This document shows, one piece after another, positions 1-64,000 of a DNA stretch of 64,000 bases (positions are counted from its first letter, which is position 1; every line of letters begins with the position of its first letter). Under the pieces are notes generated by a model. It was not told the origin of the DNA. It searched no databases and saw only the letters and a list, made by a program, of their open reading frames with translations. The stretch is from the NCBI GenBank assembly GCA_902790175.1, contig CADAQZ010000002.1:38138-102137 (forward strand), read 5' to 3'. The DNA is from an uncultured Eubacteriales bacterium (GTDB lineage: Bacteria; Bacillota; Clostridia; Christensenellales; Aristaeellaceae). Both the position numbers and the translations under genes were made by a program.

Positions 1-1
1 C

Positions 2-37
2 AACGCGATCCAGATCGCGGAACTGCTGGTAAAGTAA
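2..37 (+). CDS. 3' end of an unidentified gene (partial)
   Basis: The first bases read in frame as NAIQIAELLVK followed by TAA at 35-37, so the window probably opens inside the last codons of a plus-strand gene. Eleven residues are too few to assign a family. The stop is followed at once by a dispersed palindromic repeat, as expected just downstream of a gene. It could also be chance, because no start or ribosome binding site is visible in the window. Confidence 0.3.
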   Translation, partial: NAIQIAELLVK

Positions 38-138
38 AAGATCCTTCGCTTCGCTAAAGCTTCGCTCAGGATGACAACGACGCGGCAACTGCCGACCTGT
101 CATCCTGAGCGGAGCGTCAGCGGAGTCGAAGGATCTTT
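37..138. repeat. Dispersed inverted repeat, GATCCTTC family
   Basis: The element opens with AAAGATCCTTCG and closes with CGAAGGATCTTT. Internal CGCTCAGGATGACA and TGTCATCCTGAGCG form the complementary inner arms, so the whole stretch can fold into one long imperfect hairpin. A second copy of the same design lies at 43885-43988. It contains no gene and sits between a probable plus-strand gene end and the convergent acetyltransferase gene. It may act as a bidirectional terminator or be a REP-like or MITE-like element. Confidence 0.75.
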
Positions 139-153
139 CCCCCTCGCGCCAGG

Positions 154-669
154 CTAAACCTCAACCTCATACGTCAATTCCATCCGCTCCTCGTCCGAGG
201 AGCGGTTCTTGCGCCCGCCGTCGCAGGCGGTGCGGCGCATGCCCAGGCGCTCCATCAGGCGGTAGGAGGCCGCGTTCTCGCTGTCGCAGTAGGCGATGAA
301 TCGGCGGACGCCCAGGTTTTTATGCGCCCATTCCATCAGCCCTTTCGCGGCCTCCTGCGCGTAGCCGTTGCCCCAGTAACGCTTGTCCAGTATCCACCCC
401 AGCGTTCCCTGGCCCTCGCCGTGCATCTCGATGTCGATGCCGCCAATCTGCGCGCCGTCCAGGAAGATGGTGAACTCGTAGCAATTCGGCTCTGGCTTCG
501 CCATCTCCGCCATCGATTCGCGGATGAAGGCCTCGGTCTCCTCGATGCTCTCGTTGGGCAGGAACATCATGAAGCGCGTGTTCTCCGGGTCGCTGGAATA
601 GGCGTGGCGCGCTTCGAGGTCCTTAAGGCACACGGACCTCAGGGTCAGGCGCGGGGTGGAAATGGTCAT
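154..669 (-). CDS. GNAT-family N-acetyltransferase (RimJ/RimL type)
   Basis: This 171-residue protein begins MTISTPRLTLR, the usual opening of RimJ/RimL-like GNAT enzymes. It continues through the acetyl-CoA-binding region (GWILDKRYWGNGYAQEA) and ends with the typical ENAASYRLMERLGM segment. It would transfer an acetyl group from acetyl-CoA to an amine on a protein, antibiotic or small molecule; the substrate cannot be read from sequence. The gene overlaps the clpB stop: an ATG at 681 shares ATGA with it, but the GGAGG at 683-687 is only 1 nt from that ATG and 13 nt from the ATG at 669, so I prefer 669. It probably rides on the clpB transcript. Confidence 0.85.
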   Translation of the reverse strand: MTISTPRLTLRSVCLKDLEARHAYSSDPENTRFMMFLPNESIEETEAFIRESMAEMAKPEPNCYEFTIFLDGAQIGGIDIEMHGEGQGTLGWILDKRYWGNGYAQEAAKGLMEWAHKNLGVRRFIAYCDSENAASYRLMERLGMRRTACDGGRKNRSSDEERMELTYEVEV

Positions 670-677
670 ATTGTTTT

Positions 678-3302
<2,625 letters not shown>

Positions 3303-3348
3303 ATATTCTCCCCCTCTCGTTCAAGGGCAGTAAGGTTTAAAAGTCTTA

Positions 3349-3393
3349 TTTGACTTTCTTTGACTATTATAGCGCATCTCCGGGATTTGTCAA
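3349..3393 (-). promoter_or_regulatory. clpB promoter with overlapping CtsR operator
   Basis: On the minus strand TTGACA (3393-3388) and TATAAT (3371-3366) are separated by 16 bp. Immediately downstream, 3365-3349 reads AGTCAAAGAAAGTCAAA, which matches the CtsR heptad repeat RGTCAAANANRGTCAAA at every position. The operator would cover the transcription start, so CtsR binding should block clpB transcription until heat shock. The match is seen directly; binding by CtsR is inferred from known Firmicutes class III control. No ctsR gene lies in the window. Confidence 0.9.
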
Positions 3394-3420
3394 TAGGTTT
3401 TGGAAAAAAAGTTGGGTTTG

Positions 3421-3449
3421 TTGCTTTTCAAGCCAAAAAAGACTATAAT
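3421..3449 (+). promoter_or_regulatory. murI promoter
   Basis: TTGCTT at 3421-3426 and TATAAT at 3444-3449 are spaced by 17 bp, 33 bp before the glutamate racemase start. It is divergent from the clpB promoter, about 28 bp away. Confidence 0.75.
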
Positions 3450-3481
3450 GGAAGCATGAAACGAGACGGGAGTGCGCGCGC

Positions 3482-4237
3482 ATGAATGACCTGATAGGCT
3501 TCTTTGACAGCGGCGTGGGCGGCATCAGCGTGCTGCACGCGGCGCGCAGGCTCATGCCCAACGAGCACTTCCTGTTCTACGGCGACAACAAAAACGCCCC
3601 CTACGGCCCAAGGTCGCTGGAGGAGATCCGCGCGCTGAGCGCGGCGGGCATCGGAAAGCTGCTGGAGCGCGGCGTGAAGGCCGTCGTGATCGCCTGCAAC
3701 ACGGCCACCTCCGCCTACGCCGAGATCATCCGCGCCGAGCGCAGGGACCTGCCCATCGTGGGCATGGAGCCCGCGCTGAAGCCCGCGCACTTCGCACGCC
3801 ACGGCGGTCAGGTGATCGTGCTGGCGACGGACACGACTCTGCGGCTTGAAAAGTTTGAACGGCTGATGAGCCTCTACGGCCGGGACGTGATCCCGGTGGT
3901 CGGCGAGGGGCTGGTGGAGCTGGTGGAGGGCGGCAAGGCCGCGTCTCCCGAGGCCGAGGTGCGGCTGGCCGCGCTGCTAATGCCCTACATGGACCGGCAG
4001 ATCGACGCCATCGTGCTGGGCTGCACGCACTACCCGTTCCTGCGTGCGCCGATCCAGCGCCTGTTCCCGGACGCCCAACTGTTCGACGGGCTGGAGGGCA
4101 CGGCCCAGCGGCTCAAATACCTGCTCGACGAGCGCGACCTGCGCTCGGACGACTCCCCCGGCAGCGTGGAGTACATGAGCTCCGGCGGGGATGAAGCCGT
4201 GGCGCTGATGAAGCGGTTGATGGAGAGTTTGGATTGA
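3482..4237 (+). CDS. murI: Glutamate racemase
   Basis: This 251-residue enzyme interconverts L- and D-glutamate to supply D-Glu for peptidoglycan precursors in the cytoplasm. The family signatures are intact: GFFDSGVGG at the N-terminus, the first catalytic cysteine in ACNTAT, and the second in LGCTHYPFL. Length is typical (about 250-280 residues). GGGAG lies 9 nt before the ATG. The gene has its own promoter and ends at a strong bidirectional hairpin, so it appears to be monocistronic. Confidence 0.96.
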   Translation: MNDLIGFFDSGVGGISVLHAARRLMPNEHFLFYGDNKNAPYGPRSLEEIRALSAAGIGKLLERGVKAVVIACNTATSAYAEIIRAERRDLPIVGMEPALKPAHFARHGGQVIVLATDTTLRLEKFERLMSLYGRDVIPVVGEGLVELVEGGKAASPEAEVRLAALLMPYMDRQIDAIVLGCTHYPFLRAPIQRLFPDAQLFDGLEGTAQRLKYLLDERDLRSDDSPGSVEYMSSGGDEAVALMKRLMESLD

Positions 4238-4246
4238 ATCTTATAA

Positions 4247-4280
4247 GAAATGGCCGCCGGCATCGACCGGCGGCCATTTC
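4247..4280. terminator. Bidirectional hairpin terminator, murI / LacI regulator
   Basis: GAAATGGCCGCCGG and CCGGCGGCCATTTC form a perfect 14-bp stem with a 6-nt loop between two convergent genes. The T-run is weak on both sides, so it may act mainly as a folded 3' end. Confidence 0.7.
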
Positions 4281-4292
4281 TCACGCGTTCGT

Positions 4293-5306
4293 TTACCACT
4301 CATTGCACCAGCCCACGGTGCCGCCCTTGACGAGCGTGACGGGGATGGTGACGTCCTCAAAGCGGGTGGCCTGCGGGTTCTCGAGGCGCTCGACGAGCCG
4401 GATCGCGGCCTCGCGGCCCATGGACACGCCGTTCTGGCGGATCGTGGTCAGCTGCGGGCGCAGCGACTGCGTCAGCCCGATGCCGTCGTAGCCCGCCACG
4501 GAGATGTCCGCCGGGATGCGCAGCTCGCGCTCGCGGATGATCTCCTGCGCGCCGAAATAGGTGGCGTCGTCGGGCAGCAGGATGCAGCTGGGGCGGTCCT
4601 CCCGATCCAGCATCTTCTCGACGATCATGCGCACCACGTCCGGCTCGCCGTAGCGGCCCTCGACGAGGTAGCCCTCGGGGATCTCCAGCCCATGCGCCTG
4701 CATGGTCTGTTTGAACTGGTCGATGCGGTCCTCCGTGACCTGCGAATTGCGCTGGCCGCTGATGAAGGCGATGCGGTGGTGCCCCATCGAATAGGCGTAG
4801 TCCACCAGCTGTTTGACGCCGTCGTGGTTGTCGGAGAACACGCTGGGGTGCCGGTCGGTGGGATGGTCGATGGTCACGCAGGGGATCTCGCTCTCCAGCA
4901 GCTCCGTGACCTCGGGCGAGTAGAAATCCACGCACGCCAGGCACACGCCGTCCAGGTTGCGATAGCGGCAGTGCTCCAGATAGCTGGCGCTCTCGCCGCT
5001 CATGTTGTGGTTGATGAACGTGATGTCGTAGCCGCGGCTCTCCACCTCGGCCTTGAAGGCGTTGAGCATCGTGGCAAAGAAGGGATGCGTCAGGCCGCTG
5101 TAGGTCTCGTCCACGAACAGCACGCCGAGGTTGTGGGTCAGCTGCGGCTTCTCGGCCTTCTCCAGCGGATAGCCGACCTCCCGCGCCGCCTCCAGCACCT
5201 TAGCCTGCATGTCGGGCCCGATGACCGCGTAATCGTTCAAGACCCTGCCCACCAGATGCGCGGGCAGGCCGCACTTGTTGGCCACGTCCTTGATGGTCGC
5301 AGACAT
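4293..5306 (-). CDS. LacI/GalR-family transcriptional regulator
   Basis: This 337-residue regulator has an N-terminal LacI helix-turn-helix (MSATIKDVANKCGLPAHLVGRVL, residues 1-23) followed by a periplasmic-binding-protein-like effector domain with SDNHDGVKQLVDYAYSMGH and VAGYDGIGL-type segments. Such proteins repress carbohydrate genes until a sugar binds. The start at 5306 is chosen because AGGAGG lies 8 nt upstream and the HTH begins right there. No transporter or glycosidase gene is adjacent, so its target is unknown; it may control itself or distant genes. A small CCGGT-N3-ACCGG palindrome lies in its leader. Confidence 0.9.
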   Translation of the reverse strand: MSATIKDVANKCGLPAHLVGRVLNDYAVIGPDMQAKVLEAAREVGYPLEKAEKPQLTHNLGVLFVDETYSGLTHPFFATMLNAFKAEVESRGYDITFINHNMSGESASYLEHCRYRNLDGVCLACVDFYSPEVTELLESEIPCVTIDHPTDRHPSVFSDNHDGVKQLVDYAYSMGHHRIAFISGQRNSQVTEDRIDQFKQTMQAHGLEIPEGYLVEGRYGEPDVVRMIVEKMLDREDRPSCILLPDDATYFGAQEIIRERELRIPADISVAGYDGIGLTQSLRPQLTTIRQNGVSMGREAAIRLVERLENPQATRFEDVTIPVTLVKGGTVGWCNEW

Positions 5307-5331
5307 GCCTGACACCTCCTTTATTGGTCGC

Positions 5332-5391
5332 GCCGGTATCACCGGCAGTTTACGCTATTTTCATTATACATGATTTCCCACTTCAATGCAA
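5332..5391 (-). promoter_or_regulatory. Promoter and possible operator of the LacI-type gene
   Basis: TTGCAT (5391-5386) and TATAAT (5368-5363) are 17 bp apart on the minus strand. The transcribed leader holds a short inverted repeat, CCGGT-ATC-ACCGG, inside 5332-5346. This could be an autoregulatory operator, although it lacks the central CG usual in LacI-family sites. Confidence 0.65.
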
Positions 5392-5422
5392 GGATTTTTC
5401 GTGGGAATACACGCGTCGAAAT

Positions 5423-6328
5423 CTATTTCACCACCGGCCTCTGGTAGTGCGGCATCTCGATGCCCTCGGCGTCGAAGCGGGCCTTCACGCGGGTGCGCAG
5501 CTCGCGCTCGATGCGCCAATTCTCGCCCACCGGGCACTGGGCTGCGATGCGCACCAGCACGCAGTCCGGCTCGAAGGAGAGTATGCTCATCACCTCGGGC
5601 TTCTCCATCAGACCCGGGACCTCCTTCCCGGCCTTCTCCATCTCGTCGTCGAGCATCTCCACGATCTTCGCCTGCTCGACATCGTAGGGGCATCGCACGT
5701 CCACGATGGCGCGCTTGTAGCCGCGGCTCATGTTGGTCAGCGTGCGGATGTCGCCGTTTGGGATCACGTAGAGGTTGCCGTTGTAGTCGCGCACTGCGGT
5801 GGTGCGGATGGCGATGGTTTCCACCGTGCCGGCCAGGTCGTTTATCCTGACGATGTCGCCGACGGAGATGCTGCCCTCGATCCAGATGAATATGCCGGAG
5901 ATGATGTCCTTGATCAGCGTCTGTGCGCCGAAGCTGATGGCGATGCCGCCGACCCCGGCCACGGCCAGCAGCGAGGACACGTTGACGTTGAAGATGCTCA
6001 GCGTCACCGTGATGATGATGAAGTACATGATGTAGTTGAAGATGCTGGTGACCAGCGAGCGCACGGTGCTCAGCTGGGCGGCGGACTTCATGCTCTTTTG
6101 CCCGCGCATCTTCACGACCGAGGCGACCATGCGCCGCCCGACGCGAATCACGATGCAGCCGATGAAGATCGCCAGCGCGGCCATCAGAAGGCGCGTGGTG
6201 AGCATGGGCAGGCCGGACAGGAAGTTGCCCGCCTTGTCGCTCGCGGACTCGATGATGTCCCCCACCTGGTCCACGACGCCCTGCATCCCGGACGCCTCTT
6301 CCGCGAGGGCGGAATTTATGTACAGCAT
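5423..6328 (-). CDS. mscS: Small-conductance mechanosensitive channel (MscS family)
   Basis: This 301-residue protein has three predicted membrane segments near residues 40-65, 90-115 and 120-150. The pore-lining helix is followed by the conserved AGVGGIAISFGAQTLIKDIISGIFIWIE-type stretch (about residues 145-172) and the VGDIVRI beta domain, all diagnostic of MscS. It would open under membrane tension to release solutes during hypo-osmotic shock. The C-terminal mixed domain ends in a predicted beta strand. The gene lies downstream of the MocR-like gene on the same strand, separated by the 7-bp tandem repeat, and no clear promoter was seen between them. Confidence 0.93.
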   Translation of the reverse strand: MLYINSALAEEASGMQGVVDQVGDIIESASDKAGNFLSGLPMLTTRLLMAALAIFIGCIVIRVGRRMVASVVKMRGQKSMKSAAQLSTVRSLVTSIFNYIMYFIIITVTLSIFNVNVSSLLAVAGVGGIAISFGAQTLIKDIISGIFIWIEGSISVGDIVRINDLAGTVETIAIRTTAVRDYNGNLYVIPNGDIRTLTNMSRGYKRAIVDVRCPYDVEQAKIVEMLDDEMEKAGKEVPGLMEKPEVMSILSFEPDCVLVRIAAQCPVGENWRIERELRTRVKARFDAEGIEMPHYQRPVVK

Positions 6329-6343
6329 ATGTTACACCCTACC

Positions 6344-6433
6344 TAATCCCTAATCTCTAATCCCTAATCCCTAATCCCTAATCCCTAATCTCTAATCCCT
6401 AATCCCTAATCCCTAATCCCTAATCCCTAATCC
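6344..6433. repeat. Tandem heptanucleotide repeat (TAATCCC)n, about 13 copies
   Basis: Twelve full units and one partial unit of TAATCCC run without interruption. The second and seventh units are TAATCTC, five units (35 bp) apart, which suggests that a block was duplicated. The array fills most of the gap between the MocR-like gene and mscS, both on the minus strand. A related heptamer array (CTACTCC, last unit CTAATCC) sits at 20645-20679. Copy number is likely variable by slippage. Confidence 0.95.
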
Positions 6434-6466
6434 ACTATACCATAACCCACCGCGGTTAATCAACCC

Positions 6467-7534
6467 TCATTTCCCGGCCTCGCGGCGCTTCTGGCGGCGG
6501 ACGCGGTTGATGTGGCGCTCGAAGTCGCCGCCCGCGATCAGGTCGGCCAGCAGGTACTGTTCAAACGCGGGCACCGGGCAGCTGTAAAAGCCCACGCGCT
6601 CCTCAAACAGCGCCGTCAGGCGCTCCGGCAGCACCATGTAGCCCGCGCGCAGCGAGGGCGACACCGTGCGTGTGAACGTGTTGAGGTAGATCACGTTCCC
6701 GCGCTCCGAGCGCGAGAACACCGTCTCCTCCGGCTTTCTGAGCAGCGAGAACTCCGACTCGAAGTCGTCCTCGACGATGTATCGATCGCCCTCCGTGGCC
6801 CAGCGCAGGTACTCGCCGCGCTTCGAGGCCGAGGCGGTGACACCGGTAGGATAGCTGCGAAAGGGCGTGATGTGCAGTACCGTCGCCCGCGTGTTCTTCA
6901 GCGCCGCGCTGCGGATGCCGTCGCGGCCCAGCGGCAGCGGCTCCACCGCTACGCCCTTGGACCGGTAGACCTGCTCGATCTTCGCGTAGGAGGGGTCCTC
7001 GACGGCGAACACGCGCTCGCGGCCCAGCAGCTCCACCACGAGGCCGTAGAGGTACTCCGCGCCGGAGCCTATCACGATCTGGTCCACGCCCGCCTGCACG
7101 CCGCGGTTGCGCGACAGATAGGCCGACAGCGCGCGCCGAAGCTCCAGGCAGCCCGCGTTCGGCGACTTTCGCAGCAGCGCCTCGCCGTAGTCCGAGATCA
7201 CGCGGCGCATCGACTTCGCCAGCACCCAGAACGGGAAGGCGTCCGCCTCCCCCACGCCCTGCGCGGGCCGGGGAAGCGCCTGCGCAGCCTCGGCGGCGGC
7301 AAAGCCGTCGGAGCGACGGTAGAGGACGAAGTAGCCGCTGCGGGGGCGCGCCTCGGCGTAGCCCTCCTGGCAGAGCAGTTCGTAGCTGTGCTCCACGGTA
7401 ATGGCGCTCAGGCCCCGGTCCAGCGCGACCTGCCGCCGCGAGGGCAGACGCGCCCCATACGGCCACGCCCCGCGGGCGATCTCGTCCCGCAGGGATTCGT
7501 ACAACTTCAAATACTCAGGCTTGTCGGCGCGCAT
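6467..7534 (-). CDS. MocR-like regulator, short and lacking the PLP lysine
   Basis: This 355-residue protein has an N-terminal GntR winged helix (residues 1-75: LPSRRQVALDRGLSAITVEHSYE-type HTH) and an aminotransferase fold-type I domain (about 100-345). Family members normally carry the PLP-binding lysine in an F-S-K-T motif; here the matching motif is TFTRT with arginine at residue 279 (codon CGC). The usual 100 or so C-terminal residues of the small domain are also missing, the protein ending RRQKRREAGK. It could be a clostridial subfamily that senses a ligand without a Schiff base, or a decaying gene. It is divergent from an ECF S component, the arrangement expected for a PdxR-like vitamin regulator. 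Confidence 0.85.
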   Translation of the reverse strand: MRADKPEYLKLYESLRDEIARGAWPYGARLPSRRQVALDRGLSAITVEHSYELLCQEGYAEARPRSGYFVLYRRSDGFAAAEAAQALPRPAQGVGEADAFPFWVLAKSMRRVISDYGEALLRKSPNAGCLELRRALSAYLSRNRGVQAGVDQIVIGSGAEYLYGLVVELLGRERVFAVEDPSYAKIEQVYRSKGVAVEPLPLGRDGIRSAALKNTRATVLHITPFRSYPTGVTASASKRGEYLRWATEGDRYIVEDDFESEFSLLRKPEETVFSRSERGNVIYLNTFTRTVSPSLRAGYMVLPERLTALFEERVGFYSCPVPAFEQYLLADLIAGGDFERHINRVRRQKRREAGK

Positions 7535-7565
7535 CTGGTCTTATTATTTTCTCCTTTTCTGGCGC

Positions 7566-7613
7566 TTTTCATAGGAACAGTTTTAGTATATACTCTAGTG
7601 CATTCAAAGTCAA
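7566..7613. promoter_or_regulatory. Overlapping divergent promoters sharing a palindromic -10
   Basis: On the minus strand TTGACT (7613-7608) lies 17 bp from TATACT (7590-7585), serving the MocR-like gene. The palindrome AGTATATACT (7585-7594) also supplies a plus-strand TATACT (7589-7594), 17 bp after a weak TTTTCA (7566-7571), serving the ECF gene. Only one polymerase could occupy the site at a time, so the two genes should be mutually exclusive or tuned by the regulator. Confidence 0.6.
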
Positions 7614-7635
7614 CCCGGTTTTTGGAGGTGTTTCT

Positions 7636-8202
7636 ATGAACAACAAGCGCCTGACGGTATTCAACATCACGTTCATGGCGATGATGGCGGCCATGGTCTA
7701 CGTGGTCACGCTGTTCCGCTTTCCGCTGATGGGCTCGAAGGTCCACTTCGCCAACGCCGTGTGCCTGCTGTCCGGCATCCTGCTGGGGCCGCTGCAGGGC
7801 GGCCTGGCGGCGGGCGTCGGCTCGGCGCTCTACGACGCCGTGGCGGGCTACGACTTCATCAACGTGCTGATCACGCTGGTGTCGAAGTTCGCGATGGCCT
7901 GGGTCTGCGGCATGATACTTCACGGCGGCAAAAAGCCCCATCGGCTGGATCGCACGGCGCTGGCCTGCGTCGTCGGCGCGCTGACCTACGTGGCGCTTTA
8001 CATGCTCAAGACCTTCATCTACAACAAGTTCGTCTACGGCTATCCGCTGGACGCCGTGGGCGCGACGATGGTCGCCAAGCTGATCCCCTCGCTGATCAAC
8101 GCCGCCGCAGCCGTGGTGGCCGCGCCGCTGTTCTACCACGCGGTGCTCCCGGCGCTGAAGTCCAGCGGGCTTTTGAAGCGGATGTACGCCGGCGAGGCGT
8201 GA
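7636..8202 (+). CDS. ECF transporter S (substrate-binding) component
   Basis: This 188-residue membrane protein has about six hydrophobic segments. It shows the S-component features of an N-terminal FMAMMAAMVYV helix, a conserved small-residue GILLGPLQGGLAAGVGSALYD region, and a later FIYNKFVYG loop. It would bind a vitamin at the membrane and use a shared EcfAAT energizing module encoded elsewhere. GGAGGTG lies 5 nt before the ATG. Because a MocR-type (potentially PLP-sensing) regulator is divergent from it, vitamin B6 is an attractive but unproven substrate. A GC-rich terminator follows, so it is monocistronic. Confidence 0.88.
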   Translation: MNNKRLTVFNITFMAMMAAMVYVVTLFRFPLMGSKVHFANAVCLLSGILLGPLQGGLAAGVGSALYDAVAGYDFINVLITLVSKFAMAWVCGMILHGGKKPHRLDRTALACVVGALTYVALYMLKTFIYNKFVYGYPLDAVGATMVAKLIPSLINAAAAVVAAPLFYHAVLPALKSSGLLKRMYAGEA

Positions 8203-8223
8203 CGCGCTCCGGCATCATATTGA

Positions 8224-8253
8224 CCCCGGGCCGCAGAAGGCGGCCCGGGGTTT
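8224..8253 (+). terminator. Rho-independent terminator after the ECF gene
   Basis: CCCCGGGCCGC and GCGGCCCGGGG form a perfect 11-bp stem with a 5-nt loop, followed by TTT. Confidence 0.8.
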
Positions 8254-8275
8254 GATGTTATTGCACACTTTTGTG

Positions 8276-8304
8276 TTGACATCCGGCCTCCCGGGCGTTA
8301 TCAT
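8276..8304 (+). promoter_or_regulatory. Promoter of the small membrane protein / GH5 unit
   Basis: TTGACA (8276-8281) and TATCAT (8299-8304) are separated by 17 bp, 51 bp before the small gene. No other promoter is evident before the GH5 gene. Confidence 0.75.
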
Positions 8305-8354
8305 CAAAAGGAGCGGGGCGCGACAGCCCCGTCCCACGAAAGCGAGGACTGCCC

Positions 8355-8636
8355 ATGCGCGAATTCAACTTCAAGCGCTCCGTGATACGCCTGCTGATCG
8401 TCACCACCCTGCTGCTCGTCGGCGCGTGGGTGGGGCTGAAGCTGATGCAGTACCACGGCGACATGGACCTGCTGGTCAAGGACCTGGAGAAGCTCGGCGT
8501 CGTCTCGTTCTTCCGGGACAAGGTCGGCCCGTGGTTCCAGAAGGACTTTCTGCCCTTCTTCACGGAAAAGGTGTTCCCCAAGATCGAAGAGCTGGCCCGC
8601 CCGGCGCGCGAATACATCGAATCGCACATGATTTGA
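8355..8636 (+). CDS. Small membrane-anchored protein of unknown function
   Basis: This 93-residue product has a basic start (MREFNFKRS), one hydrophobic helix at about residues 9-28, and a charged, amphipathic remainder likely to face outward or lie along the membrane. I do not recognise the family. GAGG lies about 8 nt before the ATG, and a consensus promoter precedes it, which supports a real gene. It is 61 bp upstream of the GH5 gene on the same strand, so the two may be cotranscribed, but nothing links them functionally. Confidence 0.7.
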   Translation: MREFNFKRSVIRLLIVTTLLLVGAWVGLKLMQYHGDMDLLVKDLEKLGVVSFFRDKVGPWFQKDFLPFFTEKVFPKIEELARPAREYIESHMI

Positions 8637-8697
8637 CGCCTGTCTCGTTCCCTTTCCCGCACAGGCCGGCCCTTTACGACCAGAAAGGAGTTTTTCC

Positions 8698-9732
8698 ATG
8701 CGCACATTCACCGGTTTCCAGCACGGCGTGAACCTGGGCGGCTGGCTCAGCCAGTGCGTCGCCACCACCGACGAGCACTTCAACACCTTCATCACCGAGG
8801 CGGACATCGAGCGCATCGCCACGATGGGCCTCGACCACGTGCGCCTGCCCGTGGACTACAACTGGATCGAGGACGAGGAGGGCGCGCCGATCGAGGCGGG
8901 TCTTGGGCACATCGACGACTGCGTGCGCTGGTGCGAGGCGCGGGGCCTGAATCTGCTGCTGGATCTGCACAAGGCGTTCGGCTATACCTTCGACCCGCTG
9001 GAGGTGAACGCCGACCGCGAGATCTTCTTCCACGACGCGGCGCTGCAGGCGCGCTTCATCGCGCTCTGGCGCCGACTGGCCCGCCGCTACGGGCCGCATG
9101 CGGGCGTAGCGTTCGACCTTCTGAACGAGGTCGTCTCGCCGAACGTCGTAAATGAGTGGAACGACATCGTCGACCGCACCATCGCCGCCATCCGTCAGAT
9201 CGCGCCGGACACGTGGATCGTCGTGGGCGGCGTGTGCTACAACAACGTAAAGAGCGTGCCGCTGCTCGCGCCGCCGCGGGATGCGCGCGTGGTGTACAAC
9301 TTCCACTGCTACGAGCCGATGATCTTCACCCACCAGAAGGCCTACTGGGTGGAGGGCATGCCCGCGGACCTGGACGTGGCCTACCCGGACGACCTCGCCC
9401 ACTACCAGGCCCTGTCCGAGCAGCTGTCGTTCGACCTCGCCGGGGCCATCGCCGGCGAGAAGGTGGACGCGCTCGGCCCGCAGTTCTTCGAGGCGATGTT
9501 CGCGCCCGCGATCCGCGCCGCCGAGGCCAACGACGCGCCCCTCTACTGCGGCGAGTACGGCGTGATCGACCAGGCCCCCGCCGAGGACGCGCTGCGCTGG
9601 CACCGGGACATCGGCCAGGTGTTCGACCGGCACGGCATCGGCCGCGCGCTGTGGAACTACAAGAACAAGGACTACGGCCTGGTGGACGCGCACTACGACG
9701 GCGTCCGGGACGAGCTGGTGAAGCTGCTCTGA
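8698..9732 (+). CDS. Glycoside hydrolase family 5 (cellulase-like) enzyme
   Basis: This 344-residue TIM-barrel hydrolase carries the GH5 acid/base glutamate in FDLLNEV (about residue 143) and the nucleophile glutamate in YCGEYGV (about residue 284). It also has the N-terminal GVNLGGWLS and HVRLPVDY motifs. It would cleave beta-1,4-linked glucans, mannans or related oligosaccharides with retention of configuration. There is no signal peptide, so it should act on imported oligosaccharides in the cytoplasm. An AAAGGAG site precedes the ATG. A weak SOS region follows. Confidence 0.92.
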   Translation: MRTFTGFQHGVNLGGWLSQCVATTDEHFNTFITEADIERIATMGLDHVRLPVDYNWIEDEEGAPIEAGLGHIDDCVRWCEARGLNLLLDLHKAFGYTFDPLEVNADREIFFHDAALQARFIALWRRLARRYGPHAGVAFDLLNEVVSPNVVNEWNDIVDRTIAAIRQIAPDTWIVVGGVCYNNVKSVPLLAPPRDARVVYNFHCYEPMIFTHQKAYWVEGMPADLDVAYPDDLAHYQALSEQLSFDLAGAIAGEKVDALGPQFFEAMFAPAIRAAEANDAPLYCGEYGVIDQAPAEDALRWHRDIGQVFDRHGIGRALWNYKNKDYGLVDAHYDGVRDELVKLL

Positions 9733-9801
9733 CACGCAGGCGACCGCATCGAACATCGTTTGTCAAAATGATGAAATCTGCCCGAAATCCGCGAAATCCC
9801 C

Positions 9802-9831
9802 TTGACAAGAACATGCGTTCGATATTATAAT
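9802..9831 (+). promoter_or_regulatory. SOS promoter with LexA box
   Basis: TTGACA (9802-9807) and TATAAT (9826-9831) are 18 bp apart. The spacer contains AGAACATGCGTTCG (9808-9821), which matches the Gram-positive LexA box CGAACNNNNGTTCG except at its first base. LexA bound here would block polymerase. The downstream genes are a Y-family polymerase relic and YolD, both typical SOS genes, so the call is supported by context as well as sequence. Confidence 0.85.
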
Positions 9832-9837
9832 ATTCCC

Positions 9838-9918
9838 ATCGAACGGCACCTTACGAAAGCATGAGATCAGCGCGGCGCGCATGCGCCTCGCCATCGCTTT
9901 CGCGAGGGTGTCGTTTTT
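9838..9918 (+). ncRNA. Possible short SOS-controlled RNA or terminated leader
   Basis: Transcription from the LexA promoter should begin near 9838. The next 80 nt fold well: CGGCACC (9844-9850) pairs with GGTGTCG (9907-9913) with one G-U pair, CGAAAGC (9854-9860) pairs with GCTTTCG (9896-9902), and the interior holds the self-complementary GCGCATGCGC. A T6 run at 9913-9918 follows the closing stem, as in an intrinsic terminator. This would yield a free RNA of about 80 nt or attenuate the polymerase/yolD message. It matches no riboswitch consensus I know. Confidence 0.4.
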
Positions 9919-9943
9919 TGGCTCATCACGGAAAGTTGTGGCT

Positions 9944-10084
9944 AACTCCCCCTCAGACGCTTCGCTAGGCTAACGCCAGTCACCTACGGTGACAGCTTTC
10001 CCCCAGGGGGGAGCCTTCAGTGCCAAGCCTTCCCCTTGAGGGGAAGGCTTGGCCCGCAGGGCCGGATGAGGTGTCTGACATCCC
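9944..10084. repeat. Dispersed palindromic repeat, CTTCCCC family
   Basis: This gene-free stretch contains the perfect 14-bp stem GCCAAGCCTTCCCC/GGGGAAGGCTTGGC (10022-10053), a second arm GGCTAACGCCAGTCACC...GGTGAC, and the tail GCCCGCAGGGCCGGATGAGGT. The same pieces recur at 20433-20612, 23660-23725 and 47434-47572. It lies between the candidate RNA and the polymerase relic, which pushes that gene about 300 bp from its promoter. Confidence 0.8.
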
Positions 10085-10136
10085 ACAACATTCCATGAAG
10101 AACCCTTTTTATCGGCATCGGGAGGGGGGCGGCGGC

Positions 10137-11388
10137 ATGGACGCGCGGGAGCGGACCTACATCTGCATCGACCTGAAGAGCTACTACGCCTCCGTGGAGT
10201 GCGTGGCCCGCGGGCTGGACCCGCTGAAGGCGCGGCTGCTGGTTCATCATCGCGCCGCCGAGGATGGCCGAGTACGAGCGCATCTCCGCCGACATCTACG
10301 CGATCTACCTCAAATACGTGGCCGTGGAGGACATCCACGTGTACTCGATCGACGAGGTGTTCATGGACGCGACGCCCTACCTGTCGATGTACCGCGAGCG
10401 GGCCGCGCGCGCGGGCATGGCTCCGGCGCACTTCATGGCCCTCGCCATCATCCGCGACGTGCTTAAGTCCACCGGCATCACGGCCACGGCGGGCATCGGC
10501 CCGAACCTGTACCTGGCGAAGGTCGGCATGGACATCGTGGCCAAGAAGGCCCCGGCCGACAGGGACGGCGTGCGCATCGCCGAGTTGGACGAGGCGGCCT
10601 ACCGGCGGCTGCTCTGGCCGGTGCGCCCGCTGACGGTGTTCTGGCAGATGGGCGAGGGCAAGACGCGCCGCCTGGCGAAGTACGGCATACTGACGATGGG
10701 CGACATCGCGCGCACCTCCCTCGCCGACGAGGAGTTCCTGTACCGCCTGTTCGGCATCGACGCGGAGATACTGATCGACCACGCCTGGGGCCTCGAGCCC
10801 TGCACGCTGGCGGACATCAAGGCCTATGCGCCGAAGGCGCGCTCGCTGTCGGTGGGCCAGGTGCTCCCCCGCCCCTACGCCTTCGGGGAGGCCCGGCTGG
10901 TGTTCGGCGAGATGGCGGAGCAGCTGTCGATGGACCTCGTCTCCAAGGGGCTCGCCACCGCCTGCCTGACGTTCTGGGTGGCGTTCGACCCGGTGTCGCT
11001 GGAGAAGTGCCGCTACGAGGGCCCGGTGTCCGTCGACTACTACGGCAGGCCGCACCCCAAACACGTGGGCGGCACGGTGCGCCTCAGGGCGCGCACCTCC
11101 AGCGCCCGGGCGATCCGCGGCGCGCTTCTCGAGGCGTTCGACGGGCAGGTAGATAGCCGGCTGTACGTGCGGCGGCTGGGCGTCTGCGCCTGCGACACGC
11201 ACAACGAGTGCCTCCAGCTGGACATGTTCACCGACTACGCGGCGCTGGAGAGCGAAGAAAAGGTGCAGCGGGCGGTGCTGGGCATCCGGAAGAAGTACGG
11301 CGGCAACGCCATCCTCAAGGGCATGAACTTCCTGGAGGGGGCCACGGCGCGGGAGCGCAACACGCAGATCGGCGGGCACCGCGCGTGA
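10137..11388 (+). pseudogene. Broken Y-family DNA polymerase (UvrX/UmuC-like)
   Basis: The reading frame opens at 10137 with the Y-polymerase N-terminus (CIDLKSYYASVE, including the first metal-binding Asp and the steric-gate Tyr) up to residue 36. It then shifts frame near 10245, and the protein resumes as IIAPPRMAEYER and continues intact with YSIDEVF (catalytic Asp-Glu), little-finger and UvrX-type C-terminal segments to 11388. Compared with relatives, about 38 residues of the finger region are missing at the junction, so this is an internal deletion of roughly 114 bp that also changed the frame, not a single-base slip. The long 3' frame could still give a 374-residue fragment. A yolD gene follows, as next to Bacillus uvrX. 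Confidence 0.85.
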
Positions 11389-11411
11389 TTTTCTGCATGG
11401 AGGCGATATTC

Positions 11412-11888
11412 ATGGACAACGCCTACGGCGACATCATCGATATGCAGCGGCCGGTCCACGACGGCGATGTGTTCAGCCGCCGCCACCCGAAGATGCCGCG
11501 GCTGAACCGGGCCAAGGTGTTCGCGCCGTTCGCCGCGCTCACCGGCTTCGGCTCGGCCGTGCGATCGAAGGAGGTCCCCTACGTCCCCCGGCACATCCCG
11601 GACGCGGACGAGGCGCGCGCGCTGGACCGGGCGCTGAACAGGCTGTACCTGGCCACGCGCACGGGCGCGCTGGCGCGGCGCAACCGCGCAGAGGCCCGCG
11701 TGGAGTACTTCGTGGCCTGCGCCGACCCCCACCACGAGGCCTGCGGGCGAGACGGGCTGTACCACGCCGTGACCGGCGTCGTGCAAAGGGTCGACCCGGT
11801 GCGCCGCGTGCTGCTGATCGCCGACAGGGCCATCCCGTTTGGGGACATCGCGCGCATCACGCCGGTGGAATCAGAATCAAACAAGTAA
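11412..11888 (+). CDS. YolD-like protein
   Basis: This 158-residue protein has the YolD signature RAKVFAPFAALTGFGSAVRSKE around residues 35-56. YolD-like genes commonly sit beside Y-family polymerases of the UvrX type in Firmicutes and are LexA-regulated; they are proposed UmuD-like partners. GGAGG lies 8 nt before the ATG at 11412, which is why I prefer it over the ATG at 11397. It starts 24 bp after the polymerase relic and has no promoter of its own. It appears intact although its partner is broken. Confidence 0.85.
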   Translation: MDNAYGDIIDMQRPVHDGDVFSRRHPKMPRLNRAKVFAPFAALTGFGSAVRSKEVPYVPRHIPDADEARALDRALNRLYLATRTGALARRNRAEARVEYFVACADPHHEACGRDGLYHAVTGVVQRVDPVRRVLLIADRAIPFGDIARITPVESESNK

Positions 11889-11891
11889 AAG

Positions 11892-12072
11892 AGCCACCCC
11901 TGTAGGGGTGGCTTTGGTACACCATCAGGGGCTCGATTCTCGCCTGCGGGCTCGGTCAGGGCGGGCTCTGGAAGCCCACTGGGCTTCCATTCACTCCCCG
12001 CCCTTCGAGCCCCTGATGAAAAAAGGAAGCCACCCCTGTAGGGGTGGCTTTGGTACACCATCAGGGGCTCGA
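11892..12072. repeat. 45-bp direct repeat of a tRNA-Lys 3' end plus terminator
   Basis: An identical 45-bp segment occurs at 11892-11936 and 12028-12072, offset by 136 bp. The second copy is the last 22 nt of the tRNA-Lys gene plus its terminator hairpin; the first is a detached copy with no tRNA body. Between them lies an inverted piece (TCGAGCCCCTGATG at 12005-12018) complementary to the tRNA end. Duplicated tRNA 3' ends are typical attL/attR scars of integrated elements, but here only about 90 bp remain between them. Confidence 0.85.
12019..12050 (-). terminator. Terminator of tRNA-Lys
   Basis: On the minus strand AAGCCACCCC, a 4-nt loop and GGGGTGGCTT form a 10-bp stem followed by CC and T6, starting directly after the tRNA CCA end. 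Confidence 0.85.
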
Positions 12073-12126
12073 ACCCTGGACACCCTGATTAAGAGTCAGG
12101 TGCTCTACCAACTGAGCTAATGGTGC
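12051..12126 (-). tRNA. tRNA-Lys (anticodon CTT)
   Basis: The 76-nt minus-strand gene folds as a standard cloverleaf: acceptor GCACCAT/ATGGTGT, D arm GCTC...GAGC, anticodon stem CCTGA/TCAGG with loop CTCTTAA (anticodon CTT, reading AAG), and T arm CAGGG-TTCGAGC-CCCTG. The discriminator is A and the CCA end is encoded. It is followed by a strong terminator. Its 3' end is duplicated 136 bp away. Confidence 0.96.
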
Positions 12127-12249
12127 ATAACCTCGATCGCCAGAACATTATAGCGCAGTTTTGCCCGTCTGTCAATACGCATCAGGCGGGTAGAATCGTT
12201 GAATTACCCCTATATTTGCGTTTTTTCTTTGTTAAACGGCGCGCCGTCC

Positions 12250-12278
12250 TTGCAAACGCGCCGCCGAGGCTGTAAAAT
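12250..12278 (+). promoter_or_regulatory. Promoter of the L,D-transpeptidase gene
   Basis: TTGCAA (12250-12255) and TAAAAT (12273-12278) are spaced by 17 bp, about 37 bp before the start codon. Confidence 0.65.
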
Positions 12279-12314
12279 ATTGGATAGACGTCTGTTGGAT
12301 CGGGGGTGTTCGCC

Positions 12315-13112
12315 ATGTCCGCGCGAAAATGGATCGCGCTGGTGCTGCTCTGCGCGGCGCTGTGGCTGACGCCTCTCGTCGGCGCGCGCGCCGGGGACGC
12401 GGGCGAATACCGCATCGAGGTGGACCTGTCCAACCAGATCACCACCGTCTACCGGCGCAGCGACGACGCCGTCGTGCGGCAGATGATCTGCTCCACGGGC
12501 AAGGACAACACCACGCCCCGCGGCAGCTTTCGCCTGCAGGCGTCGCTCGACTCCGACCGGCAGGCGTGGTACTTCATCGGCAAGTACCAGTGCTTCGTGA
12601 AGTATCCGACGCGCATCCGGGGTTCGATCCTGTTCCACTCCCTGCCCTACGCCGAGCGCGACATGGCGAGCGTGGACATGGCGGCGCTCAAGCAGCTGGG
12701 CAGCGCGGCCAGCCACGGCTGCGTGCGGCTGCGCTGGGAGGACGCGAAGTGGATCGCGGAGAACTGCCCGGACGGCACCTCCACCCGCATCTTCCTGGGC
12801 ACCGGCGATCAGGACGAGCTTCGAGAGCGCCTGCTGTCCCGAAGCTACGCGCTGGAGGACGGCGAGAGCTACGAAACGTTCGTCCACCCGCCCGTGCAGG
12901 TCAAGGTGCTGCTCGTGCGGGGCGACAGCGGCGGGGCCGTGCTGACACTACAGCGCAGGCTGAGCGAGCTGGGCTACTATGACGAAGCGCCCTCGGGCGA
13001 GTTCGACGCGCCGACCGTCGTCGCCGTGATGCGCTGCCAGCGCGCGCTGGGCATGGACCCGACCGGCGTCGTCACCCCGGCGCTGGAGCAGAGGATCATG
13101 GAAAGGAAATAA
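12315..13112 (+). CDS. L,D-transpeptidase with peptidoglycan-binding domain
   Basis: This 265-residue exported protein starts with a signal peptide (MSARKWIALVLLCAALW to about residue 27). It continues with a YkuD catalytic domain whose active-site motif SHGCVRL holds the catalytic cysteine and upstream histidine. It ends with a PG_binding_1 repeat (LRRG-like GDSGGAVLTLQRRLSELGYY, about residues 205-262). It would form 3-3 cross-links or attach ligands to the cell wall outside the membrane. GGGGG lies 8 nt before the ATG at 12315; the in-frame GTG at 12306 has no such site. A hairpin separates it from the convergent large surface protein. Confidence 0.92.
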   Translation: MSARKWIALVLLCAALWLTPLVGARAGDAGEYRIEVDLSNQITTVYRRSDDAVVRQMICSTGKDNTTPRGSFRLQASLDSDRQAWYFIGKYQCFVKYPTRIRGSILFHSLPYAERDMASVDMAALKQLGSAASHGCVRLRWEDAKWIAENCPDGTSTRIFLGTGDQDELRERLLSRSYALEDGESYETFVHPPVQVKVLLVRGDSGGAVLTLQRRLSELGYYDEAPSGEFDAPTVVAVMRCQRALGMDPTGVVTPALEQRIMERK

Positions 13113-13129
13113 AGGTTTTATTGAATGAC

Positions 13130-13155
13130 GCGGGCCGCCCGTATGGGCGGCCCGC
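13130..13155. terminator. Bidirectional hairpin between convergent genes
   Basis: GCGGGCCGCCC and GGGCGGCCCGC form a perfect 11-bp stem with loop GTAT, 17 bp after the transpeptidase stop and 8 bp before the end of the surface-protein gene. Confidence 0.75.
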
Positions 13156-13162
13156 GCTGTCT

Positions 13163-16100
13163 TTACTTCGGTTGGTAGACTACCAGGTCGTTCAACCCTC
13201 CGGCGTAGTACCGCGGCGCCTGCACGCGGGTCTTGTCGCCCCAGTACCAACTCTTCTTCATGTACGAGGGGATGTTGGCCGCGAGGCTATTCGCGGCGTA
13301 GTTGTAGAACTCGCCCAGCGTCACGATGCCGTCGCTGTTGCCGCTGAGGTCCGCGGCGAGGTAGCCGGGATACGCGCCCTTCTTGCCCGCGGCGTTCTTG
13401 GTCCACCACCTGTCGCGGGGGTTGTAGCCCAAGCCCTTGATCAGGAAGAACGTGAAGAAGTCCACCGTCTTTTCGGTCTTCTTGACGTTGTAGTAGGTGG
13501 CGCGGGTGTCCGAGGCCGCCGTCATCACGGCGATGCGCCCGCCCTGTGCGTCCAGCTGGCCGCCCATGTCCTCCAGGAACGCGCCGCTGTAGCACGAGTC
13601 GAGGATCAGGATCACGTTGCCGTGGATGCGGCTGACACAGTTGAAGATCTCCTGCGAGGACAGCGAATAGTTCGCGTTGTTGGGGCTGTCGTCGTATCCG
13701 GGCAGCGACAGGCGATAGCCAGCGGTGCCGTTGGTCATGTGGCCGTGCGAGCAGAGGTAGACGATGCTCACGTCCACGTTCGCGGTGCCGGAGAAGAAGC
13801 TGGAGATGCCGGAGAGCAGCGCCGTCTTGGTGGGGTTGCCCATGAGCTTCGTGGTGTAGCCGAGCCCGGAGATGCTGGAATTGCTGAACGCCGTCACGAC
13901 GCCCTCGGCATTGTTGCCGGGGAACGGCAGATAGCCCTTCACGTCGGGGTTCACGTACTCGTAAGCCGCGAACAGGCGGTACGTGGGCGTGGTGGCCTCC
14001 GGCACGGCGGGTATGACGGTCACGGTCAGCCTGGCCGTATTCTCACCCACGGTGGCGACGAGCTCAGCCGCGCCGACGGCCGCGCCGTTGATGCTCCAGG
14101 CGCCGGTGTCCTGGGCCTGCGTGACGGTGAATATGCCCGGATTGCTGGAGGCGTAGGTCGCGTTCGCGAGTTCCTCCGCCGGTATGGAGGAGCTCGCCAG
14201 CGCCGGGATACCCGCGCTCTGGCCGACGACGAGCGTCGCGTCCGCGGCATCGTACCACAGCGAGGCGGGCTCGCCGTTGACGCTTACGCGGCAGATGGTC
14301 TCCGAGCCGCCGGTGGCGCGCACCACGATGTCGGCCACGCCGGGCGCGACGGCGGTAATCAAGCCGCCGCCGGTGACGGTTGCCACGCCGGGGTTGCGGC
14401 TCTCAAAGCCCGCCACGTCGCCGTAGGCGCCGTACTCCACCTCGCAGGCCAGCTGGAAGCTCTCGCCCGGATTCAGCGTCAGCGTATAGTTAGAGCTGTA
14501 GGTGTTGCTCAGCTGGTCGTATTGCAGGTTGTAGTTCACGTTCAGGCCCACGTACGCGGGGCCGCGCGTGACCTTCACGGTGACCCTCGCGGTCTTTCCG
14601 TTGTGGGTGCGCACGGTGACATCGGCGCTGCCCTCGGCCAGGCCGCTGATGAAGCCGTTGCCGTCCACGGCCACGATGCCGGGGTTGCTGCTGGCAAACG
14701 TGTAGGCGCCGACGCCGCCCTTGGGGAAGCCGACCGTCAGCTGGCGGGTCTGGCCCACGCCGATGATCGGGTTGGCGGGCGCGATGGCCACCTTGCTGGG
14801 GGCCTTCACCACGTGCACGGTCGCCGTGGCGGACACGCCGTTGTAGGCCGTGATGCGCACGGTGAAGTCGCCCTTCTTCGCGCCGGTCACGGTGTTGTCG
14901 GGGTTCACCTTCAGCTTCTTGGGCGCGCTGCTCTCGACGGAGAACTCGGTCGTGCCGAGGTTCGCGCCGTCGCTGCCGAACATGACCGGCGCAAAGCCCA
15001 GCGTCTGCTTGACGCCGATGGTGTACTCCGCGGTGGGTAGCGCCACGCTCGCGGGCTGCGGCACGGAGGGGTCGAGCACGCGCACGGCGCACTCGGCGGT
15101 CTTGCCGTTGAAGGTGCGCGCCGTGACCGTGGCGGTGCCGGGCGCGGCGCTCGTCAACAGGCCGCCCGGGCCCACGTTCACGACCTCGGGATTCGATGAG
15201 GTAAAGTACACGGTGCCGCCGGACTTCTTCGACAGCGTCGCCGTCAGCTGGAAGGTCTGGCCGCCGCCCATCAGCACCACCCGGGTCTCGTTCAGCTCGA
15301 CGCTCTTGGGAGCCTTCACCACGTTGACGGTGCAGCTCTTCTCGATGCCGTTGTCCGACGTGGCGTAGATGATGGCGTCGCCCTTCTTCTTTGCGAGCAG
15401 CGCGCCGGTGTTGGGGTCCACTTCGACAACCTTGGGTTTGCTGCTGCGCCAGGTGAAGGTCGCGACGCTGTTCTCGGGGATCAGCGCCGGGGTCAGCAGC
15501 AGGTAGCTCTCCTTCTGGCCCAACGTCAGCGTCGCGGGAAGCACAAAATCGGTGGGCGGGCCCGCGGGCTCCGCCGCCGCGACGGCGTATTCCTCGCCGC
15601 CGGGCTGGGGCGCGGGCTCCTGAGCGGGAGCGGCTTCCGGCGCGGCGGGCGCTTCCGCCTGTGCGGGCGCTTCCCCAGTCTCCTGGACGGTCGCATCCTC
15701 CGACGGGGCAGTTTCTTCAGACGGTTTATCCTGTTCTGAATCGGCTTCCTGTGCCGGTGCCCCCTCCTCGGCGGGGGCGTTTTCCTGCGCCTGCGCGGGC
15801 TGTTCGTCCGCTGCGGGCTCAGCTTCTCCGATCGCGCCGTCGGCAGGGGCCTGTTCTTTATTTACGACTTCGGTCTGTTCTGTGTTATCAGATGAGACTT
15901 CGGTCTGTTCTGCGCTTTCGGTCGGTTCCTGCGCCGCCTCGCCCGGGAAGGCGCAGTCCAGCGTCGCCAGCGGATAGTTGATGTCGTCCTGATAGCACGC
16001 GCCGACATTTTCGCCGATGGCGTTCAGCGCGGCGTCGAGCGCCTCGCCCATCAGCTGTTCAAGCTCGTTCGCAGCCACGTAGCCGACGATCACGCCCTGG

Positions 16101-16501
16101 CTCGTGTTGAACGCCGCTTTCATGCGGTTCAACGCCTCGTCCAGCTCCAGCGCCAGCACCACGTCGCCCTGCTTGAGGATGGCGACGGGCGCGGCGGCCT
16201 CGGCGGCCTCGTAGACGTTCGCCGCCTCCGCCGCGACGACGCAGTAGCCCTCGAAGGCGGGCGCGACGGCGATCTCCGCGGGCGCTTCCGCGGGTATCTC
16301 CTCCGTCTGCACGGGCGGAGCCGCCTCGACCTCCTCGCCCTCCAGCACCAGCCCCGTTCCCTCCAGCGCCTCCGCGGTAGCGGGCTCGACCTCCGTGGTC
16401 AGCTCGACCTCTCCGGCCGCCTCCTCCGCCAGGGTAAGGCCCCCGGCGATCGGCGCGACGCAGAGCGCCAGAGCGAGCATCAGTGTAAGCCATTTCTTCA
16501 T
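13163..16501 (-). CDS. Secreted Ig-like (Big_2) repeat protein with caspase-like peptidase domain
   Basis: This 1112-residue protein has a signal peptide (MKKWLTLMLALALCVAPIAGG) and an SH3-like segment near residues 80-150. An acidic Pro/Ala/Glu-rich linker follows (about 185-310). At least five bacterial Ig-like repeats run from about 310 to 830, each with a TSSNPEVVNV or NGKTA type core. The C-terminal domain (about 850-1110) has clan CD hallmarks: catalytic histidine in YLCSHGHM (about 918) and cysteine in LILDSCYSG (about 969), as in clostripain, gingipain and metacaspase peptidases. It would cleave proteins at the cell surface; specificity is unknown. No LPXTG motif or C-terminal anchor is present. 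The start at 16501 has GGAG 10 nt upstream. Confidence 0.88.
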   Translation of the reverse strand: MKKWLTLMLALALCVAPIAGGLTLAEEAAGEVELTTEVEPATAEALEGTGLVLEGEEVEAAPPVQTEEIPAEAPAEIAVAPAFEGYCVVAAEAANVYEAAEAAAPVAILKQGDVVLALELDEALNRMKAAFNTSQGVIVGYVAANELEQLMGEALDAALNAIGENVGACYQDDINYPLATLDCAFPGEAAQEPTESAEQTEVSSDNTEQTEVVNKEQAPADGAIGEAEPAADEQPAQAQENAPAEEGAPAQEADSEQDKPSEETAPSEDATVQETGEAPAQAEAPAAPEAAPAQEPAPQPGGEEYAVAAAEPAGPPTDFVLPATLTLGQKESYLLLTPALIPENSVATFTWRSSKPKVVEVDPNTGALLAKKKGDAIIYATSDNGIEKSCTVNVVKAPKSVELNETRVVLMGGGQTFQLTATLSKKSGGTVYFTSSNPEVVNVGPGGLLTSAAPGTATVTARTFNGKTAECAVRVLDPSVPQPASVALPTAEYTIGVKQTLGFAPVMFGSDGANLGTTEFSVESSAPKKLKVNPDNTVTGAKKGDFTVRITAYNGVSATATVHVVKAPSKVAIAPANPIIGVGQTRQLTVGFPKGGVGAYTFASSNPGIVAVDGNGFISGLAEGSADVTVRTHNGKTARVTVKVTRGPAYVGLNVNYNLQYDQLSNTYSSNYTLTLNPGESFQLACEVEYGAYGDVAGFESRNPGVATVTGGGLITAVAPGVADIVVRATGGSETICRVSVNGEPASLWYDAADATLVVGQSAGIPALASSSIPAEELANATYASSNPGIFTVTQAQDTGAWSINGAAVGAAELVATVGENTARLTVTVIPAVPEATTPTYRLFAAYEYVNPDVKGYLPFPGNNAEGVVTAFSNSSISGLGYTTKLMGNPTKTALLSGISSFFSGTANVDVSIVYLCSHGHMTNGTAGYRLSLPGYDDSPNNANYSLSSQEIFNCVSRIHGNVILILDSCYSGAFLEDMGGQLDAQGGRIAVMTAASDTRATYYNVKKTEKTVDFFTFFLIKGLGYNPRDRWWTKNAAGKKGAYPGYLAADLSGNSDGIVTLGEFYNYAANSLAANIPSYMKKSWYWGDKTRVQAPRYYAGGLNDLVVYQPK

Positions 16502-16556
16502 TTTCAGATATCTCCTTGCGCGCGTCCTCATATGATGCGCCTGTGTTTACCCGTAT

Positions 16557-16586
16557 ATTTTACATCAGTTGAAATTAATTTGTCAA
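16557..16586 (-). promoter_or_regulatory. Promoter of the Ig-like/caspase-like gene
   Basis: TTGACA (16586-16581) and TAAAAT (16562-16557) on the minus strand are 18 bp apart, in a strongly AT-rich patch. Confidence 0.75.
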
Positions 16587-16650
16587 TCTTTTGAAATATT
16601 TAATTCTGTGCGTTTCTGTGTCTTTTCGGCGCTTTTTGCGCAAAAACGGG

Positions 16651-17220
16651 CTAAAACCCGTACACCGCCGCGCCGACCGCAGCCGAGAACAGGATCAGCG
16701 CGATCGGCGAAAAACCGCGCTTAAGGCCCTTCTTCCAAATAAGCGCGCCGACGCCCAGCGCCGCCATCACGACGAGCTGGCGCGCGTCCAGCGCCGCCAC
16801 TGTCTTGCCCAGCCCCGGAACCAGGCACCGCAGACCCACGCAGAGGCCCGTGGCGGCGATCATCCCGGCCACCACGGGGCGAATGCCCGACATCGCCGCG
16901 CGCACCCACTTGTTTTCGCGAAAACCCTTCAGCACCGCGGCAATCATCAGCATTACGATCAGCGCCGGCAGCACAACGCCCGCCGTGGCGCAGAGCGCGC
17001 CCCAGAAGCCCGCCTGCGCGCTGCCCACGAACGTGGCCATGTTCACGGCGATGGGCCCGGGCGTCGATTCGCACACGCCGATGAAGCGCACGATCGCGGC
17101 CTCGTCCATCCAGCCGCGCGAGACGGTCTCCTGGCTCACCAGCGGGATCATGCCGTAGCCGCCGCCGAACGTGAACAGCCCGATCTTGAAGAACACGAGG
17201 AAAAGCTCGAGGCACTTCAC
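16651..17220 (-). CDS. chrA: Chromate transporter, second half (short-chain CHR)
   Basis: This 189-residue membrane protein starts at a GTG (17220) that overlaps the upstream stop as GTGA, with GGGAGG 9 nt before it. It carries the CHR motifs FFKIGLFTFGGGYGMIPL and ESTPGPIAVNMATFVG, followed by several hydrophobic helices. Short-chain CHR proteins work as heterodimers of adjacent genes and export chromate or related oxyanions by proton exchange. The overlap implies coupled translation with its partner. Substrate other than chromate is possible, as most clostridial homologues are untested. Confidence 0.9.
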   Translation of the reverse strand: MKCLELFLVFFKIGLFTFGGGYGMIPLVSQETVSRGWMDEAAIVRFIGVCESTPGPIAVNMATFVGSAQAGFWGALCATAGVVLPALIVMLMIAAVLKGFRENKWVRAAMSGIRPVVAGMIAATGLCVGLRCLVPGLGKTVAALDARQLVVMAALGVGALIWKKGLKRGFSPIALILFSAAVGAAVYGF

Positions 17221-17789
17221 TTGGCGTCGCCTCCCTTCCCCGCCCGGCGCATGAGCAGCCCCGCGGCCGCGCCGCCGATTATGAGCCATACCGTGGAAAA
17301 GCGCCAGGAGAGCAGGTTGACGCAGATCACCAGCGCCGCGGCCAGCGCGCACAGCGCCATCGGCAGCGGCCGCTTCGGCACGCGCTTGACCATCCGCGCC
17401 CCCGCCCGCAGGATCAGGAACGCGACCGCTGCCTGGATGCCCTTGAAGGCGTGGGCGACGACGGTCAGCGCCATGAAGCGCTCGAAGAACAGCGAAATGA
17501 TGTAAATGATAATGAACGAAGGCAGCACGACGCCCAGCGTGGCACATATACCTCCGGGGACGCCGCACTGGCGATGGCCCACGTAGGTGGCGCAGTTCAC
17601 GGCGATGGGCCCGGGCGTCGATTCCGCGATGGCGAACACCTCTGCCAACTCGTCCATGTCGATCCAGCGGCGCTTCTCGCCCACCTCGTGCTCGATCAGC
17701 GAGATCATCGCGTAGCCGCCGCCGAACGTGAACAGCCCGATCTTGAAGAACACCCCGAAGAGCCGCGCGAGGCGACCGATCCGGCTCAT
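17217..17789 (-). CDS. chrA: Chromate transporter, first half (short-chain CHR)
   Basis: This 190-residue membrane protein has the same CHR architecture as its downstream partner: FFKIGLFTFGGGYAMISL, then a TPGPIAVNCATYVG motif, then four or so membrane helices. AGAGGGGG lies about 7 nt before the ATG. The pair is the first and second half of a split CHR transporter, predicted to insert with opposite topology. The 4-bp overlap with the second gene supports equal expression. No ChrB-like regulator is nearby. Confidence 0.9.
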   Translation of the reverse strand: MSRIGRLARLFGVFFKIGLFTFGGGYAMISLIEHEVGEKRRWIDMDELAEVFAIAESTPGPIAVNCATYVGHRQCGVPGGICATLGVVLPSFIIIYIISLFFERFMALTVVAHAFKGIQAAVAFLILRAGARMVKRVPKRPLPMALCALAAALVICVNLLSWRFSTVWLIIGGAAAGLLMRRAGKGGDAK

Positions 17790-17948
17790 ATCGCTTCCCC
17801 CTCTTTCATACAGGACGCGCCGAAGCCCGCGAAGGGTTGGCGCGGCCTGAAATTTAACAGGAACATTACGAAAGTGGTTTGTACGAAGCCGCGAAATCCT
17901 CTATGATGAGGATACCGACATCACCGGCATACGGGAGGTACAAGAGAC

Positions 17949-19724
17949 ATGCAGCGGACGGTCAAGCGGCGCACCGCCTCGGAAAACCTGCGCCTGTTCA
18001 GGCGCTTCCTGCCCTACTTCAAGCCCCGGCTGCCCGTGTTGCTGCTGGACCTGTTCTGCGCGTCGCTGACCACGGTGTGCGACCTGGTGCTGCCGCTGAT
18101 CGTGCGCTACATCACGAACATGGGGGCCACGAACCTCGCCGGGCTGACCGTCGCCACGGTCGTGAAGCTGAGCGCGCTGTACATCGTGCTGCGCGTCGTG
18201 GACACCGCGGCCAACTACTTTATGCAGTCCGTCGGCCACGTGATGGGCACCCACATCGAGACCGACATGCGCCGCGACCTGTTCTCGCACTTGCAGGACC
18301 TGCCCCACGCCTACTACAGCAACACGAAGATCGGCCAGCTGATGTCGCGCATCACCAGCGACCTGTTCGACATCACCGAGTTCGCCCACCACTGCCCCGA
18401 GGAGCTGTTCATCACGTCGATCAAGGTGGTGATTGCGTTCGTGATCCTCTGCGGGATGAACGTTACGCTGACGCTGATCATATTCGCGATGCTGCCGCTG
18501 ATGGTGCTTTGCAGTAACTATTTCGCCAAGCCCATGCAAAAAACCTTCAAGGAATCGCGGCACCAGCTGGGCGAGATCAACGCGCGCGTGGAGGACAGCC
18601 TGTCGGGCATTCGCGTGGTGAAGTCGTTTGCGAACGAGGACCTCGAGAAGGAGAAGTTCGCCGAGGACAACCAGGCGTTCCTGGGCGTGAAGAAGCGCAT
18701 GTACCACAACATGGCGGGCTTCCACTCCGTCACGCGCATGTTCGACGGCATCATGTACATCCTGGTGGTGTGCGTGGGCGCGATCTTCATGATCCGCGGT
18801 CGCATCGGCGCGGCGGATCTCGTGGCCTATCTGCTCTACGTCACGACGCTGCTGACCTCGATCCGAAGGCTCGTGGAGTTCACCGAGAGCTTCCAGCGGG
18901 GCATCACCGGCATCGAGCGCTTCGCGGAGGTGATGGACATCCCACCCTCGATCGCGGACGTGCCCGGGGCCGTGGAGCTTAAAGACGTGCGCGGCGAATT
19001 GGAGTTCGACGACGTGTCGTTCGCCTACGAGGACGGCGGCGGCAACGTATTGAGCCATATCAGCCTGCGCGTTCAGCCCGGCGAGAGCGTGGCTCTGGTG
19101 GGGCCGTCCGGCGGCGGCAAGACCACGCTGTGCAACCTGATCCCCCGCTTCTATGAGCCGCAGGGCGGCACGATCAAGATCGACGACGAAGACATCCGGG
19201 GCTACACGCTGCACTCGCTGCGCAAGCAGATCGGCATGGTGCAGCAGGACGTGTACCTGTTCTCCGGCACGGTGCTGACCAACATCGAGTACGGGCGGCC
19301 CGGCGCGAGCCGCGACGAGATCGTCGAGGCGGCGAAGCTGGCGGGCGCGCACGACTTCATCATGGAGCTGGAGCACGGCTACGACACCTATGTGGGCGAG
19401 CACGGCGTGAAGCTGTCCGGCGGGCAGAAGCAGCGCATCTCCATCGCGCGCGTGTTTTTGAAGAACCCGCCGATCCTGATCCTGGACGAGGCCACCAGTG
19501 CGCTGGACAACGAATCGGAGCACCTGGTGCAGCAGTCGCTGGAGGGGCTGATGAAGGGCAGGACGACGTTCACGATCGCCCACCGCCTGACCACCATTCG
19601 CGGCGCGGCCACGATCCTCGTGCTGACGGACGAGGGCATCGTGGAGCAGGGCAGCCACGACGAGCTGATGGCGAAGAAGGGCACGTATTACCACCTGTAC
19701 AGGATGTATCAGGAGAAAGAATGA
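17949..19724 (+). CDS. ABC exporter, fused permease-ATPase (MsbA/multidrug type)
   Basis: This 591-residue half-transporter has an N-terminal six-helix exporter domain (about residues 25-320) and a C-terminal ATPase. The ATPase has Walker A GPSGGGKTT (about 382), signature LSGGQKQRIS (about 487) and Walker B ILILDEATSALD. Such proteins homodimerise to export lipids or hydrophobic drugs. No second half-transporter gene is adjacent, which favours a homodimer. GGAGG is about 10 nt before the ATG. An 18-bp hairpin with T6 ends the unit, so it is monocistronic. Confidence 0.93.
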   Translation: MQRTVKRRTASENLRLFRRFLPYFKPRLPVLLLDLFCASLTTVCDLVLPLIVRYITNMGATNLAGLTVATVVKLSALYIVLRVVDTAANYFMQSVGHVMGTHIETDMRRDLFSHLQDLPHAYYSNTKIGQLMSRITSDLFDITEFAHHCPEELFITSIKVVIAFVILCGMNVTLTLIIFAMLPLMVLCSNYFAKPMQKTFKESRHQLGEINARVEDSLSGIRVVKSFANEDLEKEKFAEDNQAFLGVKKRMYHNMAGFHSVTRMFDGIMYILVVCVGAIFMIRGRIGAADLVAYLLYVTTLLTSIRRLVEFTESFQRGITGIERFAEVMDIPPSIADVPGAVELKDVRGELEFDDVSFAYEDGGGNVLSHISLRVQPGESVALVGPSGGGKTTLCNLIPRFYEPQGGTIKIDDEDIRGYTLHSLRKQIGMVQQDVYLFSGTVLTNIEYGRPGASRDEIVEAAKLAGAHDFIMELEHGYDTYVGEHGVKLSGGQKQRISIARVFLKNPPILILDEATSALDNESEHLVQQSLEGLMKGRTTFTIAHRLTTIRGAATILVLTDEGIVEQGSHDELMAKKGTYYHLYRMYQEKE

Positions 19725-19728
19725 TTAT

Positions 19729-19773
19729 AGACCAAAGTCTGTTATTTATAATAACAGACTTTGGTCTTTTTTA
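19729..19773 (+). terminator. Strong intrinsic terminator of the ABC exporter gene
   Basis: AGACCAAAGTCTGTTATT pairs perfectly with AATAACAGACTTTGGTCT (18 bp, 3-nt loop), followed by T6. It also meets the end of the convergent methyltransferase gene. Confidence 0.95.
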
Positions 19774-20346
19774 TTTCCCTTTCTTCCGCTTCACGGCGAT
19801 CAGCACGGGCGGGTCGCCGGGCTGGTTCATGTAGCGGCAGGTCATGGCGTCGTAGCGGACGGGATCGAGCGCACGCGCCCAGTCGTCGAGCACGGCAAGC
19901 TCTCTGGCACCCTCCTCGTGGCCGGGATAGACGCAGATCGTCACAAGGCCCTCCTCCCCGAGGAGCCCTAGCGCCGCTTCCACGGCCTGCAGCGTCGTCT
20001 CCACGCGCGTGGTGACGCCGTGCGCCGCGCCTGGGAGCCAGCCGAGGTTGAATACGACGGCGTCCACGGGCTCGGAGACGCACTCGGCCATGTGCTGATG
20101 GCCCCGGCAGAACAGTGCCGCGCGGTCCAGCACGCCCTCGCTTTTAAGCAGCGCACGCGTCCGCGCGACGGCCTCCTCTTGTATATCGAAGGCGTACACG
20201 CGGCCGTTTTCACCCACCAGGCGGCACAGCCAGAGCGTGTCGTGGCCGTTGCCCATCGTGGCGTCCACCGCGCGCGCCCCGGGACAGAGCGCGCTTTCGA
20301 TCAGTTCCGCCGCCCAGTAGCGCGCCGAGCGAAAGTCCCGCGCCAT
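19771..20346 (-). CDS. mnmM: tRNA mnm5s2U34 methyltransferase MnmM (YtqB family)
   Basis: This 191-residue class I SAM methyltransferase has the glycine-rich motif VDATMGNGHDTLWL (residues 28-41), motif II YAFDIQ, and the family-specific FNLGWLPGAAH motif (about residues 100-110). YtqB/MnmM methylates nm5(s2)U at the wobble position of tRNAs in Gram-positive bacteria that lack the MnmC fusion. I start at 20346 because GGGGGTG lies 5 nt before it and the conserved block begins at once; an upstream in-frame ATG has no such support. Confidence 0.85.
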   Translation of the reverse strand: MARDFRSARYWAAELIESALCPGARAVDATMGNGHDTLWLCRLVGENGRVYAFDIQEEAVARTRALLKSEGVLDRAALFCRGHQHMAECVSEPVDAVVFNLGWLPGAAHGVTTRVETTLQAVEAALGLLGEEGLVTICVYPGHEEGARELAVLDDWARALDPVRYDAMTCRYMNQPGDPPVLIAVKRKKGK

Positions 20347-20432
20347 GCAAGCACCCCCATGTCGTGCGATTATGGGAGTATTATACATGAGAAACGGTGA
20401 TTTGAAAAGCAGGGACGACCTCTTCCGACCTC

Positions 20433-20612
20433 GCTGCGCTCGGCCACCTTCCCCTAAAGGGGAAGGCAGGGGCGGGCGGCGACAACCCCTCCGGCGCTGC
20501 GCTCGGTCACCTTCCCCTAAAGGGGAAGGCAGGGGCGGGCGGCGACAACCCCTCGGCGCTGCGCTCGGCCACCTTCCCCTAAAGGAGGAGGCAGGGGCGG
20601 GCGGTGGGACCG
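20433..20612. repeat. Three tandem copies of the CTTCCCC palindromic repeat
   Basis: Units of about 62-63 bp start at 20434, 20497 and 20559. Each contains CTGCGCTCGG, a stem CCTTCCCCTAAAGGGGAAGG (the third degraded to AAAGGAGGAGG) and a GGGGCGGGCGG tail. No gene is present between 20347 and 20771. Similar single elements lie at 9944, 23660 and 47434. Confidence 0.9.
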
Positions 20613-20644
20613 CGCCCCGCGGCGCATCGCCGCCCCTACAATTC

Positions 20645-20679
20645 CTACTCCCTACTCCCTACTCCCTACTCCCTAATCC
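20645..20679. repeat. Tandem heptamer (CTACTCC), five units
   Basis: Four CTACTCC units and one CTAATCC unit run head to tail, upstream of the MATE promoter. The last unit matches the register of the TAATCCC array at 6344-6433, so the two arrays are related. Confidence 0.9.
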
Positions 20680-20711
20680 CTCCCCTTCTTTAAATCTTTT
20701 CACGGCGTTTG

Positions 20712-20740
20712 TTGCATGAATCCGGCGGCTGTGATAAGAT
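20712..20740 (+). promoter_or_regulatory. Promoter of the MATE gene
   Basis: TTGCAT (20712-20717) and TAAGAT (20735-20740) are 17 bp apart, 31 bp before the start codon. Confidence 0.65.
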
Positions 20741-20771
20741 ACACACGATCCCATGTACAAGGAGCATTTTC

Positions 20772-22181
20772 ATGCAGCGCGACCTTCGCTCCCCGCACCC
20801 GCTGCGGCGGCTTTTGATCGGCGACCGGTCCTTCTACGCCATGGTACTGGCCATCGTGGTGCCGATCATGATCCAGAACGCGATCACGAACTCCGTCAAC
20901 CTCCTGGACAACATCATGGTCGGCCAGGTGGGCACGGAGCAGATGTCCGGCGTGTCCGTGGCCAACCAGCTGATGTTCGTGTTCAACCTGTGCGTGTTCG
21001 GCGGCATCGCCGGCGCGGGCATCTTTTCCGCGCAGTTTTACGGGGCGAACAACCAGGAGGGCGTGCGCCACTGCTTCCGCTACAAGCTGTACGTGTGCGC
21101 GCTGCTGATCACCGGCGCGCTGTGCATCTTCCTGTTCGGCGGGCGCTTTCTGATCACCCGCTTTCTGCACGACGAGGCCGACCCCGCGCGCGTGGAACTG
21201 ACGCTGAAGCACGGCCTGGCCTACCTGCGCATCATGCTCGCGGGCCTTCTGCCGTTCGCGCTGACGCAGGTCTACGCCGGAACGCTGCGCGAGAGCGGCG
21301 AGACGAAGCTGCCGATGTTCGCGGGCATCACGGCGGTTTTCGTGAACCTGCTCTTCAACTACCTGCTGATCTTCGGCCATCTGGGCTTTCCGAAGCTGGG
21401 CGTGGAGGGCGCGGCCATCGCGACGGTGTTCTCCCGCTACGTGGAGCTGGCGATCGTCGTCTCTTACACCCACCGGCACGAGGAGCGCTACCGCTTTGCC
21501 AAGGGCCTCTATCGCACGCTGCGCATCCCGCGCGATCTGGCGAAGGAGATCACGATGAAGGGCATGCCGCTGCTGGTGAACGAGGCGCTCTGGTCCAGCG
21601 GCATGACGATGCTCGTACAGTGCTATTCCGTGCGCGGGTTGAACGTCGTGGCCGCGATGAACATCTCCAACACGATCTCCAACCTGTTCGCCGTGACGAT
21701 CTTCTCGATGGGCAGCGCCACGGCGATCCTGGTCGGGCAGTCGCTGGGCGCGAACGATATGGACCAGGCGCGGACGCGGGCCTGGCGGCTGACGGTGTTC
21801 TCGCTGGCCGTCACGGTGGCGACGCTGATCGTGATGAACATCGTCGCGCCGCTGATCCCGCGCCTCTACCCCACCTCCGTCGAGGTACGCGCGCTGGCGA
21901 CGCAGTTCCTGCGCATCTACGCCTTCTGCATGCCGCTGTTCTCTTTCTGCAACAGCGCGTATTTCACGCTGCGCTCCGGCGGCAAGACGGGCATCACGTT
22001 CCTGTTCGACAGCGGCTACACCTGGGCGATCGCCGTGCCGTTGGCCTGGTGCCTGGTGCACTTGACGGACATGCCGGTGGCGATGATCTACCTGTGCGTG
22101 CAGCTGGCGGATTTGATCAAATGCGCGTTTGGGTTCATACTGATGAAAAAGGGCGTCTGGATGAACAATATGGTGGAATGA
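20772..22181 (+). CDS. MATE-family efflux transporter
   Basis: This 469-residue protein has about 12 membrane helices in two MatE halves (N-terminal half starting VLAIVVPIMIQNAITNSVNLLDNIMVG; second half from about residue 240 with GMPLLVNEALWSSGM). It would export cationic drugs or metabolites using a sodium or proton gradient. AGGAG lies about 7 nt before the ATG at 20772; the upstream in-frame ATG lies inside the promoter and is rejected. It ends 1 bp from the convergent CAP gene, with no room for a terminator between them. Confidence 0.93.
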   Translation: MQRDLRSPHPLRRLLIGDRSFYAMVLAIVVPIMIQNAITNSVNLLDNIMVGQVGTEQMSGVSVANQLMFVFNLCVFGGIAGAGIFSAQFYGANNQEGVRHCFRYKLYVCALLITGALCIFLFGGRFLITRFLHDEADPARVELTLKHGLAYLRIMLAGLLPFALTQVYAGTLRESGETKLPMFAGITAVFVNLLFNYLLIFGHLGFPKLGVEGAAIATVFSRYVELAIVVSYTHRHEERYRFAKGLYRTLRIPRDLAKEITMKGMPLLVNEALWSSGMTMLVQCYSVRGLNVVAAMNISNTISNLFAVTIFSMGSATAILVGQSLGANDMDQARTRAWRLTVFSLAVTVATLIVMNIVAPLIPRLYPTSVEVRALATQFLRIYAFCMPLFSFCNSAYFTLRSGGKTGITFLFDSGYTWAIAVPLAWCLVHLTDMPVAMIYLCVQLADLIKCAFGFILMKKGVWMNNMVE

Positions 22182-22182
22182 T

Positions 22183-22692
22183 CTACTTTCCGAACAGCTG
22201 CACCCAGTAGGTGACGCCGCCGGAGACGTAGCAGCAGACGCCGATGGAGCCGTAGGACGCGCGCAGGATGTTCGCGCGGTGGCCCGATGAACTCATCCAG
22301 GCCGCCATCGCCTTGTCCACGGTCTTCTGCCCCATGGCGAGGTTCTCGCCGTAGGCGCTGGCGCTGACGGTGTTCCAGGCGGTGCCGTCCGGGCGGGTGT
22401 GGCTGAACTTCTGCACGATCTCCCGGGCGCGCACCTGCGCCGCGCGGGTCAGCTCCGCGTCCACGCGCAGCGCGGAAAGCCCCGCCTTCGCGCGCTCGGC
22501 GTTCACCTGCGCGACCACCTGTTCCGCGGCGCTCGTGCTGAGCGCGCCAGTGTTCGCCGTCGTCTGCGCGACGGGCTGCGTCCAAAGCGTCTTCAGCCGG
22601 TAGCGCGGGCTCACCATCGTCGCGGCGCTCGCCTGCGACATCAACAGCGCGGTCAACAGCATCGCGAGCAATACTCGCTTCATCTTCTTCAT
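22183..22692 (-). CDS. Secreted CAP-domain (SCP/PR1) protein
   Basis: This 169-residue protein has a signal peptide (MKKMKRVLLAMLLTALLMSQASA) and a CAP domain from about residue 55: VNAERAKAGLSALRVD, KFSHTRPDG, YGENLA and HRANILRASYGSIGV are the family boxes. YkwD-like CAP proteins occur outside Firmicutes cells and spores; their activity is not settled. The conserved histidines and glutamate (SHT, GEN, GHR) are present. A TTGACA-17-TAAAAT promoter precedes it. It is monocistronic and convergent with the MATE gene. Confidence 0.92.
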   Translation of the reverse strand: MKKMKRVLLAMLLTALLMSQASAATMVSPRYRLKTLWTQPVAQTTANTGALSTSAAEQVVAQVNAERAKAGLSALRVDAELTRAAQVRAREIVQKFSHTRPDGTAWNTVSASAYGENLAMGQKTVDKAMAAWMSSSGHRANILRASYGSIGVCCYVSGGVTYWVQLFGK

Positions 22693-22739
22693 CGTGTTTC
22701 ACTTCCTTCTGTAATCATTTTGAAATATATTTCACGACT

Positions 22740-22768
22740 ATTTTATATATAGCGTACAATTATGTCAA
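22740..22768 (-). promoter_or_regulatory. Promoter of the CAP-domain gene
   Basis: TTGACA (22768-22763) and TAAAAT (22745-22740) are 17 bp apart on the minus strand. The plus-strand tlyA gene starts 60 bp beyond, without a clear promoter of its own. Confidence 0.85.
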
Positions 22769-22828
22769 TTAAAAACCCGCCGATTTGCATAAATTGGCAG
22801 GCATGGCAGGGTTTGGAAGGGATAGGAC

Positions 22829-23650
22829 ATGGACGAGAACACGACCCGGGCGGACGCGGCGCTGGCGGCGCGCGGGCTGGCGGCGAGCCGGGAGAAGGCG
22901 CGCGGGCTGATCGAGGCCGGGCTGGCGCGCGTGAACGGCGAAATCATCAAAAAGCCCGCCCAGAAGGTTCGGAACGGGGACGTGCTCGAGGTGACGGGCG
23001 CGGAGCACCCGTATGTGAGCCGCGGCGGGTTGAAGCTCGAAAAGGCGCTGCGCGCGTTCGAGGTCGACGCGCGGGGGCGCGTGTGCGTGGACATCGGCGC
23101 GTCCACCGGCGGGTTTACGGACGTGCTGCTTCAAAACGGCGCGGCGCTGGTGTACGCGGTTGACGTGGGCACGGACCAGCTGGACGAGAGGCTCAAACGG
23201 GACGCGCGCGTTGTGAGCATGGAACATGTCAACGCGCGGGCGCTGGAGGCGTCGATGTTCGCGCAGAGGCCGACGCTGGGCGTGATGGACGTGTCGTTCA
23301 TCTCGATCCGTCTGATATTGCCGGCGGCGCTCCAGGTGCTGGGCGACGCGGGGCGGATGATCACGCTGGTGAAGCCGCAGTTCGAGGCGGGGCGGCAGGC
23401 CGTGGGCAAGGGCGGCATCGTGTCGCGCCCCGAGGTGCATCGGCAGGTGCTGCGGGACCTTGTTGCGTTTGTGCCGACGCTGGGCTGGCGCGTGCGAGCG
23501 CTGGACTACTCGCCCATCGCCGGCGGGGACGGGAACATCGAGTTTTTGGCGGATATAGTGCCCGACGGGATGGACGAAAAAGCGGTTGGCGAGGTCGCGA
23601 TCGACATGATAGTGGAGAAGGCGCACAGTGCGTTGAGAGCAAAAATTTGA
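22829..23650 (+). CDS. tlyA: TlyA-family rRNA 2'-O-methyltransferase
   Basis: This 273-residue protein has an N-terminal S4 RNA-binding domain (RADAALAARGLAASREKARGLI, residues 6-27) and an FtsJ-like methyltransferase domain with the SAM motif CVDIGASTGGFTDVL (about 88-102). TlyA enzymes methylate cytidines in 16S and/or 23S rRNA and affect capreomycin susceptibility. An AGGGATAGG site precedes the ATG. In many Clostridia it lies with argR and recN, but here it stands alone, followed by a dispersed repeat. Confidence 0.93.
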   Translation: MDENTTRADAALAARGLAASREKARGLIEAGLARVNGEIIKKPAQKVRNGDVLEVTGAEHPYVSRGGLKLEKALRAFEVDARGRVCVDIGASTGGFTDVLLQNGAALVYAVDVGTDQLDERLKRDARVVSMEHVNARALEASMFAQRPTLGVMDVSFISIRLILPAALQVLGDAGRMITLVKPQFEAGRQAVGKGGIVSRPEVHRQVLRDLVAFVPTLGWRVRALDYSPIAGGDGNIEFLADIVPDGMDEKAVGEVAIDMIVEKAHSALRAKI

Positions 23651-23659
23651 ATTCATAGG

Positions 23660-23725
23660 GCGGGCGGCGCGAGGTTGCCGTGACAACCCCTCCGGCCTGC
23701 GGGCCACCTCCCCTTGAGAGGGAAG
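23660..23725. repeat. Partial dispersed repeat, CTTCCCC family
   Basis: GCGGGCCACCTCCCCTTGAGAGGGAAGC and the GACAACCCCTCCGG segment resemble the units at 20433-20612, but the stem is degraded. It sits just after tlyA. Confidence 0.7.
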
Positions 23726-23729
23726 CAAA

Positions 23730-23753
23730 AACGGGCGCCATTCGGCGCCCGTT
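23730..23753 (-). terminator. Terminator of the GH43 unit
   Basis: AACGGGCGCC, a 4-nt loop and GGCGCCCGTT form a perfect 10-bp stem. On the minus strand it is followed by a T5 run, so it ends the GH43 transcript. Confidence 0.85.
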
Positions 23754-23767
23754 CACACGTTTGATTT

Positions 23768-25186
23768 CTATTCCAATGTAAAACTCAACAGCGACGTGCC
23801 GCCGTGGCCGTGGTACGTGAAGTACAGCGCGTGGACGCCGTCGGGCAGGCGGACGTCGGCGGTGGTATCGCGCCAGTTGGCGCTGTGCGGCACGGGGATG
23901 CGGCCCAGCTCCTCGCCGTCCCAGGCGGTCTTGACGCTGAAGTAGCCCGTCGCGTAGCCGCGCGTGCGCACGGTGATGCGCGTGACGTTCTGGAAGTCGA
24001 AGTACTTGAAGCCGCAGGTGGCGGTCTCGGTCAGGTTCAGTATGTAGCCCGGCTCCTCGTCGCCGTCGCGGCCGTCCTGCGTGAGGATGGGATAGCAGCT
24101 GTCCAGCCAGAGGCCGTCGCCGCCGGGGCCGCCGGTGTACATGTGCTCGCGGCTGGTGAACAGGTTGCAGGCGATGTGCGCCGGATAGGTCCCCCGCCCG
24201 ATCAGCGGGCCGCCGTTGAGGCCGCAGGAGGTCATCTCCGCCTGCACGAAGCTGCCGTCCGGGTTCATGGTTATCGGCTCGGCCATCGCCTGGCGTGAGA
24301 AGTTGGTGCCGTTCGTGTGGCGGTGGTAGAAGATGTAGTACTTCCCGTTGATCTGCGCCAGCCCGCCGTGGTTGTTGGCGCAGTAGAGCATCGGCTTTTC
24401 GGCGGGCTTGTAGCTGTCGATGTGCAGATCGCAGTTGCTGACCAGCACGCCGCGGTAGGTGAAGCCGCCGTCGGGGCGGTCGCTGGTGGCGTAGCAGAGC
24501 TCGTGCATCACCACGGAGGAGTAGACGAAGTAGTATAGGTCGCCGAACTTTCGGATGGACGAGGCCTCGAAGAACTCGTGGCCCTCGAAGCCGCTGCCCG
24601 CGGCGTAGGGCATGCTGGGCAGCAGCGTGCGCGGGCCCTCGACGACGGTGAGCATGTCCGGGCCCAGGCGCGTGACCATCGGCCCGCGGCGCGAGGGGTC
24701 CCAGGGGCCGCAGAAGCCGGTGTAGAGCCAGGTGGTCTCCCCTTCCGTCAACACGCCGGGGTCGAACTGCGGCTCGTCCCCTTCCCTCTCACCCAGGCGC
24801 GTGCCGTCCGGGTGGCGCACGTAGCCGAGGAACTCGTACTTCCCCGCCGGCTCGTCGCACACCGCCACGGACACGTAGCAGAACTTGTCGATCACGTAGT
24901 AGAGGTAGTAGCGTCCGTCCGGACCGCGGGTGACGTCCGGCGCGTAGAGGCAGCCGTCGCCGTCGGCGTTGTCCGGGTCGTCGGTCTTCTTGAAGATCAC
25001 GCCCTCGTAGCGCCAGTCGGCCAGGTTGTCCACCGGCGCGGACCAGCACACGTAGTCGTTCAGGCAGTAGGCGTGGCCGCGGAAGCGGTCGTGGGAGCCG
25101 TAGACGTACACGCGGTCGCCGTACACGTGCGGCTCGCCATCGGGAATGTACTCCCAGCTGGGCAGGTAGGGGTTGAAGGCCTGCAT
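23768..25186 (-). CDS. Glycoside hydrolase family 43 enzyme with C-terminal beta-sandwich
   Basis: This 472-residue protein has a five-bladed propeller of GH43 type: an early acidic SWEYIPDGEPHVYGDRVYVYGSHD region, then LYAPDVTRGPDGRYYLYYV, and the HEFFEASSIRK segment carrying the catalytic glutamate. A C-terminal beta-sandwich (about 350-472) resembles a CBM6-type module. It would release arabinose or xylose from plant oligosaccharides. There is no signal peptide, so it is cytoplasmic. It lies 21 bp after an ABM-fold gene and shares its promoter. Confidence 0.9.
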   Translation of the reverse strand: MQAFNPYLPSWEYIPDGEPHVYGDRVYVYGSHDRFRGHAYCLNDYVCWSAPVDNLADWRYEGVIFKKTDDPDNADGDGCLYAPDVTRGPDGRYYLYYVIDKFCYVSVAVCDEPAGKYEFLGYVRHPDGTRLGEREGDEPQFDPGVLTEGETTWLYTGFCGPWDPSRRGPMVTRLGPDMLTVVEGPRTLLPSMPYAAGSGFEGHEFFEASSIRKFGDLYYFVYSSVVMHELCYATSDRPDGGFTYRGVLVSNCDLHIDSYKPAEKPMLYCANNHGGLAQINGKYYIFYHRHTNGTNFSRQAMAEPITMNPDGSFVQAEMTSCGLNGGPLIGRGTYPAHIACNLFTSREHMYTGGPGGDGLWLDSCYPILTQDGRDGDEEPGYILNLTETATCGFKYFDFQNVTRITVRTRGYATGYFSVKTAWDGEELGRIPVPHSANWRDTTADVRLPDGVHALYFTYHGHGGTSLLSFTLE

Positions 25187-25207
25187 GTTCGTATCCTCCT
25201 TATAACA

Positions 25208-25531
25208 TCACTTTCGGATATAGCGCGCGTCCGACGGGTTCTCGTCCATGCCGACGAAGCGCTCCACCGTCATATGCAGATCGTACTTCTCTCGCAGCGC
25301 AGCGATCGTCGCCATCATCGGCGAGGCGTGGTGGGCATCAATGGCGGCCTGGTCTCTCCAGCTGTCGATGAGCAGCACCGTCTCGGGTTCGTCGAGGCTC
25401 GCGTAGTACTCGTAGCGCAAATTGCCGGGCTCGGCGCGGATGGCCGCAACCGTGCCCGAAGCCATCATCTCCTCGGCGAATGCCCGCGCCGCGCCGCCCG
25501 CGCCGGTGTATCTCAGGTTGACCGTGATCAT
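25208..25531 (-). CDS. ABM-fold monooxygenase-like protein (YgiN type)
   Basis: This 107-residue protein has the ferredoxin-like antibiotic biosynthesis monooxygenase fold: MITVNLRY start, EPGNLRYEYYASLDEPETVLLIDSW core and a HHASPMM segment. Members oxidise quinols or act as small accessory proteins; function here is unknown. GGAGG is 8 nt before the ATG at 25531, which rules out the longer frame. It is first in a two-gene unit with the GH43 gene, an unusual pairing that may reflect sugar-linked control, such as a rhamnose mutarotase-like role, but no mutarotase motifs are evident. Confidence 0.82.
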   Translation of the reverse strand: MITVNLRYTGAGGAARAFAEEMMASGTVAAIRAEPGNLRYEYYASLDEPETVLLIDSWRDQAAIDAHHASPMMATIAALREKYDLHMTVERFVGMDENPSDARYIRK

Positions 25532-25569
25532 TCGTCGCACCTCCGCATCCGTCTCGATCATTCGCCTTT

Positions 25570-25598
25570 ATTATACCTATGCGGCGCGGGATTGTCCA
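25570..25598 (-). promoter_or_regulatory. Promoter of the ABM/GH43 unit
   Basis: TGGACA (25598-25593) and TATAAT (25575-25570) on the minus strand are 17 bp apart. Confidence 0.8.
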
Positions 25599-25677
25599 CC
25601 GGTTGTGCGAGCGAGCGCACAAACTGAATTTTCACGAATCAAAATTGCAAATTCCCGCGATTTGTGCGGGCTTTTTC

Positions 25678-25706
25678 TTGACAAAATGGATAATTGAAGC
25701 TATAAT
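25678..25706 (+). promoter_or_regulatory. Promoter of the DUF3798-type ABC operon
   Basis: TTGACA (25678-25683) and TATAAT (25701-25706) match the consensus fully with a 17-bp spacer, giving a leader of about 40 nt. A weak CCCGC/GCGGG hairpin with a T5 run lies immediately upstream. Confidence 0.92.
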
Positions 25707-25752
25707 GGATTCCAACGTATGAAAATGCGGAACATTATAAGGAGGCTATACC

Positions 25753-26892
25753 ATGAAGAAACTGCTTGCTTTGCTCATGGCCATGATGATGGTTATGGGC
25801 CTGATCACCGTCGCGATGGCGGATGCCGCCCCCGCGTACAAGATCGCCATCATGACCGGCACCACCTCTCAGGGCGAGGAAGAGTACTACGCCGCCAACA
25901 CCCTGGCGGAGCAGTATCCCGACATGGTCATCCATGACACCTATCCCGACGCCTTCTCCTCTGAGGTTGAGACGACCATCTCCAAGCTGATCGCCTTCGC
26001 CAGCGATCCCGAAGTGAAGGCCATCATCTTCGTGCAGGCCGTCCAGGGCGCCACCGCCGCCTTCACCCAGATCAAGGGCGACATGGGCCGCGACGACATC
26101 CTGCTGATCTCCGGCGTTCCCGCCGAGGATCCCGCCGACATCTCCGCCGTTTCCGACATCGTGCTCGCCAACGACGAGATCGGCTGCGGCTATCAGGTTG
26201 CCGACCTGGCTTACCAGTGGGGCTGCGAAGTGCTGGTGCACTACAGCTTCGCGCGTCACCTGTCCTATGAGACCATCGTCGCCAAGCGCGACGCCATGAA
26301 GGCCACCGCTGAGGGCTACGGCATCGAGTTCGTCGAGCGCGACTGCCCCGACCCGACCGGCGACGCCGGCATGTCCGGTGCTCAGGCGGCTGTCCTGGAG
26401 GACATCCCGAAGGTTATGGAAGAGTACGCCGGCAAGAAGGTGTGCTTCTACTGCACCAACTGCGGCCTGCAGGTGGCCCTGCAGCAGGCGATCGTGAACG
26501 AGCCGAACGCCTACTACGCGCTGCCCTGCTGCCCCAGCCCCTATCACGGCTTCCAGGAGGCCTTCGGCCTGACCGCCACCTACGGCGACATCGATGGCGC
26601 CATCAAGAACCTGGCCACCTACCTGAACGAGCATGACGCCGTGGGCCGCTTCTCCACCTGGAGCCTGCCCGTGAACATGTCCATGATCAACGCCGGCTTC
26701 GAGTATGCCTGCGCCTACGCCGAGGGCAGCACCGACGGCAAGGTCGATATGGACGTGCTGAACGAGTGCTTCGTCGACGCCACCGGCAGCGAGATCGAGC
26801 TGGGCACCTACGTGGACGCCGAGGGCAACGAGTATGCCAACTACCTGCTGATCGCCCTGGAGCCCATCGACTTCGCGGACTACCTGGACTAA
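25753..26892 (+). CDS. DUF3798-family solute-binding protein
   Basis: This 379-residue protein has a signal peptide (MKKLLALLMAMMMVMGLITVAMA) and a periplasmic-binding-protein type I fold typical of DUF3798 proteins, recognised from IMTGTTSQGEEEYYAA and the neighbouring transporter genes. There is no cysteine near the cleavage site, so unlike most Gram-positive binding proteins it is probably not lipid-anchored. It is followed by a hairpin and then an ATPase and two permease genes. It would deliver an unknown ligand, perhaps a sugar or nucleoside, to that importer. Assignment to DUF3798 is from memory of the family. Confidence 0.85.
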   Translation: MKKLLALLMAMMMVMGLITVAMADAAPAYKIAIMTGTTSQGEEEYYAANTLAEQYPDMVIHDTYPDAFSSEVETTISKLIAFASDPEVKAIIFVQAVQGATAAFTQIKGDMGRDDILLISGVPAEDPADISAVSDIVLANDEIGCGYQVADLAYQWGCEVLVHYSFARHLSYETIVAKRDAMKATAEGYGIEFVERDCPDPTGDAGMSGAQAAVLEDIPKVMEEYAGKKVCFYCTNCGLQVALQQAIVNEPNAYYALPCCPSPYHGFQEAFGLTATYGDIDGAIKNLATYLNEHDAVGRFSTWSLPVNMSMINAGFEYACAYAEGSTDGKVDMDVLNECFVDATGSEIELGTYVDAEGNEYANYLLIALEPIDFADYLD

Positions 26893-26908
26893 TCAACATT
26901 TATACTCC

Positions 26909-26953
26909 AAGCTGTCCGGGACACCGGTTTCCGGCGTTCCGGACAGCTTTTCT
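26909..26953 (+). terminator. Intercistronic hairpin after the binding-protein gene
   Basis: AAGCTGTCCGGGACACCGG and CCGGCGTTCCGGACAGCTT form a long stem with a few mismatches and a 3-nt loop, followed by TTCTC. Partial termination or 3'-end protection here would keep the binding protein in excess over the transporter. The 250-bp gap up to 27142 has no gene. Confidence 0.7.
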
Positions 26954-27142
26954 CATGTTTGTACATGAGCGCCTAAAAAGCGAGACGAGCGAATTTTCCG
27001 ATGGACGCGGGCGGCAACGTCGCCGTCGGCGTGCGTCGGAAAGCTCACCCGCGGCACCGCAGAAGCCCTGCGGCGCTGTTGTTGTTTATTCTATGTCCGC
27101 CCTCCCGATGATTGGCGGGGGTCGTAAAAGGAGTTGTAGCTG

Positions 27143-28731
<1,589 letters not shown>

Positions 28732-28735
<4 letters not shown>

Positions 28736-31008
28736 GCGAACACGTTGCGGGCAAGGCCGAGAAGAAGCGGGGCAGCCGCTTCTGGGCGTCGATTGTGCTG
28801 TTCGCGCTTGCCGGTATACTGCTGGCGGTTTCGATCGGCGGTTATATCCTGCGCGGCAGCGCCTCCACCCGGGCAAACCTGGATCGGATGCGCACCAGCG
28901 CCGTGCTGCACACGGCCACCGAGGGCCTGGTGGACAACATCGCCCAGGAGGCCCGTTCTGAAAAGCTGAAGGAGCTGCGCGCGGACAAGAACTTCCGCAA
29001 GCGCGGCCTGGACGAGGTGAACAGCATCTGCGACGCCGCCATGGAGGAGGCGCGCGCGGAGGCTGAGAAACTCTACAGCAACCCCGTCGTGGAGGACGAG
29101 GCGGCGCTGGAGAGCGCCATCGAGAACATGGAGGGCGTGCTGAGCACGTCCGGCAAGCTGGAGGACAAGGAGCACGCCGTCTATGGCGAGATCTACCTGG
29201 ACCTCGTGGACAACATCTCCGCGTGGACGGAGGTCGCCGCCCCGGACATGGACGACGACGCGATCATCGCCGCGCTAGCGTCCACCGCGCCCGCGCTGCT
29301 GGACGAGGACAACGCCCACCTGAAGCCGGGCTTCGTGAAGCTGGCGAAGGACCTGGCCGCGAACCAGCAGGCCGCGCTCGACGCGGAAATGCAGGGCCAG
29401 TCCGTCTCGATGATGACCGGCGCGATCGCCGACTGGGCCGAGTTCTCCGGCCTCGAGGGCGACGCGCTGTGGGAGAAGCTGATCGGCGAGGTGCCGGAGC
29501 TCGAGGAGAGCGAGCGCTTCAAGGACGCGCTGCTGGAGGCGGCAAAGACGCACATCGCGGCGGCTGAGAGCGGCGAGACCGTCCCCGAAGCCGCGGCCTC
29601 CGAGGAGGGCGCCGAGACCGTCAGCGAGACGCAGGTCAACTACAGCTACTTTATCCCGAGCGAGGAGCTCGCCAAAGATATTCAGAACAACGAGGACGCC
29701 TTCGAGGCGCTCGACACCCAGCTGGTGAAGATCATCCCCGACCTGTGCGAATTGACCGGCAAGCTGCAGGATTCCCTGCGCACGAACCTGGAGAAGGTGC
29801 TCTGGCCGGGCAGCCTCGACTTCACCACCCTCTACAACACCTACATGGCGCGCAAGGCCGGCGGCGTACTGTCCGGCGGCGCGAGCACCGCGCTGAAGCT
29901 GGCATCGCTTGCAGAGACGCTGCTGCTTGCCAGCATCGCGCTCCTCCTGCTGGGCCTGGTGCTGTTCTTCTGGGACAGCCTGACCCGCCGCTTCGGCGTG
30001 CCGCGCACGATCATCGCGCTGTTCTTCATCTACCTGTGCCTGCTGGCCGAGCAGTACAACATCAGCGTGCGCATGATGCTGGGCAACGTGCTGGAGCGCA
30101 TGACGATGTACGGCGTGCTGGTGCTGGCGATGATGCCGGGCATCCAGTGCGGCATCGGCCTGAACATGGGCATGACGATCGGCTGCATCTCGGGCCTCCT
30201 GGGCATCGTGCTTTCGCTGCAGTTCAACATGACCGGCTTCGGCGCGCTGCTGTTCGCCTGCGCAAGCGGCGCGGTGATCTCGCTGCCGCTGGGCTGGGCC
30301 TACTCCAAGCTGCTCAACCGCATGAAGGGCAATGAGATGACCATCTCCACCTACGTCGGCTTCTCGTTCGTGTCGCTGATGTGCATCGGCTGGATGATGC
30401 TGCCCTTCAACAACCCCAAGATCATCTGGCTGCTCAGCGGCCGCGGCCTGCGCGTCACCCACAGCCTGCTGGGGAGCTTCGCGCACCTGCTGGACAACTT
30501 CCTGAGCTTCAAGGTATTCGGCATCAACGTGCCCACGGGCGGCCTGCTGTTCCTGGGCGTGTGCTGCGGCATGATGTGGCTGTTCTCCCGCTCGCGCACC
30601 GGCATCGCCATGACGGCGGCGGGCTCGAACCCGCGCTTTGCCGAGGCCAGCGGCATCAACGTCAACCGCATGCGCACGGTGGGCACCGTGCTCTCCACGA
30701 TGATCGCCGCGGTCGGCATCGTGATCTACTCCCAGGCGTTCGGCTACGCGCAGCTCTACACCGCGCCGCGCCAGCTGGGCTTCATCGCCTCCAGCGCCAT
30801 ACTGATCGGCGGCGCGACCGTGAGCAAGGCCAAGGTCAGCCACGTGCTGATCGGCGTGTTCCTGTTCGAGGGCGTGCTGGTGTTCGGCCAGCAGATCGCC
30901 AACTCCGTGGTGGCGGGCGGCGGCCTGAGCGAGGTCATGCGCATCATGATATCCAACGGCATCATACTGTATGCCCTGACGCAGAGTGGAGGTGGCCGTC
31001 GTGACTAA
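28732..31008 (+). CDS. ABC importer permease with large N-terminal extracytoplasmic domain
   Basis: This 758-residue protein is twice the usual permease length. Residues 20-40 form a membrane helix. Residues 41 to about 385 are hydrophilic, rich in Glu/Ala and predicted helical, and should lie outside the membrane. From about 395 on, eight to nine hydrophobic helices form a BPD_transp_2 (ribose/nucleoside-type) permease. The outer domain could dock the unanchored binding protein. ATGA overlap with the ATPase gene shows translational coupling. Confidence 0.88.
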
Positions 31009-32278
31009 TCAAAACAAGGCGCTCGCGCACATCAGCAAATACGCGGTGACCTACCTGTTCATCGCGCTGAGCGTGTCGTTCATCATCGTGTCCGGCCTGG
31101 ACATCAACTACGTCGCCAGCCAGCTGCTGCTGCGCCTGAACCGCAACGCCTTCATCGTGCTGGCCCTGATCATACCGATCATCGCCGGCATGGGCATCAA
31201 CTTCGCCATCACCATCGGCGCGATGGCGGCGCAGATCGGCCTGCTGCTGACGATCAACTGGGGCGTCACGGGCCTGCCCGGCATCATGCTGGCCGCAGCC
31301 ATCACGCTGCCCCTGGGCTCGTTCTTCGGCTTCCTGATCGGAAAGCTGCTAAACAAGATGAAGGGCCAGGAGACGATCGGCTCGCTGATCCTGGGCTACT
31401 TCGCCAACGGCGCGTACCAGCTGCTGTTCCTGTTCATCTTCGGCACGATCATCCCGCTGAACGACAACGTGACCATCGTCGGCGCGTCGGGCGTGCAGAA
31501 CACGCTGAACCTGACGGGCCAGGTGGGCTTGTACACCGCCGTGGACGGCATCGCCCACATTCCCTTCCTGACGGCGCTCTACATCGGCGCTGGCGTTCTG
31601 GCGCTGGCGGGCGTGCTGCAATTCGTGCGCAAGAAGATCACGTCCAAGCGCCTGATCGTGACGCTGGCGCTCTCCGCGGCGCTGGCCGGGATATTCAGCC
31701 TGCCGCCCGTGGCCTCGATCTTCAACGGCTCCCATGGCCGCGTGATCCGGCTGCCGCTGGTGACGTGGATGATGATCCTCCTGCTGTGCCTGTTCAACTC
31801 CACGATCATGCGCACGCGCCTGGGCCAGAAGTTCCGCGCCGTGGGCCAGAGCCAGACCGTGGCCAACGCCTCCGGCATCAACGTCGACCGCACCCGCGTG
31901 ATCGCCATCATGATCTCCACGGTGCTTGCCGGCTGGGGCCAGATCATGTTCATGCAATCCGACGGCATCGGCACGTTCCAGACCTACGCGGCGCATGAGC
32001 AGGTGGGCCTGTACGCCGGCGCGGCCATCCTGGTGGGTGGCGCATCCATCGACCGCGCCACGAACCTGCAGGCTCTGGTGGGCACGTTCCTGTTCCACTC
32101 GCTGTTCATCACGGCGCAGAGCGCGGCTTCGGCCATGTTCGGCGACTCCGCGGTCGGCGAGTACTTCCGCGCGTTCCTGTCCTACGGCGTCATCGCCGTG
32201 GCGCTGATCATGTACGCCTGGCGCAGCGCGCAGCAGCGCAAGGCCGGTCAGCTGAGCCTGGCGGAAGAGACGAAGTAA
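31001..32278 (+). CDS. ABC importer permease, second subunit
   Basis: This 425-residue protein has about nine membrane helices and belongs to the BPD_transp_2 family (GMGINFAITIGAMAAQIGLL near residue 60, ASGINVDRTRVIAIMISTVLAGWGQ near 290). It would form the translocation path with the previous permease. I start at GTG 31001, 8 nt after GGAGG and overlapping the upstream stop by 8 bp. It lacks the long outer domain of its partner, so the transporter is asymmetric. Confidence 0.9.
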   Translation: MTNQNKALAHISKYAVTYLFIALSVSFIIVSGLDINYVASQLLLRLNRNAFIVLALIIPIIAGMGINFAITIGAMAAQIGLLLTINWGVTGLPGIMLAAAITLPLGSFFGFLIGKLLNKMKGQETIGSLILGYFANGAYQLLFLFIFGTIIPLNDNVTIVGASGVQNTLNLTGQVGLYTAVDGIAHIPFLTALYIGAGVLALAGVLQFVRKKITSKRLIVTLALSAALAGIFSLPPVASIFNGSHGRVIRLPLVTWMMILLLCLFNSTIMRTRLGQKFRAVGQSQTVANASGINVDRTRVIAIMISTVLAGWGQIMFMQSDGIGTFQTYAAHEQVGLYAGAAILVGGASIDRATNLQALVGTFLFHSLFITAQSAASAMFGDSAVGEYFRAFLSYGVIAVALIMYAWRSAQQRKAGQLSLAEETK

Positions 32279-32282
32279 GCGC

Positions 32283-33116
32283 ATGCCGAGCCTGATCCTG
32301 GCCATGCTTTCGAGCGCACTGGTGGCCGTCGTGATGCGCATCGGGTCCGAGGGCGACGAGCCCCGCAAGCCCATGCTGGCGGTCAACTACCTCGTCTGCG
32401 CGGCGGTATCGCTCCTGTTCCTTAAAAGTGGCACCGAACCTACCGGTATGGGATTCGCCGTCGGCCTCGGACTGGCCGGCGGCATCCTCTACCTCGGTGC
32501 CTTTTTGCTGCTCCAGCGCAGCGTGCGCGAAAACGGCGTGGCGCTGTCCTCGGCGTTCATGAAGCTGGGCGTCGTCGTGCCGACGATCCTCGGTCTGACG
32601 CTGTTTCGCGAGCGCGCCGGGATCGCCCGCGTCGCCGGCATTGCGTTGACCGCCGCGGCCATCGCCATCCTGGCGGGCAACCCGCGCGAATGGCGCTCCG
32701 GGCGAAGCGGTGCGGGGCTGCTGGCACTTCTGATGCTGGGCGGCGGCATGGCCGACGGCATGAGCAAGTTTTACAGCGCCTATGGCAATCCCGCGCTGGA
32801 GGGGCACTACCTATGCTTCGTGTTCGCGTTCGCGCTGGTGCTCTGCGCCGCGCTTTGTGTGCGCCTCAGGCAGCGCCCGACCGCCCGCGATATGATGTTT
32901 GGCGTGCTGCTGGGCCTTCCAAACTACTTCTCCAGCCGCTTCCTGCTGCGCGCGCTGGCCGAAATCCCCGCGAGCGTCGCGTTCCCGGCGTTCTCCTGCG
33001 GGACGATCGTGCTCACGTCGCTGTCGGGGCGGCTGCTGTTTGGCGAAAAGAACACGCCGCGCCAGCGGGTCGCGCTCTTCGTCACGCTGGCGGCGCTCGT
33101 CCTGCTGAATCTGTAG
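32283..33116 (+). CDS. DMT/EamA-family transporter
   Basis: This 277-residue protein has about ten membrane helices in two EamA halves (AMLSSALVAVVMRIG start; second half from about residue 140 with GLLALLMLGGGMADG). Such proteins move metabolites or drugs in either direction. It starts 4 bp after the ABC operon and has no promoter, so it is the last gene of the importer operon. A role in handling the imported solute or its product is possible but not shown. Confidence 0.88.
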   Translation: MPSLILAMLSSALVAVVMRIGSEGDEPRKPMLAVNYLVCAAVSLLFLKSGTEPTGMGFAVGLGLAGGILYLGAFLLLQRSVRENGVALSSAFMKLGVVVPTILGLTLFRERAGIARVAGIALTAAAIAILAGNPREWRSGRSGAGLLALLMLGGGMADGMSKFYSAYGNPALEGHYLCFVFAFALVLCAALCVRLRQRPTARDMMFGVLLGLPNYFSSRFLLRALAEIPASVAFPAFSCGTIVLTSLSGRLLFGEKNTPRQRVALFVTLAALVLLNL

Positions 33117-33122
33117 AGCATC

Positions 33123-33151
33123 TTGTTTTCCATAGAATAATACGGTATAAT
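33123..33151 (+). promoter_or_regulatory. Promoter of the acyl synthetase/ACP unit
   Basis: TTGTTT (33123-33128) and TATAAT (33146-33151) are 17 bp apart, 31 bp before the start. Confidence 0.8.
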
Positions 33152-33182
33152 TCATACAAACCCACCGCACAAGGAGCAAGCC

Positions 33183-34802
33183 ATGAGACGCCTCAATCGA
33201 CAGTATCCCCTCTACGAGCTGCCGCACTGCGAAAGCCTGCGGCACATGCTCGCGTTGCAGGTGAAGGACGAACCGGACCGCGTCGCGTTCCGCTATCGCA
33301 AGGGCAGGCAGATCGTCGAAAGGACGGTTTCCCATTTCCTGAATGACGTAGATGCGCTGGGCACGTGGCTGTTTGACGCCCATCTCGCGGGCAGCCACAT
33401 CGCGATCATCTCGCCGAACTCGTATCCGTGGCTGGTCGCGTTCTTCGCGATCATCTCCAGCGGCAGCGTGGTCGTGCCCATCGACAAGGACCTGCCCGCC
33501 GAGGAGCAGGGGCGGCTGCTGAAGCACAGCGAGAGCGCCCACGCCTTCGTGGCCGACCGGCTGGCGGAGGGCGTTGGCAAGGCCGCGTCGCAGGTGGACG
33601 TCATTCCCTTCTCCCGGCTGGACGAGCTGATGGCGGAGGGCCGCGCGCGCCTGGAGGCCGGGGACCGGACGTTCGTCGATTACAAGCAGGACGTGGACGC
33701 GCTCTCGCTGATCGTCTACACCTCCGGCACGACCGGCGACAGCAAGGGCGTGATGCTGACGCAGGCCGGCATACTGGCCGACATCAACTACGGCTGTCCG
33801 CACTTCAACCCCGAGGGGCCGTCGATGTCCGTCCTCCCCTACCACCACATGTTCGGCCTGGTGGTGGCGCTTCTGATGCTGGTGAACTGGCGCAGCACGG
33901 TGTTCATCAACAGCGGCCTCAAGTCGCTGATGGCGGACTTCCAGGAGTCGAAGCCCGTCACCACGATGCTGGTGCCGCTGCACATCCAGACCTTCCACAA
34001 GATGATCATGGAGCGCGCGAAGAAGGAGGGCAAGTACAAGAAGCTGCGCATGGGCATGAAGCTGGGCCTCATGCTGTACGCGCTGGGCATCGACGTGCGT
34101 GCGAAGCTGATGGAAGAGGTCCGCAAGCCCTTCGGCGGCAACCTGCGCTTCATACTGGTGGGCGGCGCGGCGCTGGACCCGTACTACGAGCGCGAGTTCC
34201 GCGCCTGGGGCATCGAGCTGATCACCGCCTACGGCGCGACGGAGTGCTCGCCGGGCATCGCCGCCAGCCGCAACTACTACCACAAGGAGGGCGCGGTGGG
34301 CCTGCCGGTTCAGCACTGTCAGGTGCGCGCCGCGGAGGACGGCGAGTTGATGATAAAGGGGCCGATCGTGATGCAGGGCTACTGGCACGACGACGAGGCC
34401 ACGGCGCAGGCCCTGCGCGACGGCTGGTACATGTCCGGCGATCTGGGCTATGTGGACAAGGACGGCTTCGTGTACATCACGGGGCGCAAGAAGAACCTCA
34501 TCATCCTCAGCGACGGCGAGAACGTCTCTCCGGAGGCGCTGGAATCGCGGCTGGGGCTGATCGAGGGCGTCAACGAAGTGCTGGTGTTCCAGAACGGCGA
34601 CGAGATCGAGGCTGAGATCTTCCCCGACGAGGCGCGCATGGGCGACCAGGCGTTCTTCGACGGCCAGATCGAGCGCTTCAACCAGACGCTGCCGCCGGCG
34701 CAGCACATCCGAAGGGTGATATTGCGGGACGTGGAGTTCCCGAAGAACTCATCGAGGAAAATACTCCGCCACGAGGCGAGAAAGGACAACAAAAATGCTT
34801 GA
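33183..34802 (+). CDS. AMP-forming acyl-CoA/acyl-ACP synthetase
   Basis: This 539-residue adenylate-forming enzyme shows the P-loop-like YTSGTTGDSKGVML (about 180-193), the AYGATECSPG substrate motif and the C-terminal SGDLGYVDKDGFVYITGRKKNLII hinge. It would activate a carboxylic acid, probably a fatty acid, with ATP. AAGGAG lies 6 nt before the ATG. Its end overlaps the start of an acyl carrier protein gene by 8 bp, so the likely acceptor is that ACP, as in acyl-ACP synthetases. A PlsC-type acyltransferase lies just beyond the ACP, on the opposite strand. Confidence 0.92.
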   Translation: MRRLNRQYPLYELPHCESLRHMLALQVKDEPDRVAFRYRKGRQIVERTVSHFLNDVDALGTWLFDAHLAGSHIAIISPNSYPWLVAFFAIISSGSVVVPIDKDLPAEEQGRLLKHSESAHAFVADRLAEGVGKAASQVDVIPFSRLDELMAEGRARLEAGDRTFVDYKQDVDALSLIVYTSGTTGDSKGVMLTQAGILADINYGCPHFNPEGPSMSVLPYHHMFGLVVALLMLVNWRSTVFINSGLKSLMADFQESKPVTTMLVPLHIQTFHKMIMERAKKEGKYKKLRMGMKLGLMLYALGIDVRAKLMEEVRKPFGGNLRFILVGGAALDPYYEREFRAWGIELITAYGATECSPGIAASRNYYHKEGAVGLPVQHCQVRAAEDGELMIKGPIVMQGYWHDDEATAQALRDGWYMSGDLGYVDKDGFVYITGRKKNLIILSDGENVSPEALESRLGLIEGVNEVLVFQNGDEIEAEIFPDEARMGDQAFFDGQIERFNQTLPPAQHIRRVILRDVEFPKNSSRKILRHEARKDNKNA

Positions 34803-35019
34803 GAAGGTCATCGACGTATTGGACGGCTACACAGAGGTCAAGCGGGAGGACATCCGGCCCGACTCGCTGCTGGTGGAGGATTTAGGTCTCAATTCGGTCA
34901 GCTACTTCTCCATCGTGTTCGATCTGGAGGAAGCGCTGGGCGTGGAGGCCCCCGAGGACGACATGCCGAAGCTGCGCACCGTGGGAGATCTGGTGGCGTA
35001 TGTGGAGAAGCTGAGCTGA
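34795..35019 (+). CDS. Stand-alone acyl carrier protein
   Basis: This 74-residue acidic four-helix protein has the phosphopantetheine serine in DLGLNSVSYF (Ser at about residue 36), replacing the usual DSL by NSV. The divergence from AcpP suggests a dedicated carrier rather than the fatty-acid-synthase ACP. It overlaps the synthetase gene by 8 bp, so the two are translationally coupled. A phosphopantetheinyl transferase is not in the window. A 20-bp hairpin ends the unit. Confidence 0.92.
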   Translation: MLEKVIDVLDGYTEVKREDIRPDSLLVEDLGLNSVSYFSIVFDLEEALGVEAPEDDMPKLRTVGDLVAYVEKLS

Positions 35020-35028
35020 TTTGATACG

Positions 35029-35081
35029 GTAAAACGCACAAGGAGGGGCGGCTCATTGCCACCCCTCCTTGTGCGTTTTAC
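35029..35081. terminator. Bidirectional terminator between ACP and PlsC genes
   Basis: Arms at 35029-35048 and 35062-35081 (GTAAAACGCACAAGGAGGGG and its exact complement) form a perfect 20-bp stem with a 13-nt loop. The stop of the plsC gene lies inside the right arm. Confidence 0.92.
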
Positions 35082-35713
35082 CCTTCCCCCGCCTTCTTTT
35101 GCAGCGCGAGGAAGGTCTCGGTGATCGCCTGGCAGAGCGCGTCGCCCTTTGCGTCGGTGTACGGGCCCTGGGGGTAGTCGGCGGCCAGCAGCGCGTCGCC
35201 CACGACGGCGACGTTGCGCCTAAACAGCCGCGGCCTGCCGCCGATGTAGACCGGCACCATGTCCGCCTTCTGGCGCATCGCCATCAGCGCCACGCCCTTC
35301 TCCACGCGCTCCATCAGCTTGTCCGGCTGCCGCGTGCCCTCCGGGAACACGCACAGCACGTTGCCCTGCTTCAGCGCGTTCATGCAGGCGCGCATGGCGT
35401 TGATGTCGTTGTCGGTCCGGGAGATGGGGATCATGTGCAGCTTGTCCTGCAAAAACCAGCGCGTGAACCGCCCCCGGATCAATTCCTTTTTCCCCAGAAA
35501 GTACAGCTCGTACGGGCACAGCCACGCCAGCACCAGCGCGTCAAAGTTGCTGTTGTGGTTGGCGATCAGCAGGTACGGCGCCTTCGGCGTGCGCATCTTG
35601 TCGCGGTCGATCACCTTGAAGGGGTAGATCAGCCGAAACAGCACGCTGGCCAGCGGCCGGAACATCGAATAGAGCCACGTCCGTGGGTACTTTCGCTTTT
35701 CTTCCTTTTGCAT
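35078..35713 (-). CDS. plsC: PlsC-type 1-acyl-glycerol-3-phosphate acyltransferase
   Basis: This 211-residue protein has the acyltransferase motifs NHNSNFD (HX4D, about residue 50) and FPEGTRQPD (about 130). It would acylate lysophosphatidic acid or another lysolipid at the membrane. AAGG lies about 9 nt before ATG 35713; an in-frame ATG at 35719 is too close. It is convergent with the acyl synthetase/ACP unit, which would supply acyl-ACP donors, so the three may together incorporate exogenous or released fatty acids into phospholipid. The link is an inference from proximity only. Confidence 0.9.
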   Translation of the reverse strand: MQKEEKRKYPRTWLYSMFRPLASVLFRLIYPFKVIDRDKMRTPKAPYLLIANHNSNFDALVLAWLCPYELYFLGKKELIRGRFTRWFLQDKLHMIPISRTDNDINAMRACMNALKQGNVLCVFPEGTRQPDKLMERVEKGVALMAMRQKADMVPVYIGGRPRLFRRNVAVVGDALLAADYPQGPYTDAKGDALCQAITETFLALQKKAGEG

Positions 35714-35742
35714 ATCCATTCACCTTCGTCGAGGCACAGATT

Positions 35743-37194
35743 TCATTCCCATTCGTAGGCCGCGATGGCCGCCTCGAGGGTGCCCTCGTCCTGCTCCGCC
35801 AGCAGGATGAAGTCAAACACCTTCTCGCTCCAGCCCGCGATGACGTTCGTGTGCGGCCCCTTGAACTGCTGCGTGCCGTAGCCCTGCAGGTCGATGGCGT
35901 GCACCCAGATGTCGCGGCCGGACTGCTGACGGTAGGCATCTGCCAGCACCTGGATGGGCTCGTTCCGGCTCCAGGGCGCCTGGTTGCACTCGTTGTCGCT
36001 GATGATGATCACGCGGTCCGCCGCGATCTTGTCGTTGGCCATCGCGACAAACGGCAGGCCGATGTTGGTGCCGCCGACGGCTTGGGCGTAGCGCGTGCAG
36101 GTCTCCAGGATGGCGGCGTGGCTGGAGAGCGGATACTTCGCGATCACGGTATTGAACGTGTAGAACAGGCTGTTTTCGCAGATGCGGTTGGCGATCAGGC
36201 CCAGCATCATGCCCACCTCGGCGCAGCGCACGCTGGAGCGCTGGCTGACGGCCGAAGACATGGAGCCGGAGTTGTCCACGGCGATGACCGTCGTGCCCGG
36301 CAGCCGGGGCAGGTTGGCCGTGGAGGCGCGCACGGCGGACTCCAGCGCGTCCAGCGCACGGCTGCCCGCCAGGTCGGCGATCTCCTTGTAGGCCGAGAGG
36401 AAGCGGAACGGCAGCTGCTTGGAGCGCAGCACGGCGCTCTCGTCCTCGATGTCGTCCTCGATGGTTTGCCACACCTTTTCGATGTTGTCGGGCTGGGCGT
36501 TTAAGATGTTGCGCAGGTTGCGCAGCAGCGCCATGTAGCCCACCTTGCCGCTGTCGATCAGCGCCTCCCAGGTCTGTTTGTTGTTGCCGTTGGCCGAGAG
36601 CTGCGTCTCCCAGGTCATGGGCGTCTTGAGCTTACCCTCCAGCAGGCGCTTCCACATCGCGCTCTGCGCCTCGTCCTTCGGCGCGGGATGGCACAGCATC
36701 AGTATGTCGCGCATGCGCACGGTCTTGCCCGAGCCCTTGTACTTGGCGAGGGTGTACTCATCGAACCCGGCGAACACGTCGTTGATGCCCTTGCGCAGCG
36801 CGTTGGGAATGGGCTTTCCGAACGTCTTGAGGTAGAACGACAGCAGCTCCGTCACGTCGTCGCCGCGCAGCGTGATGCCGCGGACGGTGCTGCGGGCGTA
36901 GGGCTTGCCCTTGGGCTCGTTCGCCAGGTACGCCGCGAGCACGTGCGCCACCGAGCGCATGTGGAACTCCCGGCGGGCGAACACGGCCAGCCGGGACACG
37001 AACTGCGCGTCTTCGCGGATCACGCGCCGGATCGTCTTTTCCATCTCCGCGCTGTTGTCGCCATAGAACTTAGACTCGTTGAAGAACGAGGTCAGCACCT
37101 GCGTGACGAGCTTTTCGCGGTCCTTCATGGCATAGGCCGCGAAGCCCTCGCGGTTGACGGTCGTCTCCGTCGGCTTTTTGTTGAACTTGCTCAT
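35743..37194 (-). CDS. rsr: Ro60-like TROVE/vWA RNA-binding protein (Rsr)
   Basis: This 483-residue protein is a bacterial Ro homologue. An N-terminal TROVE domain of HEAT-like helices covers about residues 10-290 (VREDAQFVSRLAVFARREFHMRSVAHVL-type repeats). A von Willebrand A domain follows at about 300-483 with the MIDAS motif DNSGSM. Ro forms a ring that binds misfolded or Y RNAs, and with PNPase or RNase II it shapes RNA decay and stress recovery in Deinococcus. AGGAGG lies 7 nt before the ATG at 37194. Two candidate Y RNAs lie upstream on the same strand, the typical Rsr arrangement. An HD/RyR-like gene precedes them. Confidence 0.95.
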   Translation of the reverse strand: MSKFNKKPTETTVNREGFAAYAMKDREKLVTQVLTSFFNESKFYGDNSAEMEKTIRRVIREDAQFVSRLAVFARREFHMRSVAHVLAAYLANEPKGKPYARSTVRGITLRGDDVTELLSFYLKTFGKPIPNALRKGINDVFAGFDEYTLAKYKGSGKTVRMRDILMLCHPAPKDEAQSAMWKRLLEGKLKTPMTWETQLSANGNNKQTWEALIDSGKVGYMALLRNLRNILNAQPDNIEKVWQTIEDDIEDESAVLRSKQLPFRFLSAYKEIADLAGSRALDALESAVRASTANLPRLPGTTVIAVDNSGSMSSAVSQRSSVRCAEVGMMLGLIANRICENSLFYTFNTVIAKYPLSSHAAILETCTRYAQAVGGTNIGLPFVAMANDKIAADRVIIISDNECNQAPWSRNEPIQVLADAYRQQSGRDIWVHAIDLQGYGTQQFKGPHTNVIAGWSEKVFDFILLAEQDEGTLEAAIAAYEWE

Positions 37195-37353
37195 GCTGTC
37201 GCCTCCTGTCGGCGCCGCCTTCGCGGGCAAGATCGGATGGTGAAACGCAAAACCGGTCGTAAAGAAAGGAGCCCCGCCCGCGCATGGTATGGTCCAAAGC
37301 GATGCGAGGCAAAGCTCCTCTGTTGAAACAGCCCTTCGGCCACGGCCGAAAGC

Positions 37354-37430
37354 GAAGCGGATGAAATCGGTGGGAGCCTTTTTTCACGTAAGTGAAATGG
37401 CGAAGTAACTCCCGCCTGCAATGCCGCTTC
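37354..37430 (-). ncRNA. Second Y RNA candidate, without tRNA mimic
   Basis: The minus strand has a closing helix GAAGCGG/CCGCTTC (37430-37424 with 37360-37354). Right after its 5' arm comes CATTG-N9-GTTACTTCG, the same 26-nt box and spacing as in the larger Y RNA upstream. Inner pairing is GGCGGGAG/CTCCCACC, and the apex is TTTCAC-TTAC-GTGAAA in place of the tRNA-like domain. Size is about 77 nt. The closing helix differs from that of the larger RNA by paired changes. No promoter or terminator of its own is clear, so it may be processed from read-through or from the rsr leader. Confidence 0.65.
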
Positions 37431-37438
37431 TTCGGCAT

Positions 37439-37457
37439 AAAAAGCGCGTGGCGCTTT
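37439..37457 (-). terminator. Terminator of the larger Y RNA
   Basis: On the minus strand AAAGCGC-CAC-GCGCTTT forms a 7-bp stem followed by further T residues. It lies about 14 nt after the closing helix of the tRNA-mimic RNA. Confidence 0.75.
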
Positions 37458-37470
37458 CTATCCTGACAAG

Positions 37471-37608
37471 GGGACGGATAAAATTGACCGCGGCGTGCTT
37501 TGAGGATGACGTCCTGACCGCTAGACGAACGCGCCAACGCGCGTGCGGGATTCGGACCCGCGCCTTCACCATAGGAATCGAAGTAACCGCACCCACCAAT
37601 GCCGTCCC
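37471..37608 (-). ncRNA. yrlA: Y RNA with permuted tRNA mimic (YrlA type)
   Basis: On the minus strand GGGACGG (37608-37602) pairs with CCGTCCC (37477-37471). Inside, CATTG-N9-GTTACTTCG is the putative Ro-binding part. Then comes a tRNA turned inside out: anticodon-like strand GGTGA (37570-37566), variable loop AGGC, T arm GCGGG-TCCGAAT-CCCGC (37561-37545), acceptor-like hairpin ACGCGC-GTTG-GCGCGT (37544-37529), D arm GTC...GAC with GG in its loop, and the closing strand TCATC (37509-37505). This order, with the acceptor capped by a tetraloop, is the published YrlA design. Transcription likely starts near 37626. Confidence 0.85.
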
Positions 37609-37632
37609 GCGCCGGTCGCCCGGCGCACGTTC

Positions 37633-37662
37633 ATTGTAGCACAGCCGCCGTGCCGTTGTCAA
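37633..37662 (-). promoter_or_regulatory. Y RNA promoter
   Basis: TTGACA (37662-37657) and TACAAT (37638-37633) on the minus strand are 18 bp apart, about 25 bp before the closing helix of the larger Y RNA. Confidence 0.85.
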
Positions 37663-37677
37663 CCCGAGGGCACGCCG

Positions 37678-39759
37678 TCAGGTGAGCTTGTAGATGCGCA
37701 GGCCGTCGTACTTGCGGATCAGCTTCAGCATGCTGTTGAAGGGCTGCCAATCCTTGCCCTGCTCCTTCTCCGGCAGGGACTTGTAGTGCGCCTGGACGCG
37801 CTCCTCGGTCAGCTCCCCGTCCATCATGTCCTCGTGGATGCGCATGTGCTCGCGCAGCATCTTCTGGTATTTGCCCTTGCTGGCCCCGCGCGGCACCTTC
37901 ACGTCGTTGTACTCGGTGCCGAAGCGCCAGCCCATCTCCTGGTGCTCGCGCACCCAGCGCTCGTGCTCCATCGGCGCGAACAGCTCCACCTGCTCGGGCG
38001 TGAACTCCGACAGCAGGTCGAAGTCCACCGGGCGATCGGTGTAGAAGCACTGGATGGCGTTCAGGTACTTGCTGAAGCTCTTGACCTGGTTGATGTTGTA
38101 CAGCTTGTACTCCAGCGACAGCGCCTCGAACTCGGCGTCCAGCTGCTCGGCGCTGACCTCGTCCTCGTGCCCCTCGTGGGCATAGCGCCCGTTCAGGGCG
38201 GCGGCGAAGTCGTGCATGTGCAGGAAGTTGCTGGCGGAGAGGTAGATGTGCTTCATGCCGCGGTTGGCCTTGCCGTTGGGATCGACGGTCACGGTAAGCT
38301 TCGCGCCGGAGGTGTCCACGATGCGCTCGATGTCGGCGGCAAAGCTGTTTTCGTCGTCCACCATGCTGCTGTAGGCCTTCAGCTTGGGCTGCTTGCCCTC
38401 CTTCTTGTTCGCCTTCCAGACCGCGTACTTCGCGTTGAAGGCGTCGATCTTATCCTTCTCGTCCTCGTCGTAGATGTACTCGGCGCGGATCTCGTTGCCG
38501 CTGAAGTCGAAGCGCACGCCCATCGGCTGGAGCTCCGTGCGGGAATTGCGGCCATAGGCCGTGCGGTCCCAGCACTGCAGCTCGTCGCACAGCATCAGAA
38601 GCCACGCCAGCGGGTGCGCGTTCATGGGCAGCTTCGGCTTCGTCGGCGGCTCGTCCTTGTAGAAGGCGATGGAGAACTTGTACAGGCTGTTGTGCAGCAG
38701 TATCGCCGAGAGCGCGTCCACGTGCACGGGGTTCAGTTCGTTGATGGCGGACGTTCCCTCCCCCTCCGTGTCGACGCCGATGGCGTCGGTGATCTCGCGG
38801 TAGAGGCGCACCGCGCTGAAGAAGGCGTGGTCCATGAAGCAGTTGAAGTGCTCCGGCATCTGCGGCTTTTCGTCCAGCACGCGCATCAGGTAGCCCTCGC
38901 TGAAGCCGTAGGCGTCGCCCAGCTTCTTTGTAATGTCGTAGGCCAGCAGCTCGACGATCGTGTGGAACGTCCTGCCGTAGAGCTTTTCAAAGCGCGCCTT
39001 GGCCTCGTCGCCCAGCGCCGTGAGCGCGTCCACGTTTTTGTAGGCGATCAGCAGGCTGTTCTTGCTGCGCTTCTGGTTGTTCACCTCGAAGTAGGACATC
39101 GCCTGCTCAAACGGCAATTCAAACGGATAGCCGATGTCGTGGAAAAGCGACGTGAGCCCCCAGTATTCGAGGAAGAAGTTGGCCGCGCGGCTGTCGCGCG
39201 CGTCGCCCTTGGCGTCGTAGCCGTAGAAGGCGTTGAACGCGCGGCGGTAGTTCACGTTCGTCTCGTAGATCGCCAGGCCCAGCGCGAACACGTACACCGA
39301 GTGGGAGTAGTGGTCGCGGTGCTTCATCAGGAGGGACGAGCCGTTGGTCTCGTACTCGTTGAGCAGCTCAACCATCTTCTTGGAGCGGCCGTAGCGGCCG
39401 AAGAACATCTCCAGGTAGCAGTAGTAGACGTTGTAGGCGTCATCGGCCACGCCGGAGTCGATGAAGCGCTCCAGCTCGCGCTCCAGGCACAGGCGGTCGA
39501 TGTCCATCTGCATGTTGTAGGGGATCTGGTTGGGCGAGATGCTCGCGCCCTGCCACGCGCCCGTCTCGTCCTCCCTCTTTTCGATCTTTTTGTCGAAGCG
39601 CAGCTCCTCGCAGCGGTCGTGGATGAACCGCAGGGCCGCGGTCTTCAGGTCATTGCCCTGCGCCTGCCCGCCGTAGCGATAGGGCTGGGCGGGACCGAGG
39701 TCCGCCCCGAACTCCTTGAGGTTCATCTTGCGCATCTTTTCCAACGCCGTATACGCCAT
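37678..39759 (-). CDS. HD-like protein with C-terminal RyR-like domain
   Basis: This 693-residue cytoplasmic protein has no signal or membrane segment. Histidines at about 147, 150 and 153 and the motif LFHDIGYPFE (His207-Asp208) suggest an HD-type metal phosphohydrolase core, with further histidines near 390. The C-terminus (about 595-680) has HERWVREHQEMGWRFG...LP...FNSML, resembling the RyR domain used as a nucleotide or ligand sensor in bacterial conflict systems. It could hydrolyse a nucleotide or RNA end. GGAGG is 8 nt before the ATG. It ends only 16 bp before the Y RNA promoter, and rsr is next, so it probably belongs to this module. Domain calls are by eye. Confidence 0.75.
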   Translation of the reverse strand: MAYTALEKMRKMNLKEFGADLGPAQPYRYGGQAQGNDLKTAALRFIHDRCEELRFDKKIEKREDETGAWQGASISPNQIPYNMQMDIDRLCLERELERFIDSGVADDAYNVYYCYLEMFFGRYGRSKKMVELLNEYETNGSSLLMKHRDHYSHSVYVFALGLAIYETNVNYRRAFNAFYGYDAKGDARDSRAANFFLEYWGLTSLFHDIGYPFELPFEQAMSYFEVNNQKRSKNSLLIAYKNVDALTALGDEAKARFEKLYGRTFHTIVELLAYDITKKLGDAYGFSEGYLMRVLDEKPQMPEHFNCFMDHAFFSAVRLYREITDAIGVDTEGEGTSAINELNPVHVDALSAILLHNSLYKFSIAFYKDEPPTKPKLPMNAHPLAWLLMLCDELQCWDRTAYGRNSRTELQPMGVRFDFSGNEIRAEYIYDEDEKDKIDAFNAKYAVWKANKKEGKQPKLKAYSSMVDDENSFAADIERIVDTSGAKLTVTVDPNGKANRGMKHIYLSASNFLHMHDFAAALNGRYAHEGHEDEVSAEQLDAEFEALSLEYKLYNINQVKSFSKYLNAIQCFYTDRPVDFDLLSEFTPEQVELFAPMEHERWVREHQEMGWRFGTEYNDVKVPRGASKGKYQKMLREHMRIHEDMMDGELTEERVQAHYKSLPEKEQGKDWQPFNSMLKLIRKYDGLRIYKLT

Positions 39760-39827
39760 GCCATCGCCCTCCCTGTCGTGTGTGTCGGCGCGCGGTTCGC
39801 GCGTACAATCCAGTTCTTAACACATTC

Positions 39828-39856
39828 ATTATACATGAAACGCGGGGCGATGTCTA
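39828..39856 (-). promoter_or_regulatory. Promoter of the HD/RyR-like gene
   Basis: TAGACA (39856-39851) and TATAAT (39833-39828) on the minus strand are 17 bp apart. Confidence 0.82.
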
Positions 39857-39872
39857 CCGTTTCGAGGCAAAA

Positions 39873-39907
39873 AACGGCGGTCATTCATCCGAATGGCCGC
39901 CGTTTTT
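39873..39907 (-). terminator. Terminator of the beta-helix gene
   Basis: On the minus strand AACGGCGGCCATTC, loop GGAT and GAATGACCGCCGTT form a 14-bp stem with one G-U pair, followed by T6. Confidence 0.85.
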
Positions 39908-39909
39908 CA

Positions 39910-41844
39910 TCACAGCGGGAGCGCGTCCTTCCACTCGGCAAACGGCCCGGGCAGAGCGTCCCCGGCGGGACGGGGATTCCCATGATAGTCCCCCGGGACG
40001 CAGGCCACGGCGGGCGCGCCGCGCACTTCCCCGGGCGCGCGAGCCAGCGCGATCTTACACGGCGGGCCGGGCGCGTCGAAGGGCGAGTCGTGGCGCTCGC
40101 AGGTGCGCAGCACCATCGCGTCCTCGTCCAGCTCCAGGCCGAACCAGGCGTGCTGGCCGGTCAGGTCGAAGCCATTGAATTCCTGCCAGGTGGGAAGGTC
40201 CAAACAGGTTTCCGGCTCGGGGTACATCACGCGCAGGTAGCCCCCATCCATGCACAGGAACAAATTGCCCTCGGACATGTTGTCGATCGTCGGGAATACG
40301 ATGGCCGCCTCGCCGCAGTCGTAGAAGATGTTGTTCAGGATCTTCGCCTTCCTGGACGTGCCACCGCGCTGCCAGCCGCCCATCCTGAAGCCCACGGGCT
40401 TGGCGTAGTAGCCGCTGTGGCGGCACCTGGCGATCAGGTTGTGGGCCACGATCAGCCGGTCCGTGCCCTCGCAGTAGATGCCGTAGCCGTTGATCGACTC
40501 GTCCTCGCGCAGCTTGTACCAGCCCGACGAGCCGGGCTCCACGGGCACCTTTGCCGGGTCGAAGCGCCCCTCGACATTCCAGATGACGTTATTGTCGATC
40601 AGGTTGACGCCGTCCTTCGTGCACTCGATGAAGATGGCCTCGCGCTGCTCGATGCCGTTCAGGAACAGGTTGGAGGTGATGCGGTTGTTCTCGTTGCCGC
40701 AGTCGAGCCACAGGTGGTCGGCCCGGAGCGTGTTTTTGAACACATTGCGGCGGATGAGACCGCCCACGCTGTTGTGCAGCTTGATCGCCCCGGCCTCCCA
40801 GGAGAGCTCCATCCTCTGCCAGCCGGTGCCCTCGATCACGTTGTCCTCGATCAGCATGTGGGTGGCGAACAGGCCCGCGATGCCGCAGACGCCCGCGTCC
40901 CGGATCGTGCAGCCGCGCACGACGCTGTGGCCGATCACCTGGCCGGGGACGATCTCGTGGTGCCAGCACTCGTTGCCCACGTCGATGGCCACGGCGTTCG
41001 ACCAGTTCACCTGGCAATCCTCGATGATCCAGTGGTGGCCGCGGTTGCAGGAGATCGCGCCGCGCTGCGGCACCGGCGCGCCGGTGGCGGCGTGCTCGCA
41101 GACGAGGCCCTTCACGCGGATGTAGGACAAAAACGGCGTCTTCGGCGCGAAGCACTGCTCGCGCACCGTGATCTCGATCGCGTGATTGTTGGGGTTGTCA
41201 TCCCCGGCGAGGCGGAAGTGCACCGTCTGGCCGTTCGCCTCCACCCAGTAGGCGTCCTCGCGCTCGGACAGCTGGTTGTAGAGCGCCACCTGATGAAGCG
41301 GCCTGCCGTCGCAGAACACGCAGCCGCGGCGGTTCAGGTAGGGCGTCATGTCTGTCTTGTCGTACTCGATGAACAGCCGGTCGTGGAGTATGTTCACCGC
41401 GCAGAACGGGTTGTAGCCGCGGAACATGTCGGGGTCGAGCTCGTGGGCGTACACGCGCATGCACGACAGGTCGCGCGTATCGCCCCAGCCGCGCAGCCGC
41501 CAGCCGGTGCTGGGCTTGAAATCGCACACCTGCTCGGAGGCGCGAATGACGACGGGGCCGTCGCCAAACGCCTCGTAGCTGATCATGTGCGCCGGGTCCG
41601 TGCCACCGCGGGCGGGCCGCACGCACTCCCGGTAGACGCCCGCGTGGATGCGCACGCGCGTGCCGGGCATGGCCAGCTCGGCGGCGCGGCCGATGGTCTT
41701 CAGCGGCGCGGCTTCGCTACCGTCGTTGTCGTCCGAGGCGGACGGGTGGCCGGGGTCCACGTGCAGCTCGGCGTCGAAGACGGGCTCGACCTCCCAGAAA
41801 TCAAATGACGTGCCGTCCGGCAGCAGGGCCGTGAGATCGCTCAT
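39910..41844 (-). CDS. Right-handed beta-helix protein, putative polysaccharide-degrading enzyme
   Basis: This 644-residue protein opens with a DUF1565-like segment (ELHVDPGHPSASDDNDGSEAAPLKTI). It continues as a parallel beta-helix rich in ladder repeats such as IEDNVIEGTG, IRRNVFKNTL, ITSNLFLNG, LIDNNVIWN, VAHNLIARC and ILNNIFYDC. This architecture occurs in pectate lyases, polygalacturonases and GH141-like hydrolases; I cannot assign the activity. There is no signal peptide, so it may act on imported oligosaccharides. GGGGAG lies 9 nt before ATG 41844. It is monocistronic. Confidence 0.85.
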   Translation of the reverse strand: MSDLTALLPDGTSFDFWEVEPVFDAELHVDPGHPSASDDNDGSEAAPLKTIGRAAELAMPGTRVRIHAGVYRECVRPARGGTDPAHMISYEAFGDGPVVIRASEQVCDFKPSTGWRLRGWGDTRDLSCMRVYAHELDPDMFRGYNPFCAVNILHDRLFIEYDKTDMTPYLNRRGCVFCDGRPLHQVALYNQLSEREDAYWVEANGQTVHFRLAGDDNPNNHAIEITVREQCFAPKTPFLSYIRVKGLVCEHAATGAPVPQRGAISCNRGHHWIIEDCQVNWSNAVAIDVGNECWHHEIVPGQVIGHSVVRGCTIRDAGVCGIAGLFATHMLIEDNVIEGTGWQRMELSWEAGAIKLHNSVGGLIRRNVFKNTLRADHLWLDCGNENNRITSNLFLNGIEQREAIFIECTKDGVNLIDNNVIWNVEGRFDPAKVPVEPGSSGWYKLREDESINGYGIYCEGTDRLIVAHNLIARCRHSGYYAKPVGFRMGGWQRGGTSRKAKILNNIFYDCGEAAIVFPTIDNMSEGNLFLCMDGGYLRVMYPEPETCLDLPTWQEFNGFDLTGQHAWFGLELDEDAMVLRTCERHDSPFDAPGPPCKIALARAPGEVRGAPAVACVPGDYHGNPRPAGDALPGPFAEWKDALPL

Positions 41845-41925
41845 GCCGTCATACTCCCCTTTCGTGGCTTCCAAGGCCGTTGATCGCTCGACAAAGGCGG
41901 CTTCGCCCTCCTTGTCGCTGTCTAT

Positions 41926-41954
41926 ACTATATCAGATGCCCTTGCGGCAATCAA
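41926..41954 (-). promoter_or_regulatory. Promoter of the beta-helix gene
   Basis: TTGATT (41954-41949) and TATAGT (41931-41926) on the minus strand are 17 bp apart. Confidence 0.6.
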
Positions 41955-42026
41955 TGATATATGCTCATATATTTAATCATAAATTGTCCGTGGTTTCTCA
42001 GTATTTGTCCAGTTTCGGCAAAAACC

Positions 42027-42055
42027 TTGTCGCGCGCCGCGCCGCATCCTATAAT
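42027..42055 (+). promoter_or_regulatory. Promoter of the AEC/lactonase unit
   Basis: TTGTCG (42027-42032) and TATAAT (42050-42055) are 17 bp apart, 75 bp before the AEC gene. Confidence 0.7.
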
Positions 42056-42129
42056 CCAGTTATCGCGATCATGCCGCCTGTCGGCATCGAAAATGCCAAA
42101 GAAGATTTCCTCGAAAGGTATTCAAAGCC

Positions 42130-43053
42130 ATGCCGTCGATGAACGTCGTATTCACCCAGATCCTGGTAATCCTGCTCTACCTGCTCGTGGGCTTCGTCGC
42201 GGGCAAGAGCGGGCTGGTCAGCCCCGCGCAGCGCAAGTACCTGACGCGCCTGTGCACGAACCTGATCCTGCCCTTCACGATCCTCTCCGCGGCCAACCAG
42301 AGCGTCTCGGGGCGTCAGTTGGCTGAGCTGGGGCTCGCCGCGGCGCTGATGCTGGGCATATTCGCGCTGACGACGTTCGTCGCGCTGCGCGTGCAGACCG
42401 CGCGCGGCGTGGCCCTGCCCGCGAAGGTGACCACGGCGTCGCTCGTCACCTACCCCAACTGCACGTTCCTGGGGCTGCCGCTGTGCCGGGCGCTGTTCGG
42501 CGACACGGCGATCCTCTACAACGCCGTGCTGATGGTCGCGTTCAACGTGCTGTTCTTCACGTGGCAGATCAGCCTGTTCACCGGCGAGAAGTTCCGCTTC
42601 CGCAACCTCGTCACGCCGCCGTCCGTCGCCACGGCGCTGCTGATCGTGCTGCTGGCGCTGGGGATCCGCTTCCCGGACCCGGTGCAGACCGTCGTCTCCA
42701 ACACCGGCGCGATGATCTCGCCGCTTTCGCTGATCATCATCGGCGTGATGCTGTCGGAGAGCCCGATCGTCGCCGTGCTCAGGGAGCGCCGCGCCTACGG
42801 GATCGCGCTGCTTCGCAACCTGCTGATCCCGCTGCTGGGGATGCTGCTGCTGAAGCTTATGCCGTTCGAGCCCGCGGGCAAGGTGTGCCTGCTGGTGTAC
42901 CTCGCGTGCCCCTGCGCGACGATGAGCTCGATCTACGCCATCCAGAGCGACATGGAGCCGGAGCTTGCGGCGCGGGGCGTATTGCTGTCGACGCTGCTGT
43001 TCGCCGCCACGCTGCCCGCGATCATCTACGTGGGCACGGGATTCCTGGGATGA
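42130..43053 (+). CDS. AEC-family (auxin efflux carrier-like) transporter
   Basis: This 307-residue protein has about ten membrane helices with the AEC pattern: NLILPFTILSAA near residue 50, TYPNCTFLGLPL near 108 (with a discontinuous helix) and a C-terminal five-helix repeat. Bacterial members export or import organic acids such as malate. A GAAAGG site lies about 11 nt upstream. It is followed after 35 bp by a UlaG-like lactonase gene, so the pair may deal with an acidic sugar derivative. Confidence 0.9.
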   Translation: MPSMNVVFTQILVILLYLLVGFVAGKSGLVSPAQRKYLTRLCTNLILPFTILSAANQSVSGRQLAELGLAAALMLGIFALTTFVALRVQTARGVALPAKVTTASLVTYPNCTFLGLPLCRALFGDTAILYNAVLMVAFNVLFFTWQISLFTGEKFRFRNLVTPPSVATALLIVLLALGIRFPDPVQTVVSNTGAMISPLSLIIIGVMLSESPIVAVLRERRAYGIALLRNLLIPLLGMLLLKLMPFEPAGKVCLLVYLACPCATMSSIYAIQSDMEPELAARGVLLSTLLFAATLPAIIYVGTGFLG

Positions 43054-43088
43054 TGGACTTTATACGCGCTGAAACGGAGACATGAGAC

Positions 43089-43871
43089 ATGGCTGAGACG
43101 ACGAATACTCTGAAGGGTCGACCCGCGATCACCTGGCTGGGGCAGATGGGCCTGCGGATCGAGATCGGCGACACGACGATCATGGTGGACTACTTCGCCT
43201 CAGACTTCGAGGGGCGGCAAATTCCCGCGCCGATCCCCGCGGGCGAGGTGCGCGGCGTGGACGCCTTTTTGGGCACGCACGACCACATCGACCACATCGA
43301 CCACGACGCCTGGCGCGTGTGGGCGAAGACCTGCCCCGGCGCGAAGTTCGTGTTCCCGTCTGTGCACCGGCGGGCCGTGCTGGACGACGGCGTCTCGGAA
43401 GCACAGCTGCTGCCCATCGACGCGGGCAAGAGCGTGCGCGTGGGCGATGTCACGATCCACGCCATCCCCGCCGCGCACGAGTTCCTCTCGCCCACATCGG
43501 ACGGGCGCTATCCATGCCTGCAATACGTCATCGAGGGCGGCGGCGCGCGCATCTACCACGCCGGGGACACGCTGCGCTATGAGGGCATGGTGCCGATGCT
43601 GCGTGCATTCGGGCCCATCGACGCGGCGCTTCTGCCGATCAACGGGCGCGACGGCGCGCGCTACCGCGTCGGATTCATCGGCAACATGACGTTCCAGGAG
43701 GCGGTCGACGTCGCGGGCGAGCTCGCGCCGAAGCTGGCGCTGCCCGGCCACTGGGACATGTTCGCGGACAATCCCGGCGACCCCGAGGCCTTCGCGGACT
43801 ACCTCGACGCAAAGTACGGGGGCAAGGTGGCGTGCAGGGTCCCGAAGGTCATGGAGAGGATAATGCTATAA
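43089..43871 (+). CDS. UlaG-like metallo-beta-lactamase-fold hydrolase
   Basis: This 260-residue enzyme has the metal motif THDHIDHIDH (about 58-67), further ligands in AAHEF, HAGDTL and a C-terminal LPGHWDMF, all characteristic of the UlaG group (L-ascorbate-6-phosphate lactonase and relatives). It would open a lactone or phosphoester in the cytoplasm. No ascorbate PTS genes are nearby, so ascorbate is only one option. It is the second gene after an AEC transporter. The end runs into a dispersed repeat. Confidence 0.9.
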   Translation: MAETTNTLKGRPAITWLGQMGLRIEIGDTTIMVDYFASDFEGRQIPAPIPAGEVRGVDAFLGTHDHIDHIDHDAWRVWAKTCPGAKFVFPSVHRRAVLDDGVSEAQLLPIDAGKSVRVGDVTIHAIPAAHEFLSPTSDGRYPCLQYVIEGGGARIYHAGDTLRYEGMVPMLRAFGPIDAALLPINGRDGARYRVGFIGNMTFQEAVDVAGELAPKLALPGHWDMFADNPGDPEAFADYLDAKYGGKVACRVPKVMERIML

Positions 43872-43884
43872 GATTTGCAAATAG

Positions 43885-43988
43885 AAAAGATCCTTCGACT
43901 CCGCCTTGCTGGAGCAAGGCTACGCTCAGGATGACAGATTGGCAGCCAGTGTGTCGGTGTCATCCTGAGCGCAGCGAAGGATCTTTTT
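43885..43988. repeat. Dispersed inverted repeat, GATCCTTC family
   Basis: AAAAGATCCTTCGAC at the left pairs with GCGAAGGATCTTTT at the right; inner arms are CGCTCAGGATGACA and TGTCATCCTGAGCG. It is the second copy of the 37-138 element and again separates two convergent genes. Confidence 0.85.
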
Positions 43989-44084
43989 TGCAATTCTTTT
44001 GTAATAAATTTTCAATTCCCTGTTAATAACTCTGTGGATATGTGGAAGATTCGACCCATTTCGCGCGCAAAAGTGACGGATGGG

Positions 44085-45284
44085 TCAGCATCGCTTGGCC
44101 GCGTCCCGGGCCCGGGCGGCGTCGTCTTTCGTAGCGGCGCGGCCGCCGTAGCGCACGGGCAGGTAGAGCTCGCGCAGCTCTGCCATTGCGGCGGGGTCGG
44201 AGAAATCGCCGTTTTGCTCCAGTATCTGCCGCGTGTTCATGTTCGGCGCGACCCGTCCCCCGCGGGCGCGGACCTGCGCCAGCGCGCGCCGGTACTGCCG
44301 CCGCACGCCGTCCTCCGGATTCCTGCGCAGCTTCAGCGCGCGCGCGCGGGGCGCTTCCTCCTCGTCGAGGGATTCGCGGTGGTCCGTGCCGGAGGCGGTC
44401 TCGGTGCGCGCCACGCGCCGCGAAAGCGCCCGCAGGATCATGAACGCCAGCCCGAGCACCAGCACCGTGCCGAAGCCCATCATCGCATAGCGCACCACGG
44501 CGGGCAGCATGTTTACCGATTCCGACGCGCGCGTCAGCGCCGAACCCTCGCCCTCCATCGGCGCGATCTTCGGGACCTCGAAGGCGTCCCCGGGGTCTAT
44601 CCACGGCAGAAGACTCACCAGCCACGCCCCGGCATAGAGCACGCACTGGATCGCGAGCAGCAAAAGCGCCGCCAGGTTCAATATGACATTTTGCAGGAAC
44701 CACTGCCACGCGGTGCGCACCACGGCCAGTATGCCCGGCTGGGACAGCCCGAAGCCCGCCGCGCACACCAGCGCCACGCCGCCGAGGTTCAGAAGGCGGA
44801 ATCGCCCGGAGCGGGCCACGCGGTCGTCGTGTCGCAGCAGGCGCAACAGCGCCATGTTCAGCGTAAAGTAGGCGAACAGGTACGGAAGGCCGCGCTGCCA
44901 CGATCGCGCGCGCAGCAGCGTCGCCAACAGCAGCACCACGCCCATGCCGATCAGGCTGTGGCGGAAGCGGTCGGCGGCGTAGTCGTAGTCCGGCGCGCGG
45001 CGGTTGTTGTACACGTACAGCGGCAGGTAGGCCGCCATCGGGATCGTCAGAAGTCGCCCCGGCACGTTCCCCGCCAGCCAGAGCGCCGGCAGGATCGCCG
45101 CCATCGGCAGCCAGCGCAGCTTCCCCCGCTTTGCCAGCCGCCCGCTGAGCCAGCAGCCCGCCAGCAGCGCGACGGGGGCCCAGAACAGGTCCGCCCGGCA
45201 CGCGCGCAGCAGGCCCAGGCAACCCGCCGCGCCGTAGTACAGCATGGCGTCGCAGAAAAACGTCAGAGCGTAGGCGAAGGGCAT
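44085..45284 (-). CDS. Polytopic membrane protein of the MoxR/DUF58 cluster
   Basis: This 399-residue protein has about seven membrane helices in residues 1-235, an outward acidic loop (PWIDPGDAFEVPKIAPMEGEG), one more helix near 265-290, and a basic cytoplasmic tail with an RRQYRRALAQVRARGG motif that recalls the DUF4129 tail of transglutaminase-like proteins. The transglutaminase core is absent. I do not recognise a named family. It overlaps the DUF58 gene by 22 bp, with GAGG 8 nt before its ATG, and is the third gene of that operon, so it likely belongs to the same surface-assembly or stress system. Confidence 0.75.
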   Translation of the reverse strand: MPFAYALTFFCDAMLYYGAAGCLGLLRACRADLFWAPVALLAGCWLSGRLAKRGKLRWLPMAAILPALWLAGNVPGRLLTIPMAAYLPLYVYNNRRAPDYDYAADRFRHSLIGMGVVLLLATLLRARSWQRGLPYLFAYFTLNMALLRLLRHDDRVARSGRFRLLNLGGVALVCAAGFGLSQPGILAVVRTAWQWFLQNVILNLAALLLLAIQCVLYAGAWLVSLLPWIDPGDAFEVPKIAPMEGEGSALTRASESVNMLPAVVRYAMMGFGTVLVLGLAFMILRALSRRVARTETASGTDHRESLDEEEAPRARALKLRRNPEDGVRRQYRRALAQVRARGGRVAPNMNTRQILEQNGDFSDPAAMAELRELYLPVRYGGRAATKDDAARARDAAKRC

Positions 45285-46363
45285 GGTTCTATCCTCTCTG
45301 TCTCATTCTCCGCCACGAGGCACAGCGGCTCCTCCCCGCTGGCGGCGCGGAGCTTCTCCATCAGGTCCGGGCGCAGGTCGTTTTTGACGGGGGTGATGAA
45401 CACGTGGCCGCGGCCGAAATTGGCCCGCGAGATCGCGCGGTCGAACAGGCCTTCCAGCGTATCCCGGTGGTCGCAGTTGGCGCGGCCCAGGCCCTCCAGC
45501 GCGGTCGAAAGGTGCGCCGAGCCGAGCCCGTCGCCCACCTCGCCGAAGCCGTCCGGCGCGCCCAGGCTGCGCACGTTCGTGATCAGCGCGTAGGGGATGC
45601 GCTCGTCCTCCAGCGCCTGGCACACGCCGCGGCACAGCGAAAACGCCTTCTCCAGCATCAGCCGCCCGTAGGTGCCGAAGGCGAACGTGTGCGCGTTCAG
45701 CATCACGGTAACGGTGCGCTCCACCGTTTGGTCCTGGCAGCGCACCATCGGGCGGTCCATCCGCGCGGTCTGCGTCCAGGAGATCTGCTTCATCGGCTCG
45801 CGCCCGGTGTAGTCGCGAAAGCCCAGCGTCAGCACCGGGTCCTCCATGATAAACCGGTTCACCGATCGATCGCCCATCCAGCCGCCCATCAGCCGCTTGA
45901 CGTCCCCGGCGTCCATCGCGCGCGGCAGGATCACCAGCTCGCGGTGCAAGTCCACGCGCCGCGGCGTGGTGCTCAGGCCCATGAAGTCGCCGCCCTCCAG
46001 CGTCGCGCCCAGGAACAGGTAGCGGCCCCTGGCTTCGATCGTGAAATCCGTGCGGCGGGTCAGGCGCTGGCGCGGCATCATGTAGGCCGTGCTGCGAAGC
46101 GCCCCGCGACGCCCCTTCACGTCCTCCACGCCCAGCTTGTTCGCCGTCGCCATCGCGTCCGGCACGTTCTCGCTCAGCCGGATGAAGGGCACAAAGCGCC
46201 GCCGACGGTTGGTGATGACCGTCACCAGCTGCAACTTCTCCCCCGGCTCGGCTACAGCCTTCGACGGGCGCACGTCGTACTCCACGCCGTCCAGCGCGCG
46301 GCGCAGCGACCACATCTCCGCCCCGGCGATCACCGTCGCCAGCATCAGCAAAAAGGCGATCAT
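45263..46363 (-). CDS. DUF58 domain protein
   Basis: This 366-residue protein has an N-terminal membrane helix (MIAFLLMLATVIAGAEMWSL), a beta-rich extracytoplasmic or cytoplasmic region, and the DUF58 core DYTGREPMKQISWTQTARMDRPMVR (about 198-222), followed by a vWA-like fold. DUF58 proteins are encoded with MoxR ATPases and are thought to be assembled or activated by them. The start overlaps the MoxR stop (ATGA), so translation is coupled. Confidence 0.9.
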   Translation of the reverse strand: MIAFLLMLATVIAGAEMWSLRRALDGVEYDVRPSKAVAEPGEKLQLVTVITNRRRRFVPFIRLSENVPDAMATANKLGVEDVKGRRGALRSTAYMMPRQRLTRRTDFTIEARGRYLFLGATLEGGDFMGLSTTPRRVDLHRELVILPRAMDAGDVKRLMGGWMGDRSVNRFIMEDPVLTLGFRDYTGREPMKQISWTQTARMDRPMVRCQDQTVERTVTVMLNAHTFAFGTYGRLMLEKAFSLCRGVCQALEDERIPYALITNVRSLGAPDGFGEVGDGLGSAHLSTALEGLGRANCDHRDTLEGLFDRAISRANFGRGHVFITPVKNDLRPDLMEKLRAASGEEPLCLVAENETERIEPCPSPTL

Positions 46364-47304
46364 GGCATGTTTTCCACCGGCACGGGCACCCGGTCCACCA
46401 GGCCCATCAGCCGCGCCTCGGCGTCGGCCCGCTTCAGGCCCGCCCCGGCGGCCACTCGGTGTGCCAGCACGCAGGGAGCCATGCGGCGGATGTCCTCGGG
46501 GATGGCGTAGTCGCGGCCCGACAGCGCCGCCGAGGCCTGCACCGCCTTGTAGAGCGCAATGGCCCCGCGGGTGCTGACGCCGCAGGAGAAGTCGCCGCGG
46601 CGCGTGGCATCCACCAAGTCCATCAGATACCCGGCCACGTCGTCCGACACCTTCACGTCGCGGTAGTGCGCGCGGATGTAGGCAGTGTCCGCGTCAGAAA
46701 CGGCCCTGTCCAGCCCGGCGATGATGTCCACCGTGTCGCCCCGGCGCAGCACGGAGAACTCCTCCGCGCGGCTCATGTAGCCCAGCGCCAGGCGCATGAA
46801 GAAGCGGTCCACCTGCGCCTCGGGCAGCGGGAACGTGCCGTAGGATTCCAGCGGGTTCTGCGTGGCCATCACCAGGAAGCGCTCGCCCAGCGGATGCGTG
46901 TCGCCGTCCACGGTGATCTGGCGCTCCTCCATCGCCTCCAGCAGCGCGGCTTGCGTGCGGGGCGTGGCGCGGTTCACCTCGTCGGCCAGCACCACGTCGT
47001 GAAACAGCGGCCCGGGCCGGAACTGGAACTCGCCCGTCTTCTGGCTGTAGAAGTTGATGCCCGTCAGGTCGGAGGGCTGCAGGTCCGGCGTGAACTGCAC
47101 GCGGCTGAAGCTGCCGCCGATGGCCTTCGCGAACGCGCGCAGCAGCATCGTCTTGCCCGTGCCGGGCACATCCTCCAGCAGTACGTGGCCGCCGCAGACG
47201 TAGCAGATCAGCACCTTCTCGATTGCTTCGTCCTTGCCTACGATGGCGCGCGAAACCGCCGCCACGACGCGATTCTTGTAGTCGAGGAATCTCTGTATCT
47301 CCAT
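46360..47304 (-). CDS. MoxR-family AAA+ ATPase
   Basis: This 314-residue AAA+ protein has Walker A EDVPGTGKT (about residue 41), Walker B VVLADEVNRA and the MoxR sensor region ATQNPLESYGTFPLPEAQVDRF. It acts as a chaperone for vWA/DUF58 partners in the cytoplasm. GGGAGG lies about 5 nt before the ATG. It is the first gene of a three-gene operon with DUF58 and a polytopic membrane protein, driven by a TTGACA-17-TACAAT promoter. Confidence 0.95.
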   Translation of the reverse strand: MEIQRFLDYKNRVVAAVSRAIVGKDEAIEKVLICYVCGGHVLLEDVPGTGKTMLLRAFAKAIGGSFSRVQFTPDLQPSDLTGINFYSQKTGEFQFRPGPLFHDVVLADEVNRATPRTQAALLEAMEERQITVDGDTHPLGERFLVMATQNPLESYGTFPLPEAQVDRFFMRLALGYMSRAEEFSVLRRGDTVDIIAGLDRAVSDADTAYIRAHYRDVKVSDDVAGYLMDLVDATRRGDFSCGVSTRGAIALYKAVQASAALSGRDYAIPEDIRRMAPCVLAHRVAAGAGLKRADAEARLMGLVDRVPVPVENMP

Positions 47305-47354
47305 GGTTGCCTCCCGGCGATTCGCCGCCTGCGCTTTTGTACTTCCTTGAACCG

Positions 47355-47383
47355 ATTGTACAAGAGCTGCCGCGCGCTGTCAA
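47355..47383 (-). promoter_or_regulatory. Promoter of the MoxR operon
   Basis: TTGACA (47383-47378) and TACAAT (47360-47355) on the minus strand are 17 bp apart. Confidence 0.88.
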
Positions 47384-47433
47384 CAGGAAAATGCGCAGGC
47401 GCATCGACTGTGCGGCATCATTTACTTACGGAA

Positions 47434-47572
47434 GTACGAAACGACCTCTTCCGACCCACTTCGCGGGCCACCTTCCCCAAAGGGGAAGGCTTTTGGCGCC
47501 GTTCCCTGTTGCCTTCCCCTTTGGGGAAGGTGGCAGCCCGCAGGGCTGACGGATGAGGTCGCTTCCTTGCAA
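47434..47572. repeat. Dispersed inverted repeat, CTTCCCC family (full-length)
   Basis: The left part (ACGACCTCTTCCGACCC...GGCCACCTTCCCCAAAGGGGAAGGC) and right part (GCCTTCCCCTTTGGGGAAGGTGGCAGCCCGCAGGGCTGACGGATGAGGTCG) are imperfect mirror images, giving a cruciform of about 140 bp. This seems to be the most complete copy in the window. The stretch 47305-47713 holds only this and two promoters. Confidence 0.9.
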
Positions 47573-47609
47573 ACGAAATGATGTCCCCTGCATGTCTATC
47601 TATCTCTCC

Positions 47610-47638
47610 TTGCAAACGGAAGTCGGGTGTGTTAAACT
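47610..47638 (+). promoter_or_regulatory. Promoter of the Cof-type HAD gene
   Basis: TTGCAA (47610-47615) and TAAACT (47633-47638) are 17 bp apart, 75 bp before the start codon. Confidence 0.6.
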
Positions 47639-47713
47639 GGATGTGTATAAGCTTATTCACACTCCCCCGCGCCCGCTCTTTCGCAACAGCGCGCGCAGAA
47701 AGGAGCCATAGCC

Positions 47714-48538
47714 ATGGCAAAGCCCCCCGTCAAGATCATCGCGCTGGACATGGACGGCACGCTGCTGACCACCGACAAGCGGCTGACCGACAGGAACCGC
47801 GCCGCGCTGCAGCGCGCCAGCGAACACGGCGCGTACATCGTCCCGGTCACGGGGCGCATCTTCCGGGGCCTGCCGCAGGTGGTGCTCGAGCTGCCGTTTT
47901 TGCGCTACGCGATCACCTCCAACGGCGCCTCCGTATACGACGCGAAGGAGGATCTGGTCCTCTACCGCGCGGAGATCGACAACGCGCGGGCGCTCGAGAT
48001 CATGCGCTGGCTGGACGACCAGCCCGTCATCTACGACTGCTACATGGAGGACCGCGGCTGGATGACCGAGGCGATGTGGAACCAGATCGCGCGCTACGCG
48101 GCGAGCCCGATCGTGGTGGACTACATGCGCTCGGTGCGCACGCCCGTGCCCGACTTAAAGGCGTTTGTCGCACAGAGGGGCAGCGACGTACAAAAAATCC
48201 AGGCGTTCTGCCTGGAGGAGGAGACGCAGCGGCGGCTGCTGGGCGGATTGCCGTTTGAGAGGCTGGCCGTGTCGTCGTCGGTGCCGCGCAACGTAGAGAT
48301 CAACGACGAGGACGCCAACAAGGGCAAGGCGCTGCTCGCGCTGGCGAAGCACCTGAACGTGCCCCGCGAGCAGGTGATGGCCTTCGGCGACGGTATGAAC
48401 GACATGAGCATGATCGTGGACGCGGGCATCGGCGTGGCGATGGGCAACGCGACGGACGCCATCCGGCGCGCGGCGGACCTCGTCACGGCGAGCAACGACG
48501 ACGACGGCGTCGCCGCCGTCGTCGAGGGGTTGTACTAG
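47714..48538 (+). CDS. Cof-type HAD-IIB phosphatase
   Basis: This 274-residue enzyme has HAD motif I IIALDMDGTLL (nucleophile Asp at about 11), motif II PVTGR, a C2B cap domain (about 85-190) and motif III/IV FGDGMNDMSMIVDAGIGVAMGNA. Such enzymes dephosphorylate sugar phosphates, pyridoxal phosphate or flavin intermediates; the substrate is not predictable. AAAGGAG lies 8 nt upstream of the ATG. It is convergent with the EAL gene, with 6 bp between the stops. Confidence 0.94.
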   Translation: MAKPPVKIIALDMDGTLLTTDKRLTDRNRAALQRASEHGAYIVPVTGRIFRGLPQVVLELPFLRYAITSNGASVYDAKEDLVLYRAEIDNARALEIMRWLDDQPVIYDCYMEDRGWMTEAMWNQIARYAASPIVVDYMRSVRTPVPDLKAFVAQRGSDVQKIQAFCLEEETQRRLLGGLPFERLAVSSSVPRNVEINDEDANKGKALLALAKHLNVPREQVMAFGDGMNDMSMIVDAGIGVAMGNATDAIRRAADLVTASNDDDGVAAVVEGLY

Positions 48539-48544
48539 TTTAGA

Positions 48545-50758
48545 TCAATATATCGCAAAGCCGTTCTGCTTCACGCTGCGGATCTGCTGCAGGGCGGCAT
48601 CGGCGTCCTGGAAGATGTCCCCGTGCGGGTTCACGCGGTCGGCGAAGGCCACGCCGATGCTCAGCGAGACGGGCGGCATGCCCTCCTCGGCGTCGCGGAG
48701 CATCGCGTTGATGTGCTCCACCTTCTCGGAGATCAGCGGCTTCATGTCGTTGTTGACGCGCGTCATGATGACGGCGAACTCCTCCTGGCCGATGCGGCAG
48801 ACGAAGTCCACCGAGCGGAAGCTGTGTTTCAGCGCCTCGGACACCTTGCGGATGACCTCGTGCATCGCCTCCTCGCCGTATTCGGCCTGAAGCTCGTCGA
48901 AGCCGTCGATGTCCACCAGCAATAGCGCGATGTTGCGCTGGTCGGCGTCCTTGAGCAGAATCTTGTAGGCGCTGTGGTTGTACAAGCCCGTCATCGGGTC
49001 GTGCAGCGCCTCGTAGGTGAACTGCTCGGCCGCCTTGATGCGGCTCTCCTTGTCCGTCGCGCCCAGCGTGCCGCGCTTCTTCTCCAGCAGGAAGCGCTCG
49101 TACTCGGCGGCGGGCAGGGGCTTGGAGAAGTAGAAGCCCTGCACCACGTCGCAGCCCATCTCCTTCAGCGCGAACATCTGCTCAGCGGTCTCCACGCCCT
49201 CGGCGATGGTGGGCACGTCCAGCGAATAGGCGATGTCGATCACCGCATCCAGCATCTTGGTGTTCTTGCGCTCCTTGAATGCATTGCGCATGAACTCCAT
49301 GTCCAGCTTGAGCGCGTCCATCGGCAGGGACGAAATCATGTTCAGCGACGAATAGCCGCTGCCGAAGTCGTCGATCTCGATGTGGAAGCCCGCCTCGCGC
49401 AGCGCCTTGACGGTGGAGATGATCTGGGTGGAGTCCTGCGTGTAGGCGGACTCGGTGATCTCCAGCAGGAACTCATCCGGGCTGAGGTCGAACTCGCGCA
49501 TCAGGTCCTTCATCTGGGCGAGCAGGTCGTTGTCGAAGATGTCCACGCGGCTGACGTTGACGGACACCGGCACGCACACGCCGAGCCGGTCCTTCCAGTC
49601 GCGCATCTGTGCGGCCACCTCGCGCCAGACGTAGGCGTCCAGGCGGCAGATCAGGCCGTTGCTCTCCAACAGCGGGATGAAGTCGCCGGGGTAGATCATG
49701 CCCAGCTTCGGGTGGTTCCAGCGCACCAGCGCCTCGGCGCTGTTGAGCACCGGCATCGTGGACTGGATCGCGAACTTCGGCTGGTAGTAGATGACGAACT
49801 GCTTGTCGCGGATGGCCTGCGGGAAGTCCTCCAGCAGCTGCTCCATGTAGATCTCCGACTTGTGCAGCTTGTCGTCGTAGATGGCGAGGTTCTTGGTGAA
49901 GCTGCCGCGCACGGTGTCCGAGGCGAGCTTGGCGCGGTCGAACCGGCGCTCGATGTCGATGGACTTATCCACGTTCGGATAGACGCCCATGCGCAGGTGC
50001 ACGCGGTTGTCCATGCCGCCGGACGCCTCGCGAAGGATCTCGGAATAGTCCGAGCGGTGCGGGCAGTAGACCAGGAACGTGTCGTTCTCGCGACGGCAGA
50101 CGATGCCGCCGTCGGGGGCCACGTAGTCACGGATGCGCTTGCCGATGCGGCAGAGCACGTCGTCGCCGTAGTTGCGGCCAAAGCGCTCGTTGATCATGTG
50201 GAAGTGGCTGACGTTCACCATGATGGCGTCCATCTCCATCTCCCGGTGGTAGGTGTCGTACTGGTCGGCGTAGCTGAAGAAGAACTCCTTGTTGTAAAGG
50301 CCGGTCAGCTGGTCGCGCTCGGTGGAGCGGATGATGTTGCGGTTCTCAGACAGCTCGATCGCGTGGCGCACGCGCGCGAGGACGGCTTCGCCGGTCGGGC
50401 ACGGCATCAGGATGTAGTCCATCGCCCCGCCGTTCAGCGCGCGGACCTCCTCTTCCCGGTCGTCGCCCACGACCACCACCGGCACGCGCATCAGCAGCGG
50501 GTCCTCGTTGACCTGCTTCAGGGCGTCCGAGGCCTTCGCGTCCGGCAGCGTTCCGCCGATCAGCGCCAGCGCGAGCGTGTCCTTCTCGGCGTAGACCGCC
50601 TCGTAGGCCGCGCGGCCGGTCTCGGCGACGCAGACGTCGTAGTGCCCCTCGAGCGCCTCGACCAGGAAGCGCTGCCGCGCCGCGTCGCTCTCGGCGACGA
50701 GCACCCTGCGCTTCTCGTCCTCGATGGAATTGTGCCGGGTCGTATCGATTCCTGACAT
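48545..50758 (-). CDS. REC-GGDEF-EAL-GGDEF protein, probable c-di-GMP phosphodiesterase
   Basis: This 737-residue cytoplasmic protein has four modules. A receiver-like domain covers about 18-135, but the phospho-acceptor Asp is replaced (ALIGGTLPD). A GGDEF-like domain (about 145-290) has CRREND where GGDEF should be. An EAL domain (about 300-560) retains EALVRW, SVNVSR, EITES, DDFGSGYSSL, KLD and EGVET. A second GGDEF-like domain (about 585-737) reads GQEEF. Only the EAL domain therefore looks catalytic, and it would degrade c-di-GMP, with the other modules regulating. GAGG is 5 nt before ATG 50758. Confidence 0.93.
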   Translation of the reverse strand: MSGIDTTRHNSIEDEKRRVLVAESDAARQRFLVEALEGHYDVCVAETGRAAYEAVYAEKDTLALALIGGTLPDAKASDALKQVNEDPLLMRVPVVVVGDDREEEVRALNGGAMDYILMPCPTGEAVLARVRHAIELSENRNIIRSTERDQLTGLYNKEFFFSYADQYDTYHREMEMDAIMVNVSHFHMINERFGRNYGDDVLCRIGKRIRDYVAPDGGIVCRRENDTFLVYCPHRSDYSEILREASGGMDNRVHLRMGVYPNVDKSIDIERRFDRAKLASDTVRGSFTKNLAIYDDKLHKSEIYMEQLLEDFPQAIRDKQFVIYYQPKFAIQSTMPVLNSAEALVRWNHPKLGMIYPGDFIPLLESNGLICRLDAYVWREVAAQMRDWKDRLGVCVPVSVNVSRVDIFDNDLLAQMKDLMREFDLSPDEFLLEITESAYTQDSTQIISTVKALREAGFHIEIDDFGSGYSSLNMISSLPMDALKLDMEFMRNAFKERKNTKMLDAVIDIAYSLDVPTIAEGVETAEQMFALKEMGCDVVQGFYFSKPLPAAEYERFLLEKKRGTLGATDKESRIKAAEQFTYEALHDPMTGLYNHSAYKILLKDADQRNIALLLVDIDGFDELQAEYGEEAMHEVIRKVSEALKHSFRSVDFVCRIGQEEFAVIMTRVNNDMKPLISEKVEHINAMLRDAEEGMPPVSLSIGVAFADRVNPHGDIFQDADAALQQIRSVKQNGFAIY

Positions 50759-50855
50759 AAATACCTCTGTCGATGGTCGTGGTGGGATGGGCTTCGGGTC
50801 GATTTCGGTCGCGGCGACGGCGGGTCGCCGCGCGTCATTTATATCACCATGATGC

Positions 50856-50884
50856 ATTATAACGCATATCGGAATGCGTGTCTA
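50856..50884 (-). promoter_or_regulatory. Promoter of the REC-GGDEF-EAL-GGDEF gene
   Basis: TAGACA (50884-50879) and TATAAT (50861-50856) are 17 bp apart on the minus strand. The spacer contains the palindrome CGCAT-N6-ATGCG, a possible operator. Confidence 0.78.
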
Positions 50885-50917
50885 CCAGAAAGTGTCACCC
50901 TTTTTGCGCGTGAGCGA

Positions 50918-51298
50918 CTATTTCGACTGGTTTTTTTCAAATTCGCGCAGCTTCTCGGTGAAGTAGTCCACCTTGCCCGTCACCTTGTCCAGGTAGCGCT
51001 GCATCTCCTCCATCCGCGCCAGCACGCTCTCCCGGTGCCGCTCGAGCAGCTCGCAGCGCTCGCGCAGCGTCTGGTCGCCCTCGCGGGCCAGCTCCATGAA
51101 GCGCGCGATGTCCTGAAGCGACATGCCCGTGTTCTTCAAACAGCAGATCATCGCAAGGGACTCCATGTCCTCGTCCGTGTACTGCCGAAACCCGCCGGCG
51201 CTCCTGGAGACGTTCGGAAGCAGCTTCTCCTTTTCGTAATAGCGCAACGTGTGCGCGGTCAGGCCGGTGCGCTTGCAGGCCTCGTGGATCGTGTACAT
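50918..51298 (-). CDS. MerR-family transcriptional regulator
   Basis: This 126-residue protein has an N-terminal MerR helix-turn-helix (MYTIHEACKRTGLTAHTLRYYEKEKLL, residues 1-27), the QYTDEDMESL wing and a C-terminal coiled coil (about 75-120). There are no metal-binding cysteines, which fits the NmlR/AdhR-like class responding to aldehydes or other organics. GGAGG precedes ATG 51298 by 6 nt. It is divergent from a DUF362 gene across a 122-bp gap holding a 19-bp-spacer promoter, its probable target. Confidence 0.93.
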   Translation of the reverse strand: MYTIHEACKRTGLTAHTLRYYEKEKLLPNVSRSAGGFRQYTDEDMESLAMICCLKNTGMSLQDIARFMELAREGDQTLRERCELLERHRESVLARMEEMQRYLDKVTGKVDYFTEKLREFEKNQSK

Positions 51299-51314
51299 TT
51301 TTTCCTCCACAGTA

Positions 51315-51345
51315 TTGACTTAGAGTAAACTTCAAGGTATATAAT
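51315..51345 (+). promoter_or_regulatory. MerR-type promoter with 19-bp spacer and dyad
   Basis: TTGACT (51315-51320) and TATAAT (51340-51345) are 19 bp apart, the over-long spacing that MerR proteins correct by twisting DNA. Within it lies the dyad CTTAGAGT-AA-ACTTCAAG (51319-51336, six of eight positions symmetric). It points to the DUF362/phosphorylase/oxidoreductase genes. Confidence 0.88.
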
Positions 51346-51420
51346 AATATACAACACGGCGCGTGGATTGTCAACGCCCTGTTTGTAAGCGATCACGAGC
51401 AACGAAAGGGAGGCGTCCCC

Positions 51421-52548
51421 ATGGAAAAGGCAAAGGTCTGTTTCACCGATTTTCGCACGCGCCTGGGCGTGAACCAGGGCATGAAGCTGCAAAAGCTGTG
51501 CCGCGCGGCGGGCATCGAGAAGATCGACTTCGAGGGCAAGTTCGTAGCGATTAAAATGCACTTCGGCGAGCTGGGCAACTTCTCCTACCTGCGGCCCAAC
51601 TACGTCAAGGCCGTGGCGGACCTGGTCCGGGAGCTGGGCGGCAAGCCGTTCCTGACCGACTGCAACACGCTCTACCCCGGCAGCCGAAAAAACGCCATCG
51701 ACCACCTGACCAACGCCGAGCTCAACGGCTTCAACAGCGTGACCACCGGCTGCCACGTGATCATCGGCGACGGCCTGCGCGGCACGGACGACGTCGAAGT
51801 TCCGGTGCCGAACGGCGAATACTGCCCCACGGCGCTGGTGGGCCGCGCGCTGATGGATGCGGACATCCTGATCTCCCTCTCCCACTTCAAGGGCCACGAG
51901 ATGACCGGCTTCGGCGGGGCCATCAAGAACATCGGCATGGGCGGCGGCAGCCGCGCCGGGAAGATGCACCAGCACAGCGAGGGCACGCCGCAGGTGGATC
52001 GCGAGCTGTGCCGCGGCTGCGGGCGCTGCGCGCGCGAGTGCGGCAGCGACGCCATCTCCTACGGCGAGGACCGCAAGGCCTTCATCGACCCCGCGCTCTG
52101 CAAGGGCTGCGGGCGCTGCATCGGGGCTTGCGCGTTCGACGCCATCAGCAACCGAAACGGCAGCGCCACGGAGCTGCTGTGCTGCAAGATGGCCGAGTAC
52201 ACCGCCGCGATCTGCCAGGGCCGCCCGTGCTTCCACATCAGCCTGATCATGGACGTGTCGCCCAACTGCGACTGCCACGACGAGAACGACGCGCCCATCC
52301 TGCCCAACATCGGCATGCTGGCGTCGTTCGACCCCGTCGCGCTGGACCAGGCCTGCGCCGACCTGTGCCAACAGGCCGAGCCCATCCGCAACAGCCAGCT
52401 GGGCGACAACCTGGCCCGGCCCGACTGGCACCACCACCACGACCACTTCCTGGACAGCAACCCGAACGTGCTGTGGAAGGAGACGCTGGCGCACGGCGAG
52501 AAGATCGGCCTGGGCACGCGCGACTACGAACTGGTGACCGTGCGGTAA
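51421..52548 (+). CDS. DUF362 protein with two [4Fe-4S] clusters
   Basis: This 375-residue protein has a DUF362 domain (about 30-180: IKMHFGELGNFSYLRPNYV, SHFKGHEMTGFGGAIKNIGMG) followed by two ferredoxin motifs CRGCGRCAREC and CKGCGRCIGAC (about 198 and 228), and a C-terminal domain with many Cys and His residues (CDCHDENDAP, HHHHDHF). It probably handles electrons or a radical/metal reaction in the cytoplasm; DUF362 function is unsettled. It is the first gene after the MerR-controlled promoter. A nucleoside phosphorylase and a flavodoxin-like protein follow. Confidence 0.9.
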   Translation: MEKAKVCFTDFRTRLGVNQGMKLQKLCRAAGIEKIDFEGKFVAIKMHFGELGNFSYLRPNYVKAVADLVRELGGKPFLTDCNTLYPGSRKNAIDHLTNAELNGFNSVTTGCHVIIGDGLRGTDDVEVPVPNGEYCPTALVGRALMDADILISLSHFKGHEMTGFGGAIKNIGMGGGSRAGKMHQHSEGTPQVDRELCRGCGRCARECGSDAISYGEDRKAFIDPALCKGCGRCIGACAFDAISNRNGSATELLCCKMAEYTAAICQGRPCFHISLIMDVSPNCDCHDENDAPILPNIGMLASFDPVALDQACADLCQQAEPIRNSQLGDNLARPDWHHHHDHFLDSNPNVLWKETLAHGEKIGLGTRDYELVTVR

Positions 52549-52603
52549 TACGTCGAAAGCATACGCACTGCCCCGATTGGGCATATTACTGGAGGGATGG
52601 AGC

Positions 52604-53356
52604 ATGAAACAGCCGCACATCGCACTTGAGGAGGGCCTTGGGATCGAGTACGCGATCCTGCCCGGGGACCCGGCCCGCATCGACCGCATCGCCGAAATGC
52701 TGGACAAGCCGCGCGAATTGGCGTACAACCGCGAGTTTCGCAGCGTGCGGGGTAGGTACAGGGGCATCGACGTGCTCGCGCTGTCCACCGGCATCGGCGG
52801 GTGCTCCGCCGGCATCGCCGCGGAAGAGCTGCACAACATCGGCGTGCGCGCGGCCATCCGCGTGGGCTCGTGCGGCGCGCTGCAAAAGGGCATCGCGCTG
52901 GGCGATCTGATCGTGGTCTCCGGCGCGGTGCGCGACGACGGCGCGTCGAAGGCATACCTGCCGGACATCTACCCCGCATACGCCGACATCGAGCTGGTGT
53001 CCTGCATCCTGGAGGCCGCGGCGGCGCTGGGCGTCCCCTACCACGAGGGCGTCGCCCACAGCCACGAGAGCTTCTACCACGACGAGAACGACGCCGAGAG
53101 CGAATACTGGTCGAAGAAGGGCGTGCTCGGCGCGGACATGGAGAGCGCTGCGCTTTTGACCATCGGCCGCCTGCGCGGCATGAAGGCCGCCTCGATCCTC
53201 AACAACGTGGTGCTCTATGGCGAGGACACCGCGGATGCCGTCGCCGACTACGCCGGCGGCGAGAGCCTGACCGCGCGGGGCGAGCGCGACGAGATCCGCG
53301 TGGCGCTGGATGCGTTCGCGCGGCTGGACGCGCGCAGAAAGGGGCGTATGCAATGA
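52604..53356 (+). CDS. Nucleoside phosphorylase (uridine/purine family)
   Basis: This 250-residue enzyme has the phosphate-binding ILPGDPARIDRIAEML (about 18-33), RVGSCGALQ and GADMESAALL motifs of the nucleoside phosphorylase family I (Udp/DeoD). It would split a nucleoside with phosphate into base and ribose-1-phosphate. The start at 52604 is supported by GGAGG 8 nt upstream. Its last codons overlap the oxidoreductase start (ATGA). A nucleoside uptake operon lies just downstream in the opposite direction. Confidence 0.92.
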   Translation: MKQPHIALEEGLGIEYAILPGDPARIDRIAEMLDKPRELAYNREFRSVRGRYRGIDVLALSTGIGGCSAGIAAEELHNIGVRAAIRVGSCGALQKGIALGDLIVVSGAVRDDGASKAYLPDIYPAYADIELVSCILEAAAALGVPYHEGVAHSHESFYHDENDAESEYWSKKGVLGADMESAALLTIGRLRGMKAASILNNVVLYGEDTADAVADYAGGESLTARGERDEIRVALDAFARLDARRKGRMQ

Positions 53357-53937
53357 GAAAGGCGCTGATCGTCGACTGTTGCCTGCGGGGCGCGATTTCG
53401 CGCACAGCGCGCCTCATGGAGGCGTTTACACGGGCGCTGCCCGCGGACGTGGAGGTCGAAAAACTCGTACTGGAGGAGGAGGCGCTCTCCTGCCTCGTCG
53501 GCGCGCACTTTGAGCAGCGCCAGCGCCTCTTGGACGCCGGCATGCTCGACCATCCGCGCTTCCGCTACGCGCATCAGTTCGCGGAGGCCGACATCGTGTG
53601 CATCGCCGCGCCTTTCTGGGACCTCAGCTTCCCGGCGCTTTTGAAGGTGTACATCGAGCAGATCAGCGTGGACGGCATCACGTTCACGGCGCGGGACGAC
53701 GGCCTCGTCGGGCTCTGCCGCGGCACGGACCTCGTGCTGCTGACCACGCGCGGCGGCATCTACGCGAACAACCCGATGGAGATGGGCAGCCGCTACCTCG
53801 ACGCGCTGCACACGTTCTACGGCTTCGACCGCTATCACTGTATCGCCGCCGACGGGCTGGACGTGTTCCCCGCGCATGCCGGGGAGATCCTCGAGAAGGC
53901 CATGGGCGACGCGCGCGCGCTGGCGCGGGGGCTGTAA
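53353..53937 (+). CDS. NAD(P)H-dependent oxidoreductase, flavodoxin fold
   Basis: This 194-residue protein has the flavodoxin-like fold of NAD(P)H:quinone or azo-reductases: KALIVDCCLRGAISRTARLM (FMN phosphate loop), APFWDLSFPALLKVYIEQI (dimer and FMN contact) and TTRGGIY (flavin ring loop). It would use FMN to reduce quinones or electrophiles, which suits control by an aldehyde- or electrophile-type MerR. Translation is coupled to the phosphorylase. A perfect 18-bp hairpin ends the operon. Confidence 0.9.
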   Translation: MRKALIVDCCLRGAISRTARLMEAFTRALPADVEVEKLVLEEEALSCLVGAHFEQRQRLLDAGMLDHPRFRYAHQFAEADIVCIAAPFWDLSFPALLKVYIEQISVDGITFTARDDGLVGLCRGTDLVLLTTRGGIYANNPMEMGSRYLDALHTFYGFDRYHCIAADGLDVFPAHAGEILEKAMGDARALARGL

Positions 53938-53952
53938 TACAGTGTAATTCTA

Positions 53953-53991
53953 AAAAGCCTGACCACCGGCACAGCCGGTGGTCAGGCTTTT
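53953..53991. terminator. Bidirectional terminator
   Basis: AAAAGCCTGACCACCGGC and GCCGGTGGTCAGGCTTTT form a perfect 18-bp stem with a 3-nt loop, flanked by A and T runs. It serves the oxidoreductase gene on the plus strand and the nucleoside hydrolase operon on the minus strand. Confidence 0.95.
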
Positions 53992-53994
53992 CCT

Positions 53995-54930
53995 TTACCC
54001 AATACTCAATATGCAATCCGTGAGGATCGATATGAACTTTTCGCGGTCCACCTTCAGCAGCACCAGCGCGTTCTTGAATGGGAACTGCTTGTCGCTGTAC
54101 AGGTCCGTGACGGACTTGCCGAGCGTCACGGTGCCGCGCGTCTCCACGACGACGCCCGCCATCCGCCCCTCGAACAGCTCCGGGTGGGCGACGTACATCA
54201 CCGGACAGGAGTCGTGCATGCAAAAGCCCTTCATGCCAAAGCGCGACAGTATCTTCCAGGCGCGCATGTTGCACGCCTTGGTGAACCACCCCGCGCGCGT
54301 GCCGGAGGCCGCCAGCGCGTCCAGCTGCTCCATGGTGAAGTAGGCCTGCAGGGTCACGTCGAGGCCGCACATCACGTAGTTCGCGCCGCTGTGCAGCACC
54401 ATCTCCGCCGCGTGGGGATCGGCAAAGAAGTTGAACTCCGCCGCGGGCGTGTCGTTGCCTGCGCCCGCAGAGCCGCCCATCACCAGCACCGAGTGGATCA
54501 GCTTCGGCATATCCGGGTGCTTGGTAAAGGCGATGGCCACGTTCGTCAGCGGGCCCGTGGCGATGAGCCGCAGCTGGCCGGGGTGCGCCAGCGCGCAGGC
54601 GTACATCGCGTCCCACGCGGGCTCGTCGCGCACGACGGCGTCCTCGGGGATCGGCAGCTCCACGTCGCCCAGCCCGTTCTCGCCGTGGACGTGCGCGGCG
54701 GTCTTCAGCGGTTTGAGCAGCGGGTGCTCCGCCCCGCGATACACCGGGTAGTGCGCGCCCATCAGGCTGTTCAGGCGGTGGGTGTTCCAATAGGCGTTGT
54801 CCTGGATCGTGTTGCCGCAGACGGTGGAGATGCCTTTAAGGTCGAGCTCGGGCAGCGCGTGCGCCAGCATGATCGCCACGGCGTCGTCGGTGCCGGTGTC
54901 GCAGTCCATCCAGATCGGGATCCTGTTCAT
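53995..54930 (-). CDS. Nucleoside hydrolase (IunH family), second copy
   Basis: This 311-residue enzyme has the calcium-binding DCDTGTDDAVA motif (about residues 9-19), the ATGPLTNVA and NFFADPHAAE motifs of inosine/uridine-preferring nucleoside hydrolases. It cleaves N-glycosidic bonds to give base and ribose. GGGAGG is about 7 nt upstream, and the start overlaps the previous gene's stop as ATGA. It is the last gene of the nucleoside operon. Confidence 0.94.
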   Translation of the reverse strand: MNRIPIWMDCDTGTDDAVAIMLAHALPELDLKGISTVCGNTIQDNAYWNTHRLNSLMGAHYPVYRGAEHPLLKPLKTAAHVHGENGLGDVELPIPEDAVVRDEPAWDAMYACALAHPGQLRLIATGPLTNVAIAFTKHPDMPKLIHSVLVMGGSAGAGNDTPAAEFNFFADPHAAEMVLHSGANYVMCGLDVTLQAYFTMEQLDALAASGTRAGWFTKACNMRAWKILSRFGMKGFCMHDSCPVMYVAHPELFEGRMAGVVVETRGTVTLGKSVTDLYSDKQFPFKNALVLLKVDREKFISILTDCILSIG

Positions 54931-55877
54931 GCGGACACCTCCCTGTAGCGGTCGATCAGCTCCACGAGCCGGTCTGCGAAGGCGTCGCGGTCCACGTCCA
55001 TCAGGCAGGTGGCGTTCGGGGCTTTGCCCAGTATGCCGTTCCAGTCCGCGACGGTGGTCCCCTTACAGTAGTCGCCGAGCGTCTCCACCTGCACGTAGTA
55101 ATCCTTCATCGTGAAAAGCTCGGGGTGGATCAGCGCCATCACCGCGCACGGGTCGTGCATCGGCGCGCCCTCGTAGCCCAGCGTGCGGTGGAACTTGTAG
55201 AAGAACTCCAGCCACTGCCACACCACGTCGCTCACGGCGCTGCCCTGCGCGCGGATGCGTTCGAAGTCCGCCGGGGTCACGAGCGCCTTCTCCGTCACGT
55301 CCAGCCCCGCCATCAATATCGGTATGCCGGACTCGAACACGATCTTCGCCGCCTCGGGATCCACGAGTATGTTGAACTCTGCCGCGGGCGTCCAGTTGCC
55401 GTGTGCCAGGCCGCCGCCCATCAGGCTGATGCGCTCGATGCGCTGTTTCAGCTCCGGGTGCGCCATCAACAGCGCCGCGACGTTCGTCAGCGGGCCGGTG
55501 GGCACGATGGTCACCTTGCGATCACACGCGCGGATCACGCGCGCCATCAGCTCCACCGCGCCGACGGGCTCCGCCTCGAACGCGGGCTCCGGCAGCGGCG
55601 GACCGTCCAGGCCCGACTCGCCGTGCACGCTCGGCGCGTTCATGGGCTCGGTCAGAAGCGGCTTCGGGCAGCCCTTCGCCACGGGCGCTTTCAGGCCGAT
55701 CAGCGCGCAGACGCGCAGCGCGTTGTAGGTGGTCTTTTCGATCGTCTGGTTGCCGGCGCACGTGGTCACGGCGAGGATGTCCAAGCGGCTGCTGGCGTGC
55801 GCGATGGTCCAGGCGATGGCGTCGTCATGCCCCGGGTCGCCGTCGAGTATGACGGGAATCTTCATCTCTTGCGCCAT
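54927..55877 (-). CDS. Nucleoside hydrolase (IunH family), first copy
   Basis: This 316-residue enzyme has DGDPGHDDAIA (about 12-22), PTGPLTNVAA and NILVDPEAA motifs. It differs enough from the neighbouring hydrolase to suggest another substrate preference, for instance purine versus pyrimidine nucleosides. AGGAGG is 6 nt before the ATG. It begins 1 bp after the permease stop, so it is cotranscribed with the importer. Confidence 0.94.
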   Translation of the reverse strand: MAQEMKIPVILDGDPGHDDAIAWTIAHASSRLDILAVTTCAGNQTIEKTTYNALRVCALIGLKAPVAKGCPKPLLTEPMNAPSVHGESGLDGPPLPEPAFEAEPVGAVELMARVIRACDRKVTIVPTGPLTNVAALLMAHPELKQRIERISLMGGGLAHGNWTPAAEFNILVDPEAAKIVFESGIPILMAGLDVTEKALVTPADFERIRAQGSAVSDVVWQWLEFFYKFHRTLGYEGAPMHDPCAVMALIHPELFTMKDYYVQVETLGDYCKGTTVADWNGILGKAPNATCLMDVDRDAFADRLVELIDRYREVSA

Positions 55878-55878
55878 G

Positions 55879-56862
55879 TCACGCCTCCTGCTTCCCGGCC
55901 GTCTTCATCAGCGCCGCGGCGGAGTGCTGCTTTTTGACGCGGTTGTTGCGCACGACGGCGAACACCACCAGGCCGATGATCGTCACGGCGTATGGGATCG
56001 GCGAGGCGAGGTTCGAGTCCAGGCCGACGGCGGAGAACTTGATGCCCAGCGCCTGCGCGAAGCCGAACACGACAGCGGACAGCATGCCGCCGAGGCATTC
56101 GCCGCCGCCCATCGCCTGCGCGGCCAGCGCGATGAAGCCGCGTCCGGACACCATGTCCTGCGACCAGCCCTGCGCGTAGGCCATCGACATGAACGCGCCG
56201 CCGAAGCCGCTCATCAGGCCGGAGAACGCCATCGCGATGTACTTGATCTTCTGCACCGACACGCCGACGGACGACGCCGCGTCCGGGTTCTCGCCCACCG
56301 AGCGGATGTTCAGGCCCAGCGAGGTCTTGTAGAGCATGATGGACGTGAGCAGGCAGAACAGGAAGGCGAGGTACGTGAGCAGGTTGTGCCCGGAGAGCAC
56401 CGCGCCGAGGAACGGTATCTTGTCGATCAGCGGGATCTTGATGTCGGGGATGCAGAGCGACTTGGTGATCAGGCCGGTCGTGGAGGCCATCGCCTTGCCC
56501 TCGGTCAGGTTCGTGATCACCTTGCAGAGGAACAGCGTGCCGCCCGAGCCCATCATGTTGATGGCGATGCCGACCAGTATGATGTCCGTCTTGAGCCGGA
56601 AGGCGAAAAAGCCCATCACCAGCGACATCAGCACGCCCGTGGCCAGCGCGGCCAGGAAGCCCCAGAACCAGCTGCCGGCGTAGTAGCTGACCAGCGAGCC
56701 GGACAGCGCCGAGAACATCATCAGGCCCTCCAGGCCGATGTTGGCAAAGCCTGCCTTCTCCACCACGATGGCGGCCAGCGTGGCAAATATGATCGGCGCG
56801 GAAATGCGGATGATGGAGAAGAAGAACTCCGGCGTGGCCAGTATTTTCAGGAAATTAAGCAT
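55879..56862 (-). CDS. Nucleoside ABC importer permease (NupQ/YufQ type)
   Basis: This 327-residue protein has about nine membrane helices of the BPD_transp_2 family (SAPIIFATLAAIVVEKAGFANIGLEGLM near 20-47; GVSVQKIKYIAMAFSGLMSG near 205). It forms the channel of a BMP-type nucleoside importer with the upstream permease. Its start overlaps that gene by 8 bp. Two nucleoside hydrolases follow directly. Confidence 0.92.
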   Translation of the reverse strand: MLNFLKILATPEFFFSIIRISAPIIFATLAAIVVEKAGFANIGLEGLMMFSALSGSLVSYYAGSWFWGFLAALATGVLMSLVMGFFAFRLKTDIILVGIAINMMGSGGTLFLCKVITNLTEGKAMASTTGLITKSLCIPDIKIPLIDKIPFLGAVLSGHNLLTYLAFLFCLLTSIMLYKTSLGLNIRSVGENPDAASSVGVSVQKIKYIAMAFSGLMSGFGGAFMSMAYAQGWSQDMVSGRGFIALAAQAMGGGECLGGMLSAVVFGFAQALGIKFSAVGLDSNLASPIPYAVTIIGLVVFAVVRNNRVKKQHSAAALMKTAGKQEA

Positions 56863-58021
56863 TGGTGACGCCCTCCTTCCGCGCTTTTGCGAGCTTGATC
56901 TCCTCCTCGGCGGACTTCACCACCAGCTTCTGCCGGTAGCCCGACAGGAACTGTTCCGCCGCGAAGAACAGGAAGATGACGCCCTGCACGATGTCTATCA
57001 GCTGCGCGGGCACCTTCGCGTAGGTCGCCATCAAGTCGCAGCCCTTGGACAGGTAGGCCATGAAGAACGCCGCGAACGGCACCATGTAGGGGTTGTTGCC
57101 CGCCAGGATCGCGATGGTGATGCCTGTCCAGCCGTAGCCAGGCAGCGCGCTCCAGGAGAAGCTGGTGTAGCGGCCGAGCATCTCGATGCCGCCGCCCGCG
57201 CCCGCCAGGAAGCCGCCCAGCACCTGCGAGAGCACGATGATCATGCCGACCTTCATGCCGGAATACTTGGCGAAATCCTGGTTGATGCCGATCATGCGGA
57301 TGGCGTAGCCCCAGCGCGAGCGGTACATGAACAGCCCGCAGAGGATCACCGCGACGATGGCGATCACGAAGCCCCACGATAGCTTCGCGCCGCTGAACAC
57401 CGCGTTGTCGACGATCGGCGCGATGGCCGACGTCTCCTTGAATGGATAGGACATGATCTGTCCGCGCGTCTTGTCGGCCAGGTACGTGTTCATCAGGAAT
57501 TTGATCACGTACATGATGATGTAGTTCAGCATCAGCGAACACACCATCTCGCTGACGTTCAGCTTCGTCTTGAGCAGCGCCGGCAGCAGCATCGTCACCG
57601 CCACCGCGATGCCGCCCAGCAGCACCGCGGCCACCGGGTGCAGCCAAGCGGGCAGGGGCAGGTAGATGGCCGCCATCGCCGACACGAACGCGCCCAGCAT
57701 GATGCCGCCCTCCGCGCCCAGGTTGAACTGGTTGGCGGAGAACATGATGCACACCGACAGGCCCGTGAACGTGGTCGGGATCATCGCGGCCAGTATGTCG
57801 GCCAGGCGCTTGGCCTCGAAGGCGGTGCCGTTCTTCTTGCTGAACCGGAACACCGGGCCCGCCAACATCTGCTTGAGCGCCTCGCGCGTGGCGTCCAGCT
57901 TCTCGGCGAAGGTCGCTCCGGCGGAGCTGATGAAGATGAGGATCGTCGCGACCAGCAGCGCGATGAGTATCGCGACGAGGCTGCGGATGATCGTAAACCG
58001 CAGCTGGCGTTTCTTAGTCAT
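56855..58021 (-). CDS. Nucleoside ABC importer permease (NupP/YufP type)
   Basis: This 388-residue protein has nine or so membrane helices and the family motif SANQFNLGAEGGIMLGAFVSA (about 95-115) seen in BMP-type permeases. A cytoplasmic or outer segment near 40-80 distinguishes it from its partner. It overlaps the ATPase gene by 8 bp. Function is inferred from gene order (BMP, ATPase, permease, permease). Confidence 0.92.
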   Translation of the reverse strand: MTKKRQLRFTIIRSLVAILIALLVATILIFISSAGATFAEKLDATREALKQMLAGPVFRFSKKNGTAFEAKRLADILAAMIPTTFTGLSVCIMFSANQFNLGAEGGIMLGAFVSAMAAIYLPLPAWLHPVAAVLLGGIAVAVTMLLPALLKTKLNVSEMVCSLMLNYIIMYVIKFLMNTYLADKTRGQIMSYPFKETSAIAPIVDNAVFSGAKLSWGFVIAIVAVILCGLFMYRSRWGYAIRMIGINQDFAKYSGMKVGMIIVLSQVLGGFLAGAGGGIEMLGRYTSFSWSALPGYGWTGITIAILAGNNPYMVPFAAFFMAYLSKGCDLMATYAKVPAQLIDIVQGVIFLFFAAEQFLSGYRQKLVVKSAEEEIKLAKARKEGVTNA

Positions 58022-59594
58022 GGCAAACCCTCCTAACTTCCGCGTCGCTCTGCTGCTTGAGGCCCAGCATGTACTCGCCCATGATCTCGTCCGTCAGGCC
58101 GGACGTGTCGTCGAAGTACGCGGCGATGCGGCCGTTGTGCATCACAATCAGGCTGTCGGACAGTTCCATGACCTCGTTCAGGTCCGCGGACACCAGCAGC
58201 ACCGCGATGCCCGATCGCGACAGCTCCACCAGCTTCTTGCGGATGAACTCCGTCGCGCCGACGTCGATGCCGCGCGTGGGCTGGTCGGCGAGGATCAGCG
58301 CCGGATTGTTGGAGAACTCGCGCGCCACGACCACCTTCTGGATGTTGCCGCCCGAGAGCATGCCCACGTGCTGGCTGCGGGACTTACACAGCACCGTGAA
58401 CTCCCTGATCAGCCGGTCGGACTCCTCGTGGATGGCCTTCATGTTGAACAGCGGGCCGTTGTTCAGGCGCTTGTCGCTGGCGCGGTCGGAGATGACGTTC
58501 TCCTCGATGGACGCGCCCGCGGCGATGCCGTAGAGCATGCGGTCCTCCGGGACGAGCGAAACGCCCAACTCGCGGATCTTCTGCTGCGGCAGGCCCAGTA
58601 TGCTGGTGCCGTTCACGGTGGCCGCGCCGGAGTTGGGCACGTTGAAGTTGAACAGCATGTCCACAAGCTCCTTCTGGCCGTTGCCCTCGACGCCCGCGAT
58701 GCCTAATATCTCGCCCTTGCGCACGTCGAAGGACACCTTGTCCAGCATCTTCTTGCCCCACTCGTTCACGTACTCCAGATCGCGCACGCGCAGCACGGTG
58801 TCGCCCGGGACGGCTCTGTCCTTCTGCACGCTGAGCACCACGTCGCGACCCACCATCAGGCGGGAAATCTGCTCCTTGGTCACTTCGCGCGTGTTGTACA
58901 CGCCCATGCTGCGGCCGTTGCGCATGATGGTCAGCCGGTCGGTGATCTCCATGATCTCGTTGAGCTTGTGGGAGATGAATACGATCGTGTAGCCCTCGTC
59001 CTTGAGGTGCTTCAGCTCCACGAACAGCTCCGCGGTCTCCTGCGAGGTCAGCACGGCGGTGGGCTCGTCCATGATCAGGATCTTCGCCCCGCGCACCAGC
59101 GCCTTCAGTATCTCCACCTTCTGCTTCATGCCGACCGGGATGTCCATCACCTTGGCCTCAGGTTCGACATGTAGGTTGAACTTTTCGGAGTACTGGCGCG
59201 TGATCTCGATGGCCTTGGCGCGGTCGATGAACAGGCCCGACTTCTTTGGCACCATGCCCAGCACCATGTTTTCCGCCACGGACAGGCTCGGCACCAGCAT
59301 GAAGTGCTGGTGGACCATGCCGATGCCGTGGGCGATGGCCACGGAGGGCGAAGTGAGCTCCAGCTTTTCGCCGTTTACGATGATCTCGCCGCTGGTGGGC
59401 TGCTCCAGGCCGAAGAGCATCTTCATCAGCGTGCTCTTGCCCGCGCCGTTCTCCCCCATCAGCGCGTGGATCTCGCCCTTGCGCAGGTTGAAATCGACCC
59501 CCTGGTTCGCCGCGACGCCGTTGGGGTAGACCTTGGTGATGGACTTCATCTGGACGACAAACGTCTCGTTGGCGACGGCGTTTCCGTCTGGCAT
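58014..59594 (-). CDS. Nucleoside ABC importer ATPase (NupO/YufO type)
   Basis: This 526-residue protein has two ABC domains. The first is complete, with Walker A GENGAGKST (about 45) and the Walker B region ILIMDEPTAVLTSQE. The second (from about 265) has a degenerate Walker A, VEGNGQKEL, and signature LSGGNIQKV. This matches importers of the simple-sugar/nucleoside class. GGAGG lies 8 nt before the ATG. A 14-bp hairpin separates it from the upstream binding-protein gene. Confidence 0.93.
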   Translation of the reverse strand: MPDGNAVANETFVVQMKSITKVYPNGVAANQGVDFNLRKGEIHALMGENGAGKSTLMKMLFGLEQPTSGEIIVNGEKLELTSPSVAIAHGIGMVHQHFMLVPSLSVAENMVLGMVPKKSGLFIDRAKAIEITRQYSEKFNLHVEPEAKVMDIPVGMKQKVEILKALVRGAKILIMDEPTAVLTSQETAELFVELKHLKDEGYTIVFISHKLNEIMEITDRLTIMRNGRSMGVYNTREVTKEQISRLMVGRDVVLSVQKDRAVPGDTVLRVRDLEYVNEWGKKMLDKVSFDVRKGEILGIAGVEGNGQKELVDMLFNFNVPNSGAATVNGTSILGLPQQKIRELGVSLVPEDRMLYGIAAGASIEENVISDRASDKRLNNGPLFNMKAIHEESDRLIREFTVLCKSRSQHVGMLSGGNIQKVVVAREFSNNPALILADQPTRGIDVGATEFIRKKLVELSRSGIAVLLVSADLNEVMELSDSLIVMHNGRIAAYFDDTSGLTDEIMGEYMLGLKQQSDAEVRRVCHD

Positions 59595-59640
59595 GGCATT
59601 TCCCTCCTCCTGTGTGCGTGTGAGCGCAGCCTCATAAGCA

Positions 59641-59670
59641 GGGGAGGAAGCTCCAAGGAGCCTCCTCCCC
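59641..59670 (-). promoter_or_regulatory. Intercistronic hairpin downstream of the BMP gene
   Basis: GGGGAGGAAGCTCC and GGAGCCTCCTCCCC form a 14-bp stem with one G-U pair and a 2-nt loop. No T-run follows on the minus strand, so this is more likely an mRNA-stabilising or processing hairpin that favours the binding-protein message than a full terminator. Confidence 0.65.
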
Positions 59671-59696
59671 TTCCGGGCGGGTTGGCGTATTGTCCG

Positions 59697-60791
59697 TTAC
59701 GGACGGACGGCCTCGCGCAGCGCGGTCACGTCGGCGGCGTTCTCGCCGATGGCGGTATCCACGACGATGTCGCCGGCCAGCACGGCCTCCTGAGCCGCAG
59801 TCACGGCGGCCTTGGTGTCGTCGGAGGCGTACTTGTCAAAGTTCTTGTCGGTCACGATGCCCACGCCGCCTTCGGCCAGGCCCAGCGTCACCTCGCTGCC
59901 CCAGTACTCGTTGCCGGCGTCCAGCTCGTCGAACACCCAGATCAGCGAATTGCCGATGTTCTTCAGGCCGGAGGTCAGCGTCAGGGCCGCCAGGTCAGGG
60001 CTCAGCGTCAGCTCCTGGTCGGAGTCCACGCCGATGAACCAGGCCTTGCCGGTCTCCAGAGCGGCCTCGGCCGCGCCGTTGCCGGCGTTGCCCGCGACGC
60101 CCCAGATGATGTCGCACTTGTTGTCGTTGATCATGGACAGGCCGTACTCCTTGGCGATGGCGGTGTCCACGTAGTCATTGGTGTAGCGGGTGTCGATCTT
60201 GATGTCGGGGTTCACAGACTGCGCGCCCTCGATGAAGCCGATCAGGAAGTCGTTGATGACGGGAGAATCCACGCCGCCGACGAAGCCGACCACGGCGTCC
60301 TCGTTGATGTTCTCCAGGGCGGTGTCGGTGGTCATGGAGGCCGCGAACACGCCGATCAGGTAGCCCATGTCGTTCTGACGATAGGTCAGGTTCAGCACGT
60401 TGTCGTTCTCGCCGACATAGGTGTTGTCGTCGAAGATGACGTACTTCTGCTCCGGATACTCGGTGGCGACTTCCTTCAGGTAGTCGGGCATCTGGTAGGT
60501 GCCGCAGATGATCACGTCGTATTCCTCGGAAGCGGACACGTCGTACAGCGTGGACAGCCAGGTGGGCTGGTCCTCGTCGGTGCCGCCCATCTCGATGGTC
60601 GTGCACTCGATGCGGCCGGCCTCCTCCAGCGCGGTCAGGCCCGCGGCGGCGGAGTCAAAGAAGGACTTGTCGCCCAGGTTGCCGTTGACCAGGTAGGCCA
60701 CGGTGTACACGTCGCCCTCGGCGCAGGCCGCGGCGGCGGCCAGCGTCATCAACATCGCGACAGCCAGGATCAGCGCAAAGAATTTCCTCAT
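59697..60791 (-). CDS. BMP-family nucleoside-binding lipoprotein
   Basis: This 364-residue protein has a signal peptide with a lipobox-like AAAAC (Cys at about 23), then a BMP-type fold (YTVAYLVNGNLGDKSFFDSA, DEDQPTWLSTLYD, FVGGVDSPVINDFLIGFIEGA). BMP/PnrA proteins bind purine nucleosides outside the cell and hand them to an ABC importer. It is the first gene of the six-gene nucleoside operon, behind a TTGACA-17-TAAAAT promoter. Confidence 0.95.
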   Translation of the reverse strand: MRKFFALILAVAMLMTLAAAAACAEGDVYTVAYLVNGNLGDKSFFDSAAAGLTALEEAGRIECTTIEMGGTDEDQPTWLSTLYDVSASEEYDVIICGTYQMPDYLKEVATEYPEQKYVIFDDNTYVGENDNVLNLTYRQNDMGYLIGVFAASMTTDTALENINEDAVVGFVGGVDSPVINDFLIGFIEGAQSVNPDIKIDTRYTNDYVDTAIAKEYGLSMINDNKCDIIWGVAGNAGNGAAEAALETGKAWFIGVDSDQELTLSPDLAALTLTSGLKNIGNSLIWVFDELDAGNEYWGSEVTLGLAEGGVGIVTDKNFDKYASDDTKAAVTAAQEAVLAGDIVVDTAIGENAADVTALREAVRP

Positions 60792-60847
60792 GATGTTTGC
60801 CTCCTTGTGTTTGTTTGGCGCGGGAAATGTACCCGCAGTTCATTTAT

Positions 60848-60876
60848 ATTTTACAACATACTTACATTTATGTCAA
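60848..60876 (-). promoter_or_regulatory. Promoter of the nucleoside operon
   Basis: TTGACA (60876-60871) and TAAAAT (60853-60848) on the minus strand are 17 bp apart. No purine riboswitch is evident in the short leader. Confidence 0.88.
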
Positions 60877-60936
60877 CACCGTTTTGTCGCCCGTTCGCCG
60901 CTTGGACCGCCCGCGGCGCTTTTTTCGGCCAATCCA

Positions 60937-60967
60937 TTGACACGGGGCCGCGTTGTGTGTATATAAT
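60937..60967 (+). promoter_or_regulatory. Promoter of the esterase gene
   Basis: TTGACA (60937-60942) is followed by TATATA at 60960 (17-bp spacer) or TATAAT at 60962 (19-bp spacer). Confidence 0.72.
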
Positions 60968-61036
60968 GAATGGGAGTGCGATGATCCCATGCGTCAACAC
61001 GTTTTTTCACGACACGAAAGGCAGGAGGCAGGATAC

Positions 61037-62023
61037 ATGAACTATGAAAGCATCAGCCTGGGCGCGCTGTTGAGCGACCCCCGCATCGCGCCGATCGCAT
61101 CGGACGCCATCCGCGGACGCGACCTGAGCGCGGAGCCGGTCTGGGACATGACGCCGGCCCGGCTCAAGAGCGAGGGCCTCTTCTCCGGCGACATCGCCTG
61201 CGGCTTCGAGCGCCTGTACCGGGCCGCCGACGCGGGCGACTGGTACTTCCCGCTCTACGACGACGAGGCGTGCGCGCAGGACCCGGCGCGCAGGGGCGTG
61301 AACATCGTCTGGCTTCCCTCCGACGACCCCGCCGCGGACGATCGGCCCTTCATCCTTCTGGTTCCCGGCGGCGGCTTCGTGAACGTCTGGAACCTGACGG
61401 AGGGCTGGCCCATCGCCGCGCAGTACAACCGCCTCGGCTACCACGTGTTCATACTCACCTACCGGGTCGAGGGCGAGGAAAAGCTGATCGACAAGTGCCT
61501 GGAGGACTTTGCCGCCGCGCTGCGCCTCATCCAAAAAAACGAGGCGCGCTTCCACGTGCGCGCCGACCGGTACATCACCTGCGGGTTTTCCGCCGGCGGC
61601 TACCTGATCTGCCTGTGGAACACGCGCCTGGGCTACCTGGCCCACGGCCTGCCGAAGCCGAAGGCCTCCTTCCCCGTCTACCCCGTCACGACCCTGCGCG
61701 AGCAGATCCGCTACCTCTCCTCCGACCTCGAGGAGTCGATCCGGCTCTACGGCTGCTCCATCGAGGAGGCGGCAAAGACGGAATACGAGATCCCCGACCA
61801 CGTGGAGTGCTTTCCGGCCTGCGCCATCTTCGTGGCCGCCGGGGACGACCTGGTGAACCCAGAGAACTCGAAGCTGCTGGCCACGTCGCTCGAAAAGGAG
61901 GGCATTCCCTGCCGCCTCGAGGTCGGCCCCACCGGGAACCACGGCTTCGCGGACGGCTCGGGGATGTGCATGGCCGGATGGACGGAGCGCGCCGTAAGAT
62001 GGTACGAGGGGTTTGGAGAGTGA
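61037..62023 (+). CDS. Alpha/beta-hydrolase fold esterase
   Basis: This 328-residue protein has an oxyanion-hole type LVPGGGF (about 100-106), the nucleophile elbow GFSAGG (Ser at about 177), and a late acidic VAAGDDLVNPENS and histidine in GNHGF, which would complete the triad. It resembles carbohydrate esterases or acetyl xylan esterases of the BD-FAE type. No signal peptide is present. AGGAGG is 8 nt before ATG 61037. A GH2 glycosidase gene lies convergent and adjacent, so a role in plant glycan breakdown fits. Confidence 0.88.
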   Translation: MNYESISLGALLSDPRIAPIASDAIRGRDLSAEPVWDMTPARLKSEGLFSGDIACGFERLYRAADAGDWYFPLYDDEACAQDPARRGVNIVWLPSDDPAADDRPFILLVPGGGFVNVWNLTEGWPIAAQYNRLGYHVFILTYRVEGEEKLIDKCLEDFAAALRLIQKNEARFHVRADRYITCGFSAGGYLICLWNTRLGYLAHGLPKPKASFPVYPVTTLREQIRYLSSDLEESIRLYGCSIEEAAKTEYEIPDHVECFPACAIFVAAGDDLVNPENSKLLATSLEKEGIPCRLEVGPTGNHGFADGSGMCMAGWTERAVRWYEGFGE

Positions 62024-62033
62024 TTTTCTTTTC

Positions 62034-64000
62034 TTACACGCCCCTGACCGGCAATACGACCTCCGCTTCCCCGACGCCCTCGGCCGTCACGCGCAGGCGC
62101 GCCTCGCCCGCACTGACTCCCGCCCGGAGCACCGCCAGCGCCGTGCCGCGATAGCTGGTGAACGCCCCGCGGGTGTAGTTTTCATCGGTGATCGGGTTGC
62201 CCGAGCCGAAGCCCAGCAGCGTCGCCGCGCCGCTGACCTCGGCCCTCAGGGGAACCTTGGCATCCGGGACCACGTTCCCGTCGGCGTCCACGAGCTCCGC
62301 GCGCACGTAAGCCAGCGAAGCGCCGACGCCCGCGAGTCTGTCCGTCTCGGGAACCAGCCGGATCTGCGCAACTTCTCCCGTCGTGCAAAGCTGCGAACGG
62401 GATACCTCCGCGCCGCCGCGATAGCCCACGGCCTCCAGCGTGCCGGGGGCGTATTTTATGTGGAACAGGAACGTCAGCGGCATGTCGTGAACCGTCGCCT
62501 CCCCGGCGCGCAGGCGGCCGACGCACGCGCCGTTCAGGGTAAGCGCCACCTCCTCCGCCGCGCTGAACACCAGCACGTCCACGGATTTTCCGTCGCTGTT
62601 TTTCCAGTTCCAGTTGGCCTGTACGCCCGGGAAGCCCCACGGCGTCAGCACCTCCACCTTGCCGAAATCGGCCGGATCGTAGCTGAACACGGCGGTCTCG
62701 TCGCTGCCCCACACGATGCGCCGGTAGACGCCCTGCGGCATCAGCGCGCCGGTGATGTCGAAGTCCGCGTCGTTGGCCAATCGCCACGGGAACGGCGAGC
62801 CGCTGGCCCACGGGCTCGCGGCGATCGCCATGCCAGGGTCGCCCGGCGCGAGGAACGTGGAGCGGCCGATGCCCGCCTCGCCGATGTAGTCCCACGCCGT
62901 CCACGTGAACTCGCCGATCACCCACGGCGTGCGCTCGATCATCGGCCAGTGCCGCCCGACCTGCACCGGGAAGTTCTCCGAGCCCAGGATCACCCGCTCG
63001 GGGAATCGCGCGTGGTCCTGGGCGTACTTGTCCTCCAGATAGTTGTAGCCGACGACGTCCAGGGGGCTGGCGTAGGCCTCGGTGTAGTCCTCCCACAGCA
63101 TGTCCTGCGCGCCGCCGAGGTCCGCGTTCTGCAGTTCGCCCTCCCGGCCCTTTTTAAGCTGCGCGCGCATCAATTTGTCGTCCAGGCCGTTCCAGAACGA
63201 GCAGATGCCGTTGGACACGGGGCGGCTCGGGTCCAACGCGCGGATGGCGTCGGCCAGCCGCGACGCCCACACGTAGCCATCGTTCAGGCCCGCACGCTCG
63301 GCGATCTCGTTGCCGGTGGACCAGAGGAGCACGCACGGATGGCAGCGGTCGCGGCGCACGAACGCGGCCAGGTCCTTTTGCCAGTCGGACTCAAAGAACT
63401 GGTTGTAGTCGCCGGGCTGCTTGCCCATGCCCCAGGCGTCGAACGCCTCGTCGAACACGTACATGCCCAGCCGGTCGCACGCCTCGATCAGCGCGGCGGA
63501 GGGCGGGTTGTGGGTCGTGCGGATGGCGTTGAAGCCGACTTCCTTCAGCTTTTTCACCTTGCGCGCCTCGGCGTCGTACAGGCTCACCGCGCCGATGACG
63601 CCGTTGTCGTGGTGCAGGCAGCCGCCGCGCAGCTTGACGACCTTCCCGTTGACGCGAAGGCCGTGCTTCACGTCCGCCTCGACGGTGCGGATGCCGAACA
63701 GCGCGCTCTCCTCGTCGACGGTCGGGTTTTCTGCGGGAATCATGCGGGTCTTGTAGGTGGCCGCGTCCTTTGCCCGCACGACGAGCCGGTAGAGGTTCGG
63801 CGCCTCGGCGCTCCAGAACCTCGGCGCGTCCACGGTCAGCGTCGCGCGGGCCGTCGCCACGCCCATCGGCGGCACCTGTATGAGCGCCTTCGCCGCGCGG
63901 ACGGCGTCGCCGCTCACATCGTCCAACAGCGTAAACGCCACTTCGGCGAGGCGGTTTTCGGCGTAATCGTTGCTGATCTCGGCGGACACCTGCAGATAGG
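62034..64000 (-). CDS. Glycoside hydrolase family 2 enzyme (5' end cut by window)
   Basis: The minus-strand frame runs from the stop at 62034 to the window edge with no start, giving at least 655 residues. The GH2 TIM barrel has the acid/base motif STGNEIAER, and the nucleophile region is VILGSENF, with FNAIRTTHNPPS upstream. C-terminal beta-sandwich domains (DUF4982-like with WNWKN, then an Ig-like domain) follow, as in beta-galactosidases and related exo-glycosidases. The first codons and N-terminal jelly-roll lie outside the window. Confidence 0.92.
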   Translation of the reverse strand, partial: YLQVSAEISNDYAENRLAEVAFTLLDDVSGDAVRAAKALIQVPPMGVATARATLTVDAPRFWSAEAPNLYRLVVRAKDAATYKTRMIPAENPTVDEESALFGIRTVEADVKHGLRVNGKVVKLRGGCLHHDNGVIGAVSLYDAEARKVKKLKEVGFNAIRTTHNPPSAALIEACDRLGMYVFDEAFDAWGMGKQPGDYNQFFESDWQKDLAAFVRRDRCHPCVLLWSTGNEIAERAGLNDGYVWASRLADAIRALDPSRPVSNGICSFWNGLDDKLMRAQLKKGREGELQNADLGGAQDMLWEDYTEAYASPLDVVGYNYLEDKYAQDHARFPERVILGSENFPVQVGRHWPMIERTPWVIGEFTWTAWDYIGEAGIGRSTFLAPGDPGMAIAASPWASGSPFPWRLANDADFDITGALMPQGVYRRIVWGSDETAVFSYDPADFGKVEVLTPWGFPGVQANWNWKNSDGKSVDVLVFSAAEEVALTLNGACVGRLRAGEATVHDMPLTFLFHIKYAPGTLEAVGYRGGAEVSRSQLCTTGEVAQIRLVPETDRLAGVGASLAYVRAELVDADGNVVPDAKVPLRAEVSGAATLLGFGSGNPITDENYTRGAFTSYRGTALAVLRAGVSAGEARLRVTAEGVGEAEVVLPVRGV

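What the first reader, a model, noticed from the sequence alone, without database searches (positions are those of the whole stretch)
35743..37662. Ro60 homologue with a circularly permuted tRNA-mimic Y RNA
The minus strand between 37570 and 37505 can be drawn as a tRNA whose 5' and 3' halves are swapped: GGTGA / AGGC / T arm GCGGG-TCCGAAT-CCCGC / ACGCGC-GTTG-GCGCGT / D arm / TCATC. It sits in a longer helix closed by GGGACGG/CCGTCCC, behind its own TTGACA-18-TACAAT promoter and before a terminator, upstream of a TROVE/vWA gene. This matches the published YrlA design (acceptor stem closed by a loop, entry from the anticodon side). A Ro-Y RNA particle with a tRNA mimic in a GC-rich gut Clostridia would extend a poorly explored RNA-decay system.
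Basis: partly seen in the sequence, partly recalled or inferred. Interest (0 to 1): 0.88.

Follow-up and report, generated by a model that had tools for sequence, protein, structure and literature searches.

The report
Clostridial Ro protein with tRNA-like Y RNAs
A gut-type bacterium carries a gene for a Ro60-type RNA-binding ring protein and, beside it, small non-coding RNAs, one of which folds like a tRNA cut open and rejoined; relatives in many Clostridia and in phages keep the same fold, and some of them even keep an anticodon arm, so a known kind of RNA particle is wider and more tRNA-like than the public model of it covers.

Summary
The gene at 37194-35743 (-) is a Ro60 orthologue (TROVE and vWA domains). 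Upstream lies a permuted tRNA-like RNA (RNA1, 37626 to about 37439) behind its own promoter. Rfam YrlA finds it only far below threshold (24.2 of 69 bits). In 391 genomes of the class, matches of 60 bits or more occur in exactly the 8 with a Ro match. Pairs covary. Modules put back into tRNA order are called tRNA by ARAGORN in 84 of 115 cases, against 8 for shuffles sent through the same parser. A subset of relatives also carries an anticodon arm, for which the Rfam consensus has no room; related cassettes sit in phage contigs, some beside tRNA arrays. Most likely function: Y RNA that ties Ro to an effector, probably PNPase (inferred). New variant of a known kind.

The parts
35743..37194 (-). 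Ro60/Rsr orthologue, 483 aa, TROVE plus vWA domain with DxSxS (MIDAS-type) motif DNSGS; AGGAGG upstream of ATG
37633..37662 (-). sigma-70-type promoter TTGACA-18-TACAAT of RNA1; TTGACA identical in L010-L013 and L015, second hexamer varies
37439..37626 (-). RNA1, likely transcript of about 188 nt: 5' hairpin, Y stem, tRNA-mimic module, terminator-like hairpin 37457-37441 with T run
   Evidence: ends inferred from promoter and hairpin
37609..37626 (-). 5' hairpin GCGCCGG-GCGA-CCGGCGC, identical in RNA1 of L010-L012 and in the orphan RNA3, changed in L015, one base shorter in L013
37602..37608 (-). 5' strand of outer Y-stem helix (GGGACGG)
37471..37477 (-). 3' strand of outer Y-stem helix (CCGTCCC)
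37579..37588 (-). 5' strand of the conserved core GGTTACTTCG (clade consensus GUUACUUCG), probable Ro-binding motif (inferred)
37478..37489 (-). 3' strand of the conserved core GGTCAATTTTAT (clade consensus CGAUUUUAU)
37505..37570 (-). tRNA-mimic module opened in the anticodon loop: anticodon stem GGTGA/TCATC, variable AGGC, T arm, acceptor strands joined by GTTG, U8-C9, D arm; position 55 is C, not U
37355..37429 (-). RNA2, second Y RNA with the same core (AGTTACTTCG ... CCGATTTCATCCG) but a plain hairpin in place of the tRNA module; fold z = -2.87
37261..37320 (-). conserved long hairpin followed by TTTCTTT between RNA2 and Ro; possible terminator or attenuator; fold z = -4.26

Best explanation
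The locus encodes a Ro ribonucleoprotein of the bacterial Rsr/Y RNA kind. RNA1 and RNA2 are Y RNAs made as small RNAs just upstream of the Ro gene (shown: sequence family, structure, co-occurrence with Ro; inferred: transcription). The lower stem with the GUUACUUCG / CGAUUUUAU core binds the Ro ring (inferred from its constancy and from Y RNAs of known function). The tRNA-like module of RNA1 is the effector end: by analogy with D. radiodurans and Salmonella it docks an effector, most probably PNPase, and gates entry of structured RNA into a Ro-PNPase decay machine (inferred). RNA2, which has no tRNA module, would occupy Ro without recruiting that effector (inferred). The orphan RNA3 would supply a further tRNA-mimic form to the same Ro (inferred).
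For: Ro identity. R2 (trained on 13 RNAs from other loci) finds RNA1 at 62.2 bits and RNA2 at 47.2 bits in the window and RNA3 at 71.8 bits on another contig (the other 12 of its 15 matches at E <= 1 score 33.6 bits or less and overlap tRNA places). Specificity: in 391 genomes of the class, matches of 60 bits or more in 8, the same 8 handles that have a Ro match at 1e-20 (stricter filters); of the 46 genomes with weaker matches only, 11 loci (L135-L145, the 51.1-bit one included) were run through ARAGORN and each holds neighbouring tRNA genes. By hand tally, 73 of 84 sources have a match at E <= 1e-4 (11 of the 73 gave rows to the model); of the 11 without, 6 have under 225 nt upstream of Ro or a cut-off Ro. 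Covariation on a sequence-only alignment: 95.8% of cells paired (70.3% shuffled), 21 of 33 pairs with double changes (16.6 shuffled), score 0.723 against 0.198. Like-for-like control of the parser: full acceptor 86 of 115 against 15.1 (maximum 25), relinearised tRNA of 115 against 8.0 (maximum 12) in 20 shuffles of the downstream part. PNPase domain in the genome. Literature passages: Rsr on the basal stem, tRNA-like domain with D, T and acceptor arms, PNPase as effector (PMC8394870, passages).
Against: No transcript, binding or decay data. Rfam YrlA misses the RNA at gathering score and misses the loci of all 15 relatives given (15 of the loci then held). RNA1 has C at position 55, so the TruB pseudouridine of published YrlA is not possible there (RNA3 has U). 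No RtcB match in the genome (87.8% complete), unlike the rsr-yrlBA-rtcBA operon. Single-sequence folding is not remarkable. The PNPase step is analogy only.
Confidence: 0.82

Rival explanations
1. Bait or sensor for tRNA-cutting enzymes: the tRNA-like modules, above all those with an anticodon arm, compete with or report on anticodon nucleases, and Ro with its partners stabilises or repairs them.
For: A subset of relatives has a 5-bp stem with 7-nt loop at a fixed place after the core: 19 of 90 distinct linkers with 5/5 pairs against 7.2 in swaps (0 of 2000 swaps as high); phage set 5 of 20 against 1.4 (4 of 2000 as high). U33 with purine 37 in 14 of 19 and 5 of 5 of these arms, against 20 of 49 and 5 of 13 linkers with under 4 pairs. 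RtcB RNA ligase in the fetched flank of 16 of 84 loci. Some phage cassettes lie beside or among tRNA genes. A competitive-inhibitor role was raised for YrlA in PMC7790460 (passage read).
Against: The window RNA1 has no clean anticodon arm. Salmonella YrlA fragments were not seen with the nuclease studied there. Many different anticodons occur. With the looser cut-off of 4 of 5 pairs the phage set is not above swaps (7 against 5.2, maximum 9), nor is its free pair clearly so (11 against 6.5, maximum 13).
Confidence: 0.12
2. Permuted tRNA gene: the RNA is processed to a working tRNA, as in red algae (recalled).
For: Relinearised RNA1 and RNA3 are called tRNA by ARAGORN.
Against: RNA1 is opened in the anticodon loop, so the anticodon is not kept together; acceptor strands are joined by short loops (3-8 nt in 72 of 88 modules), little room for end processing (inference); the flanks pair into a Y stem that covaries; occurrence follows Ro; the genome has 40 ordinary tRNA matches.
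Confidence: 0.02
3. Cis-acting leader of the Ro mRNA (autoregulation or T-box-like control) rather than free small RNAs.
For: The RNAs lie upstream of Ro in most loci; a conserved hairpin with T run stands before Ro.
Against: RNA3 lies on another contig with its own TTGACA-18-TAGAAT promoter, 5' hairpin and terminator-like hairpin; L148 has a further match on the opposite strand, and L008, L032, L049 and L077 have one downstream of Ro; RNA1 ends in its own terminator-like hairpin.
Confidence: 0.06

Closest known systems
YrlA RNA (Rfam RF02553; described in Salmonella and others, Chen et al. 2014, recalled, paper not held)
   Same: Basal Y stem plus tRNA-like module with T arm, acceptor hairpin, two bases (8-9), D arm, closed on the anticodon side; encoded next to Ro; several Y RNAs per locus in many relatives
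   Different: Core sequence GUUACUUCG / CGAUUUUAU differs from the Rfam consensus; 24.2 bits against a gathering score of 69; linker from core start to T arm mostly 25-27 nt (79 of 115 modules) and in a subset holds a complete anticodon arm, for which the consensus printed has no room; RNA1 has an extra 5' hairpin
Rsr / Ro60 (D. radiodurans 2NVO; Thermus phage phiLo 9L5Y)
   Same: TROVE plus vWA, same fold (TM by query length 0.65 and 0.69)
   Different: 19% and 25% identity in those structural alignments; a clostridial subfamily
rsr-yrlBA-rtcBA RNA repair operon (Salmonella; PMC7790460, passages)
   Same: Ro and Y RNAs together; RtcB near Ro in 16 of 84 loci
   Different: No RtcB match in the window's genome
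Permuted tRNA genes of algae (recalled)
   Same: 3' half before 5' half
   Different: Anticodon of RNA1 not kept, no processing spacer, Y stem added

Membership tests
YrlA, Rfam RF02553 | Reaches the curated gathering score (69 bits) | tested here: not met
   24.2 bits, E 0.0071 in 521 nt; no YrlA hit at gathering score in 15 relatives' loci nor in the own genome at E 0.001
YrlA, Rfam RF02553 | Full-length match to the model on the right strand | tested here: met
   Model positions 1-114 of 114, best of 4227 families
YrlA-kind RNA (by architecture) | tRNA-like domain with T, acceptor and D arms, entered from the anticodon side | tested here: met
YrlA-kind RNA (by architecture) | Encoded near a Ro orthologue and in genomes that have one | tested here: met
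   RNA3 is not near Ro but in the same genome
YrlA-kind RNA (by architecture) | U55 as TruB target | tested here: not met
   C at 55 in RNA1 and in RNA1 of L010 and L012; U in RNA3 and in 89 of 92 modules
YrlA-kind RNA (by architecture) | Bound by Rsr and by PNPase | not testable with these tools
   Only the presence of a PNPase domain was tested
Ro60 / Rsr | TROVE and Ro60 vWA domains above cut-off | tested here: met
   PF05731 115 bits (cut-off 23), PF25045 41.5 bits (27.7); Foldseek 9kop E 3.3e-23
Ro60 / Rsr | Binds Y RNA and single-stranded RNA ends | not testable with these tools
   -
rsr-yrl-rtcBA repair operon | RtcB present | tested here: not met
   PF01139: no match in the 2.43-Mb assembly, 87.8% complete
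Permuted tRNA gene | Intact anticodon and processing spacer | tested here: not met
   RNA1 opened in the anticodon loop, 4-nt acceptor loop

The most novel reading that the evidence does not exclude
In Clostridia and their phages the Y RNA has taken up a whole tRNA, in part of the family with its anticodon arm, by permutation at two different points (inside the anticodon loop, or between positions 26 and 27), and serves as a bait or sensor for anticodon nucleases: Ro holds the bait, RtcB or other partners deal with the cut product, and phages carry the cassette beside tRNA genes as part of the tRNA arms race.
Probability: 0.13. Interest if true: 0.85.

Novelty: new variant of a known kind. Interest (0 to 1): 0.5.

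Why it matters
It shows that Ro-Y RNA particles occur through a wide range of Clostridia and neighbours where the public RNA model does not see them at its threshold, gives a covariance model and a core motif to find them, and shows that in part of the family the tRNA mimicry goes further than the D, T and acceptor arms. Paralogues with and without the tRNA module in one genome make the question of what the module recruits directly testable. Phage-borne copies link the particle to phage biology, and commensal Ro orthologues have been tied to lupus autoimmunity (said in PMC8394870, passage read).

Tried and rejected
Single-sequence folding as proof: z only -1.5 and -0.81, not used as evidence. 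Rfam alone: sub-threshold. ARAGORN's call of a tRNA at 37630-37536 in native order has a 4-nt anticodon and does not fit the structure kept by relatives; taken as a false call. Recent capture of a host tRNA: the window module is 64% identical to the closest of 30 distinct own-genome tRNAs (64-67% for RNA1 of the six clade members; 30 of the 40 tRNA matches were fetched), with no clear parent. First pair count and model R1 used wrong alignment columns (gaps overlooked); both are void and were replaced. First viral scan with the single protein found nothing; the alignment query found 24 loci. Looser anticodon-arm test (4 of 5 pairs): bacteria 41 of 90 against 29.7 (maximum 38 of 1000), phages 7 of 20 against 5.2 (maximum 9), so only the strict test carries the claim for phages. 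Biased controls found on re-reading: the acceptor was chosen as best over many loop lengths while the swaps were not (65 of 93 against 1.5; 88 of 115 against 18.4 swapped, 0 shuffled, 0 native), and the D loop was chosen with help of the anticodon pairs (16 of 88 against 2.7); one search repeats these with one parser for data and control and is the one to trust. Selection effects: A3 holds 13 of the 21 RNAs listed, which were picked for full acceptor and D stems and at least 4 of 5 anticodon-arm pairs, so the share of paired cells is raised; T-loop letters and G53-C61 were part of the search pattern, and U8 and a GG in the D loop had a bonus. In one search the strands were typed by hand, L012's acceptor was cut to 6 pairs, and L013 was left out of the 5'-hairpin count because its 3' strand is one base shorter. 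Five loci that repeat contigs already fetched (L033, L034, L037, L038, L046) were dropped from counts; one search kept the best 80 of 89. Near-duplicates (such as L016/L017, L019/L028, L152/L153, L166/L167) were kept in locus counts. Papers not held: Chen et al. 2013 and 2014, Sim et al. 2020, so I could not check whether Clostridia or anticodon arms are in their lists; a search for Y RNA, TROVE and Clostridi* listed two papers, of which I read passages of one and saw the other only in the listing.
Full report
What is there. On the minus strand, upstream of a 483-aa gene (37194-35743), lie two small structured elements. RNA1 starts behind a TTGACA-18-TACAAT promoter (37662-37633) and runs from about 37626 through a 5' hairpin, a Y stem closed by GGGACGG/CCGTCCC, a tRNA-like module (37570-37505) and a hairpin with T run ending near 37439. 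RNA2 (about 37429-37355) has the same core, GTTACTTCG ... CCGATTTCATCCG, but a plain hairpin where RNA1 has the module. A further conserved hairpin with a T run stands at 37320-37261 before the gene (z = -4.26).

The RNA against Rfam. Over the whole window no Y RNA reaches gathering score. On the 521-nt stretch alone YrlA is the best of 4227 families, full length, right strand, 24.2 bits against a gathering score of 69. In the loci of 15 relatives YrlA again does not reach it, and a search of the own genome at E 0.001 gives none. So by Rfam's own bar it is not a member, although it has the architecture.

Relatives. Ro is sparse: at E 1e-20, 2 of 297 genomes of the order and 8 of 391 of the class, the window's own included in both. 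A scan of named genomes gave 89 relatives, best 80 kept, 38-87% identical, among them rumen and gut Clostridia, Clostridium, Acetivibrio, Blautia and Coriobacteria. With the window and the earlier loci and without five repeats, 84 loci were examined. Upstream of Ro, tandem elements with the core GUUACUUCG ... CGAUUUUAUCC are visible by eye in many. A parser found 115 modules (core followed by a T arm) in 67 of 84 loci.

Tests. (a) Alignment A3 of 13 RNAs (of 21 listed), none from the window's clade, aligned by sequence only: with the structure Y stem, inner stem, anticodon arm, T, acceptor and D arms, 95.8% of cells pair (70.3% in shuffles, 37-50% when slid), 21 of 33 pairs have changes on both sides (16.6 in shuffles, 1 of 500 as high), covariation 0.723 against 0.198. 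An earlier count and model with wrong columns are void. (b) Model R2 from A3, without the anticodon arm, finds RNA1 (62.2 bits, E 5.3e-13) and RNA2 (47.2 bits, 2.2e-9) in the window; the third hit, 14 bits, is the D arm of a real tRNA. (c) In the own genome R2 finds a third RNA, RNA3, on contig C1 at 120991-120862 (71.8 bits); the other 12 of 15 matches at E <= 1 score 33.6 bits or less and overlap tRNA places. RNA3 has a TTGACA-18-TAGAAT promoter, the identical 5' hairpin and a terminator-like hairpin, and lies between an ORF that reads as 3-methyladenine DNA glycosylase I and one that reads as an ABC permease (both recalled from the sequence, not searched). (d) In 391 genomes of the class 54 have a match at E <= 1e-5, but those of 60 bits or more are in 8, the same 8 handles that have Ro (one search used stricter filters). 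The next match has 51.1 bits; of the 46 genomes with weaker matches only, 11 loci (L135-L145) were run through ARAGORN and each holds neighbouring tRNA genes. (e) By hand tally, 73 of 84 sources have a match at E <= 1e-4 (11 of the 73 gave rows to the model); none in L025, L056, L062, L067, L069 (only a weaker opposite-strand hit), L075, L076, L084, L085, L087, L088. (f) Modules put back into tRNA order: ARAGORN of 115, native order 0, shuffled 0, D halves swapped between modules 18.4 on average (each module tried in two openings, an ACCA tail added to all). With one parser for data and control: 84 of 115 against 8.0 (maximum 12 in 20 shuffles of the downstream part), full acceptor helix 86 of 115 against 15.1 (maximum 25). 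RNA1 and RNA3 are both called, 0 of 2000 shuffles of RNA1. (g) In RNA1 of six genomes plus RNA3 all T, D and (six-pair) acceptor pairs are kept in 7 of 7, the anticodon stem in all but one cell, with double changes in acceptor, anticodon, T, D and outer helices. (h) tRNA marks: A9 70, A14 80, R15 87, A21 80, Y48 89 of 92 modules.

Two ways of opening the tRNA. In the window's clade and some others the strand before the variable loop pairs with the strand after the D arm (15 of 92 modules with 5/5 pairs against 2.5 in swaps, maximum 7): the tRNA is opened in the anticodon loop, as in Rfam YrlA. In others the linker between core and T arm (25-27 nt from the core's start in 79 of 115 modules) holds a 5-bp stem and 7-nt loop, UUCGN-7-N'CGAR, such as UUCGC-CUUUUAA-GCGAG (L004) or UUCAC-CUGUUAA-GUGAG (L036). 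Distinct linkers with 5/5 pairs: 19 of 90 against 7.2 (maximum 16 of 2000 swaps); phage set 5 of 20 against 1.4 (4 of 2000 as high). At the one freely varying pair, Watson-Crick matches are 50 of 90 against 23.4 (maximum 36), in phages 11 of 20 against 6.5 (maximum 13). The 5/5 arms have U33 with purine 37 in 14 of 19 and 5 of 5, against 20 of 49 and 5 of 13 linkers with under 4 pairs. This is a subset, not the rule, and the window's RNA1 is of the first type, although its strand GTGAA can also pair with UUCGA in 4 of 5 places.

Phages. With the alignment query 24 viral contigs hold a relative of Ro (46-68% identity, two of them only a short piece), 20 of 24 with R2 matches at E <= 1e-6 (hand tally; two near-duplicate pairs). 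In L162 Y RNAs alternate with tRNA genes (10 calls); in L149 (14 tRNAs) and L163 (9) they stand directly beside the array; L014, binned as Bacteroidales, has 13 tRNAs, a row of Y RNAs and an integrase. More distant Ro relatives are in 91 of 50,697 phage and 63 of 72,556 plasmid records. Phage Y RNAs as such are in print (PMC12282133 passage).

How it works. Shown: family, structure, link with Ro. Inferred: transcription, Ro binding by the core, effector docking by the module. A PNPase domain is in the genome, RtcB is not found. In print for YrlA: Rsr on the basal stem, tRNA-like domain with D, T and acceptor arms, PNPase as effector (PMC8394870, passages; PMC4726728, passages); Ro with RtcB in an operon and a possible inhibitor of anticodon nuclease (PMC7790460, passages). 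I could not read Chen et al. 2014, which reported Y RNAs in over 250 species (recalled); Clostridia may be among them.

Verdict. Real, well supported, and of a known kind by architecture; a divergent branch that the public model misses at its threshold, with a more complete tRNA mimicry in part of the branch. Interest moderate.

Noticed in passing
G000:C1:120862-120991 (L120:1501-1630, minus): Orphan third Y RNA (RNA3) on another contig with the same 5' hairpin as RNA1, own promoter and canonical T loop; beside an ORF that reads as 3-methyladenine DNA glycosylase I (recalled, not searched).
   Followed up: partly
window 37261-37320 (-): Strong hairpin with T run between RNA2 and the Ro start codon, kept in L010, L011, L012 and L015, with helix-keeping changes in L012 (one mismatch); possible attenuator of Ro.
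   Followed up: partly
L149, L162, L163 (IMG/VR contigs) and L014: Ro-Y RNA cassettes beside or interleaved with 9-14 tRNA genes; L014 has a phage-type integrase although its bin is called Bacteroidales.
   Followed up: partly
window 37678-39759 (-): 693-aa protein upstream with a sub-threshold RyR domain match near its C-terminus; by eye its end is kept in L010 but not in L011 or L015; no PHROG match.
   Followed up: partly
L025:1-1313: CRISPR-like array with 61-nt period (19 listed copies) upstream of a Ro locus in which R2 finds no Y RNA.
   Followed up: partly
window:37536-37630, L011:3542-3638, L034:3701-3768, L130:1497-1570, L151:214-283: Rfam tRNA or ARAGORN calls that fall on Y RNAs: annotation pipelines may list such Y RNAs as tRNAs.
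   Followed up: partly
L008, L027, L032, L040, L042-L045, L047-L050, L054, L077, L084, L088: RtcB RNA ligase near Ro in 16 of 84 loci, 13 of them titled Clostridium or Oceanirhabdus (L008 by its named twin L038); in L008, L032, L049 and L077 a further Y RNA lies between Ro and RtcB.
   Followed up: partly
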